Shown: positions 1 to 64,000 of the stretch, piece after piece | Position numbering within the stretch: position 1 is the stretch's first letter | Layout of the letters: each line of letters opens with the position of its first letter | Source of the DNA: Glutamicibacter uratoxydans | Lineage (GTDB): Bacteria > Actinomycetota > Actinomycetes > Actinomycetales > Micrococcaceae | Reading direction: 5' to 3' | NCBI RefSeq assembly: GCF_006539925.1 | Contig: NZ_BJNY01000014.1 | Span: 1 to 64,000 of the forward strand | Length of the DNA: 64,000 bases | Translations under genes and position numbers: made by a program | Notes under the pieces: model-generated | What the model was told of the DNA's origin: nothing | Databases searched by the model: none | What the model saw: only the letters and a program-made list of their open reading frames with translations

Positions 1-1
1 G

Positions 2-973
2 CCACGCGAGCAGAAGAAATTTGAAGATCCACAGGCACAGGCTCCTCGCGCCCACAACCCGGGCGATCTTCGTATCTCGAACCGTGCTGACCGCGCCCAG
101 TCTCCAGAAATCGATGAGGATGTCACCGGTAAGGAGTTGGACCGCGTCGCTCGCGCCCAGCTGCGTTACCTTGAAGACCGCTCAGCATCATGGGTTGCCA
201 AGCACCTAGTCATGGCAGGGCGTCTGCTGGAAGAAGATCCAGAGCTTGCCTACGAACACACCCTGGCAGCCTCACGCCGTGGCGGCCGTGTAGCGGTAGT
301 CCGCGAAGCCGTCGGCATTGCCGCATACCACGCAGGCAAATATGCAGATGCATTGCGTGAGCTGCGCACCCATCGCCGTATTTCAGGTTCTGACTACAAC
401 CTGCCATTGATCGCCGACTCCCTGCGCGGCCTAGGCCGCGTCGAGAAGGCTATCGAGTTGGCGCAGTCCGAGGAATGCGCGAACCTGGAGCCAGCAGTCA
501 AGGTCGAGATGCAGATTGTTGCCGCCGGCAGCTACGCTGATCTGGGCAAACTGGATCAGGCCTTGGCTGAGCTGGAATCATTGGAACAGCTGGACTTCAA
601 CCGCGCCTTCTCCTTCAGCCCTCGCCTGTTCGCAGTTTATGCAGAGCTGCTGGCTGCTGCTGGCCGCTCTGAAGAAGCTGCCCGCTGGGAAAAGCAGGTA
701 GCTGTAGCCGAACGCGCATTGGGCATCGAAGAAGAGACCGAGTCCTTCATCGTCGATCTGGCCCCAGAGATGGATGAGGAAGAGGAAACTCCTCGTGCAC
801 GCGATCTCGTTGAAGCAGACCAGGACGCCGACGCCGAGGAAGCACCGGAAGCTGACGATGCTGCCGAGCAGACTGGCATCGATGAAGAGGACGGCCTGAA
901 CGAGGTCCCTGCAACAGATGAAGCAGCTGAATCGGAGGCTGTCCAGGCAGCCGAGGACAGCGAAGAGAACTAG
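2..973 (+). CDS. TPR-repeat protein with acidic tail (5' partial)
   Basis: The frame is open from the first bases of the window, so the true start lies upstream; 323 residues are visible. The middle part is helical and alanine/leucine-rich with repeated E-LA/A-Y spacing typical of tetratricopeptide repeats. The last ~70 residues are strongly acidic (runs such as DEEEE). Its place directly before a NagD-like phosphatase and tlyA matches Mycobacterium tuberculosis Rv1691, a TPR protein of unknown function. TPR domains usually bind protein partners, but no partner or process can be read from the sequence. The downstream gene follows after 57 bases, so co-transcription is likely. Confidence 0.8.
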   Translation, partial: PREQKKFEDPQAQAPRAHNPGDLRISNRADRAQSPEIDEDVTGKELDRVARAQLRYLEDRSASWVAKHLVMAGRLLEEDPELAYEHTLAASRRGGRVAVVREAVGIAAYHAGKYADALRELRTHRRISGSDYNLPLIADSLRGLGRVEKAIELAQSEECANLEPAVKVEMQIVAAGSYADLGKLDQALAELESLEQLDFNRAFSFSPRLFAVYAELLAAAGRSEEAARWEKQVAVAERALGIEEETESFIVDLAPEMDEEEETPRARDLVEADQDADAEEAPEADDAAEQTGIDEEDGLNEVPATDEAAESEAVQAAEDSEEN

Positions 974-1030
974 TACACCGTAGACTCGCAGTAGTACTAG
1001 TTAGCTTCAAGAAGTAGGAACCACCACCAC

Positions 1031-2047
1031 ATGCTGATCTCCGGATTTGATGCTGTGCTCTCCGACCTGGACGGCGTCGTCTACGCCGGCCCGGACCCGA
1101 TCGAAGACGCAGTTGAATCGCTGAATACCTTGGCTGAAGTCAACGTTGCGCACGCGTTCATTACGAACAATGCGGGGCGTTCGCCAATGTCTGTCGCCGC
1201 CCATCTGCGCAAGCTGGGTGTGAAGACCAGCGCGGAGCAGGTCTTCGGCTCGGCAGATGCTGGAGCCGAGCTCTTGGCCCGCGAGTTGAATCCGGGCAGC
1301 AAGGTGTTGGTTGTCGGGTCCCCGTACCTGCGTGAATGCATCGCGGTGCGGGGCCTTGAAGTGGTCGAATCCCATCTGGACGAGCCCGTGGCGGTCATCC
1401 AGGGATTCGACCCGGACGTCTCCTGGAATGACCTCGCCCAGGCATCCTACGCCATTAACAACGGGGCAAAATGGGTGGCGACGAACACCGACCTGACAAT
1501 TCCGCGCGCCGAGGGCATCGCCCCGGGCAACGGATCATTGGTTCATGCGGTCAAGCTTGCCACCGGTGTGACCCCGCGGGTAGCGGGCAAGCCGGAATCC
1601 TACCTTTTCACGCGCGCTGCAGACCGTCTGGATGCCAAGCGTCCGCTGGTTCTCGGGGACCGCCTGGACACCGACATCCTCGGCGGCTTCCACGCGGGCT
1701 TCTCCACTGCGTTGGTGCTCACCGGCGTGGATACCCCGCAGACCGCACTGGGCGCACCGGTGCAGGAGCGCCCCAACTACCTGATCTCCACTCTTGCCGA
1801 CATCTATCGGCCGTATCCAACCATCAAGGTGCTCGGCTACGGAGTGCAGGTCGGCGACACCGTGGCCCGCATCAAGGACGGCTCGATTCAAGTAGACGGC
1901 AACGAATCAGACTTGAACGCTTGGCGCGCCGCCTGCCATGCCTGGTGGCTGGCACATCCCCGCCAGCAGACCCACCAGAGTCCAGACATCGAATTCACTT
2001 CCCGAGGGCTGCAGATGCTGCGCCGCAAGACGGGGGAGAACGCATGA
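1031..2047 (+). CDS. HAD-superfamily (NagD-like) phosphatase
   Basis: A 338-residue member of HAD subclass IIA. The catalytic motif DLDG is at residues 12-15 (D12 nucleophile, D14 general acid), followed by the TNN motif (FITNNAGRS) and a late VLGDRLDTD acidic motif that binds magnesium. The last ~75 residues extend past the HAD fold and are also seen in actinobacterial relatives. The orthologous position in M. tuberculosis is Rv1692, described as a glycerol-3-phosphate phosphatase, so a small sugar- or glycerol-phosphate is the likely substrate; this is inferred from synteny. The ATG is preceded by a purine-rich GAAGTAGGA. The stop overlaps the next start (ATGA). Confidence 0.85.
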   Translation: MLISGFDAVLSDLDGVVYAGPDPIEDAVESLNTLAEVNVAHAFITNNAGRSPMSVAAHLRKLGVKTSAEQVFGSADAGAELLARELNPGSKVLVVGSPYLRECIAVRGLEVVESHLDEPVAVIQGFDPDVSWNDLAQASYAINNGAKWVATNTDLTIPRAEGIAPGNGSLVHAVKLATGVTPRVAGKPESYLFTRAADRLDAKRPLVLGDRLDTDILGGFHAGFSTALVLTGVDTPQTALGAPVQERPNYLISTLADIYRPYPTIKVLGYGVQVGDTVARIKDGSIQVDGNESDLNAWRAACHAWWLAHPRQQTHQSPDIEFTSRGLQMLRRKTGENA

Positions 2048-2244
2048 GCCAGTTCGGAGCAGCTGGGATTCCCAGCCCACGGGATCCGCGTCCCGCCGCC
2101 CCTGTACGGCGCCTAGATGAACATGAACTTGAATCTGCCTTGTCTTCGCTGGCAGACCACGACGTCACCGAGCATGCCCGGATCTACGAATCATTGTTGG
2201 AAGGGCTGCAGCAGGAGCTGAACAGTTCGGAGCATGGAGCATGA
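2044..2244 (+). CDS. small conserved protein between phosphatase and tlyA
   Basis: A 66-residue frame, joined to both neighbours by ATGA overlaps, which makes translational coupling likely and supports it as a real gene. The N-terminus is rich in proline, alanine and glycine. Residues ~25-60 are predicted helical and acidic (ELESALSSLADHDVTEHARI). A small gene occupies the same position in M. tuberculosis (Rv1693). Function is unknown. Its tight packing between the phosphatase and the rRNA methyltransferase gene suggests one polycistronic unit but does not reveal a role. Confidence 0.75.
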   Translation: MSQFGAAGIPSPRDPRPAAPVRRLDEHELESALSSLADHDVTEHARIYESLLEGLQQELNSSEHGA

Positions 2245-3053
2245 GCAGGCTGGACCAGGAACTGGTAGCCAGGGGGCTTGCACGCTCTCGAACTGAAGCC
2301 GCGAAGCTGATCGAAGCCCAGCGCGTCACGCTCAGCGGCGTACTGTGCACCAAAGCTTCCAAGAAGGTCGAGCCCGAGGCAGTACTTGAAGTCATCGCGG
2401 CGCAGGGCGAAGAATACGTCTCCCGCGCAGGGCACAAGCTTGCCGGGGCACTAGATGTATTCACGACTATTTCCCCAGAAGGCTTGCGCTGTTTGGACGC
2501 GGGCGCGTCGACCGGTGGATTCACCGATGTGCTGCTGCGCCGCGGAGCACGGCAAGTCGTCGCGGCAGACGTCGGACATGGGCAGTTGGTTGACCAGATC
2601 CGAGAGGACCGCCGCGTCGTGGTCCTTGAAGGATTGAATGTCCGGTACCTGGAGCCATCAGATATTGGTGGAGTTGTCGACCTGGTAGTAGCCGATTTGT
2701 CATTCATTTCGCTGACCTTGGTGCTCGATGCCCTCGCGGGCGCGACCAAACCCGGCGGCTCGCTGGTGCTCATGGTCAAGCCCCAATTCGAAGTGGGACG
2801 CGGACATCTGAACCGCACCGGCGTGGTGACCGACCCGCAGCTGCGCCGCAGCGCGGTGGAAGCGGTGATCGCCAAGGCGAAGAGCGCAGGATTGACGCTA
2901 CGCGGACTGGCCCGCAGCCCACTGGCCGGGCAGGACGGCAACGCTGAATTCTTCCTCTGGCTCGCAGCCCCGGGGTCGGCGCAAGGAGCTCAAGAAGCTA
3001 CCGAAGATGACGTGGCAAACTCTGCAATGCTACAGAGCGTTGACTATTCTTAG
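2241..3053 (+). CDS. tlyA: TlyA family rRNA 2'-O-methyltransferase
   Basis: A 270-residue protein. Residues 2-60 form an S4 RNA-binding domain (SRLDQELVARG). Residues ~60-250 form an FtsJ-like SAM-dependent methyltransferase with the SAM loop DAGASTGGFTD at 86-96. Likely catalytic residues are K66 in SRAGHKL, D in VVADLSF and K in LMVKPQFE. TlyA proteins 2'-O-methylate cytidines in 16S (C1409) and, in many actinobacteria, 23S (C1920) rRNA; loss gives capreomycin resistance in mycobacteria. Length and both domains suggest the long type that modifies both subunits, by family knowledge. The start overlaps the previous gene by ATGA. Confidence 0.93.
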   Translation: MSRLDQELVARGLARSRTEAAKLIEAQRVTLSGVLCTKASKKVEPEAVLEVIAAQGEEYVSRAGHKLAGALDVFTTISPEGLRCLDAGASTGGFTDVLLRRGARQVVAADVGHGQLVDQIREDRRVVVLEGLNVRYLEPSDIGGVVDLVVADLSFISLTLVLDALAGATKPGGSLVLMVKPQFEVGRGHLNRTGVVTDPQLRRSAVEAVIAKAKSAGLTLRGLARSPLAGQDGNAEFFLWLAAPGSAQGAQEATEDDVANSAMLQSVDYS

Positions 3054-3140
3054 AACTGTTGCGGCAAGACCTGCTGGTTAATGCAGGTCCCAGCGCGGCA
3101 GACCTGACGCACCCATCATCGTTGAGAGGGGCACACCGCC

Positions 3141-4175
3141 TTGCGCCGAATCCTTGTCTTCACCCACACCGGCCGTAGGGACGCGGTAGTCGCCACCCTT
3201 GAAACCTGCTCCCTGCTTTCAGCCGCCGGGATCGTTCCGGTCATGCGGGCCAAAGACCAGGCCGCGTTGACCCAGGCAGTGGGCGAACCAGTGCCGGGGG
3301 TACAGATCCTGGATGTGGACTGCCAGCTCGACGACATCGACCTCGGGGTGGTGCTGGGCGGCGACGGTTCGGTGCTGCGCGCGGCAGAACTGGTCCGCGA
3401 TGCAGCCCTGCCGCTGGTGGGCGTAAACCTTGGACATGTCGGCTTCCTTGCAGAGGCGGAGCGCAGCGAACTGGAAGCCACCGTGGCCGCCATCGTCAAC
3501 GGAAGCTACACGGTCGAAGAGCGCATGACCATCGAGGTCAAGGTCTGGGCGGACAACGTGTGCCTGGCCGAAACCTGGGCGCTGAACGAGGCCGCAGTGG
3601 AGAAGGCCAACCGCGAACGCATGGTCGAGGTAGTCATCGAAGTCGACGGGCGCCCGATCTCCACCTTCGGCTGCGACGGCGTCGTGATGGCAACGCCTAC
3701 CGGTTCCACCGCCTACTCGTTTTCCGCCGGAGGGCCCGTTGTCTGGCCGGATGTTGCGGCGCTGATCATGGTGCCGATCTCCGCCCATGCCCTGTTCGCC
3801 AAGCCGCTGGTTGTTTCCCCGACCTCCACCATGGCCGTTGAAATGCTCACCCGCACCGACGCCACTGCTGTGCTGTGGTGCGATGGGCGCCGCACACTGG
3901 ATCTGCCGCCGGGAGCGCGAATTGAGGTCACCCGCAGCGCCACTCCAGTGCGCCTGGCGCGCATGAACACCACCCCATTCTCCGAACGCCTGGTCAACAA
4001 ATTCGAGCTCCCGATCACCGGATGGCGCGGCCCAGCCAAGGAAGACAAGCGGCGGACTGCTACCACCGCGCTGCCGGTGATCGTGCCCGGCATGCAAAGC
4101 GTCGAGCCGCACCATAAGGACGAACCGAGCATTCCGATGGTTGGCCGCCCCGAGGACTCGTCGCAGGAGCACTAG
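3141..4175 (+). CDS. nadK: NAD kinase
   Basis: A 344-residue ATP/polyphosphate-NAD kinase that makes NADP. Visible family motifs are GGDG at residues 73-76, NLGHVGFLAE, and TPTGSTAYSFSAGGP, which together form the NAD- and phosphate-donor-binding site. The ~60 residues after the conserved fold are a hydrophilic tail absent from shorter homologues. The start is TTG, chosen because GAGAGGGG lies about 10 bases upstream and the first residues (MRRILVFTHTGR) match the first beta strand of the family. The order tlyA-nadK-recN is conserved in actinobacteria. Confidence 0.92.
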   Translation: MRRILVFTHTGRRDAVVATLETCSLLSAAGIVPVMRAKDQAALTQAVGEPVPGVQILDVDCQLDDIDLGVVLGGDGSVLRAAELVRDAALPLVGVNLGHVGFLAEAERSELEATVAAIVNGSYTVEERMTIEVKVWADNVCLAETWALNEAAVEKANRERMVEVVIEVDGRPISTFGCDGVVMATPTGSTAYSFSAGGPVVWPDVAALIMVPISAHALFAKPLVVSPTSTMAVEMLTRTDATAVLWCDGRRTLDLPPGARIEVTRSATPVRLARMNTTPFSERLVNKFELPITGWRGPAKEDKRRTATTALPVIVPGMQSVEPHHKDEPSIPMVGRPEDSSQEH

Positions 4176-4209
4176 CACCGTCCGAGACTGCGCCACGAGT
4201 TTTCCACAT

Positions 4210-4279
4210 GTTCGAATGTAGCTACGAAACTGCGCTTAGAACACATATACTAATCCTGCACGATCGAACATGAACTCGA
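4210..4279 (+). promoter_or_regulatory. recN promoter with LexA (SOS) box
   Basis: The 120-base gap before recN contains a -10-like TATACT at 4246-4251. TCGAACATGAACTCGA at 4264-4279 matches the actinobacterial SOS box TCGAAC-N4-GTTCGA with 10 of 12 defined bases and would sit at or just after the transcription start. A further perfect half-site GTTCGA lies at 4210-4215, upstream of the -10. No good -35 was seen. recN is a classic SOS gene, so LexA control is expected. The box is seen in the sequence; its function is inferred. Confidence 0.55.
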
Positions 4280-4295
4280 CTTTCGGGAGCAGGCC

Positions 4296-6050
4296 ATGAT
4301 TCAGGAAATCTCGATCTCCAACCTCGGCGTCATCACCAACGCCACCCTTCCACTGGGACCGGGGCTCACCGTTGTCACCGGCGAAACCGGCGCGGGCAAG
4401 ACCATGGTGATCACTGCGCTTTCGCTGCTGCTCGGGCGGCGTGCCGATGCAGGCGCGGTGCGCAACGGCGCTGACCACGCGCTGGCTGAGGCCGTGGTGC
4501 ATCTGGATCCCGACCATCACGTACTTGATGCGGCGGCGCAGGCCGGCGCGTTCATAGAGCCCGCTGACGGATGCAGCGAGCTGCTGCTGTCCCGTTCGCT
4601 ATCCTCCCAAGGTCGCTCCCGCGCCACCGTAGGCGGACGCAGCGCGCCGGTGGGCCTGCTGGCCGAGCTGGGGCAGGAGCTGGTTGCTGTGCATGGCCAG
4701 TCCGACCAGATCAGGCTCAAGGACCCCGGCGCCCAGCGGGACGCACTGGACCGTTTTGCGGGTTCTTCCCTGGCCCGCACGCTGAGCAGCTACCAGCGCA
4801 ACTACCGGCTGTGGCGTGCCGCTGCCAAGGAGCTGGCCTCGCTGAAGCAGGATTCCCGCAACCGCGTGCGTGAAGCAGAGAACCTGCGCTTGGCGCTTGA
4901 TGAAATCGACTCGCTTGATCCGCAGCCGGGCGAGGACGAAGCATTGCGCGAGCAGTCGATCAAGCTGGGCAATATCGAGTCGCTGCGCAACGCAAGCCTG
5001 CAAGCCCAATCGGTGCTTGATTCAGAGGACTTCGAGAACCCCGGTGTGACAACCCTGGTTGAAACCGTCCGGTCGGTGCTTGCGCAGGCCAGCGGCGACG
5101 ACGCGGCGCTGGCAGGATTTGCCGAGCGGGCCGCGGAACTGGGAATTCTTGCCGCCGAGCTCTCAAGTGACCTGAGCGGCTATGTCGCCGACTTGGATGA
5201 AGAAGGCCCGGAGCTGCTGGCCCAGATCGAGTCCCGCCGGGCGGAGCTTAGCAAGCTGATGCGCAAATATGCTCCAAGCATTGACGAAGTGATCGCCTGG
5301 GCCGAGGCTTCGCGCAAGCGCCTTGACGAGCTGGGGGGAGACGACTCGCGTATCGAGGAGCTCGAAGCTGAAGTGGTTGTCCTCGAACAGAAAGTCGCTG
5401 CGCTGTCCTCCGACCTCAGCGACGCCCGCCGTAGGGCGGCCAAGAAGTTGGCTACTAGGGTCTCCGCGGAACTTACGGCTCTGGCGATGCCTGATGCGAA
5501 GCTTGTTATCGAAGTCAACGAGCTCGAAGAACCGGGGGCCTTCGGCCAGGATGCCGTTGCCATGCTGCTGGCCCCGCATGCGGGCGCTGTGCCGCGGCCG
5601 CTGGGCAAGGGCGCCAGCGGCGGTGAGCTGTCCCGCGTCATGCTCGCGATCGAAGTGGTGCTGGCTGCCGTAGACCCGGTGCCGACATTCGTCTTTGACG
5701 AAGTCGACCAGGGCGTCGGCGGCAAGGCCGCGGTGAGCATTGGCGAGCGCTTGGCCATGCTGGCACGCCACGTACAGGTCATTGTCGTGACTCACCTGCC
5801 GCAGGTGGCCGCCTATGCGGATCGCCATATTCGCGTCATCAAAAATTCGAATGCCAAATCGAACGCAGGTGCAGGATTCACCGCCAGCGATGTGATCATG
5901 CTCGATGAGCAGGACAGGGTGCGTGAGTTGGCGCGCATGCTGGCGGGGCAGGAAGAATCCGATACAGCCCAGGCCCACGCCGAAGAGCTGTTGTCTGAAG
6001 CTCAGAGGTTAGTGTCTTCGCTCACCGAGCAGCCTGCTAAAAAGTCCTAA
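4296..6050 (+). CDS. recN: DNA repair protein RecN
   Basis: A 584-residue SMC-like ATPase acting in double-strand-break repair. The Walker A GETGAGKT is at residues 29-36. A long coiled-coil region with many glutamate/leucine residues occupies ~160-380. The ABC signature GASGGELSRVMLAIE and Walker B FDEVDQGVGG lie near residue 440-475, followed by the switch histidine in VVTHLPQVA. Length is normal for the family. The ATG follows GGGAGCAGG. In M. tuberculosis two genes (steA and mctB) lie between recN and pyrG; here pyrG follows directly after ~107 bases. Confidence 0.95.
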   Translation: MIQEISISNLGVITNATLPLGPGLTVVTGETGAGKTMVITALSLLLGRRADAGAVRNGADHALAEAVVHLDPDHHVLDAAAQAGAFIEPADGCSELLLSRSLSSQGRSRATVGGRSAPVGLLAELGQELVAVHGQSDQIRLKDPGAQRDALDRFAGSSLARTLSSYQRNYRLWRAAAKELASLKQDSRNRVREAENLRLALDEIDSLDPQPGEDEALREQSIKLGNIESLRNASLQAQSVLDSEDFENPGVTTLVETVRSVLAQASGDDAALAGFAERAAELGILAAELSSDLSGYVADLDEEGPELLAQIESRRAELSKLMRKYAPSIDEVIAWAEASRKRLDELGGDDSRIEELEAEVVVLEQKVAALSSDLSDARRRAAKKLATRVSAELTALAMPDAKLVIEVNELEEPGAFGQDAVAMLLAPHAGAVPRPLGKGASGGELSRVMLAIEVVLAAVDPVPTFVFDEVDQGVGGKAAVSIGERLAMLARHVQVIVVTHLPQVAAYADRHIRVIKNSNAKSNAGAGFTASDVIMLDEQDRVRELARMLAGQEESDTAQAHAEELLSEAQRLVSSLTEQPAKKS

Positions 6051-6151
6051 ATGACGCGGTCGTCAGGCAAATTCGGGTGCGTGCTAGGGCAATGCCGAAG
6101 TGTGCACTACAGTGAATGTGGATGTTTATTGTTGGAATGGTGATAGGATGA

Positions 6152-7843
<1,692 letters not shown>

Positions 7844-7888
7844 CAGATAGCATCAGCTGGGACCCGGTACAACGGTAGTTTCAGCAGG

Positions 7889-7922
7889 GCAGCGCGCCGG
7901 TCAATCATGACCGGCGCGCTGC
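7889..7922 (+). terminator. terminator after pyrG
   Basis: A perfect 15-bp inverted repeat (left arm GCAGCGCGCCGGTCA at 7889-7903, right arm 7908-7922) with a 4-base loop lies 45 bases after the pyrG stop. Only a short T stretch (ATTT) follows, as is common in high-GC actinobacteria. Confidence 0.8.
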
Positions 7923-7975
7923 TGATTTAAGCTTGAAATAGTCAATAAGAGAACGAAGCAGTCCAGGGGGCACGC

Positions 7976-8617
7976 GTGAGCAAGCAACAGGTAGCCGACG
8001 AATTTTCAGACCGCGAGCTGGTAGCCCGAGAAACTGTCTATCAGGGGCGGATCTGGGACGTTTTGCACGACACAGTCCAGCTGTCGCCTAGTTCGCGCAT
8101 CGAGCGGGACTATATCAGCCATCCCGGAGCGGTATGCGTCCTGGTTCTGGATGAGCAGGACCGCGTCTTGATGATCAACCAGTACCGACACCCGGTTGCC
8201 ATGAGGCTGTGGGAGCTGCCAGCAGGACTGCTCGACGTCGCCGGAGAGCCGCCGCTGGAGGCAGCCAAGCGCGAACTCTGGGAAGAAGCCGACCGCACCG
8301 CCGACCAGTGGTCGGTATTAACTGACATCTTCCTGAGCCCAGGATCCTCCTCAGAAGCCATTCGCATCTACTTGGCTCGCGGGGTGCATCTGGTTCCTGA
8401 AGACCAGCGCCATACCCGTACTGACGAAGAAGCGGAGATGGTGACCGCCTGGGTGCCGTTGGATGATGCTGTTGCCCAAATTCTTGCAGGAAAGATCCAC
8501 AACCCAGCCGCGGCAGTAGGACTGCTCGCGGCCCAGGCGGCCCGCGCGGTGAACTACGAAACCCTGCGTGATGCTCGGGAGCCTTTCGACGTACACCCAG
8601 GCCTGCGCGGACAATAG
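7976..8617 (+). CDS. Nudix hydrolase, ADP-ribose pyrophosphatase type
   Basis: A 213-residue Nudix protein. The Nudix region is GLLDVAGEPPLEAAKREL followed by WEEAD at about residues 82-105, with the metal-binding REL-EE glutamates present. The preceding segment (INQYRHPVAMRLWELPAG) is typical of ADP-ribose/ADP-sugar pyrophosphatases. M. tuberculosis Rv1700, at the same position after pyrG, is an ADP-ribose pyrophosphatase, which supports the assignment by synteny. The GTG start is preceded by AGGGGG. xerD follows after 12 bases. Confidence 0.88.
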   Translation: MSKQQVADEFSDRELVARETVYQGRIWDVLHDTVQLSPSSRIERDYISHPGAVCVLVLDEQDRVLMINQYRHPVAMRLWELPAGLLDVAGEPPLEAAKRELWEEADRTADQWSVLTDIFLSPGSSSEAIRIYLARGVHLVPEDQRHTRTDEEAEMVTAWVPLDDAVAQILAGKIHNPAAAVGLLAAQAARAVNYETLRDAREPFDVHPGLRGQ

Positions 8618-8629
8618 CAGGGCTTCGAG

Positions 8630-9553
8630 ATGGAAGATGAATTGGGCCTTGCGCTGAGGCGCTATCTGCAGCACCTGGCCATCGAACGCGGATTGGCCGA
8701 GAACACGCTTGCTTCCTATCGGCGGGACCTGACCCGCTATTTATCGGCCCTAGCTCAAGCCGGGGTGGACCGTCCTGCCCAGATCACCGAAGGTCTCATC
8801 AACGGCTACCTGCAGCAGCTGGCACGCGGGGATGAAGAACACCCGGCTTTGGGCGCGCGTTCGGTGGCGCGGCATACCGTCGCGATTCGCCAGCTGCACA
8901 AGTATTGGGAGCTGGAAGGGATCTGCACGCCGAGCCCTGCCCGCGAGGTGCAGCCTCCGGCAGTGGGACAATCGCTGCCCAAGGCGATTTCGATTGCCGA
9001 GGTGACGCGCATTCTGGACTCGATCTCCCTTGAAACCCCTTCGGGGCTGCGCGATCGGGCGATGCTGGAGTTCCTCTATTCAACTGGGGCGCGCATTTCG
9101 GAAGTCGTTGCACTGGATGTCGATGACCTGCACTTCGCCCAGGATGCGGTGGTGCGGCTTTTCGGCAAGGGGTCCAAGGAAAGGGTGGTGCCGGTAGGCA
9201 GCTATGCGCAGCGTGCGGTCAGCGACTATCTGGTGCGTTCCCGCCCAGGCCTTGCTTCCAAGGGGAAAGGCACCCCTGCGCTGTTCCTGAACCAGCGCGG
9301 AGGAAGAATATCCCGCCAATCGGTGTGGATGATCTTGTCCAAGGCCGCCGCCCAGGCAGGAATTACCGCAGAAGTTTCCCCGCATACGCTGCGCCATTCT
9401 TTTGCCACCCACCTTTTGGAGGGTGGAGCGGATGTGAGAGTAGTGCAGGAGCTGCTGGGGCATGCCTCGGTCACCACTACTCAGATCTACACGAAGGTAA
9501 GCGTTGATTCGCTGCGTGAGGCTTACCAGTTGGCGCACCCGCGCGTAAACTAG
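8630..9553 (+). CDS. xerD: site-specific tyrosine recombinase XerD
   Basis: A 307-residue tyrosine recombinase that, with XerC, resolves chromosome dimers at dif. The N-terminal SAM-like core-binding domain covers ~5-95. The catalytic domain shows the first arginine in STGARISEVVALDVDDL, the lysine in GKGSKER, the HTLRH box, the second histidine in LLGHASVTTTQIY and the nucleophilic tyrosine just after. The full RKHRHY set is therefore present and the length is normal. The position after the ADP-ribose Nudix gene matches M. tuberculosis Rv1701. The 3' end hosts the promoter of the next gene. Confidence 0.94.
   Translation: MEDELGLALRRYLQHLAIERGLAENTLASYRRDLTRYLSALAQAGVDRPAQITEGLINGYLQQLARGDEEHPALGARSVARHTVAIRQLHKYWELEGICTPSPAREVQPPAVGQSLPKAISIAEVTRILDSISLETPSGLRDRAMLEFLYSTGARISEVVALDVDDLHFAQDAVVRLFGKGSKERVVPVGSYAQRAVSDYLVRSRPGLASKGKGTPALFLNQRGGRISRQSVWMILSKAAAQAGITAEVSPHTLRHSFATHLLEGGADVRVVQELLGHASVTTTQIYTKVSVDSLREAYQLAHPRVN
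9523..9551 (+). promoter_or_regulatory. promoter inside xerD 3' end giving a leaderless mRNA
   Basis: TTACCA (9523-9528), a 17-base spacer and TAAACT (9546-9551) make a good sigma-70-type promoter within the last codons of xerD. The ATG of the next gene begins 6 bases after the -10 box, where transcription would start. No Shine-Dalgarno sequence is present. A leaderless transcript is therefore predicted. Confidence 0.6.
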
Positions 9554-9557
9554 CCCC

Positions 9558-10064
9558 ATGAGCGAGCAATCCACCGACCCCAAAGCAGTAGTCCTAGCCC
9601 TTGTCCTGCGGGAAATTCATGGCACGCAGCAGGTCCTGCTGGGGCGAAAGCTCACCGGTTTTGGCGCCGGAAATGTGGTGGCCCCCGGTGGGAAGGTCGA
9701 ACCGGGGGAGAGCGCCCGGCAGGCAGCTGCGCGCGAGCTGGCCGAAGAGACGTCGCTGAGTACGCCGGCTGAGCTATTGATGCACAGGGCCACGGTACTG
9801 TTCCGTTTCCCTGCCCGCCCGGCCTCGGATATGGACTGCGAAGTGTTCACCGCTCATGAATTCAGCGGCACGCCGCGCCCCAGCAGCGAGCTTGACGCGC
9901 GATGGTACGACGTAGAAGACCTGCCGCTGGACCAGATGTGGCAGGACGCCGACCACTGGCTGCCGAAGATCGTTCACGGCGAACAGTTCACCGCGACGGT
10001 GGTCATGGCCGAGGACAACCTCGGTGTGCAGCGGGTGGAATTCAATGATTGGCAGCAGCCGTAG
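9558..10064 (+). CDS. Nudix hydrolase, MutT/8-oxo-dGTPase-like
   Basis: A 168-residue Nudix hydrolase. The box GGKVEPGESARQAAARELAE continuing to ETSL fits GX5EX7REUXEE perfectly at about residues 37-60. The overall pattern (VLALVLRE, LLGRKLTGFGAGNVVAPGG) resembles the MTH1-like purine nucleotide cleaners, so 8-oxo-dGTP or a related oxidised nucleotide is the likely substrate; specificity is inferred. The start has no ribosome-binding site but lies 6 bases after a -10 box. Its 3' end overlaps the convergent Xre gene by 23 bases. Confidence 0.85.
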   Translation: MSEQSTDPKAVVLALVLREIHGTQQVLLGRKLTGFGAGNVVAPGGKVEPGESARQAAARELAEETSLSTPAELLMHRATVLFRFPARPASDMDCEVFTAHEFSGTPRPSSELDARWYDVEDLPLDQMWQDADHWLPKIVHGEQFTATVVMAEDNLGVQRVEFNDWQQP

Positions 10065-10323
10065 TTTCAGCCAGTTCTCCGCTGGGACCAGTCTCTGCAA
10101 CGGCGTCCGGCTGCGTGTCGTCCGGTTCGTAAACCAGAAGGTCTCCGGGCTGGCAGTCGAGCACCTCGCACAGGGACTGCAAGGTCGTGAAGCGCACAGC
10201 TTTGGCCCTGCCGTTTTTCAGCACGGCCAAGTTCGCAGGGGTGATTCCGATGCGCGATGCCAGTTCGCCAACCGCCATTTTGCGCCGGGCCAGCATGACG
10301 TCGATGTCTACGCGGATTGCCAC
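10042..10323 (-). CDS. small Xre-family HTH regulator
   Basis: A 93-residue Cro/C1-type DNA-binding protein. The helix-turn-helix occupies ~12-66: MLARRKMAVGELASRIGI, then ITPANLAVLKNGRA, then LCEVLDCQPGDLL, the typical ending of YozG-like regulators. The rest is a short acidic tail. The GTG start shares its G with the TAG stop of the upstream DUF2975 gene, so the two are translationally coupled. A longer frame through the DUF2975 gene exists but is not the gene. Pairs of DUF2975 membrane protein and YozG-like regulator are common in Gram-positive bacteria. Confidence 0.85.
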   Translation of the reverse strand: MAIRVDIDVMLARRKMAVGELASRIGITPANLAVLKNGRAKAVRFTTLQSLCEVLDCQPGDLLVYEPDDTQPDAVAETGPSGELAETTAAANH

Positions 10324-10820
10324 TAGATCACCGTCCCGAGCTCCGCACGCAGATCCTCTGCCTGCGACTGGGTGGTTGTTGCCTGGATGAGCAGCTGGCG
10401 CAATACCAGCACGATGACGCCGACGCCCACCAGCAGCACTCCAACCCCGCCAAAGAGCAGCACTACACCCGGGGCAATTTCGGTGCTGCTGGCAAGTATG
10501 GCGGCAAAGGCGAAGGTGGCCACAGCGCCGCAGCCGATCGAAATGATAATCGGCGCGACGAACTTGTTCGATGCACTGTCGAACACGGTGCCGCGGGCTA
10601 CCCTGGTTGCCAGCTTCCATACGCAGTACACACAGGTCTCAATGATCAGCCCGGCGAGAAACAGGTATGCGAGGAACGATGATTCCACTATCCGTTCGGT
10701 CCCGGTGCCTGGGGAGGAATTGAGCACAATCATCGGGATCATCACCAGCTGCACGAACAGCGTGCCTGCCAGCACCAATGCAAGAACGATGCGCAAAGCT
10801 GTCACTGTCGCTCGACCCAT
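10323..10820 (-). CDS. DUF2975 membrane protein
   Basis: A 165-residue integral membrane protein with four predicted transmembrane segments at roughly 7-33, 48-70, 88-110 and 119-143. The order and spacing fit DUF2975, a family usually encoded next to a small Xre regulator as here. The soluble C-terminus (~20 residues) is polar. Function is unknown; a role in sensing for the coupled regulator is plausible but unproven. A near-perfect palindrome sits just upstream and may be the regulator's own operator. Confidence 0.8.
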   Translation of the reverse strand: MGRATVTALRIVLALVLAGTLFVQLVMIPMIVLNSSPGTGTERIVESSFLAYLFLAGLIIETCVYCVWKLATRVARGTVFDSASNKFVAPIIISIGCGAVATFAFAAILASSTEIAPGVVLLFGGVGVLLVGVGVIVLVLRQLLIQATTTQSQAEDLRAELGTVI

Positions 10821-10830
10821 GGCTATTTCC

Positions 10831-10867
10831 TATCGTAGGGCAGAATGTTTCTATCGTTAAACGATAG
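10831..10867 (-). promoter_or_regulatory. palindromic operator upstream of DUF2975/Xre pair
   Basis: CTATCGTTAAACGATAG at 10851-10867 is a perfect 17-base palindrome (8-base arms around one A). A shorter related element, TATCGTA, lies at 10831-10837, between the palindrome and the DUF2975 start. It is a candidate autoregulatory site for the co-encoded Xre protein. The assignment rests on position and symmetry only. Confidence 0.5.
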
Positions 10868-10913
10868 CTTATTCTTGATCAGCCGGCCGCGCAATCCTCG
10901 CTGCGCACACAAA

Positions 10914-10941
10914 GAAGGCACCGCCGGGTGGCGGTGCCTTC
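10914..10941 (-). terminator. terminator of the prp operon
   Basis: A perfect 12-bp stem, GAAGGCACCGCC at 10914-10925 paired with 10930-10941, loop GGGT, just past the prpC stop. Reading on the minus strand it ends in CTTCTTT, a partial T tract. It lies between the prp operon and the divergent DUF2975 promoter. Confidence 0.75.
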
Positions 10942-10956
10942 TGGGAGGGAAGTGCG

Positions 10957-12093
10957 TCAGAGTGCGCGCTGCTCGGGGCCGTTGTAGGCGGAGAGCGGGC
11001 GGATCAGCGCGTTGCTTGCACGCTGTTCCATGATGTGCGACGTCCAGCCGATGATGCGCGAAGCGATGAACAGCGGGGTGAACATCTCGGTGTCGAAGCC
11101 CATCAGGTGGTATGTCGGGCCGGCGGGGTAGTCGAGGTTCGGCTTGATGTTCTTTGCTTCGTCCATGGCGGCTTCCAAGCCGTCGTAGAGTCCGAGGATC
11201 TCGCGGCGTCCGTAGTGCTCGATCATCTTGTCCAGCGCGCCCTTCATGGTTGGGACCCGCGAATCTCCGTGCTTGTAGACGCGGTGGCCGAATCCCATGA
11301 CCTTCTTCTTGGCGGCCAAGGCCTCTTCCATCCATGCCTTGGCGCGGGCCGCCGCGTCTTCACGGGATTCGTCCTTGTTGATGCCGATCTCGGTGAAGGT
11401 GTGCATGACGGCCTCGTTGGCTCCGCCGTGCAGCGGGCCCTTCAATGCGCCGATGGCGCCGGTGACTGCTGAATGCAGGTCGGAGAGCGTGGAGGTGATC
11501 ACGCGTGCGGTAAAGGTGGAGGCATTGAAGGAATGCTCTGCGTAAAGCACCATCGACACGCGGAATGCGTCGACTACTTCCGGCGCCGCCTCCTCGCCGA
11601 AGGTCATCCACAGGAAGTTGGCGGAGTAGTCCAGGTCCTCGCGCGGGGCCACTAGCTCCAGCCCGCGTCGGCGGCGCTGGTCGTAGGCCACGACGGCGGG
11701 GAACGCCGCAAACAGTTCCTTGGCCTTGAGCAGCTCGGCCTCTGGCGATGAATTCTCGGCTTCGGCGTGGTTCGCGCCGATCACCGATACAGCGGTGCGG
11801 CAGACGTCCATGGGATGGCAGTCGGCCGGAAGTAGGTCGATTGCGGCCTTCACCGCTGGATCCAGTGCGCGGTTGGCGCGTTCGAAAGCGCAGAACTCGG
11901 TCAGCTGGCTTTGGGTGGGCAGTTCTCCGGTCCACAGCAGCAGCGCAACTTCTTCAAACGACTTCGAGGCCGCCAAGTCCTGCACCGGGTAGCCGCGGTA
12001 CAGCAGCGAATTGGTCTCGGGATTGACCTTGGAAATGGCGGTGTAGTCGACGACGACTCCTGCAAGGCCCTTCTTGATGTCCTCGGTACTCAT
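10957..12093 (-). CDS. prpC: 2-methylcitrate synthase
   Basis: A 378-residue citrate-synthase-fold enzyme that condenses propionyl-CoA with oxaloacetate. The family features RGYPVQDLA near the N-terminus, the catalytic histidine of GGANEAV, and GFGHRVYKHGDSR with the second histidine are all visible. Its place as last gene of a prpD-prpB-prpC operon identifies it as the methylcitrate enzyme rather than GltA; such enzymes can retain citrate synthase activity. A hairpin-forming 95-base spacer separates it from prpB. An AGGAGAA-type ribosome-binding site precedes the ATG. Confidence 0.93.
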   Translation of the reverse strand: MSTEDIKKGLAGVVVDYTAISKVNPETNSLLYRGYPVQDLAASKSFEEVALLLWTGELPTQSQLTEFCAFERANRALDPAVKAAIDLLPADCHPMDVCRTAVSVIGANHAEAENSSPEAELLKAKELFAAFPAVVAYDQRRRRGLELVAPREDLDYSANFLWMTFGEEAAPEVVDAFRVSMVLYAEHSFNASTFTARVITSTLSDLHSAVTGAIGALKGPLHGGANEAVMHTFTEIGINKDESREDAAARAKAWMEEALAAKKKVMGFGHRVYKHGDSRVPTMKGALDKMIEHYGRREILGLYDGLEAAMDEAKNIKPNLDYPAGPTYHLMGFDTEMFTPLFIASRIIGWTSHIMEQRASNALIRPLSAYNGPEQRAL

Positions 12094-12134
12094 GCTCGTT
12101 CTCCTCTTCGTTGACTCAAACTTTATGGTTCCTC

Positions 12135-12168
12135 GGCCTCCGGGCCGCCCGGCGGCGGCTCGGAGGCC
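12135..12168 (-). other. GC-rich intercistronic hairpin between prpB and prpC
   Basis: GGCCTCCG (12135-12142) pairs with CGGAGGCC (12161-12168), and an inner GCCGCC/GGCGGC arm stacks inside it. There is no T tract in either direction. It could be an RNA-processing or stabilising element, or a partial terminator that tunes prpC relative to prpD and prpB. Confidence 0.5.
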
Positions 12169-12188
12169 AAGGGATGCTGCGCCCCGGC

Positions 12189-13118
12189 CTACAGGTTCGC
12201 GTTGTTGGAATCGATATCCAGGGTTGGGACCTGGAAATTGAAGATTCCGGTGTCAAAACGGTTGTATGCCTCGTAGTCCACCAGCTCGTACAAGCGTGAC
12301 CTAGTTAACATGTTATCCACTTCGCGTTCCTGGGTGCCGTCCTGCGCGATCGCGTCGAGCACCCGCTCCGCCGCGCCCATGGCGCTGCGCAGCAGGGTCA
12401 CCGGGTAGATGATCATCGCGACGCCGCCGTCGGCCAGCTGCGCCCGGGTGAACAGCTCGGACTTGCCGAATTCGGTCATGTTCGCCAGCACCGGCACATC
12501 CACCGCCTTGCAGACGGCCTCGAACTCGGAGATGTCCTTCATCGCCTCCGGGAAGATGGCGTCCGCCCCGGCGTCCACCATGGCTTTGGCCCGGTCGATG
12601 GCCGAATCCAGGCCTTCGATGGCACGGATGTCGGTGCGTGCCATGATCAGGAAGTTCTCATCGATGCGGGCATCGGCGGCCGCGGCGATGCGCTTGAGCA
12701 TGGTGTCGGTGTCCACCACGTTCTTGCCGTCCAGATGCCCGCAGCGCTTCGGGTTGTACTGGTCCTCGATGTGGCAGCCTGCAAGGCCCGCATATTCAAG
12801 TTCCTGGATGGTGCGGGCCACGTTCATCGGCTCGCCGAATCCTGTGTCGGCGTCCACGATGGCCGGCAGGTCGCTCATGCGGGCGATCTGCCCGGCGCGC
12901 GTGGCGACCTCGGTCAGCGAGGTCAGCCCGATATCCGGCAGACCCAGCTCATTGGCCAGCACCGCGCCGGAGATGTAGATCCCGTCGAAGTTCTTCTCGC
13001 CGATCAGCTTGGCTGAGAGCGGGTTGAACGCCCCGGGGAACTGGCGGGCGGCTCCCGGGGTGAGCATTTCGCGCAGGGCCCGGCGCTTGGCGGCGGGGGA
13101 GACGGTCGAGTACAGCAT
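12189..13118 (-). CDS. prpB: methylisocitrate lyase
   Basis: A 309-residue isocitrate-lyase-superfamily enzyme that splits 2-methylisocitrate into pyruvate and succinate. The catalytic signature KRCGH is at residues 124-128 (C126), followed by LDGK. The metal-binding DADTGFGEP segment is at 89-97. Length fits PrpB (about 300) rather than the longer AceA. The ATG begins directly after the TAA stop of prpD with no gap, so translation is probably coupled. It is the third step of the methylcitrate cycle encoded here. Confidence 0.95.
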   Translation of the reverse strand: MLYSTVSPAAKRRALREMLTPGAARQFPGAFNPLSAKLIGEKNFDGIYISGAVLANELGLPDIGLTSLTEVATRAGQIARMSDLPAIVDADTGFGEPMNVARTIQELEYAGLAGCHIEDQYNPKRCGHLDGKNVVDTDTMLKRIAAAADARIDENFLIMARTDIRAIEGLDSAIDRAKAMVDAGADAIFPEAMKDISEFEAVCKAVDVPVLANMTEFGKSELFTRAQLADGGVAMIIYPVTLLRSAMGAAERVLDAIAQDGTQEREVDNMLTRSRLYELVDYEAYNRFDTGIFNFQVPTLDIDSNNANL

Positions 13119-14636
13119 TTAGAACAGCCCCTTGGGTGCGCTGGCCAGGTCGATGACGCCCGGGGCGGCGGTGATGTTCAGCTGGTCCAGCTCGCCTGCT
13201 GCCAGGTTTTCAAGGTTCTCGGCGGCGGCGATGAAGCGCTCGATCTCCGCCTCTTCCACCAGCCCGGCAGCCAGGGTGCGGAACTTGTTCACGTACTGTT
13301 CGCGGGCGAACGGGCGGGCGCCGAGCGGGTGGGCGTCGGCCACGGCGATCTGATCGGTGATCACGGTGCCGTCGTTCAGGGTGATTTCCACGCTGCCGCC
13401 GAAGGCTTTCTCGTTGATGTCCAGCGAGTGGTAGCGGCGGGTCCACTCCGGGTCTTCCTCGGTGGTGACCTTGTGCCACAGCTCGACGGTGTCAGCGCGG
13501 CCTGCGCGTTCCGGAGCGTAGGAGTCCACGTGGTGCCAGGCGCCGTCCTGCAGTGCGACGGTGAAGATGTACGGGATCGAGTGGTCCAGGGTTTCGCGGC
13601 TGGCGGTCGGATCGTACTTCTGCGGGTCGTTGGCGCCGGAGCCGATCACGTAGTGGGTGTGGTGGCTGGTTTTGATCAGCACGGAGGCCACGTTCTTCGG
13701 GTCGGTGGCTTCCGGGTGCTCGGAGTGCAGCTTGCGAGCCAGGTCGATCCAGGCTTGGGCCTGGTATTCGGCAGAGTGTTCCTTGGTGTAGGTGTCCAAG
13801 ATGGCGCGCTTGGCTTCGCCGGCCTCGGGCAGCGGCACCTCGTAGGCGGCATCCGGGCCATCGAGCATCCAGGCGATGACGCCGTCTTCGCCCTCATAGA
13901 TCGGCACCGGCGAGGTCTGTCCGCGCATGGCGCGGTCGGCTGCCTCGATGGCCATCTTGCCAGCAAAGGCAGGGGCGTGGGCCTTCCAGGTGGAGATTTC
14001 GCCCTTGCGCGACTGGCGGGTGGCGGTGGTGGTGTGCAGGCCCTGGCCCACTGCCTGGAAGATGGTTTCGATATCCAGCCCCAGCAGGGTGCCGATGCCG
14101 GCGGCGGCCGACGGGCCCAGGTGGGCGACGTGGTCGATCTTGTGCTTGTGCAGGCTGATGGCCTTGACCAGGTCCACCTGGATTTCGTAGCCGGTGGCGA
14201 TGCCGCGGATCAAATCGCGGCCCGACGCTCCGGTGTGCTGGGCCACGGCGAGGATCGGCGGGATGTTGTCGCCCGGGTGGGAGTACTCGGCGGACAGGAA
14301 GGTGTCATGGTAATCCAGCTCGCGCACTGCCACGCCGTTGGCCCAGGCGGCCCATTCGGGGGAGACCTTCTGACTGATGCCGAAGATGTGGGCGCCGGCG
14401 CCGCCGGTGGATGGGGCGTGGGCCAGCGCCTGGGCGCGGGCTGCGATGATCGGGCCGCGGTTCAGCGAGGCGATGGCCACCGAGGCGTTGTCGATGATGC
14501 GGTTGATGATCATTTCGCGCACCTCGTCGCCGACCTCGACCGGGTCTGCTGCGACGACGGCGATCTTGTGGGCCAGCTGGTCCTCGCGGGCCAGGTTTTC
14601 TTCGGAGCGGTAGACGCGCACTGGGTGATTGATCAT
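13119..14636 (-). CDS. prpD: 2-methylcitrate dehydratase
   Basis: A 505-residue MmgE/PrpD-family dehydratase that converts 2-methylcitrate to methyl-aconitate. The N-terminal helical domain ([14 protein letters not shown], then GGAGAHIFG) and the [18 protein letters not shown] segment with conserved aspartate/histidine residues match PrpD. No acnD or prpF genes are present, so the PrpD route is used. The start overlaps the GntR stop by ATGA and the stop abuts prpB, giving a tightly coupled regulator-prpD-prpB unit. Confidence 0.95.
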
Positions 14637-15286
14637 GGATGCTGCCTTTCGGTGGTGGGGGTGTAGTTCTTGATGTGCGTTAAAGACTGGTGCAAGTGCA
14701 CGGTGGTGGCCGCCGCTGCGAGATCCGGATTCTTCTGGGCGATGGCCCAGGCGATGGATGCGTGTTCCCTTGCCGAGGCGCGCAGCCGCTGCGGATTGTC
14801 CTGGGCCAGCCGGCGGACCCGCTGCAGGTGGACGCGCAGGTTGCGCAGCGCGGCAGACAGGTAGGAGTTGCCGGCGGCCTGGTCGATCGACTCATCGAGC
14901 CGCGCGACCAGTTGGTAGTAGCCGCTGGCGGCATCCGGCATGGACTCCTGGGCGGCGGCGCGGTCGAAGGCTTGGGCTAGTTCGGCGAATTCACCGGCGT
15001 GGGCGGAGTCGGCGGCAAGCCTGGCGTTTTCGCATTCAAGCACGCGGCGCAGGACGAACAGGTCCTCCAGATGGTCCTTGCCGACCTCGGAGACGACGAC
15101 GCCACGCCCGCGCTGGGCGACTGCCAGCCCGTCGGCCACCAGGCGGGCCAGGGCTTCGCGCACCGGGGTGCGCGAGACGCCTAGGCGCTCGGACTGTTCG
15201 ACCTCGGCAAGCACGGTACCGGGGACCAGCTGCCATTCGACGATTTCGGTGCGCAGGGTGTCGTAGACCTTGTCGCTCGCTCTCAT
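14633..15286 (-). CDS. GntR/FadR-family regulator of the prp locus
   Basis: A 217-residue regulator. Residues ~1-70 form a winged helix-turn-helix ([19 protein letters not shown]) and the rest a helical FCD effector domain. The ATG at 15286 starts [15 protein letters not shown], matching the family start. A much longer open frame runs upstream but is antisense to prpE and lacks support. It is the first gene of the prp operon, coupled to prpD by ATGA. A TGTATACA palindrome lies 9 bases before its start and an identical copy near the prpE promoter, so autoregulation and control of prpE are likely. The effector is unknown; methylcitrate or propionyl-CoA are guesses. Confidence 0.85.
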
Positions 15287-15294
15287 GCTTCGAG

Positions 15295-15302
15295 TGTATA
15301 CA
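15295..15302. promoter_or_regulatory. GntR-type operator 1 (TGTATACA)
   Basis: A perfect 8-base palindrome 9 bases upstream of the GntR start codon. An identical copy lies 63 bases away, about six helical turns, on the prpE side. This spacing puts both sites on the same face of DNA. Confidence 0.6.
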
Positions 15303-15357
15303 TAAAAACGGGCAATGGGCGAAGCTCCTCGTGATATATCGATAAAACTCCAAAATG

Positions 15358-15365
15358 TGTATACA
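15358..15365. promoter_or_regulatory. GntR-type operator 2 (TGTATACA)
   Basis: The second copy of the palindrome, 6 bases upstream of the predicted prpE -35 box. The short palindrome GATATATC (15333-15340) lies between the two copies. GntR proteins of the FCD type commonly bind GTATAC-cored palindromes. Confidence 0.6.
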
Positions 15366-15371
15366 AGCCCA

Positions 15372-15400
15372 TTGTCTTGCTGTGATCTGCGCCATAGGCT
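15372..15400 (+). promoter_or_regulatory. predicted prpE promoter
   Basis: TTGTCT (15372-15377), 17-base spacer, TAGGCT (15395-15400). It leaves a ~40-base leader before the prpE ATG, with GGAAGGAAG as ribosome-binding site. Confidence 0.5.
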
Positions 15401-15448
15401 GGGTGCATAGTCCAGGGGCGGGCCGCCGGGTTCGCGGGAAGGAAGAAC

Positions 15449-17365
15449 ATGGCGCAGGAATACCGCAGGGCCTATGCCCAGGCCACAGAAAACCCGTCGC
15501 AGTTCTGGCTCCAAGCCGCAGAAAAACTTGAGTGGGAGCGCATGCCGAGCATCGCTGTCGACGAATCGCGGGCGCCGCTGTACAGCTGGTTCCCGGACGG
15601 CGAGCTGAACCTTTCGGCCAACGCGCTGGACCGGCACGTGGCGGCCGGCCGCGGGGACCAAGCGGCGCTGATCTACGATTCGGCCATGCTGGGGACCTCC
15701 ACGACCTACACCTACTCGCAGCTGCTCCAGCAGGTGGCTGTTTTTGCCGGGGTGCTGCGCGAGCGTGGGGTGCAGGCCGGGGACCGGGTGCTGATCTACC
15801 TGCCGATGATCCCGCAGGCGGCCATCGCCATGCTTGCCTGCGCGCGGATCGGCGCGGTGCATTCGGTGGTGTTCGGCGGATTTGCGCCCAAGGAGCTCGC
15901 CGCCCGCATCACCGACTGCGCCCCGGTCGCCGTCGTGACGGCTTCCGGAGGCATCGAGCCGGCGCGCAGGATCGAATACCTGCCGGCGGTGGCCGAAGCC
16001 CTGGAGCTGGCCCAGCCGGAGGTCAGGGACGTCATCGTCGCCCACCGCGAAGGATTCGAGCACGGGACATGCGAATACGACGGGCAGTCCTTCAATGGGC
16101 ATCGCGTGGCCTGGCACGACTGGGACCGCCTCGCCGCACATGCTGAGCCGGCCGATCCTGTGCCGGTGCCCTCCACCCATCCGCTCTATGTGCTGTACAC
16201 CTCCGGCACCACCGGCACGCCCAAGGGGGTGGTGCGGGACACCGGCGGCTACGGCACCGCGCTGCAGTTCTCCATGAACGCGGTCTACGACGTGCACGAG
16301 GGCGATGTCATGTTCACCGCCAGCGACGTGGGCTGGGTCGTCGGGCATTCGTATATCGTCTACGGGCCGTTGATTGCCGGGGCTGCCACGGTGCTCTACG
16401 AGGGCAAGCCGGTGGGCACTCCCGACGCCGGGGTATTCGGCAGGATCATCCAGGAGCACAAGGTCACCACGATGTTCACCGCGCCCACCGCGCTGCGTGC
16501 GGTGCGCAAGGCGGATCCGGGCGGCGGGCTGCTCACCGGGCACGACCTGTCAACGCTGCGGGCGCTGTTCGTCGCCGGCGAGCGCCTGGATCCGGACACC
16601 TATCATTTCGCCGTCTCGCTGCTGGGCGTGCCGGTGGTGGATAACTGGTGGCAGACCGAAACCGGCTGGCCGATCGCCTCGAATCCGTTGGGACTTGAGC
16701 AGCTGCCCGCCAAGGCCGGCAGCCCGACCACCCCGGTGCCCGGCTTCGACGTGCAGATCCGCGACGTGCTGGGGGAGGCGGTGCCCGCCGGCGGCGAGGG
16801 GAATATTGTGGTGAAGCTGCCGCTGCCGCCTGGCGCTTTGACCACGCTGTGGGGCAACGACCAGCGCTTCATCGACACTTACCTGAGCCAGATTCCCGGG
16901 TACTACCTCACCGGGGACTCGGGGTTCATCGACGAGGACGGCTACCTATTCGTGATGGGGCGCACCGACGACGTGATCAACGTGGCGGGTCACCGGCTGT
17001 CCACCGGGGCGATGGAACAGGTGCTGGCAAGCCACTCCGCGGTGGCCGAGTGCGCGGTGATCGGGCTTGCCGATGAGCTCAAGGGGCAGCGCGCCGCCGG
17101 GTTCGTCGTGCTCAAATCAGGGGTGCAGATCACCGAGGAGCAGCTACGCGCCGAGATCGTGGCCATGGTGCGCGAGCACATCGGCCCGGTGGCCGATTTT
17201 AGGCAGGTGCAGGTGGTGGCCGCGCTGCCCAAGACCCGTTCGGGCAAGATCCTGCGCAAGACCATGCGGCAGATCGCCGACGGGCAGGACTATGTGGTGC
17301 CCTCCACCATCGAGGACGCCTCGGTGATCGAGGCGCTGCTGCCGGTGCTGCGCCCGGAAGCCTAG
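15449..17365 (+). CDS. prpE: propionyl-CoA synthetase
   Basis: A 638-residue acyl-adenylate-forming enzyme. The AMP-binding signature YTSGTTGTPKGVVRDTGGYG begins near residue 249; the RDTGGY ending is characteristic of PrpE, whereas Acs has HTTGGY. The hinge and C-terminal domain show GRTDDVINVAGHRLS and the catalytic lysine in PKTRSGKILRK near residue 598, a known site of regulatory acylation in the family. It activates propionate for the methylcitrate genes transcribed divergently. The stop codon abuts the convergent stop of the VIT gene with no base between. Confidence 0.9.
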   Translation: MAQEYRRAYAQATENPSQFWLQAAEKLEWERMPSIAVDESRAPLYSWFPDGELNLSANALDRHVAAGRGDQAALIYDSAMLGTSTTYTYSQLLQQVAVFAGVLRERGVQAGDRVLIYLPMIPQAAIAMLACARIGAVHSVVFGGFAPKELAARITDCAPVAVVTASGGIEPARRIEYLPAVAEALELAQPEVRDVIVAHREGFEHGTCEYDGQSFNGHRVAWHDWDRLAAHAEPADPVPVPSTHPLYVLYTSGTTGTPKGVVRDTGGYGTALQFSMNAVYDVHEGDVMFTASDVGWVVGHSYIVYGPLIAGAATVLYEGKPVGTPDAGVFGRIIQEHKVTTMFTAPTALRAVRKADPGGGLLTGHDLSTLRALFVAGERLDPDTYHFAVSLLGVPVVDNWWQTETGWPIASNPLGLEQLPAKAGSPTTPVPGFDVQIRDVLGEAVPAGGEGNIVVKLPLPPGALTTLWGNDQRFIDTYLSQIPGYYLTGDSGFIDEDGYLFVMGRTDDVINVAGHRLSTGAMEQVLASHSAVAECAVIGLADELKGQRAAGFVVLKSGVQITEEQLRAEIVAMVREHIGPVADFRQVQVVAALPKTRSGKILRKTMRQIADGQDYVVPSTIEDASVIEALLPVLRPEA

Positions 17366-18085
17366 CTAGGAGACGGCGACGCCGAAGAGCAGGCCGATCA
17401 GGTAGGTGGCGGCCATGGTGGCGCTGCCCATGACGACGTTGCGCAGCACTGCCGGCCCGCGCGGCGCCTTGCCCAAGGTGGCGCTGATCCATCCGGTCAG
17501 GAACAGCCCGAGCACCACGGCGACAGCGGTGTTCACCACGGGGCGCCCAAAGGGCAGGAAGACCATCAGCAGCGGGATGGCCGCGCCGATGGTGAAGGCG
17601 ATGAAGGAGGACAGGGCCGCGCCCAGCGGGCTGGTCAGGTCCCCGGGGTCGATGCCCAGCTCCACCTCGGCGTGCGCCGCCAGCGCGTCGTGGGCTGTCA
17701 GCTCCTCGGCCACCTGGGCGGCCAGGTGCTCGGACAGGCCGCGCTCGCGGTAGAAGCCTGCCAGTTCCTCCAGCTCTTGTGCCGGCTGTTCGCGCAGCTC
17801 GGCCAGTTCAGTCTCGATCATCGCCTTCTCGGTGTCGCGCTGGGTGCTGACCGACACGTATTCGCCGCCGGCCATGGAGAAGGCCCCGGCGACCAGCGCG
17901 GCGATGCCTGCGGTGGCGATGGCGGGAATGTTCTGCGGCGTGGCGGCGGCGACGCCGACGACGACGCCAGCCACCGAGACGATGCCGTCGTTGGCTCCGA
18001 GCACCCCGGCGCGCAGCCAGTTCAGCTTCTGCCCCACGCGGGGCTGGTCGTGGGCTTCGCCTTCATGCGGCGCTGTGTGGCTCAT
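17366..18085 (-). CDS. VIT1/CCC1-family Fe/Mn transporter
   Basis: A 239-residue membrane protein of the vacuolar iron transporter family, which exports or stores Fe(II) and Mn(II). The first membrane segment has the signature NDGIVSVAGVVVG. Five hydrophobic segments are visible, with a glutamate-rich cytoplasmic helical domain (ELAELREQPAQELEELAGF) between TM2 and TM3 that binds metal in this family. The start used gives MSHTAPHEGEAH; ATGs 9 and 12 codons upstream are possible and no clear ribosome-binding site decides. It is convergent with prpE and not obviously linked to it in function. Confidence 0.82.
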   Translation of the reverse strand: MSHTAPHEGEAHDQPRVGQKLNWLRAGVLGANDGIVSVAGVVVGVAAATPQNIPAIATAGIAALVAGAFSMAGGEYVSVSTQRDTEKAMIETELAELREQPAQELEELAGFYRERGLSEHLAAQVAEELTAHDALAAHAEVELGIDPGDLTSPLGAALSSFIAFTIGAAIPLLMVFLPFGRPVVNTAVAVVLGLFLTGWISATLGKAPRGPAVLRNVVMGSATMAATYLIGLLFGVAVS

Positions 18086-18145
18086 GGTTGCCATCATGCG
18101 CAGTTGCGCGGGGGAAAACAAGCAGCCTGCGCGGTGATATGCGCC

Positions 18146-18865
18146 CTAGCTGCGGGCCTGGTATTCGTACTCCGGGCGCCCGCGGGTTCCGTGCCGGGGC
18201 TGTTTGACGGCGTTGTTGCCCTCGGCCAGGTGCTCCAGGTAACGGCGGGCGGTGACCCGGGACATGCCCAGGGCGGCGGCCAGTTCGGTGGCTGAAAATG
18301 CCTGCCCGCGGTGCGCCGCCAGGAATTCGCCGATGGCGTTCAGTGTTTCGGGGATCAGCCCCTTGGGCAGGGTGCTGGAGGCGCCGGCGCTGCGCAGCGC
18401 CGAGAAGGCGTGGTCCAGCGCGGCCTGGCTGGTGTCGGTTCCGCCGGCCTGCATGCCGGCAATGAACCTGCGGTGGTTTTCAAGCTTTTCGGCGAAGACC
18501 GCGAAGGTGAAGGGCTTGATCAGGTACTGGGTAATGCCGGTGGCCACCGCCGAGCGCACGACGCCTAGGTCCCGCACCGCGGTGATGGCGATGATGTCAG
18601 TGGTCAGCCCGCGGCCGCGCATCCGCTTGGCCACGTCGATCCCGTGCAGGTCCGGCAGCGTCATGTCCAGCAGCACCAGGTCGAATCCTCGCCCCGCGGC
18701 CTGGGCCTGGTCCAGCAGCGCCAGGGCCTGTTGGCCGCTTTCGGCGGTGGCGGCGGCGGTGAATCCCGGCACGCGATCCACATAGGCCGCGTGGGCGGCG
18801 GCGGTGCCCGGCTCGTCGTCCACTACCAGCACCCTGAGCGCCTTCTGCTGATCGGCTGTGCCCAT
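18146..18865 (-). CDS. CitB/DcuR-type response regulator
   Basis: A 239-residue two-component regulator. The receiver domain has acidic residues D16/D17 (VVDDEPG), phospho-acceptor D67 (VLLDMTLPD), threonine of AITAVR and lysine of YLIKPF. The C-terminal part contains a winged HTH of the CitB/DcuR type (FSATELAAALGMSRVTARR). It lies 20 bases after the sensor kinase gene, and the pair faces away from a dctA-like transporter gene, so it most likely activates C4-dicarboxylate uptake. The inducer is inferred from context. Confidence 0.9.
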   Translation of the reverse strand: MGTADQQKALRVLVVDDEPGTAAAHAAYVDRVPGFTAAATAESGQQALALLDQAQAAGRGFDLVLLDMTLPDLHGIDVAKRMRGRGLTTDIIAITAVRDLGVVRSAVATGITQYLIKPFTFAVFAEKLENHRRFIAGMQAGGTDTSQAALDHAFSALRSAGASSTLPKGLIPETLNAIGEFLAAHRGQAFSATELAAALGMSRVTARRYLEHLAEGNNAVKQPRHGTRGRPEYEYQARS

Positions 18866-18885
18866 CCGTTCCTTTCACCCCGTTC

Positions 18886-20571
18886 TCAAGCGGCCATTGG
18901 CAGGCTCACGGTGAAGATCGCCCCGGCGTCGTTGTCAACACTTATTGTGCCACCCAGGCGCAGCACCGCCTGCTGGACCAGCGCGAGCCCCAGCCCGCGC
19001 GGCAGCACCCCCTCCTTGGTGCTCACGCCCAGGCGCAGCAGGTTCTCCAGGAACTCCGGCTCGATGCCCGGTCCGGAGTCCGCCACCAGGATCATCAGCT
19101 CGTTATCCAGCACGCTGACCTCCACCCAGACGGTGGCCTCGGCGGTGCCCACGGAGACGTCCAGCGCATTGTCCAGCAAGTTGCCGACGATGGTGACCAG
19201 GTCCGTGGCGTGGAAGACGTCGTTGGGCACCGTGCCGTGCGCGGTGATGTCCAGGCGCACCCCGCGCTCGTGGGCCTGGGCGGCCTTGGCCACCAGCAGG
19301 CTCGACAGGTACACATCGTCGATGCTGTGCACGATCGCGTCGGTCAGCTGCTGGGAGTGCTGGCGGTCGTCTACCGCGAATTCCAGCGCTTCGTCGGCCC
19401 TGCCGTTCTCGATCAGCGCTGCGATGGTGTGCAGCCGGTTGGCATGCTCGTGCGTCTGCGCCCGCAGCGCGGTGGAGAAAGTCTTCAGCGAGCGCACCTC
19501 GCCGGCCAGCTCCTGCACCTCGGTCAAATCCTTCAAGGTGAGGACCTGGCCGGTCAGCGGGGCGGTGCCGAACCAGTGCCAGCGGGCCCTGCCGCGGCGC
19601 GGCAGCTTGGCGTTGGACAGGCGTGCGGGGGACTGGGACACCGAGAGCACTGTGTCCATGCCCAGATGGATTTCGTCCTTGCAGCTGCGCCCGGTGCGCA
19701 TCAGTTCCGCCAGGGTTTCGGGCATGGCCGTCTGGCCCGGGTCCAGCCCCTCGGCCGGCACCTGTTCGGGCAGCCGCAGCAGCCTGGCAGCCTCCTGGTT
19801 GTAGAGCACGATGCGGTGCCGCCGGTCCAGCAGCACGAGACCTTCCTGGACCGAATGCAGCGCGGAGAAGTAGAAGGCATAGAGCCGGCGCAGCCCGGCC
19901 GGGCCGAAGCCCAGCGTTGCCTGGTTGACATAGCGGGAGAACAGCCAGGAGGTGAAGCCCGCCAGCAGCAGCGCCAGCGCTGAGAACAGCAGGATCTGCG
20001 GCAGCTCGCTGCGGTAGATCAGCTGCAGGTTGTGCATGGTGAAGCCGCTGGAGACCATCCCCACCAGCTGGCCGTCCCGGTAGACCGGGGCGATGGTGCG
20101 CACCGAATTTCCCAAGGTGCCCGTGGCCTGCTCGTTGTAGGTCTGCCCGGCCAGCGCCTGCGCAGTGGAGCCAATGTACTTCTTACCGATCTGTGATGGG
20201 TCCGGGTGGGTGACGCGGATGGCGTCGGGGGTCATGATCGTGATGAAGTCCACCGATTCGGCCCGGTCCAGGACCTTCTGGACATAGGGCTGCAGCTGTT
20301 CGGTGGGGTTCTTCGAGCTCAGCGCGCTGCCCACGAACGGGTCGTTGGCCAGGGTGACGGTGATCGCGGCGACGGTGGACTGCCGGTCGGCGAGGATCAC
20401 CTTGTTTTGCTGCTGGTAGGCGGCGAAGCCAAGCCCTGAGACCAGCAGCAGCATCACCAGCATCTGCCCGATGAAGATCAGCAGCGCCAGGGACCAGCCG
20501 TCGCGGGAGAGCGGGGCCGGTTCATTGGCCGCGGCGCTGGCCGTTCCGGAGTCGAGAAAGTGGTCGCTCAT
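18886..20571 (-). CDS. DcuS/CitA-type sensor histidine kinase
   Basis: A 561-residue membrane kinase. TM1 lies at ~25-50 and TM2 near residue 190, enclosing a ~130-residue extracytoplasmic PAS-like ligand domain of the DcuS/CitA type (contains VRTIAPVYRDGQLVGMVSSGF). A cytoplasmic PAS domain, a short dimerisation region with the phospho-histidine in RAQTHEHANRLHTI, and a HATPase_c domain (NLLDNALDVS, DSGPGI, GLGLALV) follow. This family senses C4-dicarboxylates or citrate outside the cell. The ATG at 20571 (MSDHFLDSG) is preferred because the longer frame has a cysteine-rich unlikely N-terminus. Confidence 0.9.
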   Translation of the reverse strand: MSDHFLDSGTASAAANEPAPLSRDGWSLALLIFIGQMLVMLLLVSGLGFAAYQQQNKVILADRQSTVAAITVTLANDPFVGSALSSKNPTEQLQPYVQKVLDRAESVDFITIMTPDAIRVTHPDPSQIGKKYIGSTAQALAGQTYNEQATGTLGNSVRTIAPVYRDGQLVGMVSSGFTMHNLQLIYRSELPQILLFSALALLLAGFTSWLFSRYVNQATLGFGPAGLRRLYAFYFSALHSVQEGLVLLDRRHRIVLYNQEAARLLRLPEQVPAEGLDPGQTAMPETLAELMRTGRSCKDEIHLGMDTVLSVSQSPARLSNAKLPRRGRARWHWFGTAPLTGQVLTLKDLTEVQELAGEVRSLKTFSTALRAQTHEHANRLHTIAALIENGRADEALEFAVDDRQHSQQLTDAIVHSIDDVYLSSLLVAKAAQAHERGVRLDITAHGTVPNDVFHATDLVTIVGNLLDNALDVSVGTAEATVWVEVSVLDNELMILVADSGPGIEPEFLENLLRLGVSTKEGVLPRGLGLALVQQAVLRLGGTISVDNDAGAIFTVSLPMAA

Positions 20572-20735
20572 TGCCCTGCCCTTCGTATAACAGCCCGGCG
20601 CCAACGCCCCTGCGCAACACCAGTATCCAGCCAACGGGTGCCTGATCTTAAGCGCCGCATGACCAATATGAACGCAAAGGAGATGAACATCACGATGGGG
20701 CGCACCATGGATTTGACGATCTTACCCACCGCCTT

Positions 20736-20753
20736 CGCAGCAATGAAGCTGCG
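20736..20753. promoter_or_regulatory. inverted repeat upstream of the dicarboxylate transporter
   Basis: CGCAGC (20736-20741) and GCTGCG (20748-20753) flank AATGAA. It lies 34 bases before the transporter ATG within a 215-base divergent intergenic region. It is a candidate response-regulator site or leader hairpin. No convincing promoter was found around it. Confidence 0.3.
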
Positions 20754-20786
20754 CAGGCTTTCACACGCACAAGGTTGGTTGAACCC

Positions 20787-22082
20787 ATGGCTATCGCCGA
20801 ACAGACCCCGCCCGCCGCTTCCGGGCAGGCGAAGAAAAAAGACAAGACCCACTGGCTGTACATCTCAGTGATCGCCGCTGTCATCCTCGGCGCGGCGATC
20901 GGCCTGATCGCCCCGGATCTGGGCAAGGCGCTTAAGCCCCTGGGCGACGGCTTCGTGGCGCTGATCAAGATGATCATCGCACCTGTCATCTTCTGCACCA
21001 TCGTGCTGGGCATCGGCTCCATCGCCAAGGCTGCCACCGTGGGCAAGGTCGGCGGCCTGGCGCTGCTGTACTTCCTGACGATGTCCACCTTTGCCCTGGC
21101 CCTGGGTCTGATCGTCGGCAACATCATCCACCCCGGGTCGGGGCTCGACCTGCAGCCCTACGACCCGAACAAGCCGAAGGCCTCCAACGGCACCGTCGAC
21201 TTCTTCATGTCGCTGATTCCCGGCGACATCCCGGTGCTGCCGACCCTCGTGGTTGCACTGCTGGTCGGCTTCGCGCTGCAGGGCATGGGCAAGTCCGGAG
21301 AGCCGGTGCTGCACGGCATCCAGGCCATCCAGAAGGTCGTCTTCCGCATCATGATGATGATCATGTGGGTTGCGCCGCTGGGCGCGTTTGGAGCGATCGC
21401 CGCAGTGGTTGGCGCCACCGGCTGGGCCGCGATCGGCTCTATGGCGATCCTGATGGGCGCCTTCTACCTGACCTGCATCATCTTCATCGTCGTGGTCCTG
21501 GGCACCCTGCTGAAGGTGGTGACCGGGCTGAACATCTTCGCGCTGCTGAAGTACCTGGCCCGCGAATACCTGCTGATCTTCTCTACCTCCTCTTCGGAGA
21601 CCGCGCTGCCCCGACTGATCGCCAAGATGGAACACGTCGGAGTCTCCAAGCCGGTCGTGGGCATCACCGTTCCCACCGGCTACTCCTTCAACCTCGACGG
21701 CACCGCCATCTACCTGACCATGTCAGCCCTGTTCGTCTCCACTGCAATGGACATGCCGATGAACCTGGGACAGCAGATTGGCCTGCTGGTGTTCATGATC
21801 ATTGCTTCCAAGGGCGCCGCAGGCGTCACCGGCGCAGGCCTTGCCACGCTGGCCGCCGGCCTGCAGGCCCACCGCCCCGAGCTGCTCGGAGGCATGGGCG
21901 TGATCGTGGGCATCGACAAGTTCATGTCCGAGGCCCGCGCACTGACCAACTTCACCGGCAACGCCGTGGCGACCTTGCTGATCGGCAAGTGGACCAAGGA
22001 AGTCGATCTGGAGCAGGCCAAGGCAGTACTTTCCGGCGAACGCCCGTTCGACGAGGCAATGCTGGAAGAAAGCATGCACTAG
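20787..22082 (+). CDS. dctA: C4-dicarboxylate:cation symporter (DctA-like)
   Basis: A 431-residue member of the DAACS (glutamate/C4-dicarboxylate) family. About eight membrane helices are visible, plus the re-entrant serine-rich loop (FSTSSSETALPRL) and the substrate/cation motif GYSFNLDGTAIYLT, both diagnostic. The start chosen is ATG at 20787 (MAIAEQTPP); a TTG four codons upstream is possible. Transcribed divergently from a DcuS/DcuR-like pair, it probably imports succinate, fumarate or malate under their control. A strong terminator follows. Confidence 0.9.
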   Translation: MAIAEQTPPAASGQAKKKDKTHWLYISVIAAVILGAAIGLIAPDLGKALKPLGDGFVALIKMIIAPVIFCTIVLGIGSIAKAATVGKVGGLALLYFLTMSTFALALGLIVGNIIHPGSGLDLQPYDPNKPKASNGTVDFFMSLIPGDIPVLPTLVVALLVGFALQGMGKSGEPVLHGIQAIQKVVFRIMMMIMWVAPLGAFGAIAAVVGATGWAAIGSMAILMGAFYLTCIIFIVVVLGTLLKVVTGLNIFALLKYLAREYLLIFSTSSSETALPRLIAKMEHVGVSKPVVGITVPTGYSFNLDGTAIYLTMSALFVSTAMDMPMNLGQQIGLLVFMIIASKGAAGVTGAGLATLAAGLQAHRPELLGGMGVIVGIDKFMSEARALTNFTGNAVATLLIGKWTKEVDLEQAKAVLSGERPFDEAMLEESMH

Positions 22083-22099
22083 CCCACGTGTGATCATCG

Positions 22100-22139
22100 A
22101 AAATCCGCTGCCGCAGCCAAAGCTGAGGCAGCGGATTTT
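22100..22139 (+). terminator. terminator after dctA
   Basis: A 13-bp perfect stem, AAAATCCGCTGCC (22100-22112) with 22127-22139, and a 14-base loop that can form a small inner stem. A T-rich right arm ends GGATTTT. It lies 17 bases after the dctA stop. Confidence 0.85.
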
Positions 22140-22159
22140 CTGCGTCTTGGGCCAGCGGC

Positions 22160-22165
22160 TAGGCT
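22160..22165 (+). promoter_or_regulatory. -10 box for a leaderless cytidine deaminase mRNA
   Basis: TAGGCT ends 6 bases before the ATG of the next gene, and no ribosome-binding site is present. A weak -35 (TTTCTG) would overlap the preceding terminator. A leaderless transcript is predicted. Confidence 0.5.
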
Positions 22166-22171
22166 CGGGGC

Positions 22172-22582
22172 ATGAGCCCAGAAGAATTACAGCTGATCGA
22201 GGCCGCGCGAGAAGTCATCGAGAAGCACACCGACGCCGATGAGCATGGCGACGGCTTCCACACCATGGGCTGCGCGGTGCTTGATGAGCAGGGCAGGGTC
22301 CATGTGGGAGTCAATTTCTACCATTTCACCGGAGGCCCCTGTGCGGAGCTTGTCGCGCTGGGCGCCGCGCGGGCCTCCGGCGCCCGCAACCCGCAACTGA
22401 TCGTCGCTGTTGGAAACGCCGGGCGCGGGGTCAAAGCGCCGTGTGGGCGCTGCCGCCAAATCATGTCAGACAACTACCCGCAGATTCGTGTCATCACTCC
22501 CACCAGTCAGGGTGTGAAAAGCATGGAAATCCAGGAGCTGTTGCCCTATGGCTTCGACTGGAACGCCGCCCAGAGCTCCTGA
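22172..22582 (+). CDS. cytidine deaminase-like protein
   Basis: A 136-residue zinc-dependent deaminase. The active-site motif CAE (in GGPCAELVALGAA) and the PCGRCRQ zinc-binding cysteines are present, so zinc would be held by three cysteines with the glutamate as proton shuttle. The sequence resembles the cytidine/blasticidin-S deaminase group; the exact substrate (cytidine, deoxycytidine or other) cannot be fixed from sequence. It stands alone between a terminator and the parA-scpAB unit. The start lacks a Shine-Dalgarno sequence but lies just after a -10 box. Confidence 0.82.
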   Translation: MSPEELQLIEAAREVIEKHTDADEHGDGFHTMGCAVLDEQGRVHVGVNFYHFTGGPCAELVALGAARASGARNPQLIVAVGNAGRGVKAPCGRCRQIMSDNYPQIRVITPTSQGVKSMEIQELLPYGFDWNAAQSS

Positions 22583-22781
22583 GGCTAGAACCGGGCCGAC
22601 CATTGCGTTGGGACGAAGGATCCACCCAGCTTCCATACAACGTTTGAGTTAAGGTTCAAGGTAAAGGCTCGCCGTAGAACGGGACAAAAAATAGTTAAAG
22701 TCGGTGCTGGAAGATAATCTTGAATGGAGCGCTGAGCTCAGAGTTTTGTCTTAAATCAACGGGAAGTGTGGTTGACCCATC

Positions 22782-23678
22782 GTGAGCGAGGAACAGGGAA
22801 GCAAGGTCCGCGGCGCGGGAATGCTCAAGGAGCCGCGCCCCTTAGGCCCCACTGGCAAGCCGTTGTCCGAATTCCCCGTCCCTGCACCGCTGCCTTCGCA
22901 CGGTCCAGCGCGCGTGATCGCCATGGTGAACCAGAAGGGCGGCGTTGGCAAGACCACGTCCACCATCAACCTGGCCGCTGCGCTCGCCGAGTACGGACGC
23001 AAGGTGCTGCTGGTTGACTTCGACCCGCAGGGCGCATTGTCGGCAGGCTTCGGCACCAACCCCCATGAAATGGACATCACCGTCTACAACGTGTTGATGG
23101 ACCGCAACGTGAAGATCACCGACGCCATTTTGCACACCGATGTCGAGAACATCGACCTGCTGCCGGCAAACATCGACCTCTCCGCCGCCGAAGTGCAGCT
23201 GGTCAACGAGGTAGCCCGCGAGCAGGTGCTCGAACGCGAGCTGCGCAACGTGATTGACGACTACGACGTCGTGCTCATCGACTGCCAGCCTTCGCTGGGC
23301 CTGCTGACCATCAACGCGCTGACCGCCGCCCACGGCGTCATCATCCCGCTGACCGCAGAGTTTTTTGCCCTGCGCGCGGTGGCCCTGCTGATGGAAACCA
23401 TCGACAAGGTCAAGGACCGGCTGAACCAGGTACTGGAGCTGGACGGCGTGCTGGCCACCATGTACGACCCACGCACCCTGCACAGCCGCGAAGTCATCAC
23501 CCGACTGGACGAGGCCTTCGGCGAAAAGCTGTTCGAGACCGTCATCAAGCGGACCATCAAGTTCGCCGACGCGAATGTCGCGGCCGAGCCGATCACCACC
23601 TATGCGGCGAACCATCCTGGCGCCGAGGCCTACCGCAGCCTGGCGCGGGAGCTGATCTGGCGCGGCGGCGCCCCGTAA
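22782..23678 (+). CDS. ParA-family ATPase of the scpAB cluster
   Basis: A 298-residue Walker-type ATPase. After a ~45-residue N-terminal extension come the deviant Walker A KGGVGKTT near residue 52, LLVDFDPQGALS (switch region) and VVLIDCQPSLGLLTINAL. It belongs to the Soj/ParA family and sits upstream of scpA and scpB, exactly as Rv1708 does in M. tuberculosis. No parB partner or parS-like sequence was seen nearby, so it is not the main chromosome-partition ParA. The GTG start is used; the stop overlaps the scpA start (TAATG). Confidence 0.88.
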   Translation: MSEEQGSKVRGAGMLKEPRPLGPTGKPLSEFPVPAPLPSHGPARVIAMVNQKGGVGKTTSTINLAAALAEYGRKVLLVDFDPQGALSAGFGTNPHEMDITVYNVLMDRNVKITDAILHTDVENIDLLPANIDLSAAEVQLVNEVAREQVLERELRNVIDDYDVVLIDCQPSLGLLTINALTAAHGVIIPLTAEFFALRAVALLMETIDKVKDRLNQVLELDGVLATMYDPRTLHSREVITRLDEAFGEKLFETVIKRTIKFADANVAAEPITTYAANHPGAEAYRSLARELIWRGGAP

Positions 23679-24598
23679 TGAGCGCAGTACTGCGCGAAGA
23701 ACCCAGCGTGCAAACCGCCGCCGATTCACCTGCCACGGACCCCGAGAGCGGGGCCGAGGAATCGGCTGGCGGTTTTCGCCTTGCCCTGGACAACTTCAAC
23801 GGCCCCTTCGACGTGCTGCTGCACCTGATCACCAAGCGCGAGCTGGACATCACCGAGGTCGCGCTGGCGGAGGTCACGGACGAGTTCATCGCCTACCTGC
23901 GCGAGCTGCAGGCAAGAAGCCTTTACGAGGGCGATGACGGGATGAAGGTGCTGGATGAAACCACAGAATTCCTGGTGGTCGCCTCCACGCTGCTGGACCT
24001 AAAAGCCGCCCGGCTGCTGCCACGCGGGGAGATGGCAGACGAAGAAGACTTCGAGCTGCTTGAAGCAAGGGATCTGCTCTTTGCCCGGCTGCTGCAGTAC
24101 AAGGCCTTCAAAACTGCCGCCGAATTCCTAGGCGGGCGCTATGAGTCGGAGGGCGCCCGCAAGCCGCGCGAGGTGGCGTTGGAGCCGCAGTTTGCGGCGC
24201 TGCTGCCCGAACTGGTCTTCAACATTTCCGCGCAGCGTTTCGCCCAGATCGCGGCCGCCGCGCTGGAGCCCAAGCCCGAGCCGCAGACCGAGGTGGGGCT
24301 GGGCCACCTGCACGGCGCGAATGTCACCATCGCCGCAGAGGCGGAGGCCATCGCGGGGATGCTCCGCGAGCACGGCGCCATGGACTTCACCGCGCTGGTG
24401 GCCGACGCGCAGCTCCACCTGGTCGTCGTTGTGCGCTTCCTGGCCCTGCTGGAGATGTTCCGCCAGAAGGTCATCGTGTTTGAACAGCAGCACCCGCTGG
24501 GAGACCTGCAGATCAGCCTGGCAGGGGAGTCGGACTTTGACGCCGAAGCGGTGCAGGACGACTACGACGCGTCGGAGGGTGAGGGGGATCATGAGTGA
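23678..24598 (+). CDS. scpA: segregation and condensation protein A
   Basis: A 306-residue kleisin that bridges the heads of the SMC condensin dimer. The ScpA signature FNGPFDVLLHLITKRELDI is at about 38-56, followed by the helical N-terminal domain and a C-terminal winged helix (FLALLEMFRQKVIVFEQ). The first ~30 residues are a variable acidic extension. It overlaps parA by one base and scpB by eight, so the three genes are translationally linked. Confidence 0.93.
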   Translation: MSAVLREEPSVQTAADSPATDPESGAEESAGGFRLALDNFNGPFDVLLHLITKRELDITEVALAEVTDEFIAYLRELQARSLYEGDDGMKVLDETTEFLVVASTLLDLKAARLLPRGEMADEEDFELLEARDLLFARLLQYKAFKTAAEFLGGRYESEGARKPREVALEPQFAALLPELVFNISAQRFAQIAAAALEPKPEPQTEVGLGHLHGANVTIAAEAEAIAGMLREHGAMDFTALVADAQLHLVVVVRFLALLEMFRQKVIVFEQQHPLGDLQISLAGESDFDAEAVQDDYDASEGEGDHE

Positions 24599-25181
24599 GA
24601 TTGCACCCATAGACCAGCTGCCCGGAGGGCTTGAATCAGGGTTGGAAGCGGTGCTGATGGTCGCCGATTCCCCCGTAACTTCGGCGCGTTTGGCCCAGAT
24701 CTTCGAGGTGCCGGTGGCCCGGGTGGCCGCCGCCCTGGAGAAGCTGGCGACCGAGTATGATAGTAAGGATCGACCGCGGGGATTTGAACTTCGTCGCGTC
24801 GCCTCCGGGTGGCGCTTCTATTCGCGGGCCGATTATGCCGATTTCGTCTCCAGTTATGTGCTCGACGGGCAAACAGCACGCCTGTCTCAGGCCGCCCTAG
24901 AAACTCTGGCTGTCATCGCTTACCGACAGCCGGTCTCGCGTGGACGTATTTCGGCGATTCGAGGTGTCAACGTCGATTCGGTGGTGCGCACGCTGCTCAC
25001 CCGCGGATTGATTACCGAGTATCCGGAAATGGGCGATGGCGGCGCAACGCTGTACCAGACCACCGAATACTTCCTGGAACGACTGGGATTGGGCTCGCTG
25101 GATGAGCTGCCTGCGCTGTCCCCGTATCTGCCAGGGGTGGCGGATCTCGAATCGCTGGATTCGGCAACCTACGACGACTAA
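24591..25181 (+). CDS. scpB: segregation and condensation protein B
   Basis: A 196-residue protein of two winged-helix domains that dimerises and binds ScpA in the SMC-ScpAB complex. The signature ALETLAVIAYRQPVSRGRI, then IRGVNVDSVVRTLL and GLI, is at ~105-145. The start at 24591 (MSEIAPIDQ) follows GAGGGGG and overlaps scpA by eight bases; a longer upstream frame is only a shadow within scpA. Length is normal. Confidence 0.93.
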   Translation: MSEIAPIDQLPGGLESGLEAVLMVADSPVTSARLAQIFEVPVARVAAALEKLATEYDSKDRPRGFELRRVASGWRFYSRADYADFVSSYVLDGQTARLSQAALETLAVIAYRQPVSRGRISAIRGVNVDSVVRTLLTRGLITEYPEMGDGGATLYQTTEYFLERLGLGSLDELPALSPYLPGVADLESLDSATYDD

Positions 25182-25282
25182 GCGGCGCCGCAGCGCGGCA
25201 CCGCTTCAAGGACCAGCGCAGAGTGCTGCCCGCACCGGGCAGAAGAACTCGCGAACACGTAACAGCAAGGGACATGTTTAGC

Positions 25283-26419
25283 ATGAGCAGGGGATCATCC
25301 TCCGGCCGCACCCCACGCGGCAACAATTCGAACTTCGGCGGCAAGAGCTCCGGCGGCCGCGGCGGCCAGGGCTCCAAGCCAACGGGCGGCAAGTCCAGCG
25401 GCGGCAAGTCCTTCGGCTCCAAGCCGGGACGTCCGGGCGTAGGTTCGGCCAAGCCCTACGGCAAGTCCGCCGATGCCAAGCCTTTCGGCAAGCCGGCAGC
25501 CGGTTCCAAGTCCGCCAGCGGCTCGGCCAAGCGCAATACCTCGGCAGTGCGCAAGAACTCCGAGCGCGCCTTCGCCAAGGAGCGCTTCGGCAATTCCGTG
25601 CCGACCAACTACGCCCGCCCGACCCAGCGCGCCCGCGCCCAGGCCCGGGCCGAAAGCCAGGCCAACCGCGCCGCGTTCGGCGAGTCGCAGGACGGCATCC
25701 GCCTGCAGAAGGCCATGGCCAACGCCGGCGTTGCATCGCGCCGCGTCTGCGAGGAGATGATCCTCGAAGGCCGCGTAGAGGTCAACGGCAACCTGGTCGT
25801 GGAGCTGGGCAGCCGCGTGGACCCCGAAAAGGATTCGATCCACGTGGACGGCATGCGCATCCAGCTGAGCAAGGCCACCCGCTACTACGTCTTCAACAAG
25901 CCCAAGCACGTGATGTGCACGATGGACGACCCAGAGGGCCGCCGCGTGATCTCCGACTACTTTAAGAACGAGCACCACTCCCAGCGCCTGTTCCACGTCG
26001 GCCGCCTCGACTACAAGACCGAGGGCCTGCTGATCCTGACCAATGACGGCGAGCTGGCCAACCGCCTGCAGCACCCCAAGTACGAGGTCCCCAAGACCTA
26101 CCTGGTGCAGGTTCCCGGCCCGCTGCCGCGCTCCGTGGGCAAGCAGCTGCGTGACGGCATCAAGCTGGAGGACGGCTGGATCAAGGTCGACGACTTCAAG
26201 CTGATCGACCAGTCCCCGAAGCACGTGATGGTGGAAGTGACCCTGCACTCGGGCCGCAACCGCATTGTGCGCCGCATGTTCGACGCCGTCGGCTTCCCGG
26301 TCCAGCGCCTGGTGCGCGTGGCCATCGGCCCGATCCAGCTCGGCGACCAGAAGCAGGGCACCATCCGCTCCCTGGGCAACCAGGAAGTCGGCCACCTGAT
26401 GAAAATGGTAGGAATGTAA
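25283..26419 (+). CDS. RluB/RsuA-family rRNA pseudouridine synthase
   Basis: A 378-residue protein. Residues ~1-135 are a low-complexity basic region rich in Gly, Ser, Lys and Arg, with repeated GGKS-type units. An S4 RNA-binding domain follows (LQKAMANAGVASRRVCEEMI) and then the pseudouridine synthase fold with catalytic aspartate in GRLDYKTEGLLILTNDGEL. RluB modifies 23S U2605 and RsuA 16S U516 in E. coli; the target here is not determinable. ATG 25283 is preferred over two upstream starts because AAGGGA lies ~11 bases before it. Confidence 0.9.
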   Translation: MSRGSSSGRTPRGNNSNFGGKSSGGRGGQGSKPTGGKSSGGKSFGSKPGRPGVGSAKPYGKSADAKPFGKPAAGSKSASGSAKRNTSAVRKNSERAFAKERFGNSVPTNYARPTQRARAQARAESQANRAAFGESQDGIRLQKAMANAGVASRRVCEEMILEGRVEVNGNLVVELGSRVDPEKDSIHVDGMRIQLSKATRYYVFNKPKHVMCTMDDPEGRRVISDYFKNEHHSQRLFHVGRLDYKTEGLLILTNDGELANRLQHPKYEVPKTYLVQVPGPLPRSVGKQLRDGIKLEDGWIKVDDFKLIDQSPKHVMVEVTLHSGRNRIVRRMFDAVGFPVQRLVRVAIGPIQLGDQKQGTIRSLGNQEVGHLMKMVGM

Positions 26420-26424
26420 TTCGC

Positions 26425-27525
26425 ATGGCAACTTCACATCTCGCCGGACCGGTGCTGGTCATCGGCACCGGCCTGCTGGGCACCTCCATCGGACTTGGCC
26501 TGCGCGCCAAGGGCGTGGGCGTCTACCTGCAGGACATCTCGCCGACCGCCCAGGGCGTGGCCCAGGACATCGGCGCCGGCGTGGTGCTGGAGCATGCAAA
26601 GATCGCACCGGAGCTCGTAGTGATTGGCGCCCCGCCGGATGTCACCGCGGCCCTGGTGGGCGACGCGCTGCTGGCCTACCCGAACGCCACCGTGGTGGAC
26701 ATCGCCAGCGTCAAGGGCTCGATCCTCGACGCGGTGCTGGCCGACCCGCGCCTGGGCCCGGCGGAAACCTCCCGCTACGTGGGCACCCACCCGATGGCAG
26801 GTCGCGAAAAGTCAGGCCCCGCCGCTGCGCGCGGCGAGCTGTTCACCGCCATGCCGTGGGTGATCTGCGCCCATGAGCAGGCCGCCGCCGAACGGGTCAA
26901 GGTCGCCGAATCGTTGGCCATCGACCTGGGCGCGACCATGCACCGCATGAGCGTGAAAGAGCACGACGAATCCGTCGCCCTGATTAGCCACTTCCCGCAG
27001 GCCGCCAGCTCCATGATCGCCTCTCGGCTGCTGAACGCCGAGGGCCACCAGCTGGCCCTGGCGGGCAACGGGCTGCGCGACACCACGCGCATCGCGGCCA
27101 GCGATGAGAAGCTGTGGATCCAGATCTTCTCGCACAATGCCAAGGCGCTGGTGCCGATCCTGGAAGGGATGAAAGAAGACCTGGACCGCCTGATCAACAC
27201 CCTGCAGCACCCCGGCGAGCCGGGCGCGCTGCTGGACTTGTCCCAGCTGATGACCGAGGGCAATGCAGGCAAGGCCCGAATTCCGGGCAAGCACGGCGCC
27301 CCGCCGCAGGCCTTTGCCCTGGTCACCGTCGTCATTGACGACAAGCCCGGCCAGATCGCGGCCCTGCTGACCCAGATCGGGCAGGCGGGGATCAACATCG
27401 AAGACTTGCGCATGGACCACTCGGCAGGCCACCAGGTCGGCATGGTCGACGTCTCGGTGGTTCCGGGACGGCGCGACGAACTTATCAACGTACTGACTTT
27501 CAACGGATGGAAGGTTGCCCAGTGA
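26425..27525 (+). CDS. tyrA: prephenate dehydrogenase
   Basis: A 366-residue enzyme of tyrosine synthesis, oxidising prephenate to 4-hydroxyphenylpyruvate. The N-terminal Rossmann motif GTGLLGTSIGLGLR is at ~14-27, followed by the THPMAGREKSG active-site loop. A C-terminal ACT domain begins near residue 292 (ALVTVVIDDKPGQIAALL) and probably provides feedback control by tyrosine. It follows the pseudouridine synthase gene after 5 bases and overlaps cmk by GTGA. Confidence 0.92.
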   Translation: MATSHLAGPVLVIGTGLLGTSIGLGLRAKGVGVYLQDISPTAQGVAQDIGAGVVLEHAKIAPELVVIGAPPDVTAALVGDALLAYPNATVVDIASVKGSILDAVLADPRLGPAETSRYVGTHPMAGREKSGPAAARGELFTAMPWVICAHEQAAAERVKVAESLAIDLGATMHRMSVKEHDESVALISHFPQAASSMIASRLLNAEGHQLALAGNGLRDTTRIAASDEKLWIQIFSHNAKALVPILEGMKEDLDRLINTLQHPGEPGALLDLSQLMTEGNAGKARIPGKHGAPPQAFALVTVVIDDKPGQIAALLTQIGQAGINIEDLRMDHSAGHQVGMVDVSVVPGRRDELINVLTFNGWKVAQ

Positions 27526-28202
27526 GCAGCGTAGAAAACGGCCGCATCGTAGTAGCAATTGACGGACCCAGCGGTTCGGGCAAGTCCTCGGTCTCCAAGG
27601 CCGTGGCCCGCACCCTGAACGCCGCTTACCTGGACACCGGCGCCATGTACCGCGCCATCACCTTCTCGGTGCTGGCCGAGGGAGCCGACCTCAACGATGC
27701 CGCAGCTGTGGCCCAGGCGGTGCGCGATGCGCAGCTTCAGATCTCGGTGGACCCGGATGCCGAGCTGGTGCAGATCGCAGGCCAGGACGTCACGCAGGCC
27801 ATCCGCGAGCCGCGCATCTCCGAGAACGTCTCCGCGGTGGCCACCAACCTGGAGGCCCGCGCCGAACTGGTGCGCCGCCAGCAGGAAATCATCGCAGCCA
27901 ATGAGCGCATCGTCGCCGAAGGCCGCGACATCACCACCGTGGTGGCCCCCGACGCCGACGCCCGCATCCTGCTCACCGCCTCCGAAGAGGCGCGACTGCG
28001 CCGCCGCGGCTTGCAGCTGGGCGGCACCCAGAACGACGCGCAGCTTGAGGCTCAGGTGCTTGCCCGCGACGCCAAGGACTCCACCGTCGTGAACTTCACC
28101 GAAGCAGCCGACGGTGTAATGACCGTCGACTCCTCGGACCTCGACTTTGAACAGACCATCGCCGCAGTGCTTGACGCAGTGCAGGCGGCTAAGAAAAACT
28201 AG
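27522..28202 (+). CDS. cmk: cytidylate kinase
   Basis: A 226-residue kinase that phosphorylates CMP and dCMP. The P-loop GPSGSGKSS is at about residues 14-22. The [12 protein letters not shown] acceptor motif and a later [12 protein letters not shown] lid region follow. The GTG start at 27522 overlaps the tyrA stop and is preceded by GGAAGG; an ATG five codons upstream is too close to that site. The order scpB-rluB-(tyrA)-cmk-der is conserved in actinobacteria, with tyrA as a common insertion. Confidence 0.93.
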
Positions 28203-28267
28203 CCTCGAGCTGGTGCCCATCCTCGGCGGGAGCCGATGAAGATGACAATCGCTGTGAAGGGAAAATC

Positions 28268-29800
28268 ATGAGCGAAAACAACTCCACCCACGACGAGGAC
28301 TACATCCCCGTTGGAGACGACGATATCGCCGAGCGCCTTGCCGAACTGAGCGATGAGGATGCAGCCATCCGCACGCAGGCGCTGCTCTCCGGCCTGGACG
28401 ACTACGACCTGGACGAAGAAGACGCAGCCCTGCTCGCCGGCCTGGACGAGTACGACGACGATGACGCAGACGTGGTCATCCCGCCGGTGCTGGCAGTCAT
28501 CGGACGCCCCAACGTTGGCAAGTCCACCCTGGTCAACCGCATCATCGGCCGCCGCGAGGCAGTGGTGGAAGACACCCCTGGCGTGACCCGCGACCGCGTG
28601 TCCTACTCCGCTGAATGGATGGGCCGTCCGTTCACCATCGTTGACACCGGCGGCTGGGAGCACGACGCCAAGGGCATCCACGCCTCGGTGGCCGACCAGG
28701 CGGAGATCGCCGCCGACGTGGCCGACGCGATCCTCTTCGTGGTCGACGCCCACGTGGGCGCCACCGCCACCGACGAGGCAGTGGTCAAGATGCTGCGCAA
28801 GAAGGGCAAGCCGGTCTTCCTGGTGGCCAACAAGGTGGACGACTTCAACCAGGAAGCAGAAGCAGCAGTGCTCTGGGGCCTGGGCTTCGGCCAGCCATGG
28901 CCGGTTTCCGCGCTGCACGGCCGCGGCGCCGCAGACCTTCTGGACGCGGTCATGGAGAAGCTGCCCGAGCATTCGGCCTACGGCGGCCTGATCCCTTCGG
29001 GTGGCCCGCGCCGCATCGCGCTGATCGGCCGTCCGAACGTGGGCAAGAGCTCGCTGCTGAACAAGCTGGCAGGCTCCGAGCGCGTGGTCGTCGACGACTA
29101 CGCGGGCACCACCCGCGACCCTGTTGACGAGCTGATCGAGCTGGGCGGGGAAGTCTGGCGCTTCGTCGACACCGCCGGCATCCGCCGCCGCCAGCACATG
29201 GCGGTGGGCTCGGACTACTACGCTTCGCTGCGCACCCAGGCCGCCCTTGAAAAGGCAGAGGTCGCCGTGGTGCTGCTTGCGGCCAACGAACGCGTTTCCG
29301 AACAGGACGTGCGCATCATCCAGCTGGCCATCGAGGCCGGCCGCGCCCTGGTGGTCGTCTACAACAAGTGGGACGAGGTGGACGAGGACCGCCGCTACTA
29401 CTTGGAGCAGGAAATCGAGCTGGACCTGGCCCACATTGAGTGGGCGCCGCGCGTGAACATCTCGGCGAAGACCGGCTGGCACAAGGACAAGCTGATCCCG
29501 GCGCTGAACAAGTCGCTGGAATCCTGGGACAAGCGCATCCCCACCGGCAAGCTCAACGCCTTCCTCGGCGAGCTTGTCGCGGCCCACCCGCACCCGGTGC
29601 GCGGAGGCAAGCAGCCGCGCATCCTGTTCGGCACCCAGGCCTCGGCCCGTCCGCCGCGCTTCGTGTTGTTCACCACAGGATTCCTGGATCCGGGCTACCG
29701 CCGCTTCATCACCCGCCGCCTGCGCGAGACCTTTGGTTTCGAGGGCAGCCCGATCGAAGTTTCGATGCGCATCCGCGAACGCCGCGGCCGCAATCGCTAG
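28268..29800 (+). CDS. der: ribosome-assembly GTPase Der (EngA)
   Basis: A 510-residue double GTPase for 50S subunit assembly. G domain 1 begins with [10 protein letters not shown] near residue 79 and G domain 2 with [10 protein letters not shown] near 254, each with DTGG or DTAG switch II and NKVD/NKWD. The C-terminal KH-like domain ends basic (RERRGRNR). The first ~72 residues are a very acidic extension absent from E. coli Der and usual in actinobacteria. Confidence 0.96.
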
Positions 29801-29828
29801 CAGTTCGAAATTACCTGCCGACTTGGTG

Positions 29829-29834
29829 TAGGGT
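29829..29834 (+). promoter_or_regulatory. possible -10 box for tRNA-Pro
   Basis: TAGGGT, with TTCGAA (29804-29809) 19 bases upstream as a poor -35. It lies ~70 bases before the tRNA. Weakly supported. Confidence 0.3.
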
Positions 29835-29902
29835 AATAACGGAGCTTTTCGCAGACGGCACCCTTGGTTCTCACGACTTGGGGATAACGGCTGCGGAGGC
29901 AT

Positions 29903-29979
29903 CGGGCTATGGCGCAGCTTGGTAGCGCGCCTGACTGGGGGTCAGGAGGTCGCAAGTTCAAATCTTGTTAGCCCGACCA
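29903..29979 (+). tRNA. tRNA-Pro (anticodon GGG)
   Basis: A 77-base cloverleaf including an encoded CCA end. The acceptor arm CGGGCTA pairs perfectly with TAGCCCG. The anticodon arm CCTGA-CTGGGGG-TCAGG gives anticodon GGG, reading CCC/CCU proline codons. The T-arm has GTTCAAATC. A strong terminator follows. Confidence 0.97.
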
Positions 29980-29986
29980 ACCGCGC

Positions 29987-30018
29987 AACCCCGGCAAGCA
30001 GAGATGCTTGCCGGGGTT
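29987..30018 (+). terminator. terminator after tRNA-Pro
   Basis: A perfect 14-bp stem (AACCCCGGCAAGCA at 29987-30000 with 30005-30018), GAGA loop, followed by TT. A textbook intrinsic terminator. Confidence 0.92.
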
Positions 30019-30061
30019 TTGCCGTCTTGCAGCGCGGGCCACAACCACAGGAGCAGATGTA

Positions 30062-30901
30062 GTGAAGCGCCGTTTTATGCAGGTCGATGTCTTCAGCGGC
30101 CACCCGTTCAAGGGCAATCCGCTGGGCGTGGTGCTGGACGGGAGCGGACTGAGCGATGAGCAGATGCGCGACTACTCCCGCTGGTCGAACCTCTCCGAGG
30201 TCACCTTCATCCTCCCCACTCAGGAGCGCGCAGCCGACTACCGGTTCAGGATCTTCTCCGGAGACACGGAGTTCCCCTTTGCCGGCCACCCCACCCTGGG
30301 TACCGCCCATGCCTGGCTGGCCGCCGGCGGCGCCCCGCGGGTGCCGGGGAAGATCCACGCCCAGTGCGCCGCAGGAATCGTCCCGGTGAAATTCGGGGCC
30401 GCTGGATACGCCTTTGTGTCCCCGCCGCTGCAGCGGACCGGTGAATTCGACGCCCAGCGCCGCGAGGCCGTGCGCGCCATCCTGGGCGTTGATGACTCCC
30501 AGATCCTTGCCACCCAGTGGGTGGACAACGGGCCGGGCTGGAGCGCGGTACTGCTCGACAGCGCGCAAACGGTGCTGGACTTGAAACCAGATGCCTCGGC
30601 GCACCGCCAAAAATGGAAGATCGGCGTCGTCGGCGCCCTGCCCGGGGGATCGGATGCGGCATTCGAGGTCCGGGCCTTCAACTTCAACCACGGCGCGCTG
30701 CGCGAGGATCCGGTCACCGGAAGCCTGAACGCGGGCATTGCCCAATGGCTCGTGGACAGCGGCCGGGCGGCGCTGCCCTTTTCAAATCGACAGGGCACGG
30801 CGATGGGGCATCTTGGACGCGTCGACTTCACGCTGGATGAGGGCCTGCTATGGACCGGAGGCGCGGCGGCAACCCTGATCGACGGGCACATCGACATCTA
30901 G
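30062..30901 (+). CDS. PhzF-family epimerase/isomerase-like protein
   Basis: A 279-residue member of the diaminopimelate-epimerase-like PhzF superfamily. It shows QVDVFSGHPFKGNPLGVV at the start, the catalytic glutamate region NLSEVTFIL near residue 45, the FPFAGHPTLG motif, and EDPVTGSLNAGIAQWL near the C-terminus, all diagnostic. PhzF proper isomerises a phenazine precursor, but most homologues have unknown substrates and no phenazine genes are present. The GTG start is chosen because AGGAG lies ~9 bases upstream and earlier in-frame codons run into the tRNA terminator. Confidence 0.85.
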   Translation: MKRRFMQVDVFSGHPFKGNPLGVVLDGSGLSDEQMRDYSRWSNLSEVTFILPTQERAADYRFRIFSGDTEFPFAGHPTLGTAHAWLAAGGAPRVPGKIHAQCAAGIVPVKFGAAGYAFVSPPLQRTGEFDAQRREAVRAILGVDDSQILATQWVDNGPGWSAVLLDSAQTVLDLKPDASAHRQKWKIGVVGALPGGSDAAFEVRAFNFNHGALREDPVTGSLNAGIAQWLVDSGRAALPFSNRQGTAMGHLGRVDFTLDEGLLWTGGAAATLIDGHIDI

Positions 30902-30926
30902 GGCCGCGCCAATGTGATCGAGGCGA

Positions 30927-30955
30927 TTGCCAGAACCCGGCGCCGCGCCTAGGCT
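30927..30955 (+). promoter_or_regulatory. promoter of the ABC-F leader
   Basis: TTGCCA (30927-30932), exactly 17 bases, TAGGCT (30950-30955). The first upstream reading frame starts 7 bases after the -10, at the expected transcription start. Confidence 0.65.
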
Positions 30956-30962
30956 TGTACCC

Positions 30963-30983
30963 ATGGGTACGCTGTTCAACTAA
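30963..30983 (+). CDS. leaderless 6-codon upstream ORF (MGTLFN)
   Basis: ATG-GGT-ACG-CTG-TTC-AAC-TAA, whose ATG coincides with the predicted 5' end of the transcript. Its TAA overlaps the ATG of the next upstream frame (TAATG). The peptide is probably regulatory rather than functional as a product. Existence is predicted only from position. Confidence 0.5.
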   Translation: MGTLFN

Positions 30984-31099
30984 TGACCGTCTTGCGTCCA
31001 GCACCGCTGCGCACCACGGTCCGCCGCCAGCTGCATCGCAGCTCGCGGCATCCCTCGCCCGTCCAGCGGCGGTTGTCATGCCGTCGACGTGAGGATTGA
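30983..31099 (+). CDS. 38-codon Arg-rich leader peptide before ABC-F gene
   Basis: Starts on the TAATG overlap and ends with TGA 9 bases before the ABC-F ATG. It encodes 38 residues with 11 arginines, clustered as RR, RR and RRR. Leader peptides whose translation by drug-stalled ribosomes controls a downstream gene are known for antibiotic-resistance ABC-F genes. The length, position, arginine clusters and the internal hairpin fit that model. No direct evidence of translation is available. Confidence 0.5.
   Translation: MTVLRPAPLRTTVRRQLHRSSRHPSPVQRRLSCRRRED
31021..31072 (+). promoter_or_regulatory. hairpin within the ABC-F leader
   Basis: CCGCCGC (31021-31027) pairs with GCGGCGG (31066-31072). 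An alternative inner hairpin, AGCTGC-ATC-GCAGCT, lies at 31029-31043. The structure sits within the 38-codon leader frame, so a translating or stalled ribosome would change its folding. No T tract follows, so any control may be at translation. Confidence 0.45.
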
Positions 31100-31108
31100 G
31101 AACACACC

Positions 31109-32800
31109 ATGACTTCCCCCTTGCCTGCAGAAACACTCCACACTCCCGAGGCCTTCTGCCTTGAACTGCGCGGCGTCAGCATGAGCTTCGGCGACCGTGA
31201 CGTCCTTGACGGCGTCGACCTCAGCCTTGGACCCGTTGACCGCGTGGCGGTCCTGGGCGAGAACGGCTCCGGAAAATCCACGCTGCTCCGCCTGGCCGCC
31301 GGATCGCTGGCCCCCGTCCATGGTGTACGGCGCGCCAATGTTCCCGGCCATATCGCCTACGCCGCCCAAGCTCCCCGGTTCGGGCCGGAACTGAGCATCG
31401 GCCAGGTCATCGACTCCTACCACCACCGCTTCCGCGAGCTGGAGCGGCTGATGGATGCCGTCAGCAGGCGGCTTGGCGCAGCTTCGGGCAGCCGGCAGGA
31501 GCAGCTGCTGGGCCAGCTGCAGCAGCTGACCGACATCTACGAAGCGGCCCAGGGGTATTCGCTGGAGCAGCGGATGGACCGCGCCCTGCAGCAGTTGGGG
31601 CTGGCGCACCTGGACCGGCGGATGCCGGCGGCAAGGCTGTCAGGAGGGCAGCGCTCCCGGCTGGCCCTGGCTTGCGTGCTGTGCTCCGGGGCCCAGCTGC
31701 TGCTGCTTGACGAACCGACCAACGACCTCGACGAGACGGCGATGGCTTGGCTGGAACGCAGCCTCGACGCGCATCGCGGAGCCTTGCTGGTGGTCAGCCA
31801 CGACCGCATGTTCCTCAAGCGCTTCGCCCGCAGCATCGTGGAAGTCGCCGACGGGGCGCTGCGCCACTATGGGGGCGGCTATGACGGCTACCTGAAGGCC
31901 AAGGAGCAGGAACGCCAGGCGGCGCTGGCGGCCTATGAGAGCTGGAAAGACGAGCTTGAATGCTCCCAAAGCCTGGTGCGGAAGAACACGTCGAGGGTTG
32001 CCGCGATTCCGCGAAAGCAGGAAAAGGCCGCGTTCGGCCATGGAAACTTCCGCCCGCGCAGCCGTAACCACGGCTCCACCTCTAAAGTCAGGCAGGCCAA
32101 GTCGCGCATCGAGGAGCTCGAATCCCATCCTGCTCCGCGCCCTGCGGAAGAACTTGAATTCACGCTGCCTACAGCGGGGGAGCAGGGCAATGAATCCGGG
32201 CTGCTGCTCAGCCTGCATGAACCGGTGCGTGCCACCGAGCCCCGGCTGGCGTGCCCCAATCTGGACATCAGCCTGGGGCAGCGCTGGCTGGTGACAGGCC
32301 CCAACGGCGCAGGCAAGACCACCCTGCTCAGGCTGCTGGCAGGGGAGCTGGAGTACAGCAGCGGCGGCATCCACCGCGCCGAGGACCTGCGCTGCGCCTG
32401 GCTTCGGCAGGAAGCGGCTCCGTTGCGCGGACAGAGCCTGCTGCAGTCGTTTGCCCTGGCCACCGGCCAATACCTCGACGATGCAGCCGAGACGCTGGCC
32501 GCCCTGGGGCTTTTCGACCCCCGTGATTTCCTGCGCCATCCGCAGGCCCTGTCAACGGGCCAGCAGCGGCGCCTTGAGCTGGCGGTTGCCGTCAGCTCGC
32601 AAGCCCAGCTGCTGCTGCTCGACGAACCGACCAACCATCTGTCCCCGGCCTTGGTTGAACAGCTTGAAGATGCGTTGGCGGAGTACCCGGGCACCGTGAT
32701 CAGTGTCAGCCATGACCGCAGGTGGCAGCAGAAGCTCGGGCAGAACGGAGCATTGCACCGGCTGGAGGTCCGGACGGGCACCGTGCGGCAGCTGGGCTAG
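31109..32800 (+). CDS. ABC-F subfamily ATPase (ribosome protection type)
   Basis: A 563-residue protein with two ABC domains and no membrane segments. Domain 1 has Walker A GENGSGKST (~50-58), signature LSGGQRSR and Walker B LLLLDEPTNDLDE. An interdomain linker of ~90 charged residues follows. Domain 2 has GPNGAGKTT, LSTGQQRR and LLLLDEPTNHLSP. ABC-F proteins bind the ribosomal E site; many protect from macrolides, lincosamides, streptogramins or pleuromutilins, others are translation factors. The upstream leader peptides argue for the drug-responsive kind, but the drug cannot be named. Confidence 0.88.
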   Translation: MTSPLPAETLHTPEAFCLELRGVSMSFGDRDVLDGVDLSLGPVDRVAVLGENGSGKSTLLRLAAGSLAPVHGVRRANVPGHIAYAAQAPRFGPELSIGQVIDSYHHRFRELERLMDAVSRRLGAASGSRQEQLLGQLQQLTDIYEAAQGYSLEQRMDRALQQLGLAHLDRRMPAARLSGGQRSRLALACVLCSGAQLLLLDEPTNDLDETAMAWLERSLDAHRGALLVVSHDRMFLKRFARSIVEVADGALRHYGGGYDGYLKAKEQERQAALAAYESWKDELECSQSLVRKNTSRVAAIPRKQEKAAFGHGNFRPRSRNHGSTSKVRQAKSRIEELESHPAPRPAEELEFTLPTAGEQGNESGLLLSLHEPVRATEPRLACPNLDISLGQRWLVTGPNGAGKTTLLRLLAGELEYSSGGIHRAEDLRCAWLRQEAAPLRGQSLLQSFALATGQYLDDAAETLAALGLFDPRDFLRHPQALSTGQQRRLELAVAVSSQAQLLLLDEPTNHLSPALVEQLEDALAEYPGTVISVSHDRRWQQKLGQNGALHRLEVRTGTVRQLG

Positions 32801-32834
32801 CCGCCGGTGCCCAGATGGTGGACTTTTATGTGCA

Positions 32835-32864
32835 TTGGATCACATATCGTATATGATCTATCTG
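32835..32864 (+). promoter_or_regulatory. promoter and embedded palindromic operator of the monooxygenase gene
   Basis: TTGGAT (32835-32840), an 18-base spacer and TATCTG (32859-32864). The spacer contains the palindrome CATAT-CGT-ATATG (32843-32855). A protein bound there would block RNA polymerase directly, suggesting repression relieved by an aromatic inducer. No regulator gene lies alongside. Confidence 0.5.
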
Positions 32865-32925
32865 CAATGTAGCGCTACAAGTTCTCAGCCAGGGCCACCG
32901 GCAGGGAGAAAGGGAGGCTGACGCT

Positions 32926-34818
32926 GTGCAGTTCCACCACAACGGATATGTGTCCGCGGACCCCCGGGTCCAGCCCGCGGCGGGAACCGGGCTCGACCGC
33001 CTCGAGCAGCTGCCCGATGAAATGGACGTGCTGATCGTCGGCGCAGGCCCGGCCGGCATCATCACCGCCGCCCAGCTCTCCGCCTTCCCCGACGTGCATA
33101 CGCGCATCATCGACCGCCGGCCCGGCCGCCTGCAAATCGGCCAGGCCGACGGCATCCAATCGCGCACCGTGGAAACCTTCCAGGCGTTCGGATTCGCCGA
33201 GCGCATCACTGCCGAGGCCTACGTCATCACCGAGACCGCCTTCTGGAATCCTGACCCCCAGGATCCTGGTCGGATCATCCGCACTGACCGCACCGCGGAC
33301 GATCCGACCGGGGTCAGCGAGTTCCCGCACCTGGTGGTCAACCAGGCCCGCGTGATCGACTACTTCGCCGAATTCGCAGCCAACAGCCCTGCACGCACGG
33401 CGCCCGACTACGGCTGGGAGCTCAAGGAACTGTCGGTCGATCAGGCCGGCGACTACCCGGTCAAAGCCGTGCTGACCGGCTGCGGGGAAGACAACGCAGG
33501 CATCGAACGCGTCGTGCGGGCCAAGTACGCCGTAGGCGCCGACGGCGCGCGCAGCAACGTCCGCCGCTGTATCGGCGCAAAACTGGCAGGGGACAAGGCC
33601 AACCACGCCTGGGGCGTCATGGACACCCTGGCCGTGACCGACTTCCCGGATGTGCGCACCAAATGCGCCATCCACTCCAGCGCCGGTTCCATCCTGCTGA
33701 TTCCCCGCGAAGGCGGCCAGCTGTTCAGGCTCTACGTGGACCTGGGCGAAGTTCCTGCCGATGACGGCGGCCGCATCCGGCAGACCCCGCTGGAGGAAAT
33801 CATCCGGCGCGCCCAGGCAATCCTGAAGCCCTACACCCTTGAGGTGAAGGACGTCGCCTGGCACAGCGTCTACGAGGTAGGGCACCGCCTCGCCGACCGC
33901 TTCGACGATGTTCCACTGGAACAGGCCGGCACCCGCGAGCCGCGGGTCTTTATTGCCGGCGACGCCTGCCACACCCACTCAGCCAAGGCTGGCCAAGGAA
34001 TGAACGTCTCCATGCAGGACGGCTTCAACCTCGCCTGGAAGCTGGGCTACGTGTTGTCCGGACGGGCCCCGCAGTCGCTGCTGCGCACCTACTCGGCAGA
34101 GCGCACGGTGATCGCCCGCGACCTGATCGACTTCGACAAGCAGTGGTCCTCGATGATGGCAGCCAGCCCGGCAGAACTTGAAGGCAAGGAGGGCGTGGCC
34201 GAATTCTACGTCCGCACCGCGGAATTCCCTGCCGGTTTCATGACCGAATATGCGCCGTCCGAGCTGACTGCCGCTTCCGCGCACCAGCACCTGGCCGCGG
34301 GCTTCCCGATTGGCAAGCGCTTCAAATCAGGGCAGGTCATGCGCCTGGCCGATGCGAATCCACGGCATCTGGGCCATCACCACCGGGCCGACGGGCGCTA
34401 CCGGATCTATGTATTCGCCGATGAGCACCCGGCAGGCCAGTCCCAGAAGATCGCCGACCTGTCGGACTGGCTGCTTGGATCCGAACGCTCGCCGATCGTG
34501 AGGTTCACGCCTGCTGGTGCTGATGTCGACGCAGTGTTCGACGTGAAGGTGGTGTACCAGCAGGACTATGCACAGATGGACATCAATGATGCGCCCAAGG
34601 TCTTCCGTCCCAGCGTTGGAAAATTCGGGTTGACTGACTACGAAAAGGTCTACACCACGCTTGGAAGCCCCGACATTTTTGACGAACGGCAGATCTCGCG
34701 CGACGGCGCCATCGTGATCGTCCGCCCGGACATGTATGTTGCCAATATTCTTCCGCTGGATGCCACTGACGCGTTGGCATCGTTCTTTGAACCCATCATG
34801 CTCCAGCAGCACGGCTAG
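32926..34818 (+). CDS. FAD-dependent aromatic hydroxylase (3-hydroxybenzoate 4-monooxygenase-like)
   Basis: A 630-residue class A flavoprotein monooxygenase. FAD-binding GxGxxG is in VLIVGAGPAGI near residue 36. The second FAD motif GDACHTHSAKAGQGMN is near 345, with the conserved DG segment (GADGARSNVRR) between. A C-terminal thioredoxin-like domain from ~450 is typical of the phenol hydroxylase group. Similarity by pattern is to MobA-type 3-hydroxybenzoate 4-monooxygenases, which yield protocatechuate; phenol 2-monooxygenase is the alternative. No ring-cleavage genes are in the window. The GTG start follows GGGAGG. Confidence 0.8.
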   Translation: MQFHHNGYVSADPRVQPAAGTGLDRLEQLPDEMDVLIVGAGPAGIITAAQLSAFPDVHTRIIDRRPGRLQIGQADGIQSRTVETFQAFGFAERITAEAYVITETAFWNPDPQDPGRIIRTDRTADDPTGVSEFPHLVVNQARVIDYFAEFAANSPARTAPDYGWELKELSVDQAGDYPVKAVLTGCGEDNAGIERVVRAKYAVGADGARSNVRRCIGAKLAGDKANHAWGVMDTLAVTDFPDVRTKCAIHSSAGSILLIPREGGQLFRLYVDLGEVPADDGGRIRQTPLEEIIRRAQAILKPYTLEVKDVAWHSVYEVGHRLADRFDDVPLEQAGTREPRVFIAGDACHTHSAKAGQGMNVSMQDGFNLAWKLGYVLSGRAPQSLLRTYSAERTVIARDLIDFDKQWSSMMAASPAELEGKEGVAEFYVRTAEFPAGFMTEYAPSELTAASAHQHLAAGFPIGKRFKSGQVMRLADANPRHLGHHHRADGRYRIYVFADEHPAGQSQKIADLSDWLLGSERSPIVRFTPAGADVDAVFDVKVVYQQDYAQMDINDAPKVFRPSVGKFGLTDYEKVYTTLGSPDIFDERQISRDGAIVIVRPDMYVANILPLDATDALASFFEPIMLQQHG

Positions 34819-34831
34819 ACGGGCGTTTCAG

Positions 34832-34893
34832 CCAGCAGCCAGCGGGCGCCGCAGAACACTTCGGCGTCCGCAGGAATAACTGCTGGCTGCTGG
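34832..34893 (+). other. long hairpin between monooxygenase and small ORF
   Basis: CCAGCAGCCAGC (34832-34843) pairs perfectly with 34882-34893. Inside, CGCCG (34847-34851) pairs with CGGCG (34862-34866). It could be a terminator for the monooxygenase mRNA (no T tract follows) or a structured leader for the next small frame. Confidence 0.5.
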
Positions 34894-34939
34894 AGGTTGA
34901 AACTCCTGAACAGGCAAGCATTCGTGGAAGGTCAATGCC

Positions 34940-35077
34940 ATGAGCCAAGAATTCACTTTCCACCTCCAGCAGGTGGTCGACTCCGAACAGATCTGTACTG
35001 ACGGTGTGTGCTTCGTGCCGCCTAGTGTCCAGACAACTGATCCAGCAGATAGTCCCGAAGAATCACCGCGTGGTTGA
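34940..35077 (+). CDS. putative 45-residue protein with two cysteines
   Basis: ATG preceded by GGAAGG 10 bases upstream; it encodes MSQEFTFHLQQVVDSEQICT followed by DGVCFVPP and a polar acidic tail. The two cysteines are five residues apart (CTDGVC). The last 56 bases run antisense into the 3' end of the DUF488 gene, which makes it either a true convergent overlap or a chance frame. I do not recognise a family. The clean ribosome-binding site and structured upstream region are the reasons for listing it. Confidence 0.35.
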   Translation: MSQEFTFHLQQVVDSEQICTDGVCFVPPSVQTTDPADSPEESPRG

Positions 35078-35384
35078 TGTGCTCGTCCTTGGCCCCATAG
35101 ACAAAGGTAACCTTCGGGTGCTCGCTGAGAACTTCTAGAAATTCATCAACCGCTGGATTCTGATTCAGCTCCTGCAGGTAGTGCTCGGCGAACTCGTCAA
35201 AACGGTCCGGGTCATGATGCCAGGCCTTGCGCAGATCGGGGCTGGGGGTGATGGATTTCGCCCACAGATCCAGCTTCAATTTGTCTTTTGACTGCCCGCG
35301 GGGCCACAGTCGATCCACCAGAATCCGGAATCCATCGGATGCTTCAGGGTCGGAATAGGCGCGCTTGAGAAGAATATCGGTCAT
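35022..35384 (-). CDS. DUF488 family protein
   Basis: A 120-residue protein of the YeaO-like DUF488 family, recognised by ILVDRLWPRGQSKDKLKLD near residue 20 and the end FVYGAKDEHINHAVILRDYL. The family is widespread and of unknown function. The start at 35384 (MTDILLKRAY) matches the family N-terminus; a start six codons upstream is possible, and GGAG lies only 3 bases before the chosen ATG. It is a single-gene unit, convergent with the small cysteine frame. Confidence 0.85.
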   Translation of the reverse strand: MTDILLKRAYSDPEASDGFRILVDRLWPRGQSKDKLKLDLWAKSITPSPDLRKAWHHDPDRFDEFAEHYLQELNQNPAVDEFLEVLSEHPKVTFVYGAKDEHINHAVILRDYLLDQLSGH

Positions 35385-35617
35385 TGCTCCACACGCTTTC
35401 ATCGTTTGAGATGTTCACGGTTGATGCGCCCTGAACACCATCCATATTCGAATCATCCCACGTTTGAGCTTGGAGCGAGATGAAAATATCGACTTTTCTG
35501 TTATCGCTTGCGCATTGAGTAGGCTAATCTGGAAATAGTTTGGTACTCATACCAAGCCGATGTTGAATACAAGCTCGTCGTGTACGAACTTGATGCAGAT
35601 TTTCTGGAGGACCACAA

Positions 35618-36070
35618 ATGTCGGAACATGGGCCGGTTGACCCGCATATCGAGTCTGCCTCCGAGACGACGAATATTTCCCTTCCGACGTTCCAGAGCTC
35701 TTCGGAACCAGCGATTATCTATGCGCTGAACGACGATGAGAAAAAGGCTGTTGCGGCTTTGCCCCAGGGTTCTGCCCTGCTGATTGCGCACACCGGTCCG
35801 AACAAGGGCGCTCGATTCCTGCTGGATACCGACGAGAGCATTGCCGGCCGCCACCCAAACGCCGACGTCTTCCTGGACGACGTCACCGTTTCGCGCCGAC
35901 ATGCAAAATTCGTCCGCACCGCACAGGGCTTCACCTTGAGCGACATTGGCTCGCTGAACGGCACCTACATCAACGGCGACCGGATTGACTCCATTGCCCT
36001 GAGCAACGGCGTGCAGGTGCAGATCGGAAAGTTCCGGCTCAATTTCTACCAGAGTGTGCCAAACCTTTAA
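35618..36070 (+). CDS. garA: FHA-domain regulator GarA/OdhI
   Basis: A 150-residue protein. The N-terminal ETT motif (residues 16-18) corresponds to the PknB/PknG phosphorylation site. Residues ~50-145 form an FHA domain with GRHPNADVF, SRRHA and LNGTYING, all phosphothreonine-binding positions. In mycobacteria and corynebacteria the unphosphorylated form inhibits 2-oxoglutarate dehydrogenase and affects glutamate dehydrogenase; phosphorylation makes it bind its own FHA domain and releases the enzymes. The GGAGG site is 8 bases upstream. A TAGGCT -10-like box lies at 35520-35525. It precedes merR as Rv1827 precedes Rv1828. Confidence 0.93.
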   Translation: MSEHGPVDPHIESASETTNISLPTFQSSSEPAIIYALNDDEKKAVAALPQGSALLIAHTGPNKGARFLLDTDESIAGRHPNADVFLDDVTVSRRHAKFVRTAQGFTLSDIGSLNGTYINGDRIDSIALSNGVQVQIGKFRLNFYQSVPNL

Positions 36071-36147
36071 ACTAGTGAAGTTTGAAGTATTAGGTTCCAA
36101 CGCCAATGATGTTTTGGCGTCTATTTGATCTTTGAGGTGTTTGTTCT

Positions 36148-36903
36148 TTGCCGATGTTTGACGCAGCCCGCAGCCCACGAATCGAGGCAGTTCGCCAAGA
36201 TAATGTGCGACAGGCAGTCCTGAACATCGGCGAAGTCCTCGCTGAACTTAAAGACCAGTTTCCCCGGGTCACCGCCTCCAAGATCCGCTTCTTGGAGGAC
36301 AAGGGGCTGATCATTCCCCAGCGCACCTCGGCTGGCTATCGCAAGTACACAGCATCCGACGTCAACCGGCTGCGGTTCATCCTCTCGGTCCAACGCGACC
36401 AGTATCTGCCGCTGAAGGTCATCAAAGACCATCTAGACGCGGTTGATCGGGGCGAAAGCCCTGCTGCCCTGCCTGGAGGCGCGCCAGCGGCCCCTGTAGC
36501 CGTAAGCACCGATATGACCGAAGCGGCCGAGCTTCATTCGCGCTCGGTGTCGCTTGCCGAGCTGCAGGGGATCACCGGCGCCAGCGAGAAACTCGTCGTC
36601 GAATTGCTGAACTACGGGCTCATTGAATCAGCGAACGGCCTCTTCGACGCAAATTGCATCCGCGTCACGAAGTCCGCTGTGCAGCTTTCCGCGCATGGAG
36701 TCGAGCCTAGGCATCTTCGCCAGTTCAGGACCGCCGCCGAGCGCGAGTACTCGCTGATCGAATCAATCGTCGGAAACGATCTGCGCAAGCCAGAGGTGTC
36801 TGCCCGGGCACGGGCGGCGGAAGAAGCCCAAGAAATTTCGCGGCAATGCCTGGAACTGCACGATGCCTTGGTGCAGCGTGCTGTTTCGCAAATCGACCGC
36901 TAA
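36148..36903 (+). CDS. MerR-family regulator, FtsR-like
   Basis: A 251-residue regulator with an N-terminal winged helix of the MerR family (ASKIRFLEDKGLI, GYRKYTASDVNRLRFIL) at ~40-80. The order garA-merR-DUF151-merR matches Rv1827-Rv1830. The Corynebacterium orthologue FtsR activates ftsZ; that role is inferred here. TTG at 36148 is supported by GAGGTG 8 bases upstream; ATG two codons later is an alternative. No effector-binding cysteines were noticed. Confidence 0.85.
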   Translation: MPMFDAARSPRIEAVRQDNVRQAVLNIGEVLAELKDQFPRVTASKIRFLEDKGLIIPQRTSAGYRKYTASDVNRLRFILSVQRDQYLPLKVIKDHLDAVDRGESPAALPGGAPAAPVAVSTDMTEAAELHSRSVSLAELQGITGASEKLVVELLNYGLIESANGLFDANCIRVTKSAVQLSAHGVEPRHLRQFRTAAEREYSLIESIVGNDLRKPEVSARARAAEEAQEISRQCLELHDALVQRAVSQIDR

Positions 36904-36944
36904 GCTGAAGCCAGAAGCGACTTTCCAACTCTCAGGGGGCAATC

Positions 36945-37424
36945 ATGCTGGATTTGGAGTTCGCAGGAATACGTATCCAACTGCCGACGAATCAGCCGCT
37001 GCTGTTGCTGAAGCAGCAACATGAAAATCTCTTTCTCCCATTGTGGATCGGCGCGCCGGAAGCCTCGGCGATCGCCATGTCTGAACAGGGTTTGACACCA
37101 CCTCGGCCGATGACCCACGACCTCCTGCTCAGCGTCTTGGAAGCCATGGAAGTGACTCTGGAGCGCATCGAGATTGTGGCCGTCCAGAATGCAGTCTTCA
37201 CCGCCGAGCTGGTTCTCTCCAACGGCAAGCGGGTCGATTCCAGATCCTCAGATGCCGTGGCCCTTGCCGTCAGGGTGCAGTGTCCTATCCAATGCACCGA
37301 GGAAGTCATGAACGAAGCCGGCGTGGTTATCGAGAGTAGCTCCGAGGGCGAAGAAGCACCCGAAGAACAGATGCGCGAATTTCGGGAATTCCTCGACAAT
37401 ATCGATCCTGACGACTTTACCTAG
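36945..37424 (+). CDS. DUF151 bifunctional nuclease-domain protein
   Basis: A 159-residue protein of the BFN/DUF151 family, with PLWIGAPEASAIAM near residue 30 and RSSDAVALAVRVQCPI near 102, both diagnostic. Members have been reported to have DNase/RNase activity, but the bacterial role is not settled. The acidic C-terminal tail (EEAPEEQ) is outside the domain. AGGGGG precedes the ATG. It follows the first merR gene after 41 bases and is probably co-transcribed with it. Confidence 0.88.
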   Translation: MLDLEFAGIRIQLPTNQPLLLLKQQHENLFLPLWIGAPEASAIAMSEQGLTPPRPMTHDLLLSVLEAMEVTLERIEIVAVQNAVFTAELVLSNGKRVDSRSSDAVALAVRVQCPIQCTEEVMNEAGVVIESSSEGEEAPEEQMREFREFLDNIDPDDFT

Positions 37425-37513
37425 GCCCTGGATTCATGGCGATTTTCTGAACGGACTTTTGCTCCGTGCGGCAGCCGTAATTTCGGGGAAAGCGACACGG
37501 ATTAAAGTTAAGC

Positions 37514-37542
37514 TTGAAGGTCTTTGACCCTGCTTCAATATA
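37514..37542 (+). promoter_or_regulatory. predicted promoter of the second merR gene
   Basis: TTGAAG (37514-37519), 17-base spacer, AATATA (37537-37542), about 130 bases before the gene. The leader between them shows no clear structure. Confidence 0.4.
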
Positions 37543-37669
37543 GCCGTACCGTCGAGGCATAGGGATTATTCTGCTGGCTCTGCATGGCTTATCATCACTC
37601 GTACCTGCAGGTATCGCACGACAGTCCCCAACTCGTAACGATTCGCGCTGACTTGCAAGGAGCATTTGG

Positions 37670-38263
37670 ATGGAGACTAACCAGGTGGGTCCCCGTACCG
37701 GGGCCGTCGGTGGTATGCATCGGTCCAATACTCAAGGCCTTCTCTTCACCGACGACCTGCCGCAGCTCGACGAGCATGCGGGGTACCGCGGGCCGATTGT
37801 CTGCAAGGCGGCGGGAATCACCTACCGGCAGCTGGACTACTGGGCGAGAACCGGCTTGGTTGAGCCCGCGGTCAGGGGTGCGCAGGGATCTGGCAGCCAG
37901 CGTTTGTATTCATTCAGGGACATCTTGGTCCTCAAGGTCGTCAAGCGGCTGCTTGACACCGGCGTATCGCTGCAGCAGATCCGGACTGCCGTCGCGCATT
38001 TGCGGGAACGCGGGGTTGAGGACCTGGCTCAGATCACCCTGATGAGCGATGGCGCTTCGGTGTACGAATGCACCAGCGCAGATGAGGTCATCGACCTCGT
38101 GCAGAAGGGGCAGGGCGTCTTTGGCATCGCTGTCGGCCGAGTTTGGCGAGAAGTAGAAGGCTCACTGGCCCAGCTGCCCTCAGAAAGTTCTGCTGAGCAG
38201 GCAGGCCTCGGAGACGAGCTGGCGGCCCGCAGGGCGGCCAAAGCGGCCCGCCACGTCGGGTGA
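37670..38263 (+). CDS. MerR-family regulator (Rv1830-like)
   Basis: A 197-residue MerR-type DNA-binding protein. The HTH occupies ~40-110 (YRQLDYWARTGLVEP, then YSFRDILVLKVVKRLLDTGVS). The remaining ~85 residues form a helical dimerisation part. AAGGAG lies 8 bases before the ATG. The M. tuberculosis orthologue by position, Rv1830, is implicated in cell-cycle/division control; this is knowledge of the orthologue, not shown here. A 21-bp bidirectional terminator follows. Confidence 0.88.
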   Translation: METNQVGPRTGAVGGMHRSNTQGLLFTDDLPQLDEHAGYRGPIVCKAAGITYRQLDYWARTGLVEPAVRGAQGSGSQRLYSFRDILVLKVVKRLLDTGVSLQQIRTAVAHLRERGVEDLAQITLMSDGASVYECTSADEVIDLVQKGQGVFGIAVGRVWREVEGSLAQLPSESSAEQAGLGDELAARRAAKAARHVG

Positions 38264-38283
38264 CAACAAGTTCAGAGAAGACC

Positions 38284-38329
38284 AAGAAGTGCGGCGGTTG
38301 AATCATTAGATTCAACCGCCGCACTTCTT
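38284..38329. terminator. bidirectional terminator between merR and parA-like gene
   Basis: A perfect 21-bp stem (38284-38304 with 38309-38329) with an ATTA loop lies between convergent genes. Both strands end in a CTTCTT tract, so it can serve either direction. Confidence 0.92.
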
Positions 38330-38378
38330 TGTTTGTGCTTGGCCCGTGTCCCGACAGGTCGGGATCTGTGGGGGAGCG

Positions 38379-39194
38379 CTATTTATTTCCCTGGGATGAT
38401 TTGCTCATGACGTCTTTGAGCAGTGCATCAAACTGCGAAAGCATCGGGGCAGTGCTCTTCGACGGCCAGAGGTGGACCGAGTAGGCGGCACCCTGGATCT
38501 GTTGCCATTCAGGATGCTCAGGAATCTCTGGCTTGACCATCGAGTCCCCGAACATCTGCCGCATCTCAGCCAAGCGGAAAGTATGTTCCGCCGAGTCCTT
38601 GCGGACGCGGTTGGCCACGACGCTGACTGGGCCCAAAGAAGGGGCGAACTCCCGCCGGAACAGCTCCAGTGCTCGCTGGGTGCGCTCGGTGCCTGCAACA
38701 GAGAAGAGGCTTGGCTCGGCGACGAGCAGCAGCTGGTCGGAAGCGCTCCATGCCATGCGGGTCAGGCCATTGAGCGAGGGAGGGCAGTCGATGAGGACCA
38801 GCTGGTAGCCGCTGGTGCGGCTAAGCAGCTGGGTCAGGCGGCGCAGGTCTCGAGTGCGCAGGTCCGGGCGGTCGTAGACGCTGGTGAATGCGTCGCCGAC
38901 GGCAACGTCCAGAACCGGGATGCGCGTACGCGACTTCTTCTCGGCTGCCTTGGTTTGCCACGCGGCGGCGACCACGTTGTCCTGCAGGCGGGTGCGGCGT
39001 GCGTACTTCAGCATCTGGCCAATAGGCTGGTTGCCGTTGACTCGGACGCCAAGGCCGGTGCTGGCGTCAGCATGAGGGTCAAGGTCGATGACCAGAGTCG
39101 GGATGCCTGCGGCAAGTGCCGCCGAAGCCAGCCCGAGTGTTACGGAGGTCTTTCCAACGCCGCCCTTGAGGCTGCTGATGCTCACTACGTGCAC
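38379..39194 (-). CDS. orphan ParA-like ATPase
   Basis: A 271-residue Walker ATPase with SLKGGVGKTSVTLGLAS (deviant Walker A near residue 11), TLVIDLDPHADAST and LVLIDCPPSLNGLT. No ParB gene or parS palindrome was noticed nearby. The GTG at 39194 (VHVVSISSLKGG) fits the family start; a GTG seven codons upstream is possible. Such stand-alone MinD/ParA relatives position various cargoes, and the cargo here is unknown. It lies convergent to merR and divergent from pyc. Confidence 0.82.
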   Translation of the reverse strand: MHVVSISSLKGGVGKTSVTLGLASAALAAGIPTLVIDLDPHADASTGLGVRVNGNQPIGQMLKYARRTRLQDNVVAAAWQTKAAEKKSRTRIPVLDVAVGDAFTSVYDRPDLRTRDLRRLTQLLSRTSGYQLVLIDCPPSLNGLTRMAWSASDQLLLVAEPSLFSVAGTERTQRALELFRREFAPSLGPVSVVANRVRKDSAEHTFRLAEMRQMFGDSMVKPEIPEHPEWQQIQGAAYSVHLWPSKSTAPMLSQFDALLKDVMSKSSQGNK

Positions 39195-39355
39195 GGACCA
39201 GACCACGCCTTTCACTGTTCGCTTCTTGAACGTCCCACCGAATTATTTAGTCTCTCATCATCATAGTGTGCAAGAGGGTGTTTCCCCGACTTTGCAACGG
39301 CGGATTTCGCACTTAGAACCAACTTAGTGATTAAAGCATCAGCTTCGCCCAATAT

Positions 39356-39378
39356 TTCATGTGGTCTGACCACATGAA
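39356..39378. promoter_or_regulatory. 23-bp palindrome (TGGTCTGACCA core), GntR-type operator
   Basis: TTCATGTGGTC-T-GACCACATGAA is a perfect palindrome with 11-base arms. The core TGGTCTGACCA matches the operator type bound by the FadR/PdhR/LldR branch of GntR regulators. It ends 7 bases before the -35-like TTGGGT of pyc. Confidence 0.7.
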
Positions 39379-39385
39379 GAAATGT

Positions 39386-39416
39386 TTGGGTGTTCTGTGG
39401 GTCACCCGTGTAGGGT
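39386..39416 (+). promoter_or_regulatory. possible pyc promoter
   Basis: TTGGGT (39386-39391) and TAGGGT (39411-39416) with a long 19-base spacer. It would give a leader of ~120 bases. Moderate match only. Confidence 0.35.
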
Positions 39417-39544
39417 GTTGCCAGAAGGTGCTTGATTCAGCGCCTTTGCCAGACCCGACACATCTGGTTGCCTCCGGAATTGAATTCGTTCAGAGCCACG
39501 AATGCCGGCGGGAAGCAGCTGTGCTGATTCGATGTAGGGACACT

Positions 39545-42500
39545 ATGTTTGAAAAAATTTTGGTCGCCAACCGCGGTGAGATCGCAATCCGTGCATTTCG
39601 TGCAGGTTACGAGGTAGGCGCAAAAACTGTTGCCGTGTACCCACATGAGGACCGCAACTCAGTTCACCGTCAGAAGGCCGACGAAGCCTACCAGATTGGT
39701 GAAGAAGGACATCCGGTTCGTGCGTACCTGGATATTGATGAGATCGTCCGCGTTGCCAAGGAAGCCGGCGCGGATGCCATCTACCCAGGCTACGGATTCC
39801 TTTCGGAAAACCCGGAACTGGCCCGCACCGCGGCAGCCAACGGAATCAAGTTCATTGGACCGAAGGCCGAAATTCTCGAGCTGGCAGGCAACAAAGTCGC
39901 TGCCTTGAAGGCCGCTCGTGAAGCAGGCATCCCGGTACTGGCCTCCTCGGAGCCGAGCGACGATGCTGAAAAGCTCATTGCCGAGGCGGACAAGATTGGA
40001 TTCCCGATCTTCGTCAAGGCAGTTGCCGGCGGCGGCGGCCGCGGCATGCGCCGCGTCGACAAGCGCGAGGACCTGCCAGAGGCACTGGGCGCCGCGATGC
40101 GCGAGGCCGGCACGGCCTTCGGCGATTCCACGGTATTCCTTGAGCAGGCGGTACTGCGTCCGCGGCACATCGAGGTTCAGATCCTTGCCGACGAGCATGG
40201 CAACATCGTCCACCTGCATGAACGCGACTGCTCGCTGCAGCGCCGCCACCAGAAGGTCGTCGAGATCGCCCCGGCGCCGAACCTGGATGAGAGCATCCGC
40301 CAGGCATTGTTCCGCGATGCGGTGAAGTTCGCAGAAGCCTTGGGCTACCAAAATGCCGGCACCGTCGAATTCCTGGTCGACACCGTCGGCGAACGTGCAG
40401 GGCAGCATGTCTTCATCGAAATGAACCCGCGCATCCAGGTGGAGCACACGGTAACCGAAGAAGTCACCGACATCGACCTGGTCCAGGCGCAGATGCGCAT
40501 TGCCTCGGGCGAGTCCCTGAGCGATTTGGGCATCAGCCAGGACAAGATCAAGGTTCGCGGCTGGGCACTGCAGTCCCGCATCACCACCGAGGACCCGGCC
40601 AACGGCTTCCGTCCGGACGTGGGAACCATTACCGTGTACCGTTCGGCCGGCGGTTCGGGCGTGCGTCTTGACGGCGGCACCATCTACACGGGCGCCGAAG
40701 TCTCCCCGCACTTCGACTCCATGCTGGTCAAGCTGACCTGCCGCGGCCGAGATTACGCCACCGCTGTGGGCCGTGCCCGCCGCGCGCTGGCCGAGTTCCG
40801 CGTGCGCGGCGTGGCAACGAACATCCCGTTCATCCTCAACGTGCTCAACGACCCGCAGTTCATCGCCGGCGACGTCGCCACCGACTTCATCGACTCGCGC
40901 CCCGACCTGCTCACCGGCAATGAGTCGCAGGACCGCGGCACCAAGGCGCTGAGCTACCTGGCGCATGTCACCGTCAACCAGCCCAACGGGCCGCGCATCG
41001 AAGGCATCGACCCGCGCAAGAAGCTGCCTGCCTTCCCCGGCGACAAGTCCAGCGAGCCGCTGCGTTCGCCGTTCGACGGCCCTTCGGCTGAAGCGCATCC
41101 TGCCGACGGCTGGCGCCAGAAGCTGCTGGAGCTAGGCCCCGTGGGCTTTGCCAAGGCGTTGCGCGATTCCAAGGCGGTCGGCATCACCGATACCACCTTC
41201 CGCGATGCGCACCAGTCGCTGCTGGCAACCCGCGTGCGCACCCGCGACCTGCTGGCCGCCGCGCCCGCCTACGCGCACACCGTCCCACAGCTGTTCTCCA
41301 TGGAGGTCTGGGGCGGGGCAACCTACGACGTCTCGCTGCGCTTCCTGGGCGAGGACCCGTGGAAGCGCCTGGAACTGCTGCGAGCTGAGCTGCCGAACAT
41401 TCCGCTGCAGATGCTGCTGCGCGGCCGCAACACCGTGGGCTACACCCCGTACCCCACCGAGGTCACCGATGCGTTCGTCAAGCAGGCGGCCTCCGCCGGC
41501 ATCGACATCTTCCGCATCTTCGACGCGCTGAACGACGTGTCCCAGATGGCCCCGGCGATCAAGGCGGTGCGCGAGACTGGCACGGCGGTGGCAGAGGTGG
41601 CCCTGTGCTACACCGGCAACCTGCTGGATGCCAACGAGAAGCTGTACACCCTTGACTACTACCTGGACCTGGCGCAGCAGATCGTCGACGCCGGCGCCCA
41701 CATCATCGCGATCAAGGACATGGCGGGCCTGCTGCGCCCGGCCGCGGCGGCCAAGCTGGTCACCGCGCTGCGCGAGCGCTTCGACCTGCCGGTGCACCTG
41801 CACACCCACGACACCTCCGGCGGACAGATGGCGACCCTGATGGCCGCCATCGACGCGGGCGTGGACGCCGTGGACGTCGCCAGCGCGGCGATGGCCGGCA
41901 CCACCTCGCAGCCATCGGCGTCGGCGCTGGTCGCGGCGCTGGAATTCACCGAGCGCGATCCAGGCCTGTCCCTGGAAGCGGTCGCCTCGCTGGAGCCGTA
42001 CTGGGAAGCCGTGCGGGCGATGTACAAGCCGTTCGAGTCCGGGCTTCCGGCTCCCACCGGCCGCGTCTACCAGCACGAAATCCCCGGCGGACAGCTGTCC
42101 AACCTGCGCCAGCAGGCCATCGCGCTGGGGCTTGGCGAGCGCTTCGAAGCCATCGAGTCGATGTACGCCTCGGTCAACGACATGCTGGGCAATGTGGTCA
42201 AGGTGACCCCGTCGTCCAAGGTAGTCGGCGACCTGGCGCTGCAGCTGGTGGGCTCGGGAGTGCCAGCGGAGGAATTCGAGGCGAACCCGCAGAACTACGA
42301 CATCCCGGATTCGGTGATCCAGTTCCTCTCCGGCGAACTCGGCAACCCTCCAGGCGGCTGGCCTGAGCCTTTCCGCACCAAGGCGCTGCAGGGCCGCAAG
42401 GTCAAGGCGCACATCGAACAGCTGAGCGCAGAGGACGCCGCCGCACTGGAAGGCGACGATGCAACCGTGCGCGCCACCCTGAACCGCCTGCTGTTCGCCG

Positions 42501-42997
42501 GACCGGCCCGCGACTTCGCGAAGTCGGTGGAGAACTACGGCGACCTGTCGGTGCTGCATACCCGCGACTACCTCTTCGGCCTGGTCCGCGGTGTCGAGCA
42601 CGTGATTTCGCTGGGCACCGGCGTGCGCCTGCTGGTCAAGCTGGTCTCGGTTTCGGAGCCCGACGAGAAGGGCATGCGCAGCGTGGTCGTCACGCTCAAC
42701 GGCCAGTCCCGCCAGGTCAAGGTCCGCGACGAGTCGGTGGAGTCCACGATCAAGACCGCCCCGAAGGCGGATCCGAACAACACCGGCCATGTGGCGGCCC
42801 CATTCGCCGGCGCCGTCACCGTCAACGTCCAGGTCGGCGACCTGGTGGAGGCGGGCCAATCGGTCGCGACCATTGAGGCGATGAAGATGGAAGCAGGCAT
42901 CACCGCCAACGTTTCCGGCATCGTCGCCCAGGTGACGCTCAACGGCACCAGCCAGGTGCAGGGCGGAGACCTGCTGGTAGTCGTCGAGCCGAAGTAG
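39545..42997 (+). CDS. pyc: pyruvate carboxylase
   Basis: An 1150-residue biotin enzyme that carboxylates pyruvate to oxaloacetate. Order of domains: biotin carboxylase (LVANRGEIAIRAFR at 6; the ATP-grasp loop GGGGRGMR; EMNPRIQVEHTVTE), carboxyltransferase (TDTTFRDAHQSLLATR near 550, the metal/pyruvate site), and C-terminal biotin carrier with the biotinylated lysine in EAMKMEAG near 1117. Full length for the single-chain type. The ATG at 39545 starts MFEKILVANRG with AGGGA upstream. It supplies oxaloacetate also needed by PrpC. Confidence 0.97.
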   Translation: MFEKILVANRGEIAIRAFRAGYEVGAKTVAVYPHEDRNSVHRQKADEAYQIGEEGHPVRAYLDIDEIVRVAKEAGADAIYPGYGFLSENPELARTAAANGIKFIGPKAEILELAGNKVAALKAAREAGIPVLASSEPSDDAEKLIAEADKIGFPIFVKAVAGGGGRGMRRVDKREDLPEALGAAMREAGTAFGDSTVFLEQAVLRPRHIEVQILADEHGNIVHLHERDCSLQRRHQKVVEIAPAPNLDESIRQALFRDAVKFAEALGYQNAGTVEFLVDTVGERAGQHVFIEMNPRIQVEHTVTEEVTDIDLVQAQMRIASGESLSDLGISQDKIKVRGWALQSRITTEDPANGFRPDVGTITVYRSAGGSGVRLDGGTIYTGAEVSPHFDSMLVKLTCRGRDYATAVGRARRALAEFRVRGVATNIPFILNVLNDPQFIAGDVATDFIDSRPDLLTGNESQDRGTKALSYLAHVTVNQPNGPRIEGIDPRKKLPAFPGDKSSEPLRSPFDGPSAEAHPADGWRQKLLELGPVGFAKALRDSKAVGITDTTFRDAHQSLLATRVRTRDLLAAAPAYAHTVPQLFSMEVWGGATYDVSLRFLGEDPWKRLELLRAELPNIPLQMLLRGRNTVGYTPYPTEVTDAFVKQAASAGIDIFRIFDALNDVSQMAPAIKAVRETGTAVAEVALCYTGNLLDANEKLYTLDYYLDLAQQIVDAGAHIIAIKDMAGLLRPAAAAKLVTALRERFDLPVHLHTHDTSGGQMATLMAAIDAGVDAVDVASAAMAGTTSQPSASALVAALEFTERDPGLSLEAVASLEPYWEAVRAMYKPFESGLPAPTGRVYQHEIPGGQLSNLRQQAIALGLGERFEAIESMYASVNDMLGNVVKVTPSSKVVGDLALQLVGSGVPAEEFEANPQNYDIPDSVIQFLSGELGNPPGGWPEPFRTKALQGRKVKAHIEQLSAEDAAALEGDDATVRATLNRLLFAGPARDFAKSVENYGDLSVLHTRDYLFGLVRGVEHVISLGTGVRLLVKLVSVSEPDEKGMRSVVVTLNGQSRQVKVRDESVESTIKTAPKADPNNTGHVAAPFAGAVTVNVQVGDLVEAGQSVATIEAMKMEAGITANVSGIVAQVTLNGTSQVQGGDLLVVVEPK

Positions 42998-43020
42998 CCG
43001 CAGGCAGGCAATCTGCCGCC

Positions 43021-43060
43021 AAGGGGCGGTGCGCGATCAATGAATCGTGCACCGCCCCTT
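43021..43060 (+). terminator. terminator after pyc
   Basis: A 17-bp stem (43021-43037 with 43044-43060) with one G-T pair and a 6-base loop, followed by GTTTGT. It lies 23 bases after the pyc stop. Confidence 0.88.
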
Positions 43061-43145
43061 GTTTGTGGAAAAATCGTGCTGGTGTGCGGCGCCGAGTCCA
43101 GCGGCCGGCACCATGCAGCAGTCCAGGAGCAACAGGGGAGCCAGT

Positions 43146-43685
43146 ATGAAACCAGCAAGAACTTCTTCGCGGGCCGAGCAGCGGCGGCTGGGCAAGGCCG
43201 CGGCCCACGTTTCCTCGACGCTTGGAGAGCTCGGGATCCTGCTGTTCACCCTGGGCGGGCAGCTGCCGCACCAGGAGGTTGCGCAGCGCCTGGGAAGCCA
43301 GCTGGAGTCGCTGGGCCTGGCCGCTGCGGTAGACACCGCAGGCCCTGCCCGGGTGCGCAGCGTGATGGACGGGAAGTTCGACGACGTCGACGTCCTGGTC
43401 GTGCTCGGCGGGTCGGGGCCTGATGGCGAAGACCAGCTCATGGATCTGGTGCAGTGGCTCTTGGCCAATGGGCGCACCGCGCTGGCCCAGAACCTGGTCT
43501 TCGCGCAATGGGGCGAAGGACGAGCCAAGCACCAGCCGGTCTTCAACCATGTGGTGCTCCAGCCTTCCTACCTCGGCGGGGAACAGCAAAGCGGCCGCAG
43601 GTTTCCCTGGGCCGCTTCTGCCGACGACTCGTGGGCTCTGGCCCGCGCCGTGCTGGACTACGCTGTCGGCTTGGGCGCCGAGTAG
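43146..43685 (+). CDS. conserved hypothetical protein, 179 residues
   Basis: I do not recognise a family. GGGGAG lies ~7 bases before the ATG. The protein is soluble, begins basic (MKPARTSSRAEQRRLGK), and has an alternating pattern with a strand-like segment VDVLVVLGGSGPDGEDQ near residue 78-94 that resembles a nucleotide-fold edge, then VVLQPSYLGG. There are no cysteine or histidine metal motifs. It has its own unit after the pyc terminator, and its 3' end overlaps the convergent acyl-CoA ligase gene by 28 bases. Confidence 0.7.
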   Translation: MKPARTSSRAEQRRLGKAAAHVSSTLGELGILLFTLGGQLPHQEVAQRLGSQLESLGLAAAVDTAGPARVRSVMDGKFDDVDVLVVLGGSGPDGEDQLMDLVQWLLANGRTALAQNLVFAQWGEGRAKHQPVFNHVVLQPSYLGGEQQSGRRFPWAASADDSWALARAVLDYAVGLGAE

Positions 43686-45469
43686 ATGCCTTCGATGACG
43701 TCGCTGTAGTCCTTGACGACTACAGCGCGCTTGATCTTCATCGACGGGGTCAGGTGTCCCGAAGATTCGGTGAAGTCATCTGGAACGATGCGGAATGCGC
43801 GAATTGATTCGGCGCGGCTTACAGTGCTGTTCGCCTTGTCGATGACCTGTTGTATCGCCTCGGAGATCTGCGGAAGCTCGATGGCGTCCTTCATGGCGGT
43901 GTTCTTGTCCAGGTTGTGGCGTTCGAGCCAGCCCGGCAGTGATTCCGGATCCAAGGTGACCAGTGCGGAAATGAACGGGCGGCCTTCGCCGAGCACCAGG
44001 CACTGGGACACCAGCGCATCGGCGCGGATCTGGTCCTCCAGCAGGGCCGGGATGACGTTCTTGCCGCCGGCGGTGACGATGATTTCCTTCTTGCGCCCGG
44101 TGATCTTCAAGAAGCCTTCGGAATCCAGCTCTCCGATGTCGCCGGTGTGGAACCAGCCATCGGTGAAGGTTTCATCCGTGAGTTCCGGACGGTTGCGGTA
44201 GCCGCGCATAACGCAGATGCCCTTGGCGAGGATCTCGCCGTCGTCGGCGATGCGCACAGCATTGCCCGGCAGCGGCTTGCCGACGGTGCCGATCTTGATT
44301 TTTGCCAGGGTGTTCACGGAGATCGGCGCGGTGGTTTCGGTCAGGCCGTAGCCTTCCAGCACGGTCACGCCAATGCCGTTGAAGAAGTGCCCGAGCCGTT
44401 CGCCCAGCGGTCCGCCGCCGGAGACTGCATGGCGGATGTTTCCGCCCATCGCGTCGCGCAGCTTCTTGTACAGCAGCGCGTCGAAGAGCTTGTGCTTCAG
44501 CGTCAGGGCCAGCGGGATCTTCCCTGCCTGCTGCGCGCGGGAATAGCGTACTGCCACGTCGACGCCGGCATGGAAGATCTTGCCCTTGCCGCCGTCTTCG
44601 GCCTTGAGCATGGCCGAGTTGTAGACCTTTTCGAAGACGCGCGGCACAGCCAGAATAAAGTTCGGTTTGAAGGACTGCAGATCCTCCAGCAGGTGCTTGA
44701 CGTCGGGAGTGTGGCCGGTGCGGCAGCCTGCGGCCACGTTGACCACGGAGATGAAGCGCGCAAAGACATGGGCCAGGGGCAGGAACATGATAGTTGATGC
44801 CCCCGGGTAGACGGCTTCTGGAAGCTCTGCCACCGAGTTCTCTGCCAGCTCAACAAAGTTCGAGTGGGTCAGTTCGCAGCCCTTGGGGCGGCCGGTGGTG
44901 CCCGAGGTGTAGATGATGGTGGCGACATCGCTCAGGCCCGCTGCGGTGCGGCGCTCTTCGAGCTGTTCGTCGCTGATCTTCGCACCGTCTTCTGTAAGCT
45001 GCTGCAGGCCGGCGCCGAACTGCCATACGTGGTTCAGGCCCTCCAGCTGTTCCTGATGGGCTGCCTGGCGTACGACGCTTTCATGCGACGCTGATTCGAC
45101 GACGGCGGCGACGGCTCCGGAATCGGCGATGATCCAGGCGACTTGGCTGGGGGAGGAGGTCTCATAGATCGGGACGGTGACGCAGCCGGCGAACCAGATG
45201 GCGAAATCGACCAGCGACCATTCGTAGCGGGTGGCCGCCATGAGTGCGATGCGGTCGCCGGGCTTGATGCCGTTGGCGATGAAGCCCTTGGCGATTGCTC
45301 CGGCTTCGGCGGCGAACTGCGATGCGGTGACATCCTGCCAGCCCGAGCCGTCAGTTGGTTTAGAGAATAGGGCGGGGTTAGCGGCGGAGTTCGCATGGCG
45401 CAGTAGTAAATCGGTGATGTTGGACTGTGCTGGCGAGTGAATGCGTAGCGGTGAGCTATATTCGCGCAT
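43658..45469 (-). CDS. long-chain acyl-CoA ligase (FadD15-like)
   Basis: A 603-residue AMP-forming ligase. The P-loop-like motif IYTSGTTGRPKGCELTH is near residue 190, followed by GYGLTETTAPIS and the motif GWFHTGDIGELDSEGFLKIT with the linker GRKKEI. It activates fatty acids to acyl-CoA; the type with a ~600-residue chain and few N-terminal additions is FadD15/bacterial FACL. Neighbouring acyltransferase and esterase genes suggest lipid metabolism. The region upstream contains a TTACT-N4-AGTAA palindrome. Confidence 0.9.
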   Translation of the reverse strand: MREYSSPLRIHSPAQSNITDLLLRHANSAANPALFSKPTDGSGWQDVTASQFAAEAGAIAKGFIANGIKPGDRIALMAATRYEWSLVDFAIWFAGCVTVPIYETSSPSQVAWIIADSGAVAAVVESASHESVVRQAAHQEQLEGLNHVWQFGAGLQQLTEDGAKISDEQLEERRTAAGLSDVATIIYTSGTTGRPKGCELTHSNFVELAENSVAELPEAVYPGASTIMFLPLAHVFARFISVVNVAAGCRTGHTPDVKHLLEDLQSFKPNFILAVPRVFEKVYNSAMLKAEDGGKGKIFHAGVDVAVRYSRAQQAGKIPLALTLKHKLFDALLYKKLRDAMGGNIRHAVSGGGPLGERLGHFFNGIGVTVLEGYGLTETTAPISVNTLAKIKIGTVGKPLPGNAVRIADDGEILAKGICVMRGYRNRPELTDETFTDGWFHTGDIGELDSEGFLKITGRKKEIIVTAGGKNVIPALLEDQIRADALVSQCLVLGEGRPFISALVTLDPESLPGWLERHNLDKNTAMKDAIELPQISEAIQQVIDKANSTVSRAESIRAFRIVPDDFTESSGHLTPSMKIKRAVVVKDYSDVIEGIYSAPKPTA

Positions 45470-45538
45470 CTAATACTCATCTCCTGAACTTTGATGTGAC
45501 CCCATGAGCAACGCGACGTAATCCGCGTCACAATGATA

Positions 45539-45552
45539 TTACTCTACAGTAA
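45539..45552. promoter_or_regulatory. palindrome upstream of acyl-CoA ligase gene
   Basis: TTACT-CTAC-AGTAA, ~70 bases before the start codon. Such short AT-flanked palindromes are typical of TetR or MarR sites. No regulator gene is adjacent. Confidence 0.35.
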
Positions 45553-45579
45553 CCTAGCGGTCTGCAAGTACAAAGTCCG

Positions 45580-46026
45580 CTAGACCCTGGCCCCATCATC
45601 TCCCGGATCGCGTTCGGTGGGTAGCCGGAGCAGCAAGTAGGCCGTGCCAAGCACCGCGGCGATGGCCAGTCCGATGTAGACAAATGTTGGAGCCGACCGA
45701 AACAGGATGACGCACAGCAGCAGCCCGACCGGCCCGCCGACCGCGGCGGTCCACGCGAGGTTCACCAGCGGATTTCCAGACCCCAATGCGGGAGGCTCTT
45801 CGGGAATGAACTGCTCGCCGCCATCCTCCTGGTCATCTTGAGGCTGGTAGTCCCGCGGACCTGGCAGCGCGCCGGGCCCGGTGTTGAACAGCTTTCGTAG
45901 CTGCTGTTCACGCTCCTGGGCGCTGGGTTCGCGCGGTGCATCCTGGTCCAAGGTGCGGAAATTCTCCACCAGCTCGTCCCACCTCGGATCGTCCGACCCG
46001 GCTGGAGTCATATCTTCTGGCTTCAT
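45580..46026 (-). CDS. small membrane protein with acidic N-terminus
   Basis: A 148-residue protein of unknown function. Residues 1-85 are hydrophilic, rich in D, E, P and Q. Two adjacent membrane helices follow (~88-110 and 115-133: VNLAWTAAVGGPVGLLLCVI and FVYIGLAIAAVLGTAYLLL). Its ATG overlaps the stop of the esterase gene by ATGA, so the two are probably made together. The pattern is seen in Micrococcaceae, but no domain is recognised. Confidence 0.75.
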   Translation of the reverse strand: MKPEDMTPAGSDDPRWDELVENFRTLDQDAPREPSAQEREQQLRKLFNTGPGALPGPRDYQPQDDQEDGGEQFIPEEPPALGSGNPLVNLAWTAAVGGPVGLLLCVILFRSAPTFVYIGLAIAAVLGTAYLLLRLPTERDPGDDGARV

Positions 46027-46784
46027 GATGCGGCTTCCGGACGGCTGGCAGGGGGCAAGATCAACTGGCGGAAGAACCTGGCGGATTCCTCGAAAATCTG
46101 GTCCGCGTCATAGTCCAGGGTTGCCACGTGCTTGGAATGCAGCAGCTGATGATGTTCGACCAAAACCCCCTGCCGCAGCCCACTGGACAGGGCCCGCACG
46201 GAATCTTCGGACACGATGTTGTCCACCGTCGAACGGAACAGCTGCACCGGTGCGGTCACCAGCCCCAACCGGCTGCGGGTCTGGGCGAAAAGCTTGTACA
46301 GTTCTTCCACTGCAGCCACCGGAGTGCGCTCATAGGCCTGTTCATCGGCTCCGCGCTTGGCAATGTCGTTGCTGATGGGTTCCACGGACTTCACGACATG
46401 CTTCAGCCACTTCGTGAACGGAGCCAGCTTGCTGTCAACGACTAGTCCGGGATTAACCAAGGAGACACCGGCGACGTTCCGGCGGGTTGCCAGATGCAGG
46501 GCCAGCGCACCGCCCATGGACAGGCCGGCGACGAAGACGCGGTCATGGCCGGCGGCGAGCTGGTCAAATGCCTGCTCTGTAGCCTGAATCCACTGTCCGA
46601 ATTCGACGCCGATCATATCTTTCCACTGCGTTTCATGGCCGGGCAGCACAGGGCAGGAAGTTTCGAATCCGGCATCCTGCAAATACTGCGCCCATGGCTT
46701 CATCGCCGTCGTCGACCCGGTAAAACCATGGATCAGCAGCACTGCGGGCTGCATGGACTTTGGCGCATCGTGGTCTTGATTCAT
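46023..46784 (-). CDS. alpha/beta-hydrolase, carboxylesterase/monoacylglycerol lipase type
   Basis: A 253-residue serine hydrolase. The oxyanion loop HGFTGST is near residue 20, the nucleophile elbow AGLSMGGA near 92, an acid residue lies in STVDNIVSED near 190, and the histidine in LLHSKHVATLDYD near 220. The pattern fits Est30-like carboxylesterases. There is no signal peptide, so it is cytoplasmic. Its gene is divergent from the plsC-like acyltransferase gene, again pointing to lipid or ester turnover. Substrate unknown. Confidence 0.87.
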   Translation of the reverse strand: MNQDHDAPKSMQPAVLLIHGFTGSTTAMKPWAQYLQDAGFETSCPVLPGHETQWKDMIGVEFGQWIQATEQAFDQLAAGHDRVFVAGLSMGGALALHLATRRNVAGVSLVNPGLVVDSKLAPFTKWLKHVVKSVEPISNDIAKRGADEQAYERTPVAAVEELYKLFAQTRSRLGLVTAPVQLFRSTVDNIVSEDSVRALSSGLRQGVLVEHHQLLHSKHVATLDYDADQIFEESARFFRQLILPPASRPEAAS

Positions 46785-46798
46785 TGCATCCCCCTACA

Positions 46799-46827
46799 TT
46801 GACTGCAATCTCCCTCGAGCGTAGTGC
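46799..46827 (+). promoter_or_regulatory. predicted promoter of the acyltransferase gene
   Basis: TTGACT (46799-46804), 17-base spacer, TAGTGC (46822-46827), ~90 bases before the GTG start. It lies in the short divergent gap with the esterase gene. Confidence 0.5.
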
Positions 46828-46918
46828 ACAATTGAAGGGTGCGGACCCGCATTGCGGTCAACTTTCGCGATGAGAGGACCGTGCAAGGCTTGAAGACGAG
46901 AAAAGGAATCGCCGCACC

Positions 46919-47593
46919 GTGCTTTACGACTTTCTGAAACGATTCGCTGTCAGACCATTGCTGCGGATCTTCTTCAAGATCGAGATTCAAGGCCTCAACA
47001 ATATTCCGGACTCGGGCGGGGCCATTCTCGCGTCCAACCACTTGTCTGTGAGCGATTCCGTTTTCCTCCCTGCTTCATTGGAACGGCCCGTCGTCTTCTT
47101 GGCGAAGGATGACTACTTCAACGGCAAGGGGCTCAAGGGCCGCTTTGTTGCCTGGTTCTTTCGCAACATCAACCAATTGCCGATGGACCGTTCCGGAGGC
47201 CAAAAATCCGCCGCCTCGCTGGCCAGCGCCAACGTCGCTTTGGCTGAAGGCAAGCTTTTGGGGATCTATCCAGAAGGCACGCGCTCGCCGGACGGACGCT
47301 TGTACCGGGCAAAGCTCGGGGTAGCCAAGCTCGCATTGGAAACCGGCGTTCCGGTCATTCCCATCGCCATGATCAACACTGACAAAGTGCAGCCCATTGG
47401 CCAGCGCCTGCCGCATCCGGGACGCATCGGCATTAAGATCGGCAAGCCGCTGGACTTTTCGCACCTGAAGAACGAGGCAGGCAACCCGATCGTGATGCGA
47501 CAGGTAGCCGACGAAATCCGCAAGGCCATCAATGTTCTCTCAGGACAGGTCTATGCCGACGTGTATGCGCCAAGCAAGGCCAAGAAGAAGTAG
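46919..47593 (+). CDS. 1-acyl-glycerol-3-phosphate acyltransferase (PlsC-like)
   Basis: A 224-residue acyltransferase. The catalytic NHxxxxD box (NHLSVSDS) is near residue 40, the substrate motif YPEGTRSPDG near 118 and the VIPIAMIN strand near 149. Typical for lysophosphatidic acid acyltransferases of phospholipid synthesis. The basic C-terminus (PSKAKKK) may contact membrane. The order acyltransferase-DAHP synthase-kinase resembles Rv2182c-aroG-pknL in mycobacteria. The start is GTG. Confidence 0.88.
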   Translation: MLYDFLKRFAVRPLLRIFFKIEIQGLNNIPDSGGAILASNHLSVSDSVFLPASLERPVVFLAKDDYFNGKGLKGRFVAWFFRNINQLPMDRSGGQKSAASLASANVALAEGKLLGIYPEGTRSPDGRLYRAKLGVAKLALETGVPVIPIAMINTDKVQPIGQRLPHPGRIGIKIGKPLDFSHLKNEAGNPIVMRQVADEIRKAINVLSGQVYADVYAPSKAKKK

Positions 47594-47685
47594 CCGGTTC
47601 CGCGAAGCGCCAGATGGGGAACTGCTCGTGTCCAGTGTTACGTGTGGCTGTTACATTTCACGCGGTGCTTTGGCCCGAAGACACG

Positions 47686-47691
47686 TAGACT
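47686..47691 (+). promoter_or_regulatory. -10 box for a leaderless aroG mRNA
   Basis: TAGACT ends 7 bases before the GTG start of the DAHP synthase gene. No Shine-Dalgarno sequence and no convincing -35 were found. A leaderless mRNA is predicted. Confidence 0.45.
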
Positions 47692-47698
47692 TGTCAAG

Positions 47699-49090
47699 GT
47701 GAGCGAAGTAAACCGAACCCCATTGCCAGGCTCCTCTGTAGCCGGCCCCGCCACCGACCCGCAACTTGATCTGTGGCGTGATCTGCCTATTGCCCAACAG
47801 CCCACCTGGAGTGAGCATCCGGACTATAGTGCCTCAATTGCTGAACTGGGTTCGCGTCCGCCACTGGTATTTGCCGGCGAAGTCGATGTTTTGCGCGAGC
47901 GCCTGGCGCAGGCCGCCCAGGGCAAGGCCTTCTTGCTGCAGGGAGGCGACTGCGCTGAAACCTTCGCAGATGCCACTGCCGACAAGATTTCCGCCCGTGT
48001 TCGCACCATTTTGCAGATGGCCGTTGTGCTGACCTACGGCGCTTCGATGCCAGTGATCAAGATGGGCCGCATGGCTGGCCAGTTTGCAAAGCCTCGTTCC
48101 TCGAACGACGAAACCCGAGACGGCGTTACCCTGCCGGCATTCCGCGGCGACATCGTCAACGGCTACGAGTTCACGCCAGAATCCCGCGCCCACGACCCAA
48201 AGCGCATGGTCCAGGCCTACAACACGTCTTCTGCGACCCTGAACCTGATCCGCGCCTTCACCCAGGGTGGATTCGCCGATCTGCGCAGCGTGCATTCGTG
48301 GAATCGCGGATTTATGGCGAACCCTGCGCATTCGCAGTACGAACAGCTTGCCGGAGAAATCGATTCGGCAATCCGTTTCATGGATGCCTGCGGAGCCGGA
48401 TTCGAGGGACTGACCCGCACTGAGTTCTTTGCATCTCACGAGGCACTGCTGCTCGACTACGAACGAGCGCTGACCCGAACTGATTCACGCACCGGTCTGC
48501 CATACGACACCTCGGGACACTTCCTGTGGATCGGCGAACGCACTCGTCAGCTGGACCATGCACACGTCGACTTCCTTTCGCGTGTGCGCAATCCGATTGG
48601 CGTCAAGCTCGGCCCGAATACTTCGGTCGACGATACGATCGCGCTGATCGACAAGCTCGACCCGAATCGCGAGCCGGGCCGATTGACCTTCATTACGCGC
48701 ATGGGTGCCCAAAACATCCGCGAGAAGCTGCCGAATCTTGTCGAGAAGGTCACCGATACTGGTGCCCAGGTCCTGTGGGTCACCGACCCGATGCATGGAA
48801 ACACCGTAACCAGCAAGAACGGCTACAAGACCCGAAAGTTCGACGACGTCATGGACGAAGTCCGCGGCTTCTTCGAAGTCCACGACTCGCTGGGCACTTA
48901 CCCAGGCGGCGTTCACGTGGAAATGACCGGCGACGATGTGGCAGAATGCCTCGGCGGTGCAGATCCAATCCGCGAGGAAGACTTTGATTCGCTGTACGAA
49001 TCATTGTGCGATCCGCGCTTGAACCATCGCCAGTCCCTGGAAATGGCGTTCTTGGTGTCTTCGGCTCTGCAAAGCCGTGCACGCCGATAG
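47699..49090 (+). CDS. aroG: class II DAHP synthase
   Basis: A 463-residue plant-type 3-deoxy-D-arabino-heptulosonate-7-phosphate synthase, first enzyme of the shikimate pathway. Visible are LLQGGDCAETF near 80 (metal-binding cysteine), VIKMGRMAGQFAKPRSS, the MHGNT metal histidine motif near 365 and a C-terminal GGVHVEMTGDDVAECLGG. Length equals mycobacterial AroG (about 462). The GTG at 47699 (VSEVNRTPL) is preferred because a -10 box lies 7 bases before it and longer versions add an unlikely N-terminus. It supplies the route ending in TyrA. Confidence 0.94.
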   Translation: MSEVNRTPLPGSSVAGPATDPQLDLWRDLPIAQQPTWSEHPDYSASIAELGSRPPLVFAGEVDVLRERLAQAAQGKAFLLQGGDCAETFADATADKISARVRTILQMAVVLTYGASMPVIKMGRMAGQFAKPRSSNDETRDGVTLPAFRGDIVNGYEFTPESRAHDPKRMVQAYNTSSATLNLIRAFTQGGFADLRSVHSWNRGFMANPAHSQYEQLAGEIDSAIRFMDACGAGFEGLTRTEFFASHEALLLDYERALTRTDSRTGLPYDTSGHFLWIGERTRQLDHAHVDFLSRVRNPIGVKLGPNTSVDDTIALIDKLDPNREPGRLTFITRMGAQNIREKLPNLVEKVTDTGAQVLWVTDPMHGNTVTSKNGYKTRKFDDVMDEVRGFFEVHDSLGTYPGGVHVEMTGDDVAECLGGADPIREEDFDSLYESLCDPRLNHRQSLEMAFLVSSALQSRARR

Positions 49091-49106
49091 CTAGCAGCAC
49101 AAAAAC

Positions 49107-49147
49107 AAGGTCCGTTAGCTTTCACTCAGTGAAAGCTAACGGACCTT
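49107..49147. terminator. bidirectional terminator between aroG and the PASTA kinase gene
   Basis: A perfect 19-bp stem (49107-49125 with 49129-49147), loop TCA, followed by TT on the plus strand and a TTG-TTTTTG tract on the minus strand. It separates two convergent genes. Confidence 0.93.
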
Positions 49148-49165
49148 TTGCCGTCTGCGCTCTAC

Positions 49166-51385
49166 CTAAAAGGTGTAGATGGTGACTTCGCTGCCGCGGA
49201 CAGCAGTTTGATTCAAAGGAGTCTGCATGCGGACAGTTTGCGAGAAACCGCCCAGAACATTATGGGTATTCACGCTGAACCCGGCAGCTTCAAGTTCTGC
49301 AACAGCCTGGTCGGCTTCCATTCCGACGACCGAAGGAACTTCGATGTATTCCGGACCCTTGGACAGCCGGATTTCCACAGAGCTGCCGACGTCTGCTGTC
49401 GAAGAAGAAGGAGTCTGCGAGACCACCTGATCTTGCGGAACATCTGAAGAGAAGACGGAATCTCCGGTTTCTAGCTTGAGACCGATCTCTTCAAGTGCGG
49501 TGCGCGCTTCGTCCTCGCTCATGCCCCGCAGATCGGGAATCTGGACCGGAGCGGGTCCCTTCGACACGGTTAAGGTAACCAGATCCTTGCGGGCGATGTT
49601 CTTTCCAGCAGCCGGCGAGGAGCCGATCACTGAGCCTTCCGGGATGTCTGCAGAATATTCGGACTTGCTCTTGTGATTGGCAAAACCGAGGCTCTCAAGC
49701 TCAGCGATAGCGTCGTCAAGCCCCTCGCCCTTGAGTGAGGGGACTTCGAATAGTTCAGGGCCCTGCGAGACGGTCAGGTCCACGCCCTGGAACTTCATGA
49801 TATTCATCCCGGATTCAGGGCGGGTGTCGACGACTCTTCCAATTGCAAGCTCATCATCGTAGGCAGTGGTGACGCGTACAGGAACGCCTTGACCCTCCAA
49901 CTGTGCCACGGCCTGTTCTTGTAATAATCCTGTCAGCGAGGGAATCCTGATGATCGTCCCAGGGCCCTTGCCGAAGAACCAGCCGGCAGACGCTACAAGT
50001 GCGACAACAAAAATCCAGACAAGGGCGATGACGAGTTTCTGCGAACTGCTTTTCGCCTTCTGGAGTCGATGCGTGGGAATCTGCGCTTCTTTGCGCCATT
50101 GTTTCTCTGCCTGCTTTTCAGCTCGTTTCTGCGTCCGAGCTGAAGTACCGGAGGCCAACGACGCATCTGGCTGAATCGTTCGCGCTGAGAGTTCATCAGA
50201 GAATTCTGGGCGCATCATGGCTTCCGTGTGCTTGAGGCGCTCGACATCGAGAGCCCCTGGAGCATGCACCACAGTTGCCTGGGCCTCACGAAGATTCAGT
50301 ACCTCAGTGGCATCCGAGGTAGCGATAACAGACGTAGCTTCTGGGTCAACGCTGTCAGTCCTGGTTGAAGCCTGGGTCAATTGCTCAGACTTTCGAAGGT
50401 GCCACTGCTTTTCACGCTCTTCTTCACGCTCTCGCTGCATCTCGTCAAGGCGCTGCTGCAGGGTCGTGGGCATGTGGGTGATGGCGCGAGGGATGAGGTC
50501 CTCAACGCCGCCGAGGGACTCGGCGTCGAGATCGAGCTGGTCATCGGTCAGCATAGAACGGATCTGTACTACTTCATCTAGCAACAGCCCTGCATTCTGC
50601 GGGCGGCGCTCCGGATCCTTTTCGGTACACCATTGAACCAGCTCGTCAAGGTCTTGGGCCACACCTGGAACTATCGACGAAGGCAGTGGCATGGGCGAGT
50701 CCAAGTGGTGCTTCATCAGGGCTGCGGCATTGGATTCGCTGTAGGGCAAACGCCCTGTAAGCATCTGATAGATCATGATGCCAACTGCGTAGATGTCGCT
50801 GCGCGAATCAGCTGGTGAGCCAGAGACCAATTCGGGGGAGACATGCGACAAAGTGGCAACTAGTGTTGCCGACTGCGTGTGTGCGCTGGCAGCACGGGCT
50901 AGCCCAAAATCAGTAATCTTTACTTCACCCGAATCTGCCAGGAGGACATTCGCCGGCTTCATATCTCGATGAATGATGTCTTCGGCGTGGGCGGCACTCA
51001 GTCCACGGCAAACCTGCTCCAAAACGCTCAAGGTCTGCCGAGGAGTGAACCGTCCGCGTTCGGCGATGACCTGTTCGAGATTTCTACCCCTCACATATTC
51101 CATAACCAGATACACGATGTTGTCGGTGACATTGTGATCACGAATGGAAACTACGTTCGGATGAGTAATATTCGCTGCGATGACGGCTTCAGACTCAAAT
51201 CGCTCGCGAACAGTGGATTCATTGGCAAAATTCTCGTTGAGAATCTTGATGACAACGGCCCGGTGCAGGCGCTTGTCCATCCCGCGATAGATTCGAGACA
51301 TGCCGCCCAAAGCGAGCAGATGGTCGATTCGGTAGCGTTCATCGAGGGTTCTGCCGAGGTTTGGGTCGGTGTGCGCTTGGCTCAA
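49166..51385 (-). CDS. PASTA-domain Ser/Thr protein kinase (PknL/PknB-like)
   Basis: A 739-residue transmembrane kinase. Kinase domain ~12-280: glycine loop LALGGMSRIYRG, VVIKIL lysine, HRDMKPANVLL catalytic loop, DFGLA. An intracellular linker of ~170 residues follows, one membrane helix (VIALVWIFVVALVASAGWFF), then four extracellular PASTA repeats that bind muropeptides in relatives. TTG at 51385 is chosen because GGGGGTGAG lies upstream; a start 18 codons earlier is possible. M. tuberculosis pknL is next to aroG (Rv2178c). GarA is encoded 14 kb away and could be a substrate. Confidence 0.9.
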   Translation of the reverse strand: MSQAHTDPNLGRTLDERYRIDHLLALGGMSRIYRGMDKRLHRAVVIKILNENFANESTVRERFESEAVIAANITHPNVVSIRDHNVTDNIVYLVMEYVRGRNLEQVIAERGRFTPRQTLSVLEQVCRGLSAAHAEDIIHRDMKPANVLLADSGEVKITDFGLARAASAHTQSATLVATLSHVSPELVSGSPADSRSDIYAVGIMIYQMLTGRLPYSESNAAALMKHHLDSPMPLPSSIVPGVAQDLDELVQWCTEKDPERRPQNAGLLLDEVVQIRSMLTDDQLDLDAESLGGVEDLIPRAITHMPTTLQQRLDEMQREREEEREKQWHLRKSEQLTQASTRTDSVDPEATSVIATSDATEVLNLREAQATVVHAPGALDVERLKHTEAMMRPEFSDELSARTIQPDASLASGTSARTQKRAEKQAEKQWRKEAQIPTHRLQKAKSSSQKLVIALVWIFVVALVASAGWFFGKGPGTIIRIPSLTGLLQEQAVAQLEGQGVPVRVTTAYDDELAIGRVVDTRPESGMNIMKFQGVDLTVSQGPELFEVPSLKGEGLDDAIAELESLGFANHKSKSEYSADIPEGSVIGSSPAAGKNIARKDLVTLTVSKGPAPVQIPDLRGMSEDEARTALEEIGLKLETGDSVFSSDVPQDQVVSQTPSSSTADVGSSVEIRLSKGPEYIEVPSVVGMEADQAVAELEAAGFSVNTHNVLGGFSQTVRMQTPLNQTAVRGSEVTIYTF

Positions 51386-51508
51386 CGTGAGCTCACCCCC
51401 GATACATGTTGGGATGCCGAATAGGTGAGGATCACCCACGACTCCTTTCGAACAAGATTACTACCTTTAAATGTACCTAGCTGACCTGAGAAATCCCGGT
51501 TTAAAGTC

Positions 51509-51544
51509 GAAATCCGCCAGCGGTGTCTACCACTGACGGATTTC
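51509..51544 (-). terminator. terminator after whiB1
   Basis: A 16-bp stem (51509-51524 with 51529-51544) with two G-T pairs and a 4-base loop, just past the whiB1 stop on the minus strand and ahead of the kinase gene. It ends TCGAC-TTT on the minus strand. Confidence 0.7.
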
Positions 51545-51587
51545 GTACAGCGTCCCGGGTTGCGAGATTTACCTCGGGCGCAGTCTA

Positions 51588-51836
51588 TTAAGATGCGCGA
51601 CGTGCACGTGCTGCACGGCGCTTTAGAGCACGACGCTCGTCTTCGCTCATGCCACCCCAAACACCAGCATCTTGGCCAGATTCGATTGCCCACTGCAGGC
51701 AGGTTTCGGTGACTTCACATCGACGGCAAACGCTCTTGGCCTCTTCAATCTGTAAGAGGGCCGGACCGGTGTTGCCCACCGGGAAGAATAGTTCCGGGTC
51801 CTTATCCAGACACGCCGCGCGGCTACGCCAATCCAT
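51588..51836 (-). CDS. whiB1: WhiB1-type iron-sulfur regulator
   Basis: An 82-residue Wbl protein. Four cysteines that hold the [4Fe-4S] cluster are C9, C37, C40 and C46. The WhiB1 features DPELFFPVGNTGPA, the GVWGGMSEDERRALKRR turn and the basic C-terminus are present. WhiB1 is an essential nitric-oxide-sensitive regulator that binds the sigma factor SigA in mycobacteria. AAGGAG lies ~12 bases before the ATG. An imperfect CACC-N8-GGTG repeat (51906-51921) is upstream. Confidence 0.93.
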   Translation of the reverse strand: MDWRSRAACLDKDPELFFPVGNTGPALLQIEEAKSVCRRCEVTETCLQWAIESGQDAGVWGGMSEDERRALKRRAARARRAS

Positions 51837-52153
51837 GCTAATTGATGCTCCTTGAAATCTTTGAGGGTAACGAACAGCCTCTCGAATGAACGCACGCTAA
51901 AGAACCACCAAATTTAAGGTGAAGTTCAAGATTGCGGTCCAGTTACCGAAGTGCTCTTCGAATGGTCAGGCGATACGAAGGGGTCATCGTTTTGCCGACC
52001 ACATAAGGTTTTCATGTTACGGGAAAGTAAACAAGGGTCATTCATGCGAAATATGTCGTATTGCCTGAGTGCTTTCTCACATGGATTTCACGTTGCACTT
52101 AGGCTAGTTGACAAGGCTCTGGCTACGTCTCCCGCAGAATTGCAGGGCTACGT
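51837..52153. other. 317-base divergent region between whiB1 and a membrane protein gene
   Basis: No gene is seen. It must hold the whiB1 promoter on the minus strand. The AT-rich inverted repeat CACC-AAATTTAA-GGTG (51906-51921) is a possible binding site. TAGGCT (52100-52105) and TTGACA (52108-52113) are promoter-like but lack well-placed partners. Confidence 0.5.
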
Positions 52154-52603
52154 TTGAGTTCCCGACTCTGGTCGACGAAAATTGTTGACGTGAACAACGA
52201 AGAGACTGAATTTCCCCGACCAACGACCGTTGTCGTCATCGCAGGACTTGTCCTGCTCGAAGCTCTCGCGGTACTGGCCTATGCGGTGAACTACGCGTTC
52301 AACATTTCGGGAGACGGAGCTCTGAACCTAGGCGGCCAGTTATTCATGCTGGCCCTCTGTCTGCTGTTGGCCGTTTGGCAAGGAGCGGTTGCGGTGAACT
52401 TTTTCAAGGGGAAAGCCTTCACCAGAGCACCAATCATCGTTTGGCAGTTGTTCCAGCTGATCCTGTCAGTCTCTTTCCTCAAATCAGACATCATGGGCGT
52501 CATCATCGGGGCTATCCTTTCCATTGCCATCGCTGGAACGATCGTAGTGCTTCTCTTTGCTCCTCAAACTACGAGATTCCTTGGGGACCGCCCGCAGAAC
52601 TAA
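52154..52603 (+). CDS. small integral membrane protein
   Basis: A protein of up to 149 residues with four predicted membrane helices (starting VVVIAGLVLLEALAVLAYAV, then LGGQLFMLALCLLLAVWQG, IIVWQLFQLILSVSF and GVIIGAILSIAIAGTIVVLL). Its end, LLFAPQTTRFLGDRPQN, is typical of small actinobacterial membrane proteins of unknown role. TTG 52154 and GTG 52190 are both possible starts; neither has a good ribosome-binding site. The TAA stop overlaps the convergent FtsK-like stop by three bases (CTAA). Confidence 0.7.
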   Translation: MSSRLWSTKIVDVNNEETEFPRPTTVVVIAGLVLLEALAVLAYAVNYAFNISGDGALNLGGQLFMLALCLLLAVWQGAVAVNFFKGKAFTRAPIIVWQLFQLILSVSFLKSDIMGVIIGAILSIAIAGTIVVLLFAPQTTRFLGDRPQN

Positions 52604-55600
52604 TCTCGACGGATCTCGATGGCGTGCAATTGACCAGAGACTTGAGCCAGTGCACGCCAAGATTCTTTGTCTTCGCCAGTATTCCTGTTTGGTTCAATCG
52701 GCAGGGGCGGCCAGTTCATCGGCTGCAAGTCTTGTGGATGCTCGGCTTCGACTGCGACGACATGACGCTCATCCAGCATTCCTCCTGGAACGCCTAAATC
52801 GAACGCCAAGCGGGGAGACGGCGGAATGAACAATGCCAAGTGGAGTACTTGTGCAGACAAACATGCAATGAGCTGACCAAGCTCTGGAACGGACGTTGAA
52901 GCCAATTCGACGCAGAGAATCGGAGTTTTGTGCACGTCTGCACTATGGCTATTTGCGGCGGCCCATTGGGAAGCTTGTTCAAATGTCGTCAGCAAGTCTG
53001 AGTTCCAGCGCCGGGCAAGAACTCGTGGAAGATTTAATCGTTGGTGCAGCTGTGGACATAAGAAATATGTCGTACCTTCGACGGGAAGCAGATACGGCTC
53101 TGCCGTGAATGACGTCGAACCGAGATACAGTTCAGCGTCGGACATCGTGTTCCGACCGGAGCTGTCCAGCACCCACGATGAAGTTTCTTCATTCCGCTGT
53201 ACCTTGGGATTCTCTGGAACTAGCAACTGAAAAGTAGCCGGTACAGAAGCCGAAGAACAGCGGATGCCACGTCCAACAATTTGGCTGCATGGAGGAATCT
53301 TGGGCCAGGCCATTCTTAGCTGCTCAGTCGCATCGAGCGGAAAATACCATTGTTCTGCACAAAGAGTTGTAGCCTTCAACAGATTTTGATCCCTGTCGAC
53401 GCTGAGAACGAGCCGATATGATGACGTGCTTTGTTGACGAAGCAAGGTCATGAGCACCTCGTCAAACCGCTGAAATGTTCTTGGATCAAGCTGTGCGCAC
53501 AGATTTGCGACGTCGTGAACGAGGACTAATATTTCCTTGTCATCGGACCATGTCTCAATGAAATCGAGTGCTTCGGAGAACTCAAACCTGTTCGTCCCCG
53601 TGACGCAGCGGATATTCGGTGCAGATGCATCCATTCCGACGGGCATAGGTCCAAAAACGATTACCCGGGGATGATGGCTCGCCAGTAACTGAATCAACAG
53701 CCGCCCTCCAGATTCGGGAAGGCCACAAACGAGCAGCCCGCGCGAACTTGCAGGGCCCAAGACCAGTGGGTCGAGAGAACCATTATCCAGATTGTCGAGC
53801 AAACCGCAGAAGATTGAATCGATCTCGTCTGTTGGCGAGGAATCAACTCGGACGTCATAAGCATCGGGCAGTGCTTCTGCGAAGCTCCTGGATGGCCTTT
53901 CGACGTACGACCACTTTTCTTGAATCTGCTGAACGAGTTCCGGGAGCATCGATGAATCGGGATGAGCAGTTGACTCGCCGAAAGTTTTCACCGGTTCGAG
54001 GACCAAGTTGTTGGGGCCGCGCATCGAAAGTACACCGTGCAATTCAGGGGATACCGATAAAGAGAACTGAATGTTCTGGGTCGTGCGGTTGCTCCTTGCC
54101 ACGATTGCGCTACCTGGATCGACTAGATTGGCAGCTGCCGTGCTGCCAACCAGCTCCAATGACTCCGCAGCATCTTTTACGCGCAACGCGATGATGGTGT
54201 TGATGTTGGCGCGAGTCTGTCCGCTTACGGCGCCTGCTGCCCGTTGGGTACTGAGTAGAAGGTGCATCCCCAATGAACGTCCTACCGCCGCGAGACGGTC
54301 AATTCGTTCGTTGGCTCTTTGAACCGATTCTATAAATACTCGGAACTCATCAATGACTATCAAAAGACGTGGAAGCATCGGTGCTTCCGGGAGTTTGTAG
54401 TATTCCTCAAGATCGCTGCAGTTGTGGCTCGACAAGATACGTTCGCGCCTAGCCACCTCATGTTCTAGCTGCGCCAGGGTGCGCTGGGCGCTGGGGGCAT
54501 CGAGGTCACTGGCAAAAAGCTGGACCTGAGGAAGATTTCGGAATGCAGCAAGTCCCGCCCCGCCCTTAAAGTCGATGAGCGCGAGGGCCAGCTGTTGTGG
54601 ATCGTAGTTCGCCGCAAGGTCTGAAACTATCCGGCGCAATGCTTCAGACTTTCCCGACCCGGTGGTGCCGCAGATCAATACATGGGGGCCGTCAATATCG
54701 AAATCGAGAAACTGGAAATCATGTTTCTGATCCGTTCCGACGAGAGCTTGGAGCGAGGAGCGACAGCTTGAAGTGGTCCGCTGACGTTTTTCCGGTTCCG
54801 CAAGGTCTACGCATCTTTGGACGATTCTCATGAGTCGATCAGCATTAAGAAGCAGCGGTTGTTCTAAGGTCATCTGAGCGTCGGGAAGCTTGGCTTTTTT
54901 CGTCTGTGGGTTTATCCAAAAATCACTCTTGTTGGACAAGACAGGATTTACCGCCAAAACAAAGGCCCCATCGACGGAACACGGCGTTGTCGTGATGTAG
55001 ATGGTCGTTACTTTCTGCCTTCTATCCGAATTCGAAGCATCAGGGACAAATGAAGACAGAACACCGTTGCGATCCTCATCAGCTTGCTCTGGAGCCATCA
55101 CTTTCTGCTGAACGTTTGCCAACAACATGATTTCAGGTGGCAGCTCGATAAAGGATGGGTCGATGACAAGTGAAACGCCACCGGAGGCAACATGTGGAAT
55201 AAAACGTCCAAGAATTGCGTAAAACAATCCCAGTTGACTCGGATCTTGTTCGCATACGACCTGCCAAGTTTGCGCGCAGACGTGAGCAAATACCGGGGCA
55301 TTATGCAATTCTTTCCATGGCGTGGACCTTGGATTCAACCAGGATTTTTTAGCATGAGAGCGGCGAGTACTTTGGCTGTCAACGCCGGAAAGGTTCCAAG
55401 TGCCTTTCCCGAGCACGAGCGGTGGGAGCTCTTTGGGAAGAATTCCCAGCTCGAGTCGCGTAATTCCAGCAATTAATGAAGGTCCCAGAGGTGAAGCGTA
55501 TTGCGCACGAGCGCGCGATACTTGAACTTGCTGTTTCATAACCTTGCGCTTCCAAAAGCGTCGTTGGGAGAGCATCTCACCAGCAGGGATAAGGCCAAGG

Positions 55601-56319
55601 GAAGCTGAAAGCCCGCTGATTGCGAGAAAAAGAAATGACCCGGTAAACAGTGCCAAGAAAATGCCGGAAAGTATCGGCACAAGCGAGGCCAAGCAGAGGG
55701 CAAGCAAACGACCAAGTTCCGGGGCCTCTGGAATCTTGAAGGTCAGCTGGTCCGAAGAAACTAGATGCGACGCTTCCAAACTGGCTGGCTCGCCCACCTG
55801 CAAGACTGTATCGCCCAATACGAGAATGGAACCGTCATGAAGTTCTGCCTCGTCATCGACTGTCAGAAACCCTGAGTCTGTAGCGAGCCGGAATGATTTT
55901 CCGGGCTCAGGACGAATCATCAGTCGCTGATCGGTCACGCTGACCCTGGCATGAACTCTGGAGACTTTGGCATCTGATAGTTTCAGTGGCGCGCAACGCC
56001 CCACGTTATGGACGCCATGGGAAAGGTTGATGAATGCACCTGAGTCGCGGCCGTCAACAACGAAAAGTTTCAGCGCGATCGACTGATTCTTCGAAAGCAA
56101 CTGCGGGCGCGGTAGATCGGATAGGAGCACGGCAGTCGAAGGTATGACAGTCTGATAATCATCCAAGCGGTTTTCTCCAAGAAACCAATGCTGTCCAGGG
56201 AAAATGGGGTCAAGCAGCAGGGCCAGCTGACAGCCAGATAACTCGTCATTGACTTCCAGATGCAATTGGTGCGGATGGGCAAAAGCTCTTGATGAAACGA
56301 CTACTTCATACTGATGCAT
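52600..56319 (-). CDS. FHA-FtsK/SpoIIIE-type membrane ATPase (EssC/EccC-like)
   Basis: A 1239-residue protein. An FHA domain at ~95-165 has VGRCAPLKLSDAKVSRVHA. Two adjacent membrane helices occupy ~205-250. A region of ~280 residues without a clear motif follows. An FtsK/SpoIIIE ATPase domain comes next with Walker A GTTGSGKSE near 550, LIDFKGGAG and Walker B LLIVIDEF near 653. A second ATPase fold near 861 has a degenerate loop (CGLPESGGR). This layout is like EssC/EccC of type VII secretion, but no WXG100 substrate or other T7 gene is in the window. It is divergent from the Tad operon. Role unknown. Confidence 0.75.
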   Translation of the reverse strand: MHQYEVVVSSRAFAHPHQLHLEVNDELSGCQLALLLDPIFPGQHWFLGENRLDDYQTVIPSTAVLLSDLPRPQLLSKNQSIALKLFVVDGRDSGAFINLSHGVHNVGRCAPLKLSDAKVSRVHARVSVTDQRLMIRPEPGKSFRLATDSGFLTVDDEAELHDGSILVLGDTVLQVGEPASLEASHLVSSDQLTFKIPEAPELGRLLALCLASLVPILSGIFLALFTGSFLFLAISGLSASLGLIPAGEMLSQRRFWKRKVMKQQVQVSRARAQYASPLGPSLIAGITRLELGILPKELPPLVLGKGTWNLSGVDSQSTRRSHAKKSWLNPRSTPWKELHNAPVFAHVCAQTWQVVCEQDPSQLGLFYAILGRFIPHVASGGVSLVIDPSFIELPPEIMLLANVQQKVMAPEQADEDRNGVLSSFVPDASNSDRRQKVTTIYITTTPCSVDGAFVLAVNPVLSNKSDFWINPQTKKAKLPDAQMTLEQPLLLNADRLMRIVQRCVDLAEPEKRQRTTSSCRSSLQALVGTDQKHDFQFLDFDIDGPHVLICGTTGSGKSEALRRIVSDLAANYDPQQLALALIDFKGGAGLAAFRNLPQVQLFASDLDAPSAQRTLAQLEHEVARRERILSSHNCSDLEEYYKLPEAPMLPRLLIVIDEFRVFIESVQRANERIDRLAAVGRSLGMHLLLSTQRAAGAVSGQTRANINTIIALRVKDAAESLELVGSTAAANLVDPGSAIVARSNRTTQNIQFSLSVSPELHGVLSMRGPNNLVLEPVKTFGESTAHPDSSMLPELVQQIQEKWSYVERPSRSFAEALPDAYDVRVDSSPTDEIDSIFCGLLDNLDNGSLDPLVLGPASSRGLLVCGLPESGGRLLIQLLASHHPRVIVFGPMPVGMDASAPNIRCVTGTNRFEFSEALDFIETWSDDKEILVLVHDVANLCAQLDPRTFQRFDEVLMTLLRQQSTSSYRLVLSVDRDQNLLKATTLCAEQWYFPLDATEQLRMAWPKIPPCSQIVGRGIRCSSASVPATFQLLVPENPKVQRNEETSSWVLDSSGRNTMSDAELYLGSTSFTAEPYLLPVEGTTYFLCPQLHQRLNLPRVLARRWNSDLLTTFEQASQWAAANSHSADVHKTPILCVELASTSVPELGQLIACLSAQVLHLALFIPPSPRLAFDLGVPGGMLDERHVVAVEAEHPQDLQPMNWPPLPIEPNRNTGEDKESWRALAQVSGQLHAIEIRRD

Positions 56320-56402
56320 TGTTGCTCGCTTTGTTGAGGTGGGAGTCTATGAAATTCCATTTGAGCAGTGTCGTGAGAATGGCTATTCGAGTTTCTAGCT
56401 GG

Positions 56403-56431
56403 TTGTGGATATGACGGTGGTTTATCCACAA
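56403..56431. promoter_or_regulatory. inverted pair of DnaA-box-like 9-mers
   Basis: TTGTGGATA (56403-56411), 11 bases, TATCCACAA (56423-56431): a perfect inverted repeat. The right half contains the exact DnaA box TTATCCACA (56422-56430); the left half, read on the minus strand, is ATATCCACA with one mismatch. It lies between the FtsK-like gene and the Tad operon promoter. Confidence 0.6.
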
Positions 56432-56458
56432 ATTTTTCGTACACCTTGAAAGCCCACA

Positions 56459-56487
56459 TTGTCGGGGATAGGCTCCGGTGATATAAC
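56459..56487 (+). promoter_or_regulatory. predicted promoter of the Tad operon
   Basis: TTGTCG (56459-56464), 17-base spacer, TATAAC (56482-56487), giving a leader of ~95 bases before tadA. On the other strand TAGACT (56349-56344) may be the -10 box of the FtsK-like gene. Confidence 0.45.
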
Positions 56488-56587
56488 TCGCAAAATTCGT
56501 TGAAATACTTTTAGACCGACCTGCTGAACCGGTGAACACTCCCGGTCGTCCCCGGAACGAACGGGAAATTGCCGACCCCCCCAAGGC

Positions 56588-57829
56588 ATGAAGGATCTAA
56601 TCGTGGATGCCTTATCCATCGTGGAAGACGAAGTACGTGAACTAGTCCGACGGCGCGGACTAGATCCGGCGAAACAGCCGGCAGCAATGAAATCACTGAT
56701 TGATGACGTCCTGCGTGACTATGACGAACGAGCATTGCTCGGTGCTGTTCCTGCCTTGGGTGCGATCGAACTTGCTAGGCAGACAATCTATGACAACGTT
56801 GCAGGCTTTGGTGCATTGCAGCAGTTGCTCGATGACCCCAGCATTGAAGAAATCTGGATAAATTCGCCGCAACAAATATTTTGCGCTCGTGGGGGACAGA
56901 GCGAGTTGACCCACATTCGACTCAACTCCGAAGAAGTGGCATCACTTGTAGAGCGCATGTTGAAGTCCTCGGGGAGACGATTGGACTTGTCGCAGCCGTT
57001 CGTCGACTGTCAGCTGCCGGACGGTTCCCGACTCCATGTGGTTATTCCCGACATTACCCACGAACATTGGGCAGTAAACATCCGAAAGTTTATTGCTAGG
57101 GCATCAAAACTCGAAGACCTCGTTGACCTTGGTTCGCTGACGCCAGCAGCTGCCAGCTATCTAGGCTGGGCGATTTCAGCAGGACTCAATATCATCGTCA
57201 CCGGTCCAACCCAGGCAGGCAAAACGACGATGCTCAATGCACTGTCTGCTGCGATTGGATCACGTGAACGCGTAATTACTATTGAAGAAATTTTTGAACT
57301 CAACCTCAAACTTCGTGACGTTGTCGCGATGCAGACCCGCATGGCAAACCTAGAAGGCACCGGTGAAATAACGATGCGACGCCTTGTCAAAGAAGCGTTG
57401 CGTATGCGGCCGGATCGCATCATCATCGGTGAAGTGAGGGAAGCGGAATCTTTGGACATGCTGATTGCGTTAAACTCGGGAGTTTCTGGGCTCTGCACAC
57501 TTCACGCAAATTCTGCACGAGATGCGATTGTTAAAATTTCGACGCTTCCATTGCTGGCAGGCCCGAACATCACCAGCGATTTCACGATAAAGACCGTTGC
57601 CGCCTGCATTGATTTGGTAGTTCATTGCATTCGAGATGCTTCTGGCCACAGGTTTGTCAACGAAATCCTTGCTGTTCGCAACCGAGTTGAAGCAGGGGCC
57701 ATAGAAACGTCGACGCTCTTCGATAGACAGCAAGGAGAACTCCTTCCTGCAGCTGGAGCAGACTGGGCGCACGCAAAATTTGATTTGGCTGGGTTCAATG
57801 TTGCTGAGCATATGGGGCGAGCATCATGA
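56588..57829 (+). CDS. tadA: TadA/CpaF-type secretion ATPase
   Basis: A 413-residue traffic ATPase that powers assembly of type IVb (Flp/Tad) pili. The N-terminal domain is ~1-170. Walker A GPTQAGKTT is near 204, the Asp-box-like segment ITIEEIFEL near 233, Walker B RIIIGEVREAES near 280 and the His box LCTLHANSA near 307. The ATG is used; a GTG five codons later with GAAGGA upstream is an alternative. It overlaps tadB by ATGA. A TadZ/Ssd gene, which precedes tadA in many actinobacteria, is missing. Confidence 0.92.
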   Translation: MKDLIVDALSIVEDEVRELVRRRGLDPAKQPAAMKSLIDDVLRDYDERALLGAVPALGAIELARQTIYDNVAGFGALQQLLDDPSIEEIWINSPQQIFCARGGQSELTHIRLNSEEVASLVERMLKSSGRRLDLSQPFVDCQLPDGSRLHVVIPDITHEHWAVNIRKFIARASKLEDLVDLGSLTPAAASYLGWAISAGLNIIVTGPTQAGKTTMLNALSAAIGSRERVITIEEIFELNLKLRDVVAMQTRMANLEGTGEITMRRLVKEALRMRPDRIIIGEVREAESLDMLIALNSGVSGLCTLHANSARDAIVKISTLPLLAGPNITSDFTIKTVAACIDLVVHCIRDASGHRFVNEILAVRNRVEAGAIETSTLFDRQQGELLPAAGADWAHAKFDLAGFNVAEHMGRAS

Positions 57830-58677
57830 GTCTGCTGCTCGGGTTGCTCGGGGGACTGGGGCTGGCGCTCATTGCCGATTGGTGGTTCTTTGCGCCCTGG
57901 GAGAAAGAACGAAGGAAAAGCTCGGTCATACAGCTGGCGCTTTTGAGAGCAGGGATTACTACCGTCAGCCGCACAAAATTCATCATGATCTGCTGTGCCA
58001 GTGCCATAGTATTCGGACTAGTAACGTTTGGACTGACATCGTCTTGGCTATTTGCAGTCATATTTATGGGTTTCGGTCTGCTTGCACCCTGGATTTATCT
58101 GCGGCACCAAGCTGCAAAACGCCAGGCTGCCCTTCAAGAGCAATGGCCGGAGGTTGTCGACCATCTTCGTAGCGCAATTCGGGCAGGCCTTTCGCTTCCA
58201 GAATCACTAAGCCAACTTGCTACGGTGGGCCCCGAAGCCCTTCGGCCTGTTTTTAAAGAGTTCGCTCTGGACTATCGGGCTACCGCAAATTTCAGCGTTG
58301 CCATCAACCAGCTTTCAGATCGATTAGCAGACCCCATTGCAGACAAAATCATCACCACCCTGCGAATCACCAGAGAAGTAGGCGGCACAGATCTAGGGCT
58401 GACGCTTTCTACTCTCGCGGCTTTCTTGCGGGATGACGTGCGAACACGTGGAGAGCTGGCGGCGCGGCAGTCTTGGATTGTCTCAGCAGCTCGGTTGGCA
58501 GTGGCCGCTCCGTGGATCCTGTTGTTGGTATTGGGAACTCAGCCAGCTGCCAAAGAAGCCTATATGACGCCGAGCGGAGTGGTAGTGCTTGGTGCAGGCC
58601 TTGTTGTTTCTTTTGTCTGCTATCGTGTCATGCTGCGGCTTGGGACATTACCTGTCGAAGAACGGGTGCTGTCATGA
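57826..58677 (+). CDS. tadB: TadB-type pilus platform protein
   Basis: A 283-residue inner-membrane protein of the type II secretion F (GspF) family. A hydrophobic N-terminus and a helix pair near 46-90 precede the cytoplasmic domain (EVVDHLRSAIRAGLSLPESL, then TRGELAARQSWI), and two helices end the protein (AAPWILLLVLGTQP and VVLGAGLVVSFVCYRVMLRL). TadB and TadC form the platform on which TadA acts. It overlaps both neighbours by ATGA, so the three are made in a fixed order. Confidence 0.9.
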   Translation: MSLLLGLLGGLGLALIADWWFFAPWEKERRKSSVIQLALLRAGITTVSRTKFIMICCASAIVFGLVTFGLTSSWLFAVIFMGFGLLAPWIYLRHQAAKRQAALQEQWPEVVDHLRSAIRAGLSLPESLSQLATVGPEALRPVFKEFALDYRATANFSVAINQLSDRLADPIADKIITTLRITREVGGTDLGLTLSTLAAFLRDDVRTRGELAARQSWIVSAARLAVAAPWILLLVLGTQPAAKEAYMTPSGVVVLGAGLVVSFVCYRVMLRLGTLPVEERVLS

Positions 58678-59615
58678 GCAGCTTCATGCCTTGGGCAATA
58701 TTGTGCGGAATTGGCTTGGGACTCGGACTGTGGCTTGTCGTCCTGCGGCTACCAGCTTGGAGAGCGATGGGGTTTGCCGATCGTGTTGCTCCGCATATTC
58801 GAGTTGGAATGAGATCGTCTCGGATGCTGCAAGATTCGTGGCAGCAAGATTCAGGAACTTCTGCGATGTGGCAATTGGCACGTCCAGTACTTGAACAGCT
58901 TAAACGAATTGCAGCAGTTCACAGCCCTACTTCTGCGACTGTTCGAAGACGGCTCCAAGCAGCAGGCCTGCGCATGAGCTTGGTGGACTATCGATCGCAG
59001 GAATTGTTGTGCACTTTCATAGGACTAGTTGTTGGTGCCGCCCTGATGACCGCAATGTCCTTGCGACAACCTTCTCCTGTTCTCTTTTCGCTCGTAGTCG
59101 TGATCGGGTGCGGGCTTCTTGGCTACTTTCTGCGCGGCTGGTGGCTTGGCGAGCAAGTTAAGAAGCGCGCTCGCCGAATACTGACACAGTTTCCGACGGT
59201 GGCCGAAGTACTCGCACTGACAGTAGGCGCCGGTGAATCAACGACCGGTGCAATTGAGCGAATTTCCAGAATTTGCCACGGAGAAATCGGTGAGGAATTT
59301 ACCCAAGCACTCAACGACATCCATGCGGGATCAAGCCTAATTGCAGCATTGTCGAATTTGGCGGACCGTGTCCAAATTGGCGCCATGACGAGATTTGTCG
59401 ATGCCATCGCAGTCGCGAGCGAACGAGGCACTCCACTAGGGCAGGTGCTTCGTGATCAAGCACAGGACGTGCGGGATGCCTCAAAGCGTGAACTGATGGA
59501 AATAGCAGGAAAGCGTGAAATTTCCATGCTCGTGCCCATCGTTTTTGGTGTGCTTCCGTTGACAATTGTCTTTGCTATTTTCCCGGGACTAGCGCTTTTG
59601 GAGATGAGTTATTGA
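58674..59615 (+). CDS. tadC: TadC-type pilus platform protein
   Basis: A 313-residue GspF-family membrane protein, partner of TadB. It shows an N-terminal helix (ILCGIGLGLGLWLVVL), a central helix pair, the cytoplasmic domain FPTVAEVLALTVGAGESTTG, and a C-terminal helix (FGVLPLTIVFAIFPGLALL). The ATG at 58674 overlaps the tadB stop; a longer upstream frame lies within tadB. It is followed by 61 bases before the pilin-like gene. Confidence 0.9.
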   Translation: MSSFMPWAILCGIGLGLGLWLVVLRLPAWRAMGFADRVAPHIRVGMRSSRMLQDSWQQDSGTSAMWQLARPVLEQLKRIAAVHSPTSATVRRRLQAAGLRMSLVDYRSQELLCTFIGLVVGAALMTAMSLRQPSPVLFSLVVVIGCGLLGYFLRGWWLGEQVKKRARRILTQFPTVAEVLALTVGAGESTTGAIERISRICHGEIGEEFTQALNDIHAGSSLIAALSNLADRVQIGAMTRFVDAIAVASERGTPLGQVLRDQAQDVRDASKRELMEIAGKREISMLVPIVFGVLPLTIVFAIFPGLALLEMSY

Positions 59616-59676
59616 ACAAAAACCATCGACGACATCCCCAAATAAATAGTCATCCTCAAACGAAGGAGTTGCTCAC

Positions 59677-59910
59677 ATGCTTAGGCTACAGATCTTGATG
59701 TGCACCCTAGCCGCCGGGCTCGTAGAACGGATCCAGAAAACTTCGTCCGCTGGCATTCGAAAGTTCCATGACTCAAGGGGAGATGTGCCCGGATGGGTCA
59801 TGATCACATTAATGTCCGCGTTGCTGGTTGCGGCATTGCTTGCGATCGCTGGGCCCCGGCTTCAGGAACTCTTCAATCAGGCAATTGATCGAGTCTCCGG
59901 TTTGGGATAA
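59677..59910 (+). CDS. Flp-pilin-like small protein
   Basis: A 77-residue protein with a polar first half and one hydrophobic helix after RGDVPGWVMITLMSALLVAA. Position between tadC and tadE, size and the single late helix fit the Flp pilin slot (Rv3656c in M. tuberculosis). However, the classic Flp cleavage motif with glutamate at +5 after glycine is not seen; the conserved-looking element is GDVPGW. AAGGAG lies ~9 bases before the ATG. It may be the major pilin or a pseudopilin. Confidence 0.75.
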   Translation: MLRLQILMCTLAAGLVERIQKTSSAGIRKFHDSRGDVPGWVMITLMSALLVAALLAIAGPRLQELFNQAIDRVSGLG

Positions 59911-59916
59911 AACGGC

Positions 59917-60336
59917 ATGAAATGCATCTCGGCAGTTTGCCAGTCGTTCCCTGTTTCGCTTCGTCGAAACGGGGAACGAGGTTCTGCAGTTGCTGAGTTC
60001 GTCATGATTACGGCATTGCTCATCGTCCTGGCGATGACAGTAATACAACTCGCGTTGATCCTGCATGTTCGAAACACGCTCGTTGACGCTGCTGCAAATG
60101 GTGCTCACTATGGCGCCTTGGCAAACCGTACTCCGGCCGATGCGGTAGGACGGACGCGGACACTAATCACTGAATCACTCAGCAGTCGATTTGCCAACGA
60201 TATTGCAGTCGGTGTGCGATCGGTGGGCGACGAGCAGGTAGTCACCGTAACGGTCAATACCCGTGTCCCCTTGGTTGGCTTGCTTCCTAACGGATGGGAG
60301 ATTTCAACTAGTGCAGGTGCAGTTCGTTATGGCTGA
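59917..60336 (+). CDS. TadE-family minor pilin
   Basis: A 139-residue pseudopilin. A basic leader (SLRRNGERG) is followed by the prepilin motif G-SAVAEF with the glutamate at +5 and a hydrophobic helix (VMITALLIVLAMTVIQLALI). The rest is an extracytoplasmic beta-rich domain. TadE proteins are processed by a prepilin peptidase, but none is encoded in the window. It starts 6 bases after the pilin-like gene and overlaps the next gene by eight bases. Confidence 0.85.
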   Translation: MKCISAVCQSFPVSLRRNGERGSAVAEFVMITALLIVLAMTVIQLALILHVRNTLVDAAANGAHYGALANRTPADAVGRTRTLITESLSSRFANDIAVGVRSVGDEQVVTVTVNTRVPLVGLLPNGWEISTSAGAVRYG

Positions 60337-60784
60337 CCCGTGTGCGACCGCAAGATCCTACCGGGAGCGGACAAGCGGGAAATTCTTGGATACTAAAGGC
60401 AGCGCAATCATCGAGTTTATTTTTGCCGCAACTGTTTTGATCATTCCCATGATCTATCTGGTGCTTGCTGCGGCGGCGTTAGAAGCTGGAAGTTATGCCG
60501 TGGTTTCAGCTGCAGATCAGGCGGCGAAAGTCTATGCAGTTTCAGAGACCCCTGCCCAGGGGCAATCGAACGTGCGCAATGTGGTGCACCGAGCGATGAG
60601 TAATTTTGAATTCTCTGAGGCGCAGTCCAACATCGTTTGCGAACCGAAGTGCTTGGAGCCTGGGTCAATCGTGACCGTGACCGTCAGTCTGGCAGTTCCG
60701 TTGCCTTTCATCTCGGATTATTTCGAAGCATCGGTCTTCACCGTTGATTCGACCGCTGCACAACGGGTTGATCGCTTTGGCTAA
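60329..60784 (+). CDS. second TadE/TadF-like pseudopilin
   Basis: A 151-residue protein. The prepilin-like motif G-SAIIEF, again with glutamate at +5, is followed by a helix (AATVLIIPMIYLVLAAAALE). The soluble part contains two cysteines (VCEPKC) that could form a disulfide. The ATG at 60329 lies inside the end of the previous gene, indicating coupling. Corresponds in position to Rv3655c/TadF-type genes. Confidence 0.82.
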   Translation: MADPCATARSYRERTSGKFLDTKGSAIIEFIFAATVLIIPMIYLVLAAAALEAGSYAVVSAADQAAKVYAVSETPAQGQSNVRNVVHRAMSNFEFSEAQSNIVCEPKCLEPGSIVTVTVSLAVPLPFISDYFEASVFTVDSTAAQRVDRFG

Positions 60785-60809
60785 TGAGAACGAAGGCACC
60801 GAACACAGG

Positions 60810-61277
60810 ATGGGCGAAAAACACCGTAAGTCGCGAGGTGCCAAACAGCTGCTGATTGAGGAAGCAGGCCAATCTCTAGTCCTTGCAATAGGACTTTGCG
60901 CGCTCACGTTGTTGACCATTTCGGTAGTCATGGGTGCTAGTGCAGTTAATCTCAAAGCGAGGCAGCTGTTGGCCATTGCCGACGGGGCAGTTGTTGCAGC
61001 AGTTGATGAATTTGAGTTTGTGGCTGATGAGGGGTCTCCTCGAATCCAGCTGACCACCGATCAGGTAAGCCAGGGCGTTAGACGCTACTTGGCTGACATT
61101 GGGGCAAGTGGCCGAATAGACAATTTGGAAATCGGTTCGGTAAGAATTCTGCCGGGCGGGCAAGGCGCAGAACTTACACTGAAAGGCACCGTGAGCCCGC
61201 CAATTGTGGGCTGGGTAGTTCCGTCAGGCATCACCATCGAAGTTAGTTCTAGCGCGCAGACGGTATTGAGCCGATGA
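60810..61277 (+). CDS. TadG/Rv3654c-like secretion-neighbourhood protein
   Basis: A 155-residue protein with a basic leader (MGEKHRKSRGAK), then EEAGQSLVLAIGLCALTLLT, a single membrane helix like that of pseudopilins but without glutamate at +5. The extracytoplasmic part is small and beta-rich. Position and form match Rv3654c-type proteins at the end of actinobacterial Tad operons. ATG 60810 is used with GAAGG ~13 bases upstream; TTG 60777, overlapping the previous stop, is possible. Confidence 0.75.
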   Translation: MGEKHRKSRGAKQLLIEEAGQSLVLAIGLCALTLLTISVVMGASAVNLKARQLLAIADGAVVAAVDEFEFVADEGSPRIQLTTDQVSQGVRRYLADIGASGRIDNLEIGSVRILPGGQGAELTLKGTVSPPIVGWVVPSGITIEVSSSAQTVLSR

Positions 61278-61326
61278 AGCTCAGAAATCGGGATCTGCTG
61301 GAGCTATGACGTAGTCTTAGAAGACC

Positions 61327-62442
61327 ATGGCAAAAACTGACTTTACTGCTGAAATCCGCTCCCTCCGTGCGACCTACGCCACCATTGAGGAAGTGAGCGA
61401 CGTTGAACAGATCAAGGCGGATATCGCCGTTTTGTCTGAGGAAGCCGGTGCCCCAGACCTCTGGGACGATCCAGCCAGTGCACAAATCGTCACGAGTAAA
61501 TTGTCATACCGCCAAGCTGAACTGGAACGTCTGACCAAACTGCGGACACGGATCGATGACTTGGAAGTACTAGTCGAGTTGGCAGAGTTGGAGGACGACG
61601 CTGACACGATCGACGAAGCTGACAAAGAACTGGCTTCGATTCACAAGGCACTGGACGACCTGGAAATCGTCACGCTGCTCAATGGAGAATTCGATTCTCG
61701 CGGTGCCGTGGTCACCATTCGTTCTGGTGCGGGAGGCGTAGACGCCGCGGACTTCGCAGAAATGCTGCTGCGCATGTACCTGCGTTGGGCTGAGAAACGT
61801 GGTTATAAGGCAACTGTCATGGACACTTCCTATGCGGAAGAAGCTGGCCTGAAGTCCGCGACGTTCGAAATCGATGAACCATATGTATTTGGCGTTCTTT
61901 CAGTCGAAGCTGGTACCCATCGCCTCGTGAGAATTTCCCCATTCGACAACCAGGGCCGCCGACAGACTTCCTTTGCCGCGGTTGAGGTGGTTCCGCTGAT
62001 TGAACAGACCGACACTATCGATATCCCTGAGTCTGAAATTCGTGTTGATGTCTTCCGTTCGTCTGGTCCTGGTGGCCAGTCGGTCAATACCACTGACTCA
62101 GCGGTTCGAATGACGCACATTCCAACAGGAATCGTAGTGTCAATGCAGAATGAAAAGTCGCAGATTCAAAACCGAGCCGCGGCGTTACGCGTGCTTCAGT
62201 CGCGACTTTTGCTGCTGAAGAAAGAGCAGGAAAACGCTAAGAAGAAGGAACTTGCCGGCGACGTCAAAGCTTCTTGGGGCGATCAAATGCGTTCCTACGT
62301 CTTGAACCCATACCAGATGGTGAAGGACCTGCGCACTGATCATGAGGTTGGCAACACGCAAGCAGTGCTTGACGGAGAGATTGACGATTTCATCGATGCT
62401 GGGATTCGCTGGCGTGCTGCTCAGCGTCGACCAGAAAAATAA
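61327..62442 (+). CDS. prfB: peptide chain release factor 2
   Basis: A 371-residue RF2. The stop-codon-reading tripeptide SPF is in [13 protein letters not shown] near 200-212 and the catalytic GGQ in GPGGQSVNT near 244. The frame is continuous from the ATG, so there is no programmed frameshift at the usual site after ~25 codons. A -10-like TAGTCT lies at 61312-61317. The order prfB-ftsE-ftsX is conserved in actinobacteria, usually followed by smpB. Confidence 0.96.
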
Positions 62443-62753
62443 GACTTCAGACACTAGAAAAAGCGGTGTAAAGAAGCGCGGGTACTGTGGCTATGGCCAA
62501 CGGAGACTCGCTCTTGCATCGCTTTAGGTCGAAAGTCGTTGAAATCACTATGGGACTGGTACTTAGCATCTGATTTTCGGCATACTTTGGAGCAAGCTGT
62601 TAGTAGCTGATGAATCTGGCAACACGCCCTTGAATTCCTCAGAAATGACAGCAACGCACCGATAAGGTTTGGTTGATTGGCGCATCAAATGACGTTTGCA
62701 CTCGAGATTGGTTTTCGTGGGTCGCGCCCCGACGAAAGCTGGCGATTGAAGAA
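62443..62753. other. 311-base gap between prfB and ftsE
   Basis: I see no gene, RNA gene, strong hairpin or convincing promoter here. It presumably holds the ftsEX promoter. An open frame preceding the ftsE ATG by 27 codons has no ribosome-binding site. Confidence 0.5.
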
Positions 62754-63557
62754 ATGATTAAATTCGAAAACGTCTCGATGGTTTACGAGCCTCGGCAGGA
62801 AAATGCTGCTTTGGACGACGTGAGCATCGAGATTAACCGCGGCGAGTTCGCATTCCTCGTCGGCGAATCCGGCTCGGGAAAATCTACATTCCTCAGTCTT
62901 GTGCTGCGCGAAAAGCGCTCATCCGCTGGTGCAGTTTATGTCGCCGGCCAGAACCTCAATAGGATCTCCAGCCGTAGAGTTCCTAAACTTCGCCGTAATA
63001 TCGGGTTCGTCTTCCAGGACTTCCGTTTGTTGCGTGAACGTACAGTCTTCGACAACGTGGCTTTCGCGATGGAGGTCATTGGTGCGTCTAGGGCACAGAT
63101 TCGGGATCGGGTCCCCGACGCATTGAAGCTGGTCGGGCTGGAAGACAAGGCTCGCCGCAAGCCTACAGAACTCTCGGGCGGTGAACAGCAGCGCGTGGGT
63201 ATTGCCCGTGCAATCGTCAATAAGCCAGCGATTCTTTTGGCAGATGAGCCCACCGGTAACCTCGACCGGAAGAACAGCATCGAGGTCATGAACGTGCTCG
63301 ACAGGATTAATCAGAACGGAACCACCGTTTTGATGGCGACGCATGCTCATGAACTGGTCAGTGAATATCGTCATCGAGTGATCGAGCTGAATCGAGGCCG
63401 CATCATCCGTGACGAGGTTGAGGGCCAATATACGAAGATGACTACTGTGATCAATCAGGACGGATCACGTGCATTGCTCTTTGGCGACGATTCGGCCCCG
63501 CAGGAACGGGACAGCGACGCGACCGAAGCTATCAATGACAAGAAGGACGAAGACTAG
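62754..63557 (+). CDS. ftsE: cell-division ABC ATPase FtsE
   Basis: A 267-residue ATPase of the FtsEX complex, which regulates peptidoglycan hydrolases at division. Walker A GESGSGKST (~37-45), Q-loop VFQDFRLL, signature LSGGEQQRVGIARA, Walker B ILLADEPTGNLD and the switch histidine (MATHAHE) are all intact. The C-terminal ~40 residues (after RDEVEGQYT) are a polar, acidic tail beyond the common ~229-residue length. The ATG giving MIKFENVSMVYEP matches the family start. Overlaps ftsX by one base. Confidence 0.95.
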   Translation: MIKFENVSMVYEPRQENAALDDVSIEINRGEFAFLVGESGSGKSTFLSLVLREKRSSAGAVYVAGQNLNRISSRRVPKLRRNIGFVFQDFRLLRERTVFDNVAFAMEVIGASRAQIRDRVPDALKLVGLEDKARRKPTELSGGEQQRVGIARAIVNKPAILLADEPTGNLDRKNSIEVMNVLDRINQNGTTVLMATHAHELVSEYRHRVIELNRGRIIRDEVEGQYTKMTTVINQDGSRALLFGDDSAPQERDSDATEAINDKKDED

Positions 63558-64000
63558 TGAGACTTGGATTTATCCTGCGCGAAGCGGTCAAGGGGCTGCG
63601 CCAGAACGTCGTCATGGTCGTTTCAGTCGTACTTGTAACCTTCGTTTCTTTGACATTCGTCGGGGCCGCGGCCTTGCTGCAGCTTCAAATCAACCAGATG
63701 AAGGGCTACTGGTATGACCGCATGGAAGTAGCGGTCTATCTGTGCGACGACACCAGTGCGGCCACAAATTGCGCGGGGAAAGAAGTTACCGAGCAACAGC
63801 GCAACGACATCAAGTCGCTTCTAGAGTCTGAGCAGTTAAAGCCTTACATCAAAGAAATTGCTTACGAGTCCAAAGACCAGGCCTACAAGAATTTCCTAGA
63901 TCAGTACAAGAATTCTTCTCTGGTCGACCAGGTTAAGCCTGATCAGTTGCCTGAGTCCTTCCGAGTTGCCCTTGTCGATCCTGAAAAGTATCAGGTGATC
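63557..64000 (+). CDS. ftsX: cell-division protein FtsX (3' partial)
   Basis: 148 codons are visible, running off the window. The GTG start shares a base with the ftsE stop (TAGTG). Residues ~1-20 are cytoplasmic (RLGFILREAVKGLRQN), the first membrane helix is ~20-43 (VVMVVSVVLVTFVSLTFVGA) and the large extracellular loop follows, which in relatives contacts the hydrolase partner. Two cysteines (YLCDD and NCAG) lie in the loop and could form a disulfide. Confidence 0.95.
   Translation, partial: MRLGFILREAVKGLRQNVVMVVSVVLVTFVSLTFVGAAALLQLQINQMKGYWYDRMEVAVYLCDDTSAATNCAGKEVTEQQRNDIKSLLESEQLKPYIKEIAYESKDQAYKNFLDQYKNSSLVDQVKPDQLPESFRVALVDPEKYQVI

Follow-up and report, generated by a model that had tools for sequence, protein, structure and literature searches.

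The locus raises the question of whether a frame of only six codons, lying directly before a gene for an ABC-F protein in Glutamicibacter uratoxydans, is a chance occurrence or the sensing element of a regulatory leader. In the 64-kb stretch of DNA that was analysed (the window), the ABC-F gene is preceded by a PhzF-like gene ending at 30901 and followed by a phenol 2-monooxygenase gene from 32926 (NF006144, 1003.5 bits). The initial annotation had proposed a leaderless transcript in which two nested upstream frames precede the ABC-F gene. The layout that it described is present in the sequence: TTGCCA-N17-TAGGCT is followed after 7 nt by the ATG of the frame MGTLFN*, by a TAATG overlap into a 38-codon frame and, after a further 9 nt, by the ABC-F ATG. 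The promoter had been called good, which holds for the -35 hexamer, the spacing and the TA---T core and fails for the -10 hexamer as a whole. As the -10 matches TATAAT at only 3/6 positions, a strict consensus promoter scan of 30700-31300 returned 0 sites. The features of the locus are collected in Table 1.

Table 1 Features of the ABC-F locus in window coordinates, with the basis of each assignment
Feature	Position	Strand	Basis
Proposed intergenic regulatory leader (207 bases, between PhzF-like and ABC-F genes)	30902-31108		
Predicted promoter, TTGCCA (30927-30932) + 17 nt + TAGGCT (30950-30955)	30927..30955	+	Sequence; similar geometry before homologues
Leaderless-looking uORF MGTLFN*, ATG GGT ACG CTG TTC AAC TAA	30963..30983	+	Conserved; R1 model match
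Second frame, 38 codons, arginine-rich	30983..31099	+	Judged a chance frame, outside the system
Hairpin HP1, UGCG-[UC bulge]-CAGC-ACC-GCUG-CGCA	30993..31013	+	Covariation; in minimum-energy fold
Possible outer HP1 pairing, GACCGU with ACGGUC	30985-30990 with 31016-31021	+	
ABC-F translation initiation region	31085..31111	+	Minimum-energy fold
ABC-F gene, 563 aa	31109..32800	+	Nearest NCBIfam model TlrC/CarA/OleB/SrmB-type ribosomal protection

Proteins of the TlrC/CarA/OleB/SrmB type provide protection against macrolides. The window protein resembles them in that its best NCBIfam model is NF000171, which aligned with residues 18-558, and differs from them in that the alignment scored 521.2 bits where the cut-off is 800. 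Against NF000355, the model for ribosomal protection-like ABC-F proteins, it reached 379.4 bits, 0.6 bit short of the cut-off of 380. Because both scores fall below the curated cut-offs, a resistance role for the protein, as judged from its sequence, is likely rather than established.

Conservation of the six-codon frame was assessed in relatives that keep the gene. Of 18 genomes of the genus, 16 have the ABC-F gene at E <= 1e-90; the one that contains the window is among these, and the genes of the other 15 are 49-65% identical to the window gene. All 16 loci (L010-L025) carry an MGT(L/I) frame before the gene, 6-7 nt past a TA---T hexamer, with GTG as the start codon in two of them. Past residue 4 the same-genus peptides drift (MGTLFN, MGTLHH, MGTLHL, MGTLFL, MGTLYYS, MGTIISGIYFL and others). 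Related frames were found in other genera of the same family (MGTLFL, MGTLFS, MGSLFL, MGALIR) and in other families (MGTLIYS, MGTLIRH, MGTLIFQ, MGTLV, MGTL* and, in Mobilicoccus caccae, MGSLFL), and MGSL* and MGSLFL also occur in large genomes of 7.1-9.7 Mb. The existence of frames that end at codon 4 (MGTL*, MGSL*) suggests that nothing beyond this codon is needed. The list of MG-type frames comprises 48 loci, 47 of them distinct, and its uniformity at residues 2-4 is built in, because the pattern and filter admitted only Gly at residue 2, only Thr, Ser or Ala at residue 3 and only L/I/V/M/H at residue 4; the count free of preselection comes from a separate scan (below).

Outside the MG type, family f35 carries the leaderless-looking frames MRLTFL, MRLYFFL (twice), MRLQIFL and MRLI, and relatives of lower identity have mostly tripeptides: MKS in 29 loci, together with MKL, MKK, MKN, MWN, MNN, MDN, MRS and others. 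In one of the analyses of the loci, L001, L002, L004-L009, L028, L038, L041, L056, L061 and L096 were left out, and L073, L078, L082 and L089 yielded no uORF. The initial annotation is borne out in that the ARE-like ABC-F gene follows a micro-ORF of leaderless appearance, which most likely acts by stalling ribosomes and whose place and first residues are kept in 16/16 same-genus loci and also in other families. It had suggested that both frames and their overlap be sought in related genomes, and had counted their loss from close relatives with the gene as a refutation; such a loss is seen for the 38-codon frame, which none of the other 24 MG-type leaders checked has, and is not seen for the six-codon frame.

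A scan was constructed for a promoter-like pair followed, 6-7 nt past the -10, by ATG or GTG and a frame of 2-16 codons, and each match was scored. A score of at least 17 was reached by 84 of 126 regions upstream of homologues (L028, L056, L061, L096 and L112 were left out as contig ends or duplicates). The same scan at this threshold gave 0 matches inside the genes of 88 loci (96.8 kb) and a single match over the two strands of the window together (128 kb); the window uORF scores 19 and is thus that single match. With the threshold at 16 or above and the peptide not preselected, a promoter-anchored frame was found in 42 of 64 near-clade loci, the same five loci being left out together with L041, which has no separate leader. 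Among these 42 matches Gly stands at residue 2 in 33, followed at residue 3 by Thr (27), Ser (5) or Tyr (1), and the distance from the end of the -10 to the ATG is 6-7 nt in 34. The 22 near-clade loci without a match at this threshold include 14 in which an MG frame was recognised by pattern and 8 with none. Other clades gave a match in 56 of 61 loci, two of which look spurious (VRGRN in L033, VRPRKFPPR in L038); because the loci are related, none of the scan counts are independent. Since related frames precede this gene in many actinobacteria, the six-codon frame of the window is probably a drug-sensing switch.

In most MG-type leaders the uORF stop is followed, at a distance of a few bases, by a hairpin, HP1, which consists of an outer stem and an inner GAGC/GCUC stem, with two bases (UU, UC or UA) bulging from the 5' strand where the stems join. 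The inner stem of the window, CAGC/GCUG, is a compensated form of the GAGC/GCUC found elsewhere. A blind search for a UU/UC-bulged hairpin with a score of at least 10 found one in 47 of 101 leaders compared with 4.9% of shuffled leaders, two leaders under 40 nt being left out, and the inner arm of 45 of these 47 hairpins starts with GAG, a feature that was not scored. In an alignment of 26 MG-type leaders (A1), 93.3% of cells pair, and both partners show changes at 8 of the 11 pairs. The sequences were picked for a clear hairpin, three of 29 candidates from the list of 47 being left out for their long frames; this selection benefits the percentage paired more than it does the covariation. The covariation score of HP1 in A1 was 0.337, compared with 0.030-0.119 when the partners were slid.

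HP1 is also found in MKS and MW- leaders, where it lies closer to the ABC-F start and often has a longer loop. Among the 16 same-genus leaders, seven (L013-L017, L019, L025) gave no HP1 with a score of 10 or more in the blind search, L025 having a shorter form. By eye, its 3' arm CUCC looks like an anti-Shine-Dalgarno sequence in several loci; CUCC fits any Shine-Dalgarno sequence. In searches against Rfam a tRNA at 29903 was the sole match in the window, placing the leader in no family, and six related loci searched at E <= 5 gave no match at gathering score. The fold of the window leader (-64.2 kcal/mol, z -1.87) was equalled by 5 of 200 shuffles. The mutually exclusive hairpins of the initial annotation were not confirmed: one hairpin is conserved, within a fold somewhat better than that of shuffles, and no conserved alternative fold was found for this leader.

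The uORF and hairpin were combined in a covariance model, R1, which was run with stricter filters on overlapping sets of 246 class-level and 98 related genomes. The window leader matched at 58 bits (E 2e-14), its own sequence being among the 26 in the model. Matches below 1e-9 were obtained in ten genomes, several of whose sequences are also in the model, and all ten lie before this ABC-F gene; no match below 1e-9 stood before any other gene. The remaining listed matches were at 8e-5 or weaker. When the 58 R1 match loci examined were searched by tblastn, ABC-F was found at the ten strong matches and at two weak ones (L188, L193), and the other 46, all weak (8e-5 and above), were without it. 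The sensitivity of R1 is low, with a match below 1e-9 in 6 of 16 same-genus genomes that have the gene, because the model was built from short-frame leaders. Across the relatives, the position, geometry and first four residues of the uORF are conserved, R1 is tied to this gene family and HP1 covaries.

Our preferred reading, to which we assign a probability of about 0.7, is that the intergenic region is an attenuator of an ARE-type ABC-F gene, in which a drug stalls the ribosome on the leaderless MGTLFN uORF, the RNA refolds at HP1 and the gene is opened. The steps from initiation of the transcript to release of the gene, including the part played by a drug and the level of control, are inferred as follows. 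RNA polymerase would start at or next to A30963 (within about 2 nt), so that the mRNA would begin with the AUG of the uORF and leave no room for a Shine-Dalgarno sequence. The uORF would then be translated as a leaderless frame by 70S ribosomes, and a ribosome-bound drug would stall the ribosome within the first four codons. The stall is predicted to alter the folding of the RNA on its 3' side, from HP1 onward, and thereby to allow expression of the ABC-F gene; without drug, the ribosome would depart and the ABC-F start region would be shut. Control would be exerted at translation or by Rho-type termination, rather than through an intrinsic terminator.

Four other explanations were weighed against this attenuator. 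The initial annotation had favoured a chain of two coupled leaders, in which the six-codon frame hands ribosomes to the 38-codon frame and so to the ABC-F gene. Such a chain would make use of the TAATG overlap and of a stop placed 9 nt before the ABC-F ATG, and coupling could help a gene whose Shine-Dalgarno match (GAGG, by eye) is weak and distant. However, the window leader is alone among the 25 MG-type leaders checked in having an AUG that overlaps the uORF stop, and the second frame has a codon score of -0.38 per codon compared with +0.33 for the ABC-F gene, on a scale derived from the codon usage of seven window genes, ABC-F being one of them. A frame of at least 37 codons moreover stays open in 72.5% of 5000 dinucleotide shuffles, and the region carries the conserved HP1 instead. 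The second frame was accordingly rejected as a conserved coupled leader and looks like a chance frame without a conserved part in the system, which makes the chain highly improbable. Almost as improbable is the explanation that the conserved bases represent only a promoter and an RNA signal, with the frame itself untranslated. A leaderless geometry does conserve promoter and ATG together, but the residues MG(T/S)L are retained although the third positions of the codons change; at codon 2, in 47 MG-type frames found with a search pattern that fixed MG(T/S/A), the third base is T in 27, A in 14 and C in 6. The length of MG-type frames also varies, from 4 to 14 codons, and in other clades a tiny frame persists with a different peptide sequence.

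The other two explanations concern what a stalled ribosome would act upon. Under direct translation attenuation the uORF would itself pair, as an antisense sequence, with the Shine-Dalgarno and start region of ABC-F until a stalled ribosome took it away. Tripeptide uORFs do pair with the ABC-F start region: Watson-Crick runs of at least 7 occur in 29 of 50 loci (MKS 21/29, others 8/21), with shuffles at about 3-4%, the MKS pairing being UGAAGUCCU with AGGACUUC, and cognate pairing beats permuted pairing with z -6.0 in 27 hand-picked non-MG representatives (23 tripeptides and 4 longer). For the MG class the tests conflict. One hand-picked set of 21 gave z -2.85 (p 0.004) and the mean duplex z over 46 loci was -0.91 (L107 and L112 left out), whereas a Glutamicibacter-rich set of 21 gave z +0.69 (p 0.75) and runs of at least 7 were found in 3 of 47 loci, the same as in shuffles. 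A search of the whole leader for the stretch most complementary to the uORF gave no signal (mean z -0.26, n=46). In the minimum-energy fold of the window, AUGG and UGUUC of the uORF pair with CCAU and GAACA of the ABC-F start region, but the duplex is no better than chance in two tests (z +1.0 and +0.5), and masking the uORF makes the start 1.7 kcal/mol cheaper to open, compared with a mean of 2.4 for masks elsewhere. Pairing of the uORF with the gene start was therefore rejected as a general switch, as it holds in the tripeptide classes, meets conflicting tests in the MG class and is unsupported in the window; direct attenuation is a possible, if doubtful, account of this locus. Transcription attenuation, in which the stall on the uORF prevents formation of an intrinsic terminator as described for lmrC (PMC8546547), is a common mode among published ARE-ABCF leaders. 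Terminator-like sites were, however, absent from 30700-31300 and were found by a custom scan in 8 of 103 leaders; this scarcity favours translation or Rho control over an intrinsic terminator and leaves the lmrC mode unlikely here.

A wider form of the preferred attenuator can be proposed with considerable hesitation, and we hold it to be improbable as a whole: that TlrC-like ABC-F genes are controlled class-wide by leaderless attenuators of 3-14 codons, with MG(T/S)L as a new arrest peptide that fits the phenicol/oxazolidinone rule with codon 4 in the P site, and with the bulged hairpin as part of the switch. The context rule for stalling by chloramphenicol and linezolid names Ala, Ser and Thr (PMC8987054), and the Thr or Ser that stands before codon 4 of MG(T/S)L fits it, which may serve as a lead. 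As the mRNA would start with the AUG of the uORF in this class-wide proposal, drug sensing would be tied to 70S leaderless initiation. If the attenuator is real, many actinobacteria would run ABC-F protection genes from mini-frames that can do without a Shine-Dalgarno sequence and without a 5' leader, and the frame would be about the smallest drug sensor possible, placed at the very end of the mRNA. The clades would then offer natural sensor peptides of their own (MGTL, MGSL, MRL, MKS, MKL) whose responses to individual drugs could be compared, and would allow one to examine whether ribosome drugs affect leaderless initiation in a different way. The locus also carries the lesson that a striking nested frame can be a product of chance beside six widely conserved codons.

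Ribosome stalling on tiny uORFs is an established means of control for ARE-ABCF genes (PMC10201436, PMC12421871, PMC8546547). Those described in Firmicutes include MR(I/M) for cplR, MIN for vmlR, MK(L/Q) for vmlR2 and MAGN for lsaA (PMC10201436), and those in Streptomyces include MLV and MRS for are5sc and MVGDDDISG for tiaA (PMC12421871). The frames described here are like them in being very short, conserved within each clade and placed between promoter and gene, and MKL and MRS are shared. The contrast lies in the leaders: are5sc and tiaA have 5' regions of 232 and 194 bases, with ribosome binding sites for their frames, and the 5' region of cplR measures 212 bases. The term "leaderless" is absent from the main texts of the three papers, and MG(T/S)L and the bulged hairpin were not found in the portions of them that were covered. 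A literature search, which extended to titles and the starts of abstracts and covered few subscription journals, found no leaderless uORF of an ABC-F gene among the matches listed. Leaderless short ORFs were first noted in mycobacteria by Shell 2015 (PMC4633059), and their action there as cysteine attenuators is attributed to Canestrari 2020 by PMC9031893 and PMC13236596. The likeness is that the uORF before ABC-F, too, would head its transcript without a leader and would control the gene behind it; the difference is that the mycobacterial frames carry runs of Cys codons with which they sense that amino acid, whereas MGTLFN has no such run and the gene is an ABC-F gene. The locus is best read as an attenuator of a known kind, in which ribosome stalling controls an ARE-like ABC-F gene, here with a probably leaderless uORF and with a leader peptide, MG(T/S)L, that was not found described in the literature covered.

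The bulged hairpin that lies 3' of the short upstream frame (uORF) in the window is conserved in the homologous leaders, and is common to leaders whose uORF peptides differ widely. In the predicted folds of the leaders at two same-genus loci, L021 and L022, the sequence (C)AACGUACC, approximately 90 nt downstream, forms a perfect complement of the uORF bases GGUACGUU(G); the wiring of the uORF pairing in these folds differs from that of the window.

The ABC-F gene at L039, in the same-genus genome G008, has just 35% identity and is likewise preceded by an apparently leaderless frame, MQYLLFL, and then the same bulged hairpin as in the other leaders. Another same-genus genome, G009, has no intact ABC-F gene and carries a fragment with three internal stop codons, a decayed copy. 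Downstream of the window ABC-F gene, a palindrome-like AT-rich stretch, GATCACATATCGTATATGATC, is possibly an operator.

Location of the features described
Feature	Location	Detail
Bulged hairpin	window 30993-31013 and homologous leaders	conserved form G-UY-GAGC...GCUC-C
Palindrome-like stretch	window 32838-32858	between ABC-F and phenol 2-monooxygenase genes
ABC-F gene fragment	G009:C8:148455-149015	56% identity over residues 373-559

Apparently leaderless frames encoding MRLTFL, MRLYFFL, MRLQIFL or MRLI were found upstream of the ABC-F homologue at L124, L126, L129, L130 and L137, each preceded by a near-consensus promoter (TTGACA, TTGACG or TTGCCG, 17 nt, TATCGT, 7-8 nt). MRL is a known example of a macrolide arrest start.
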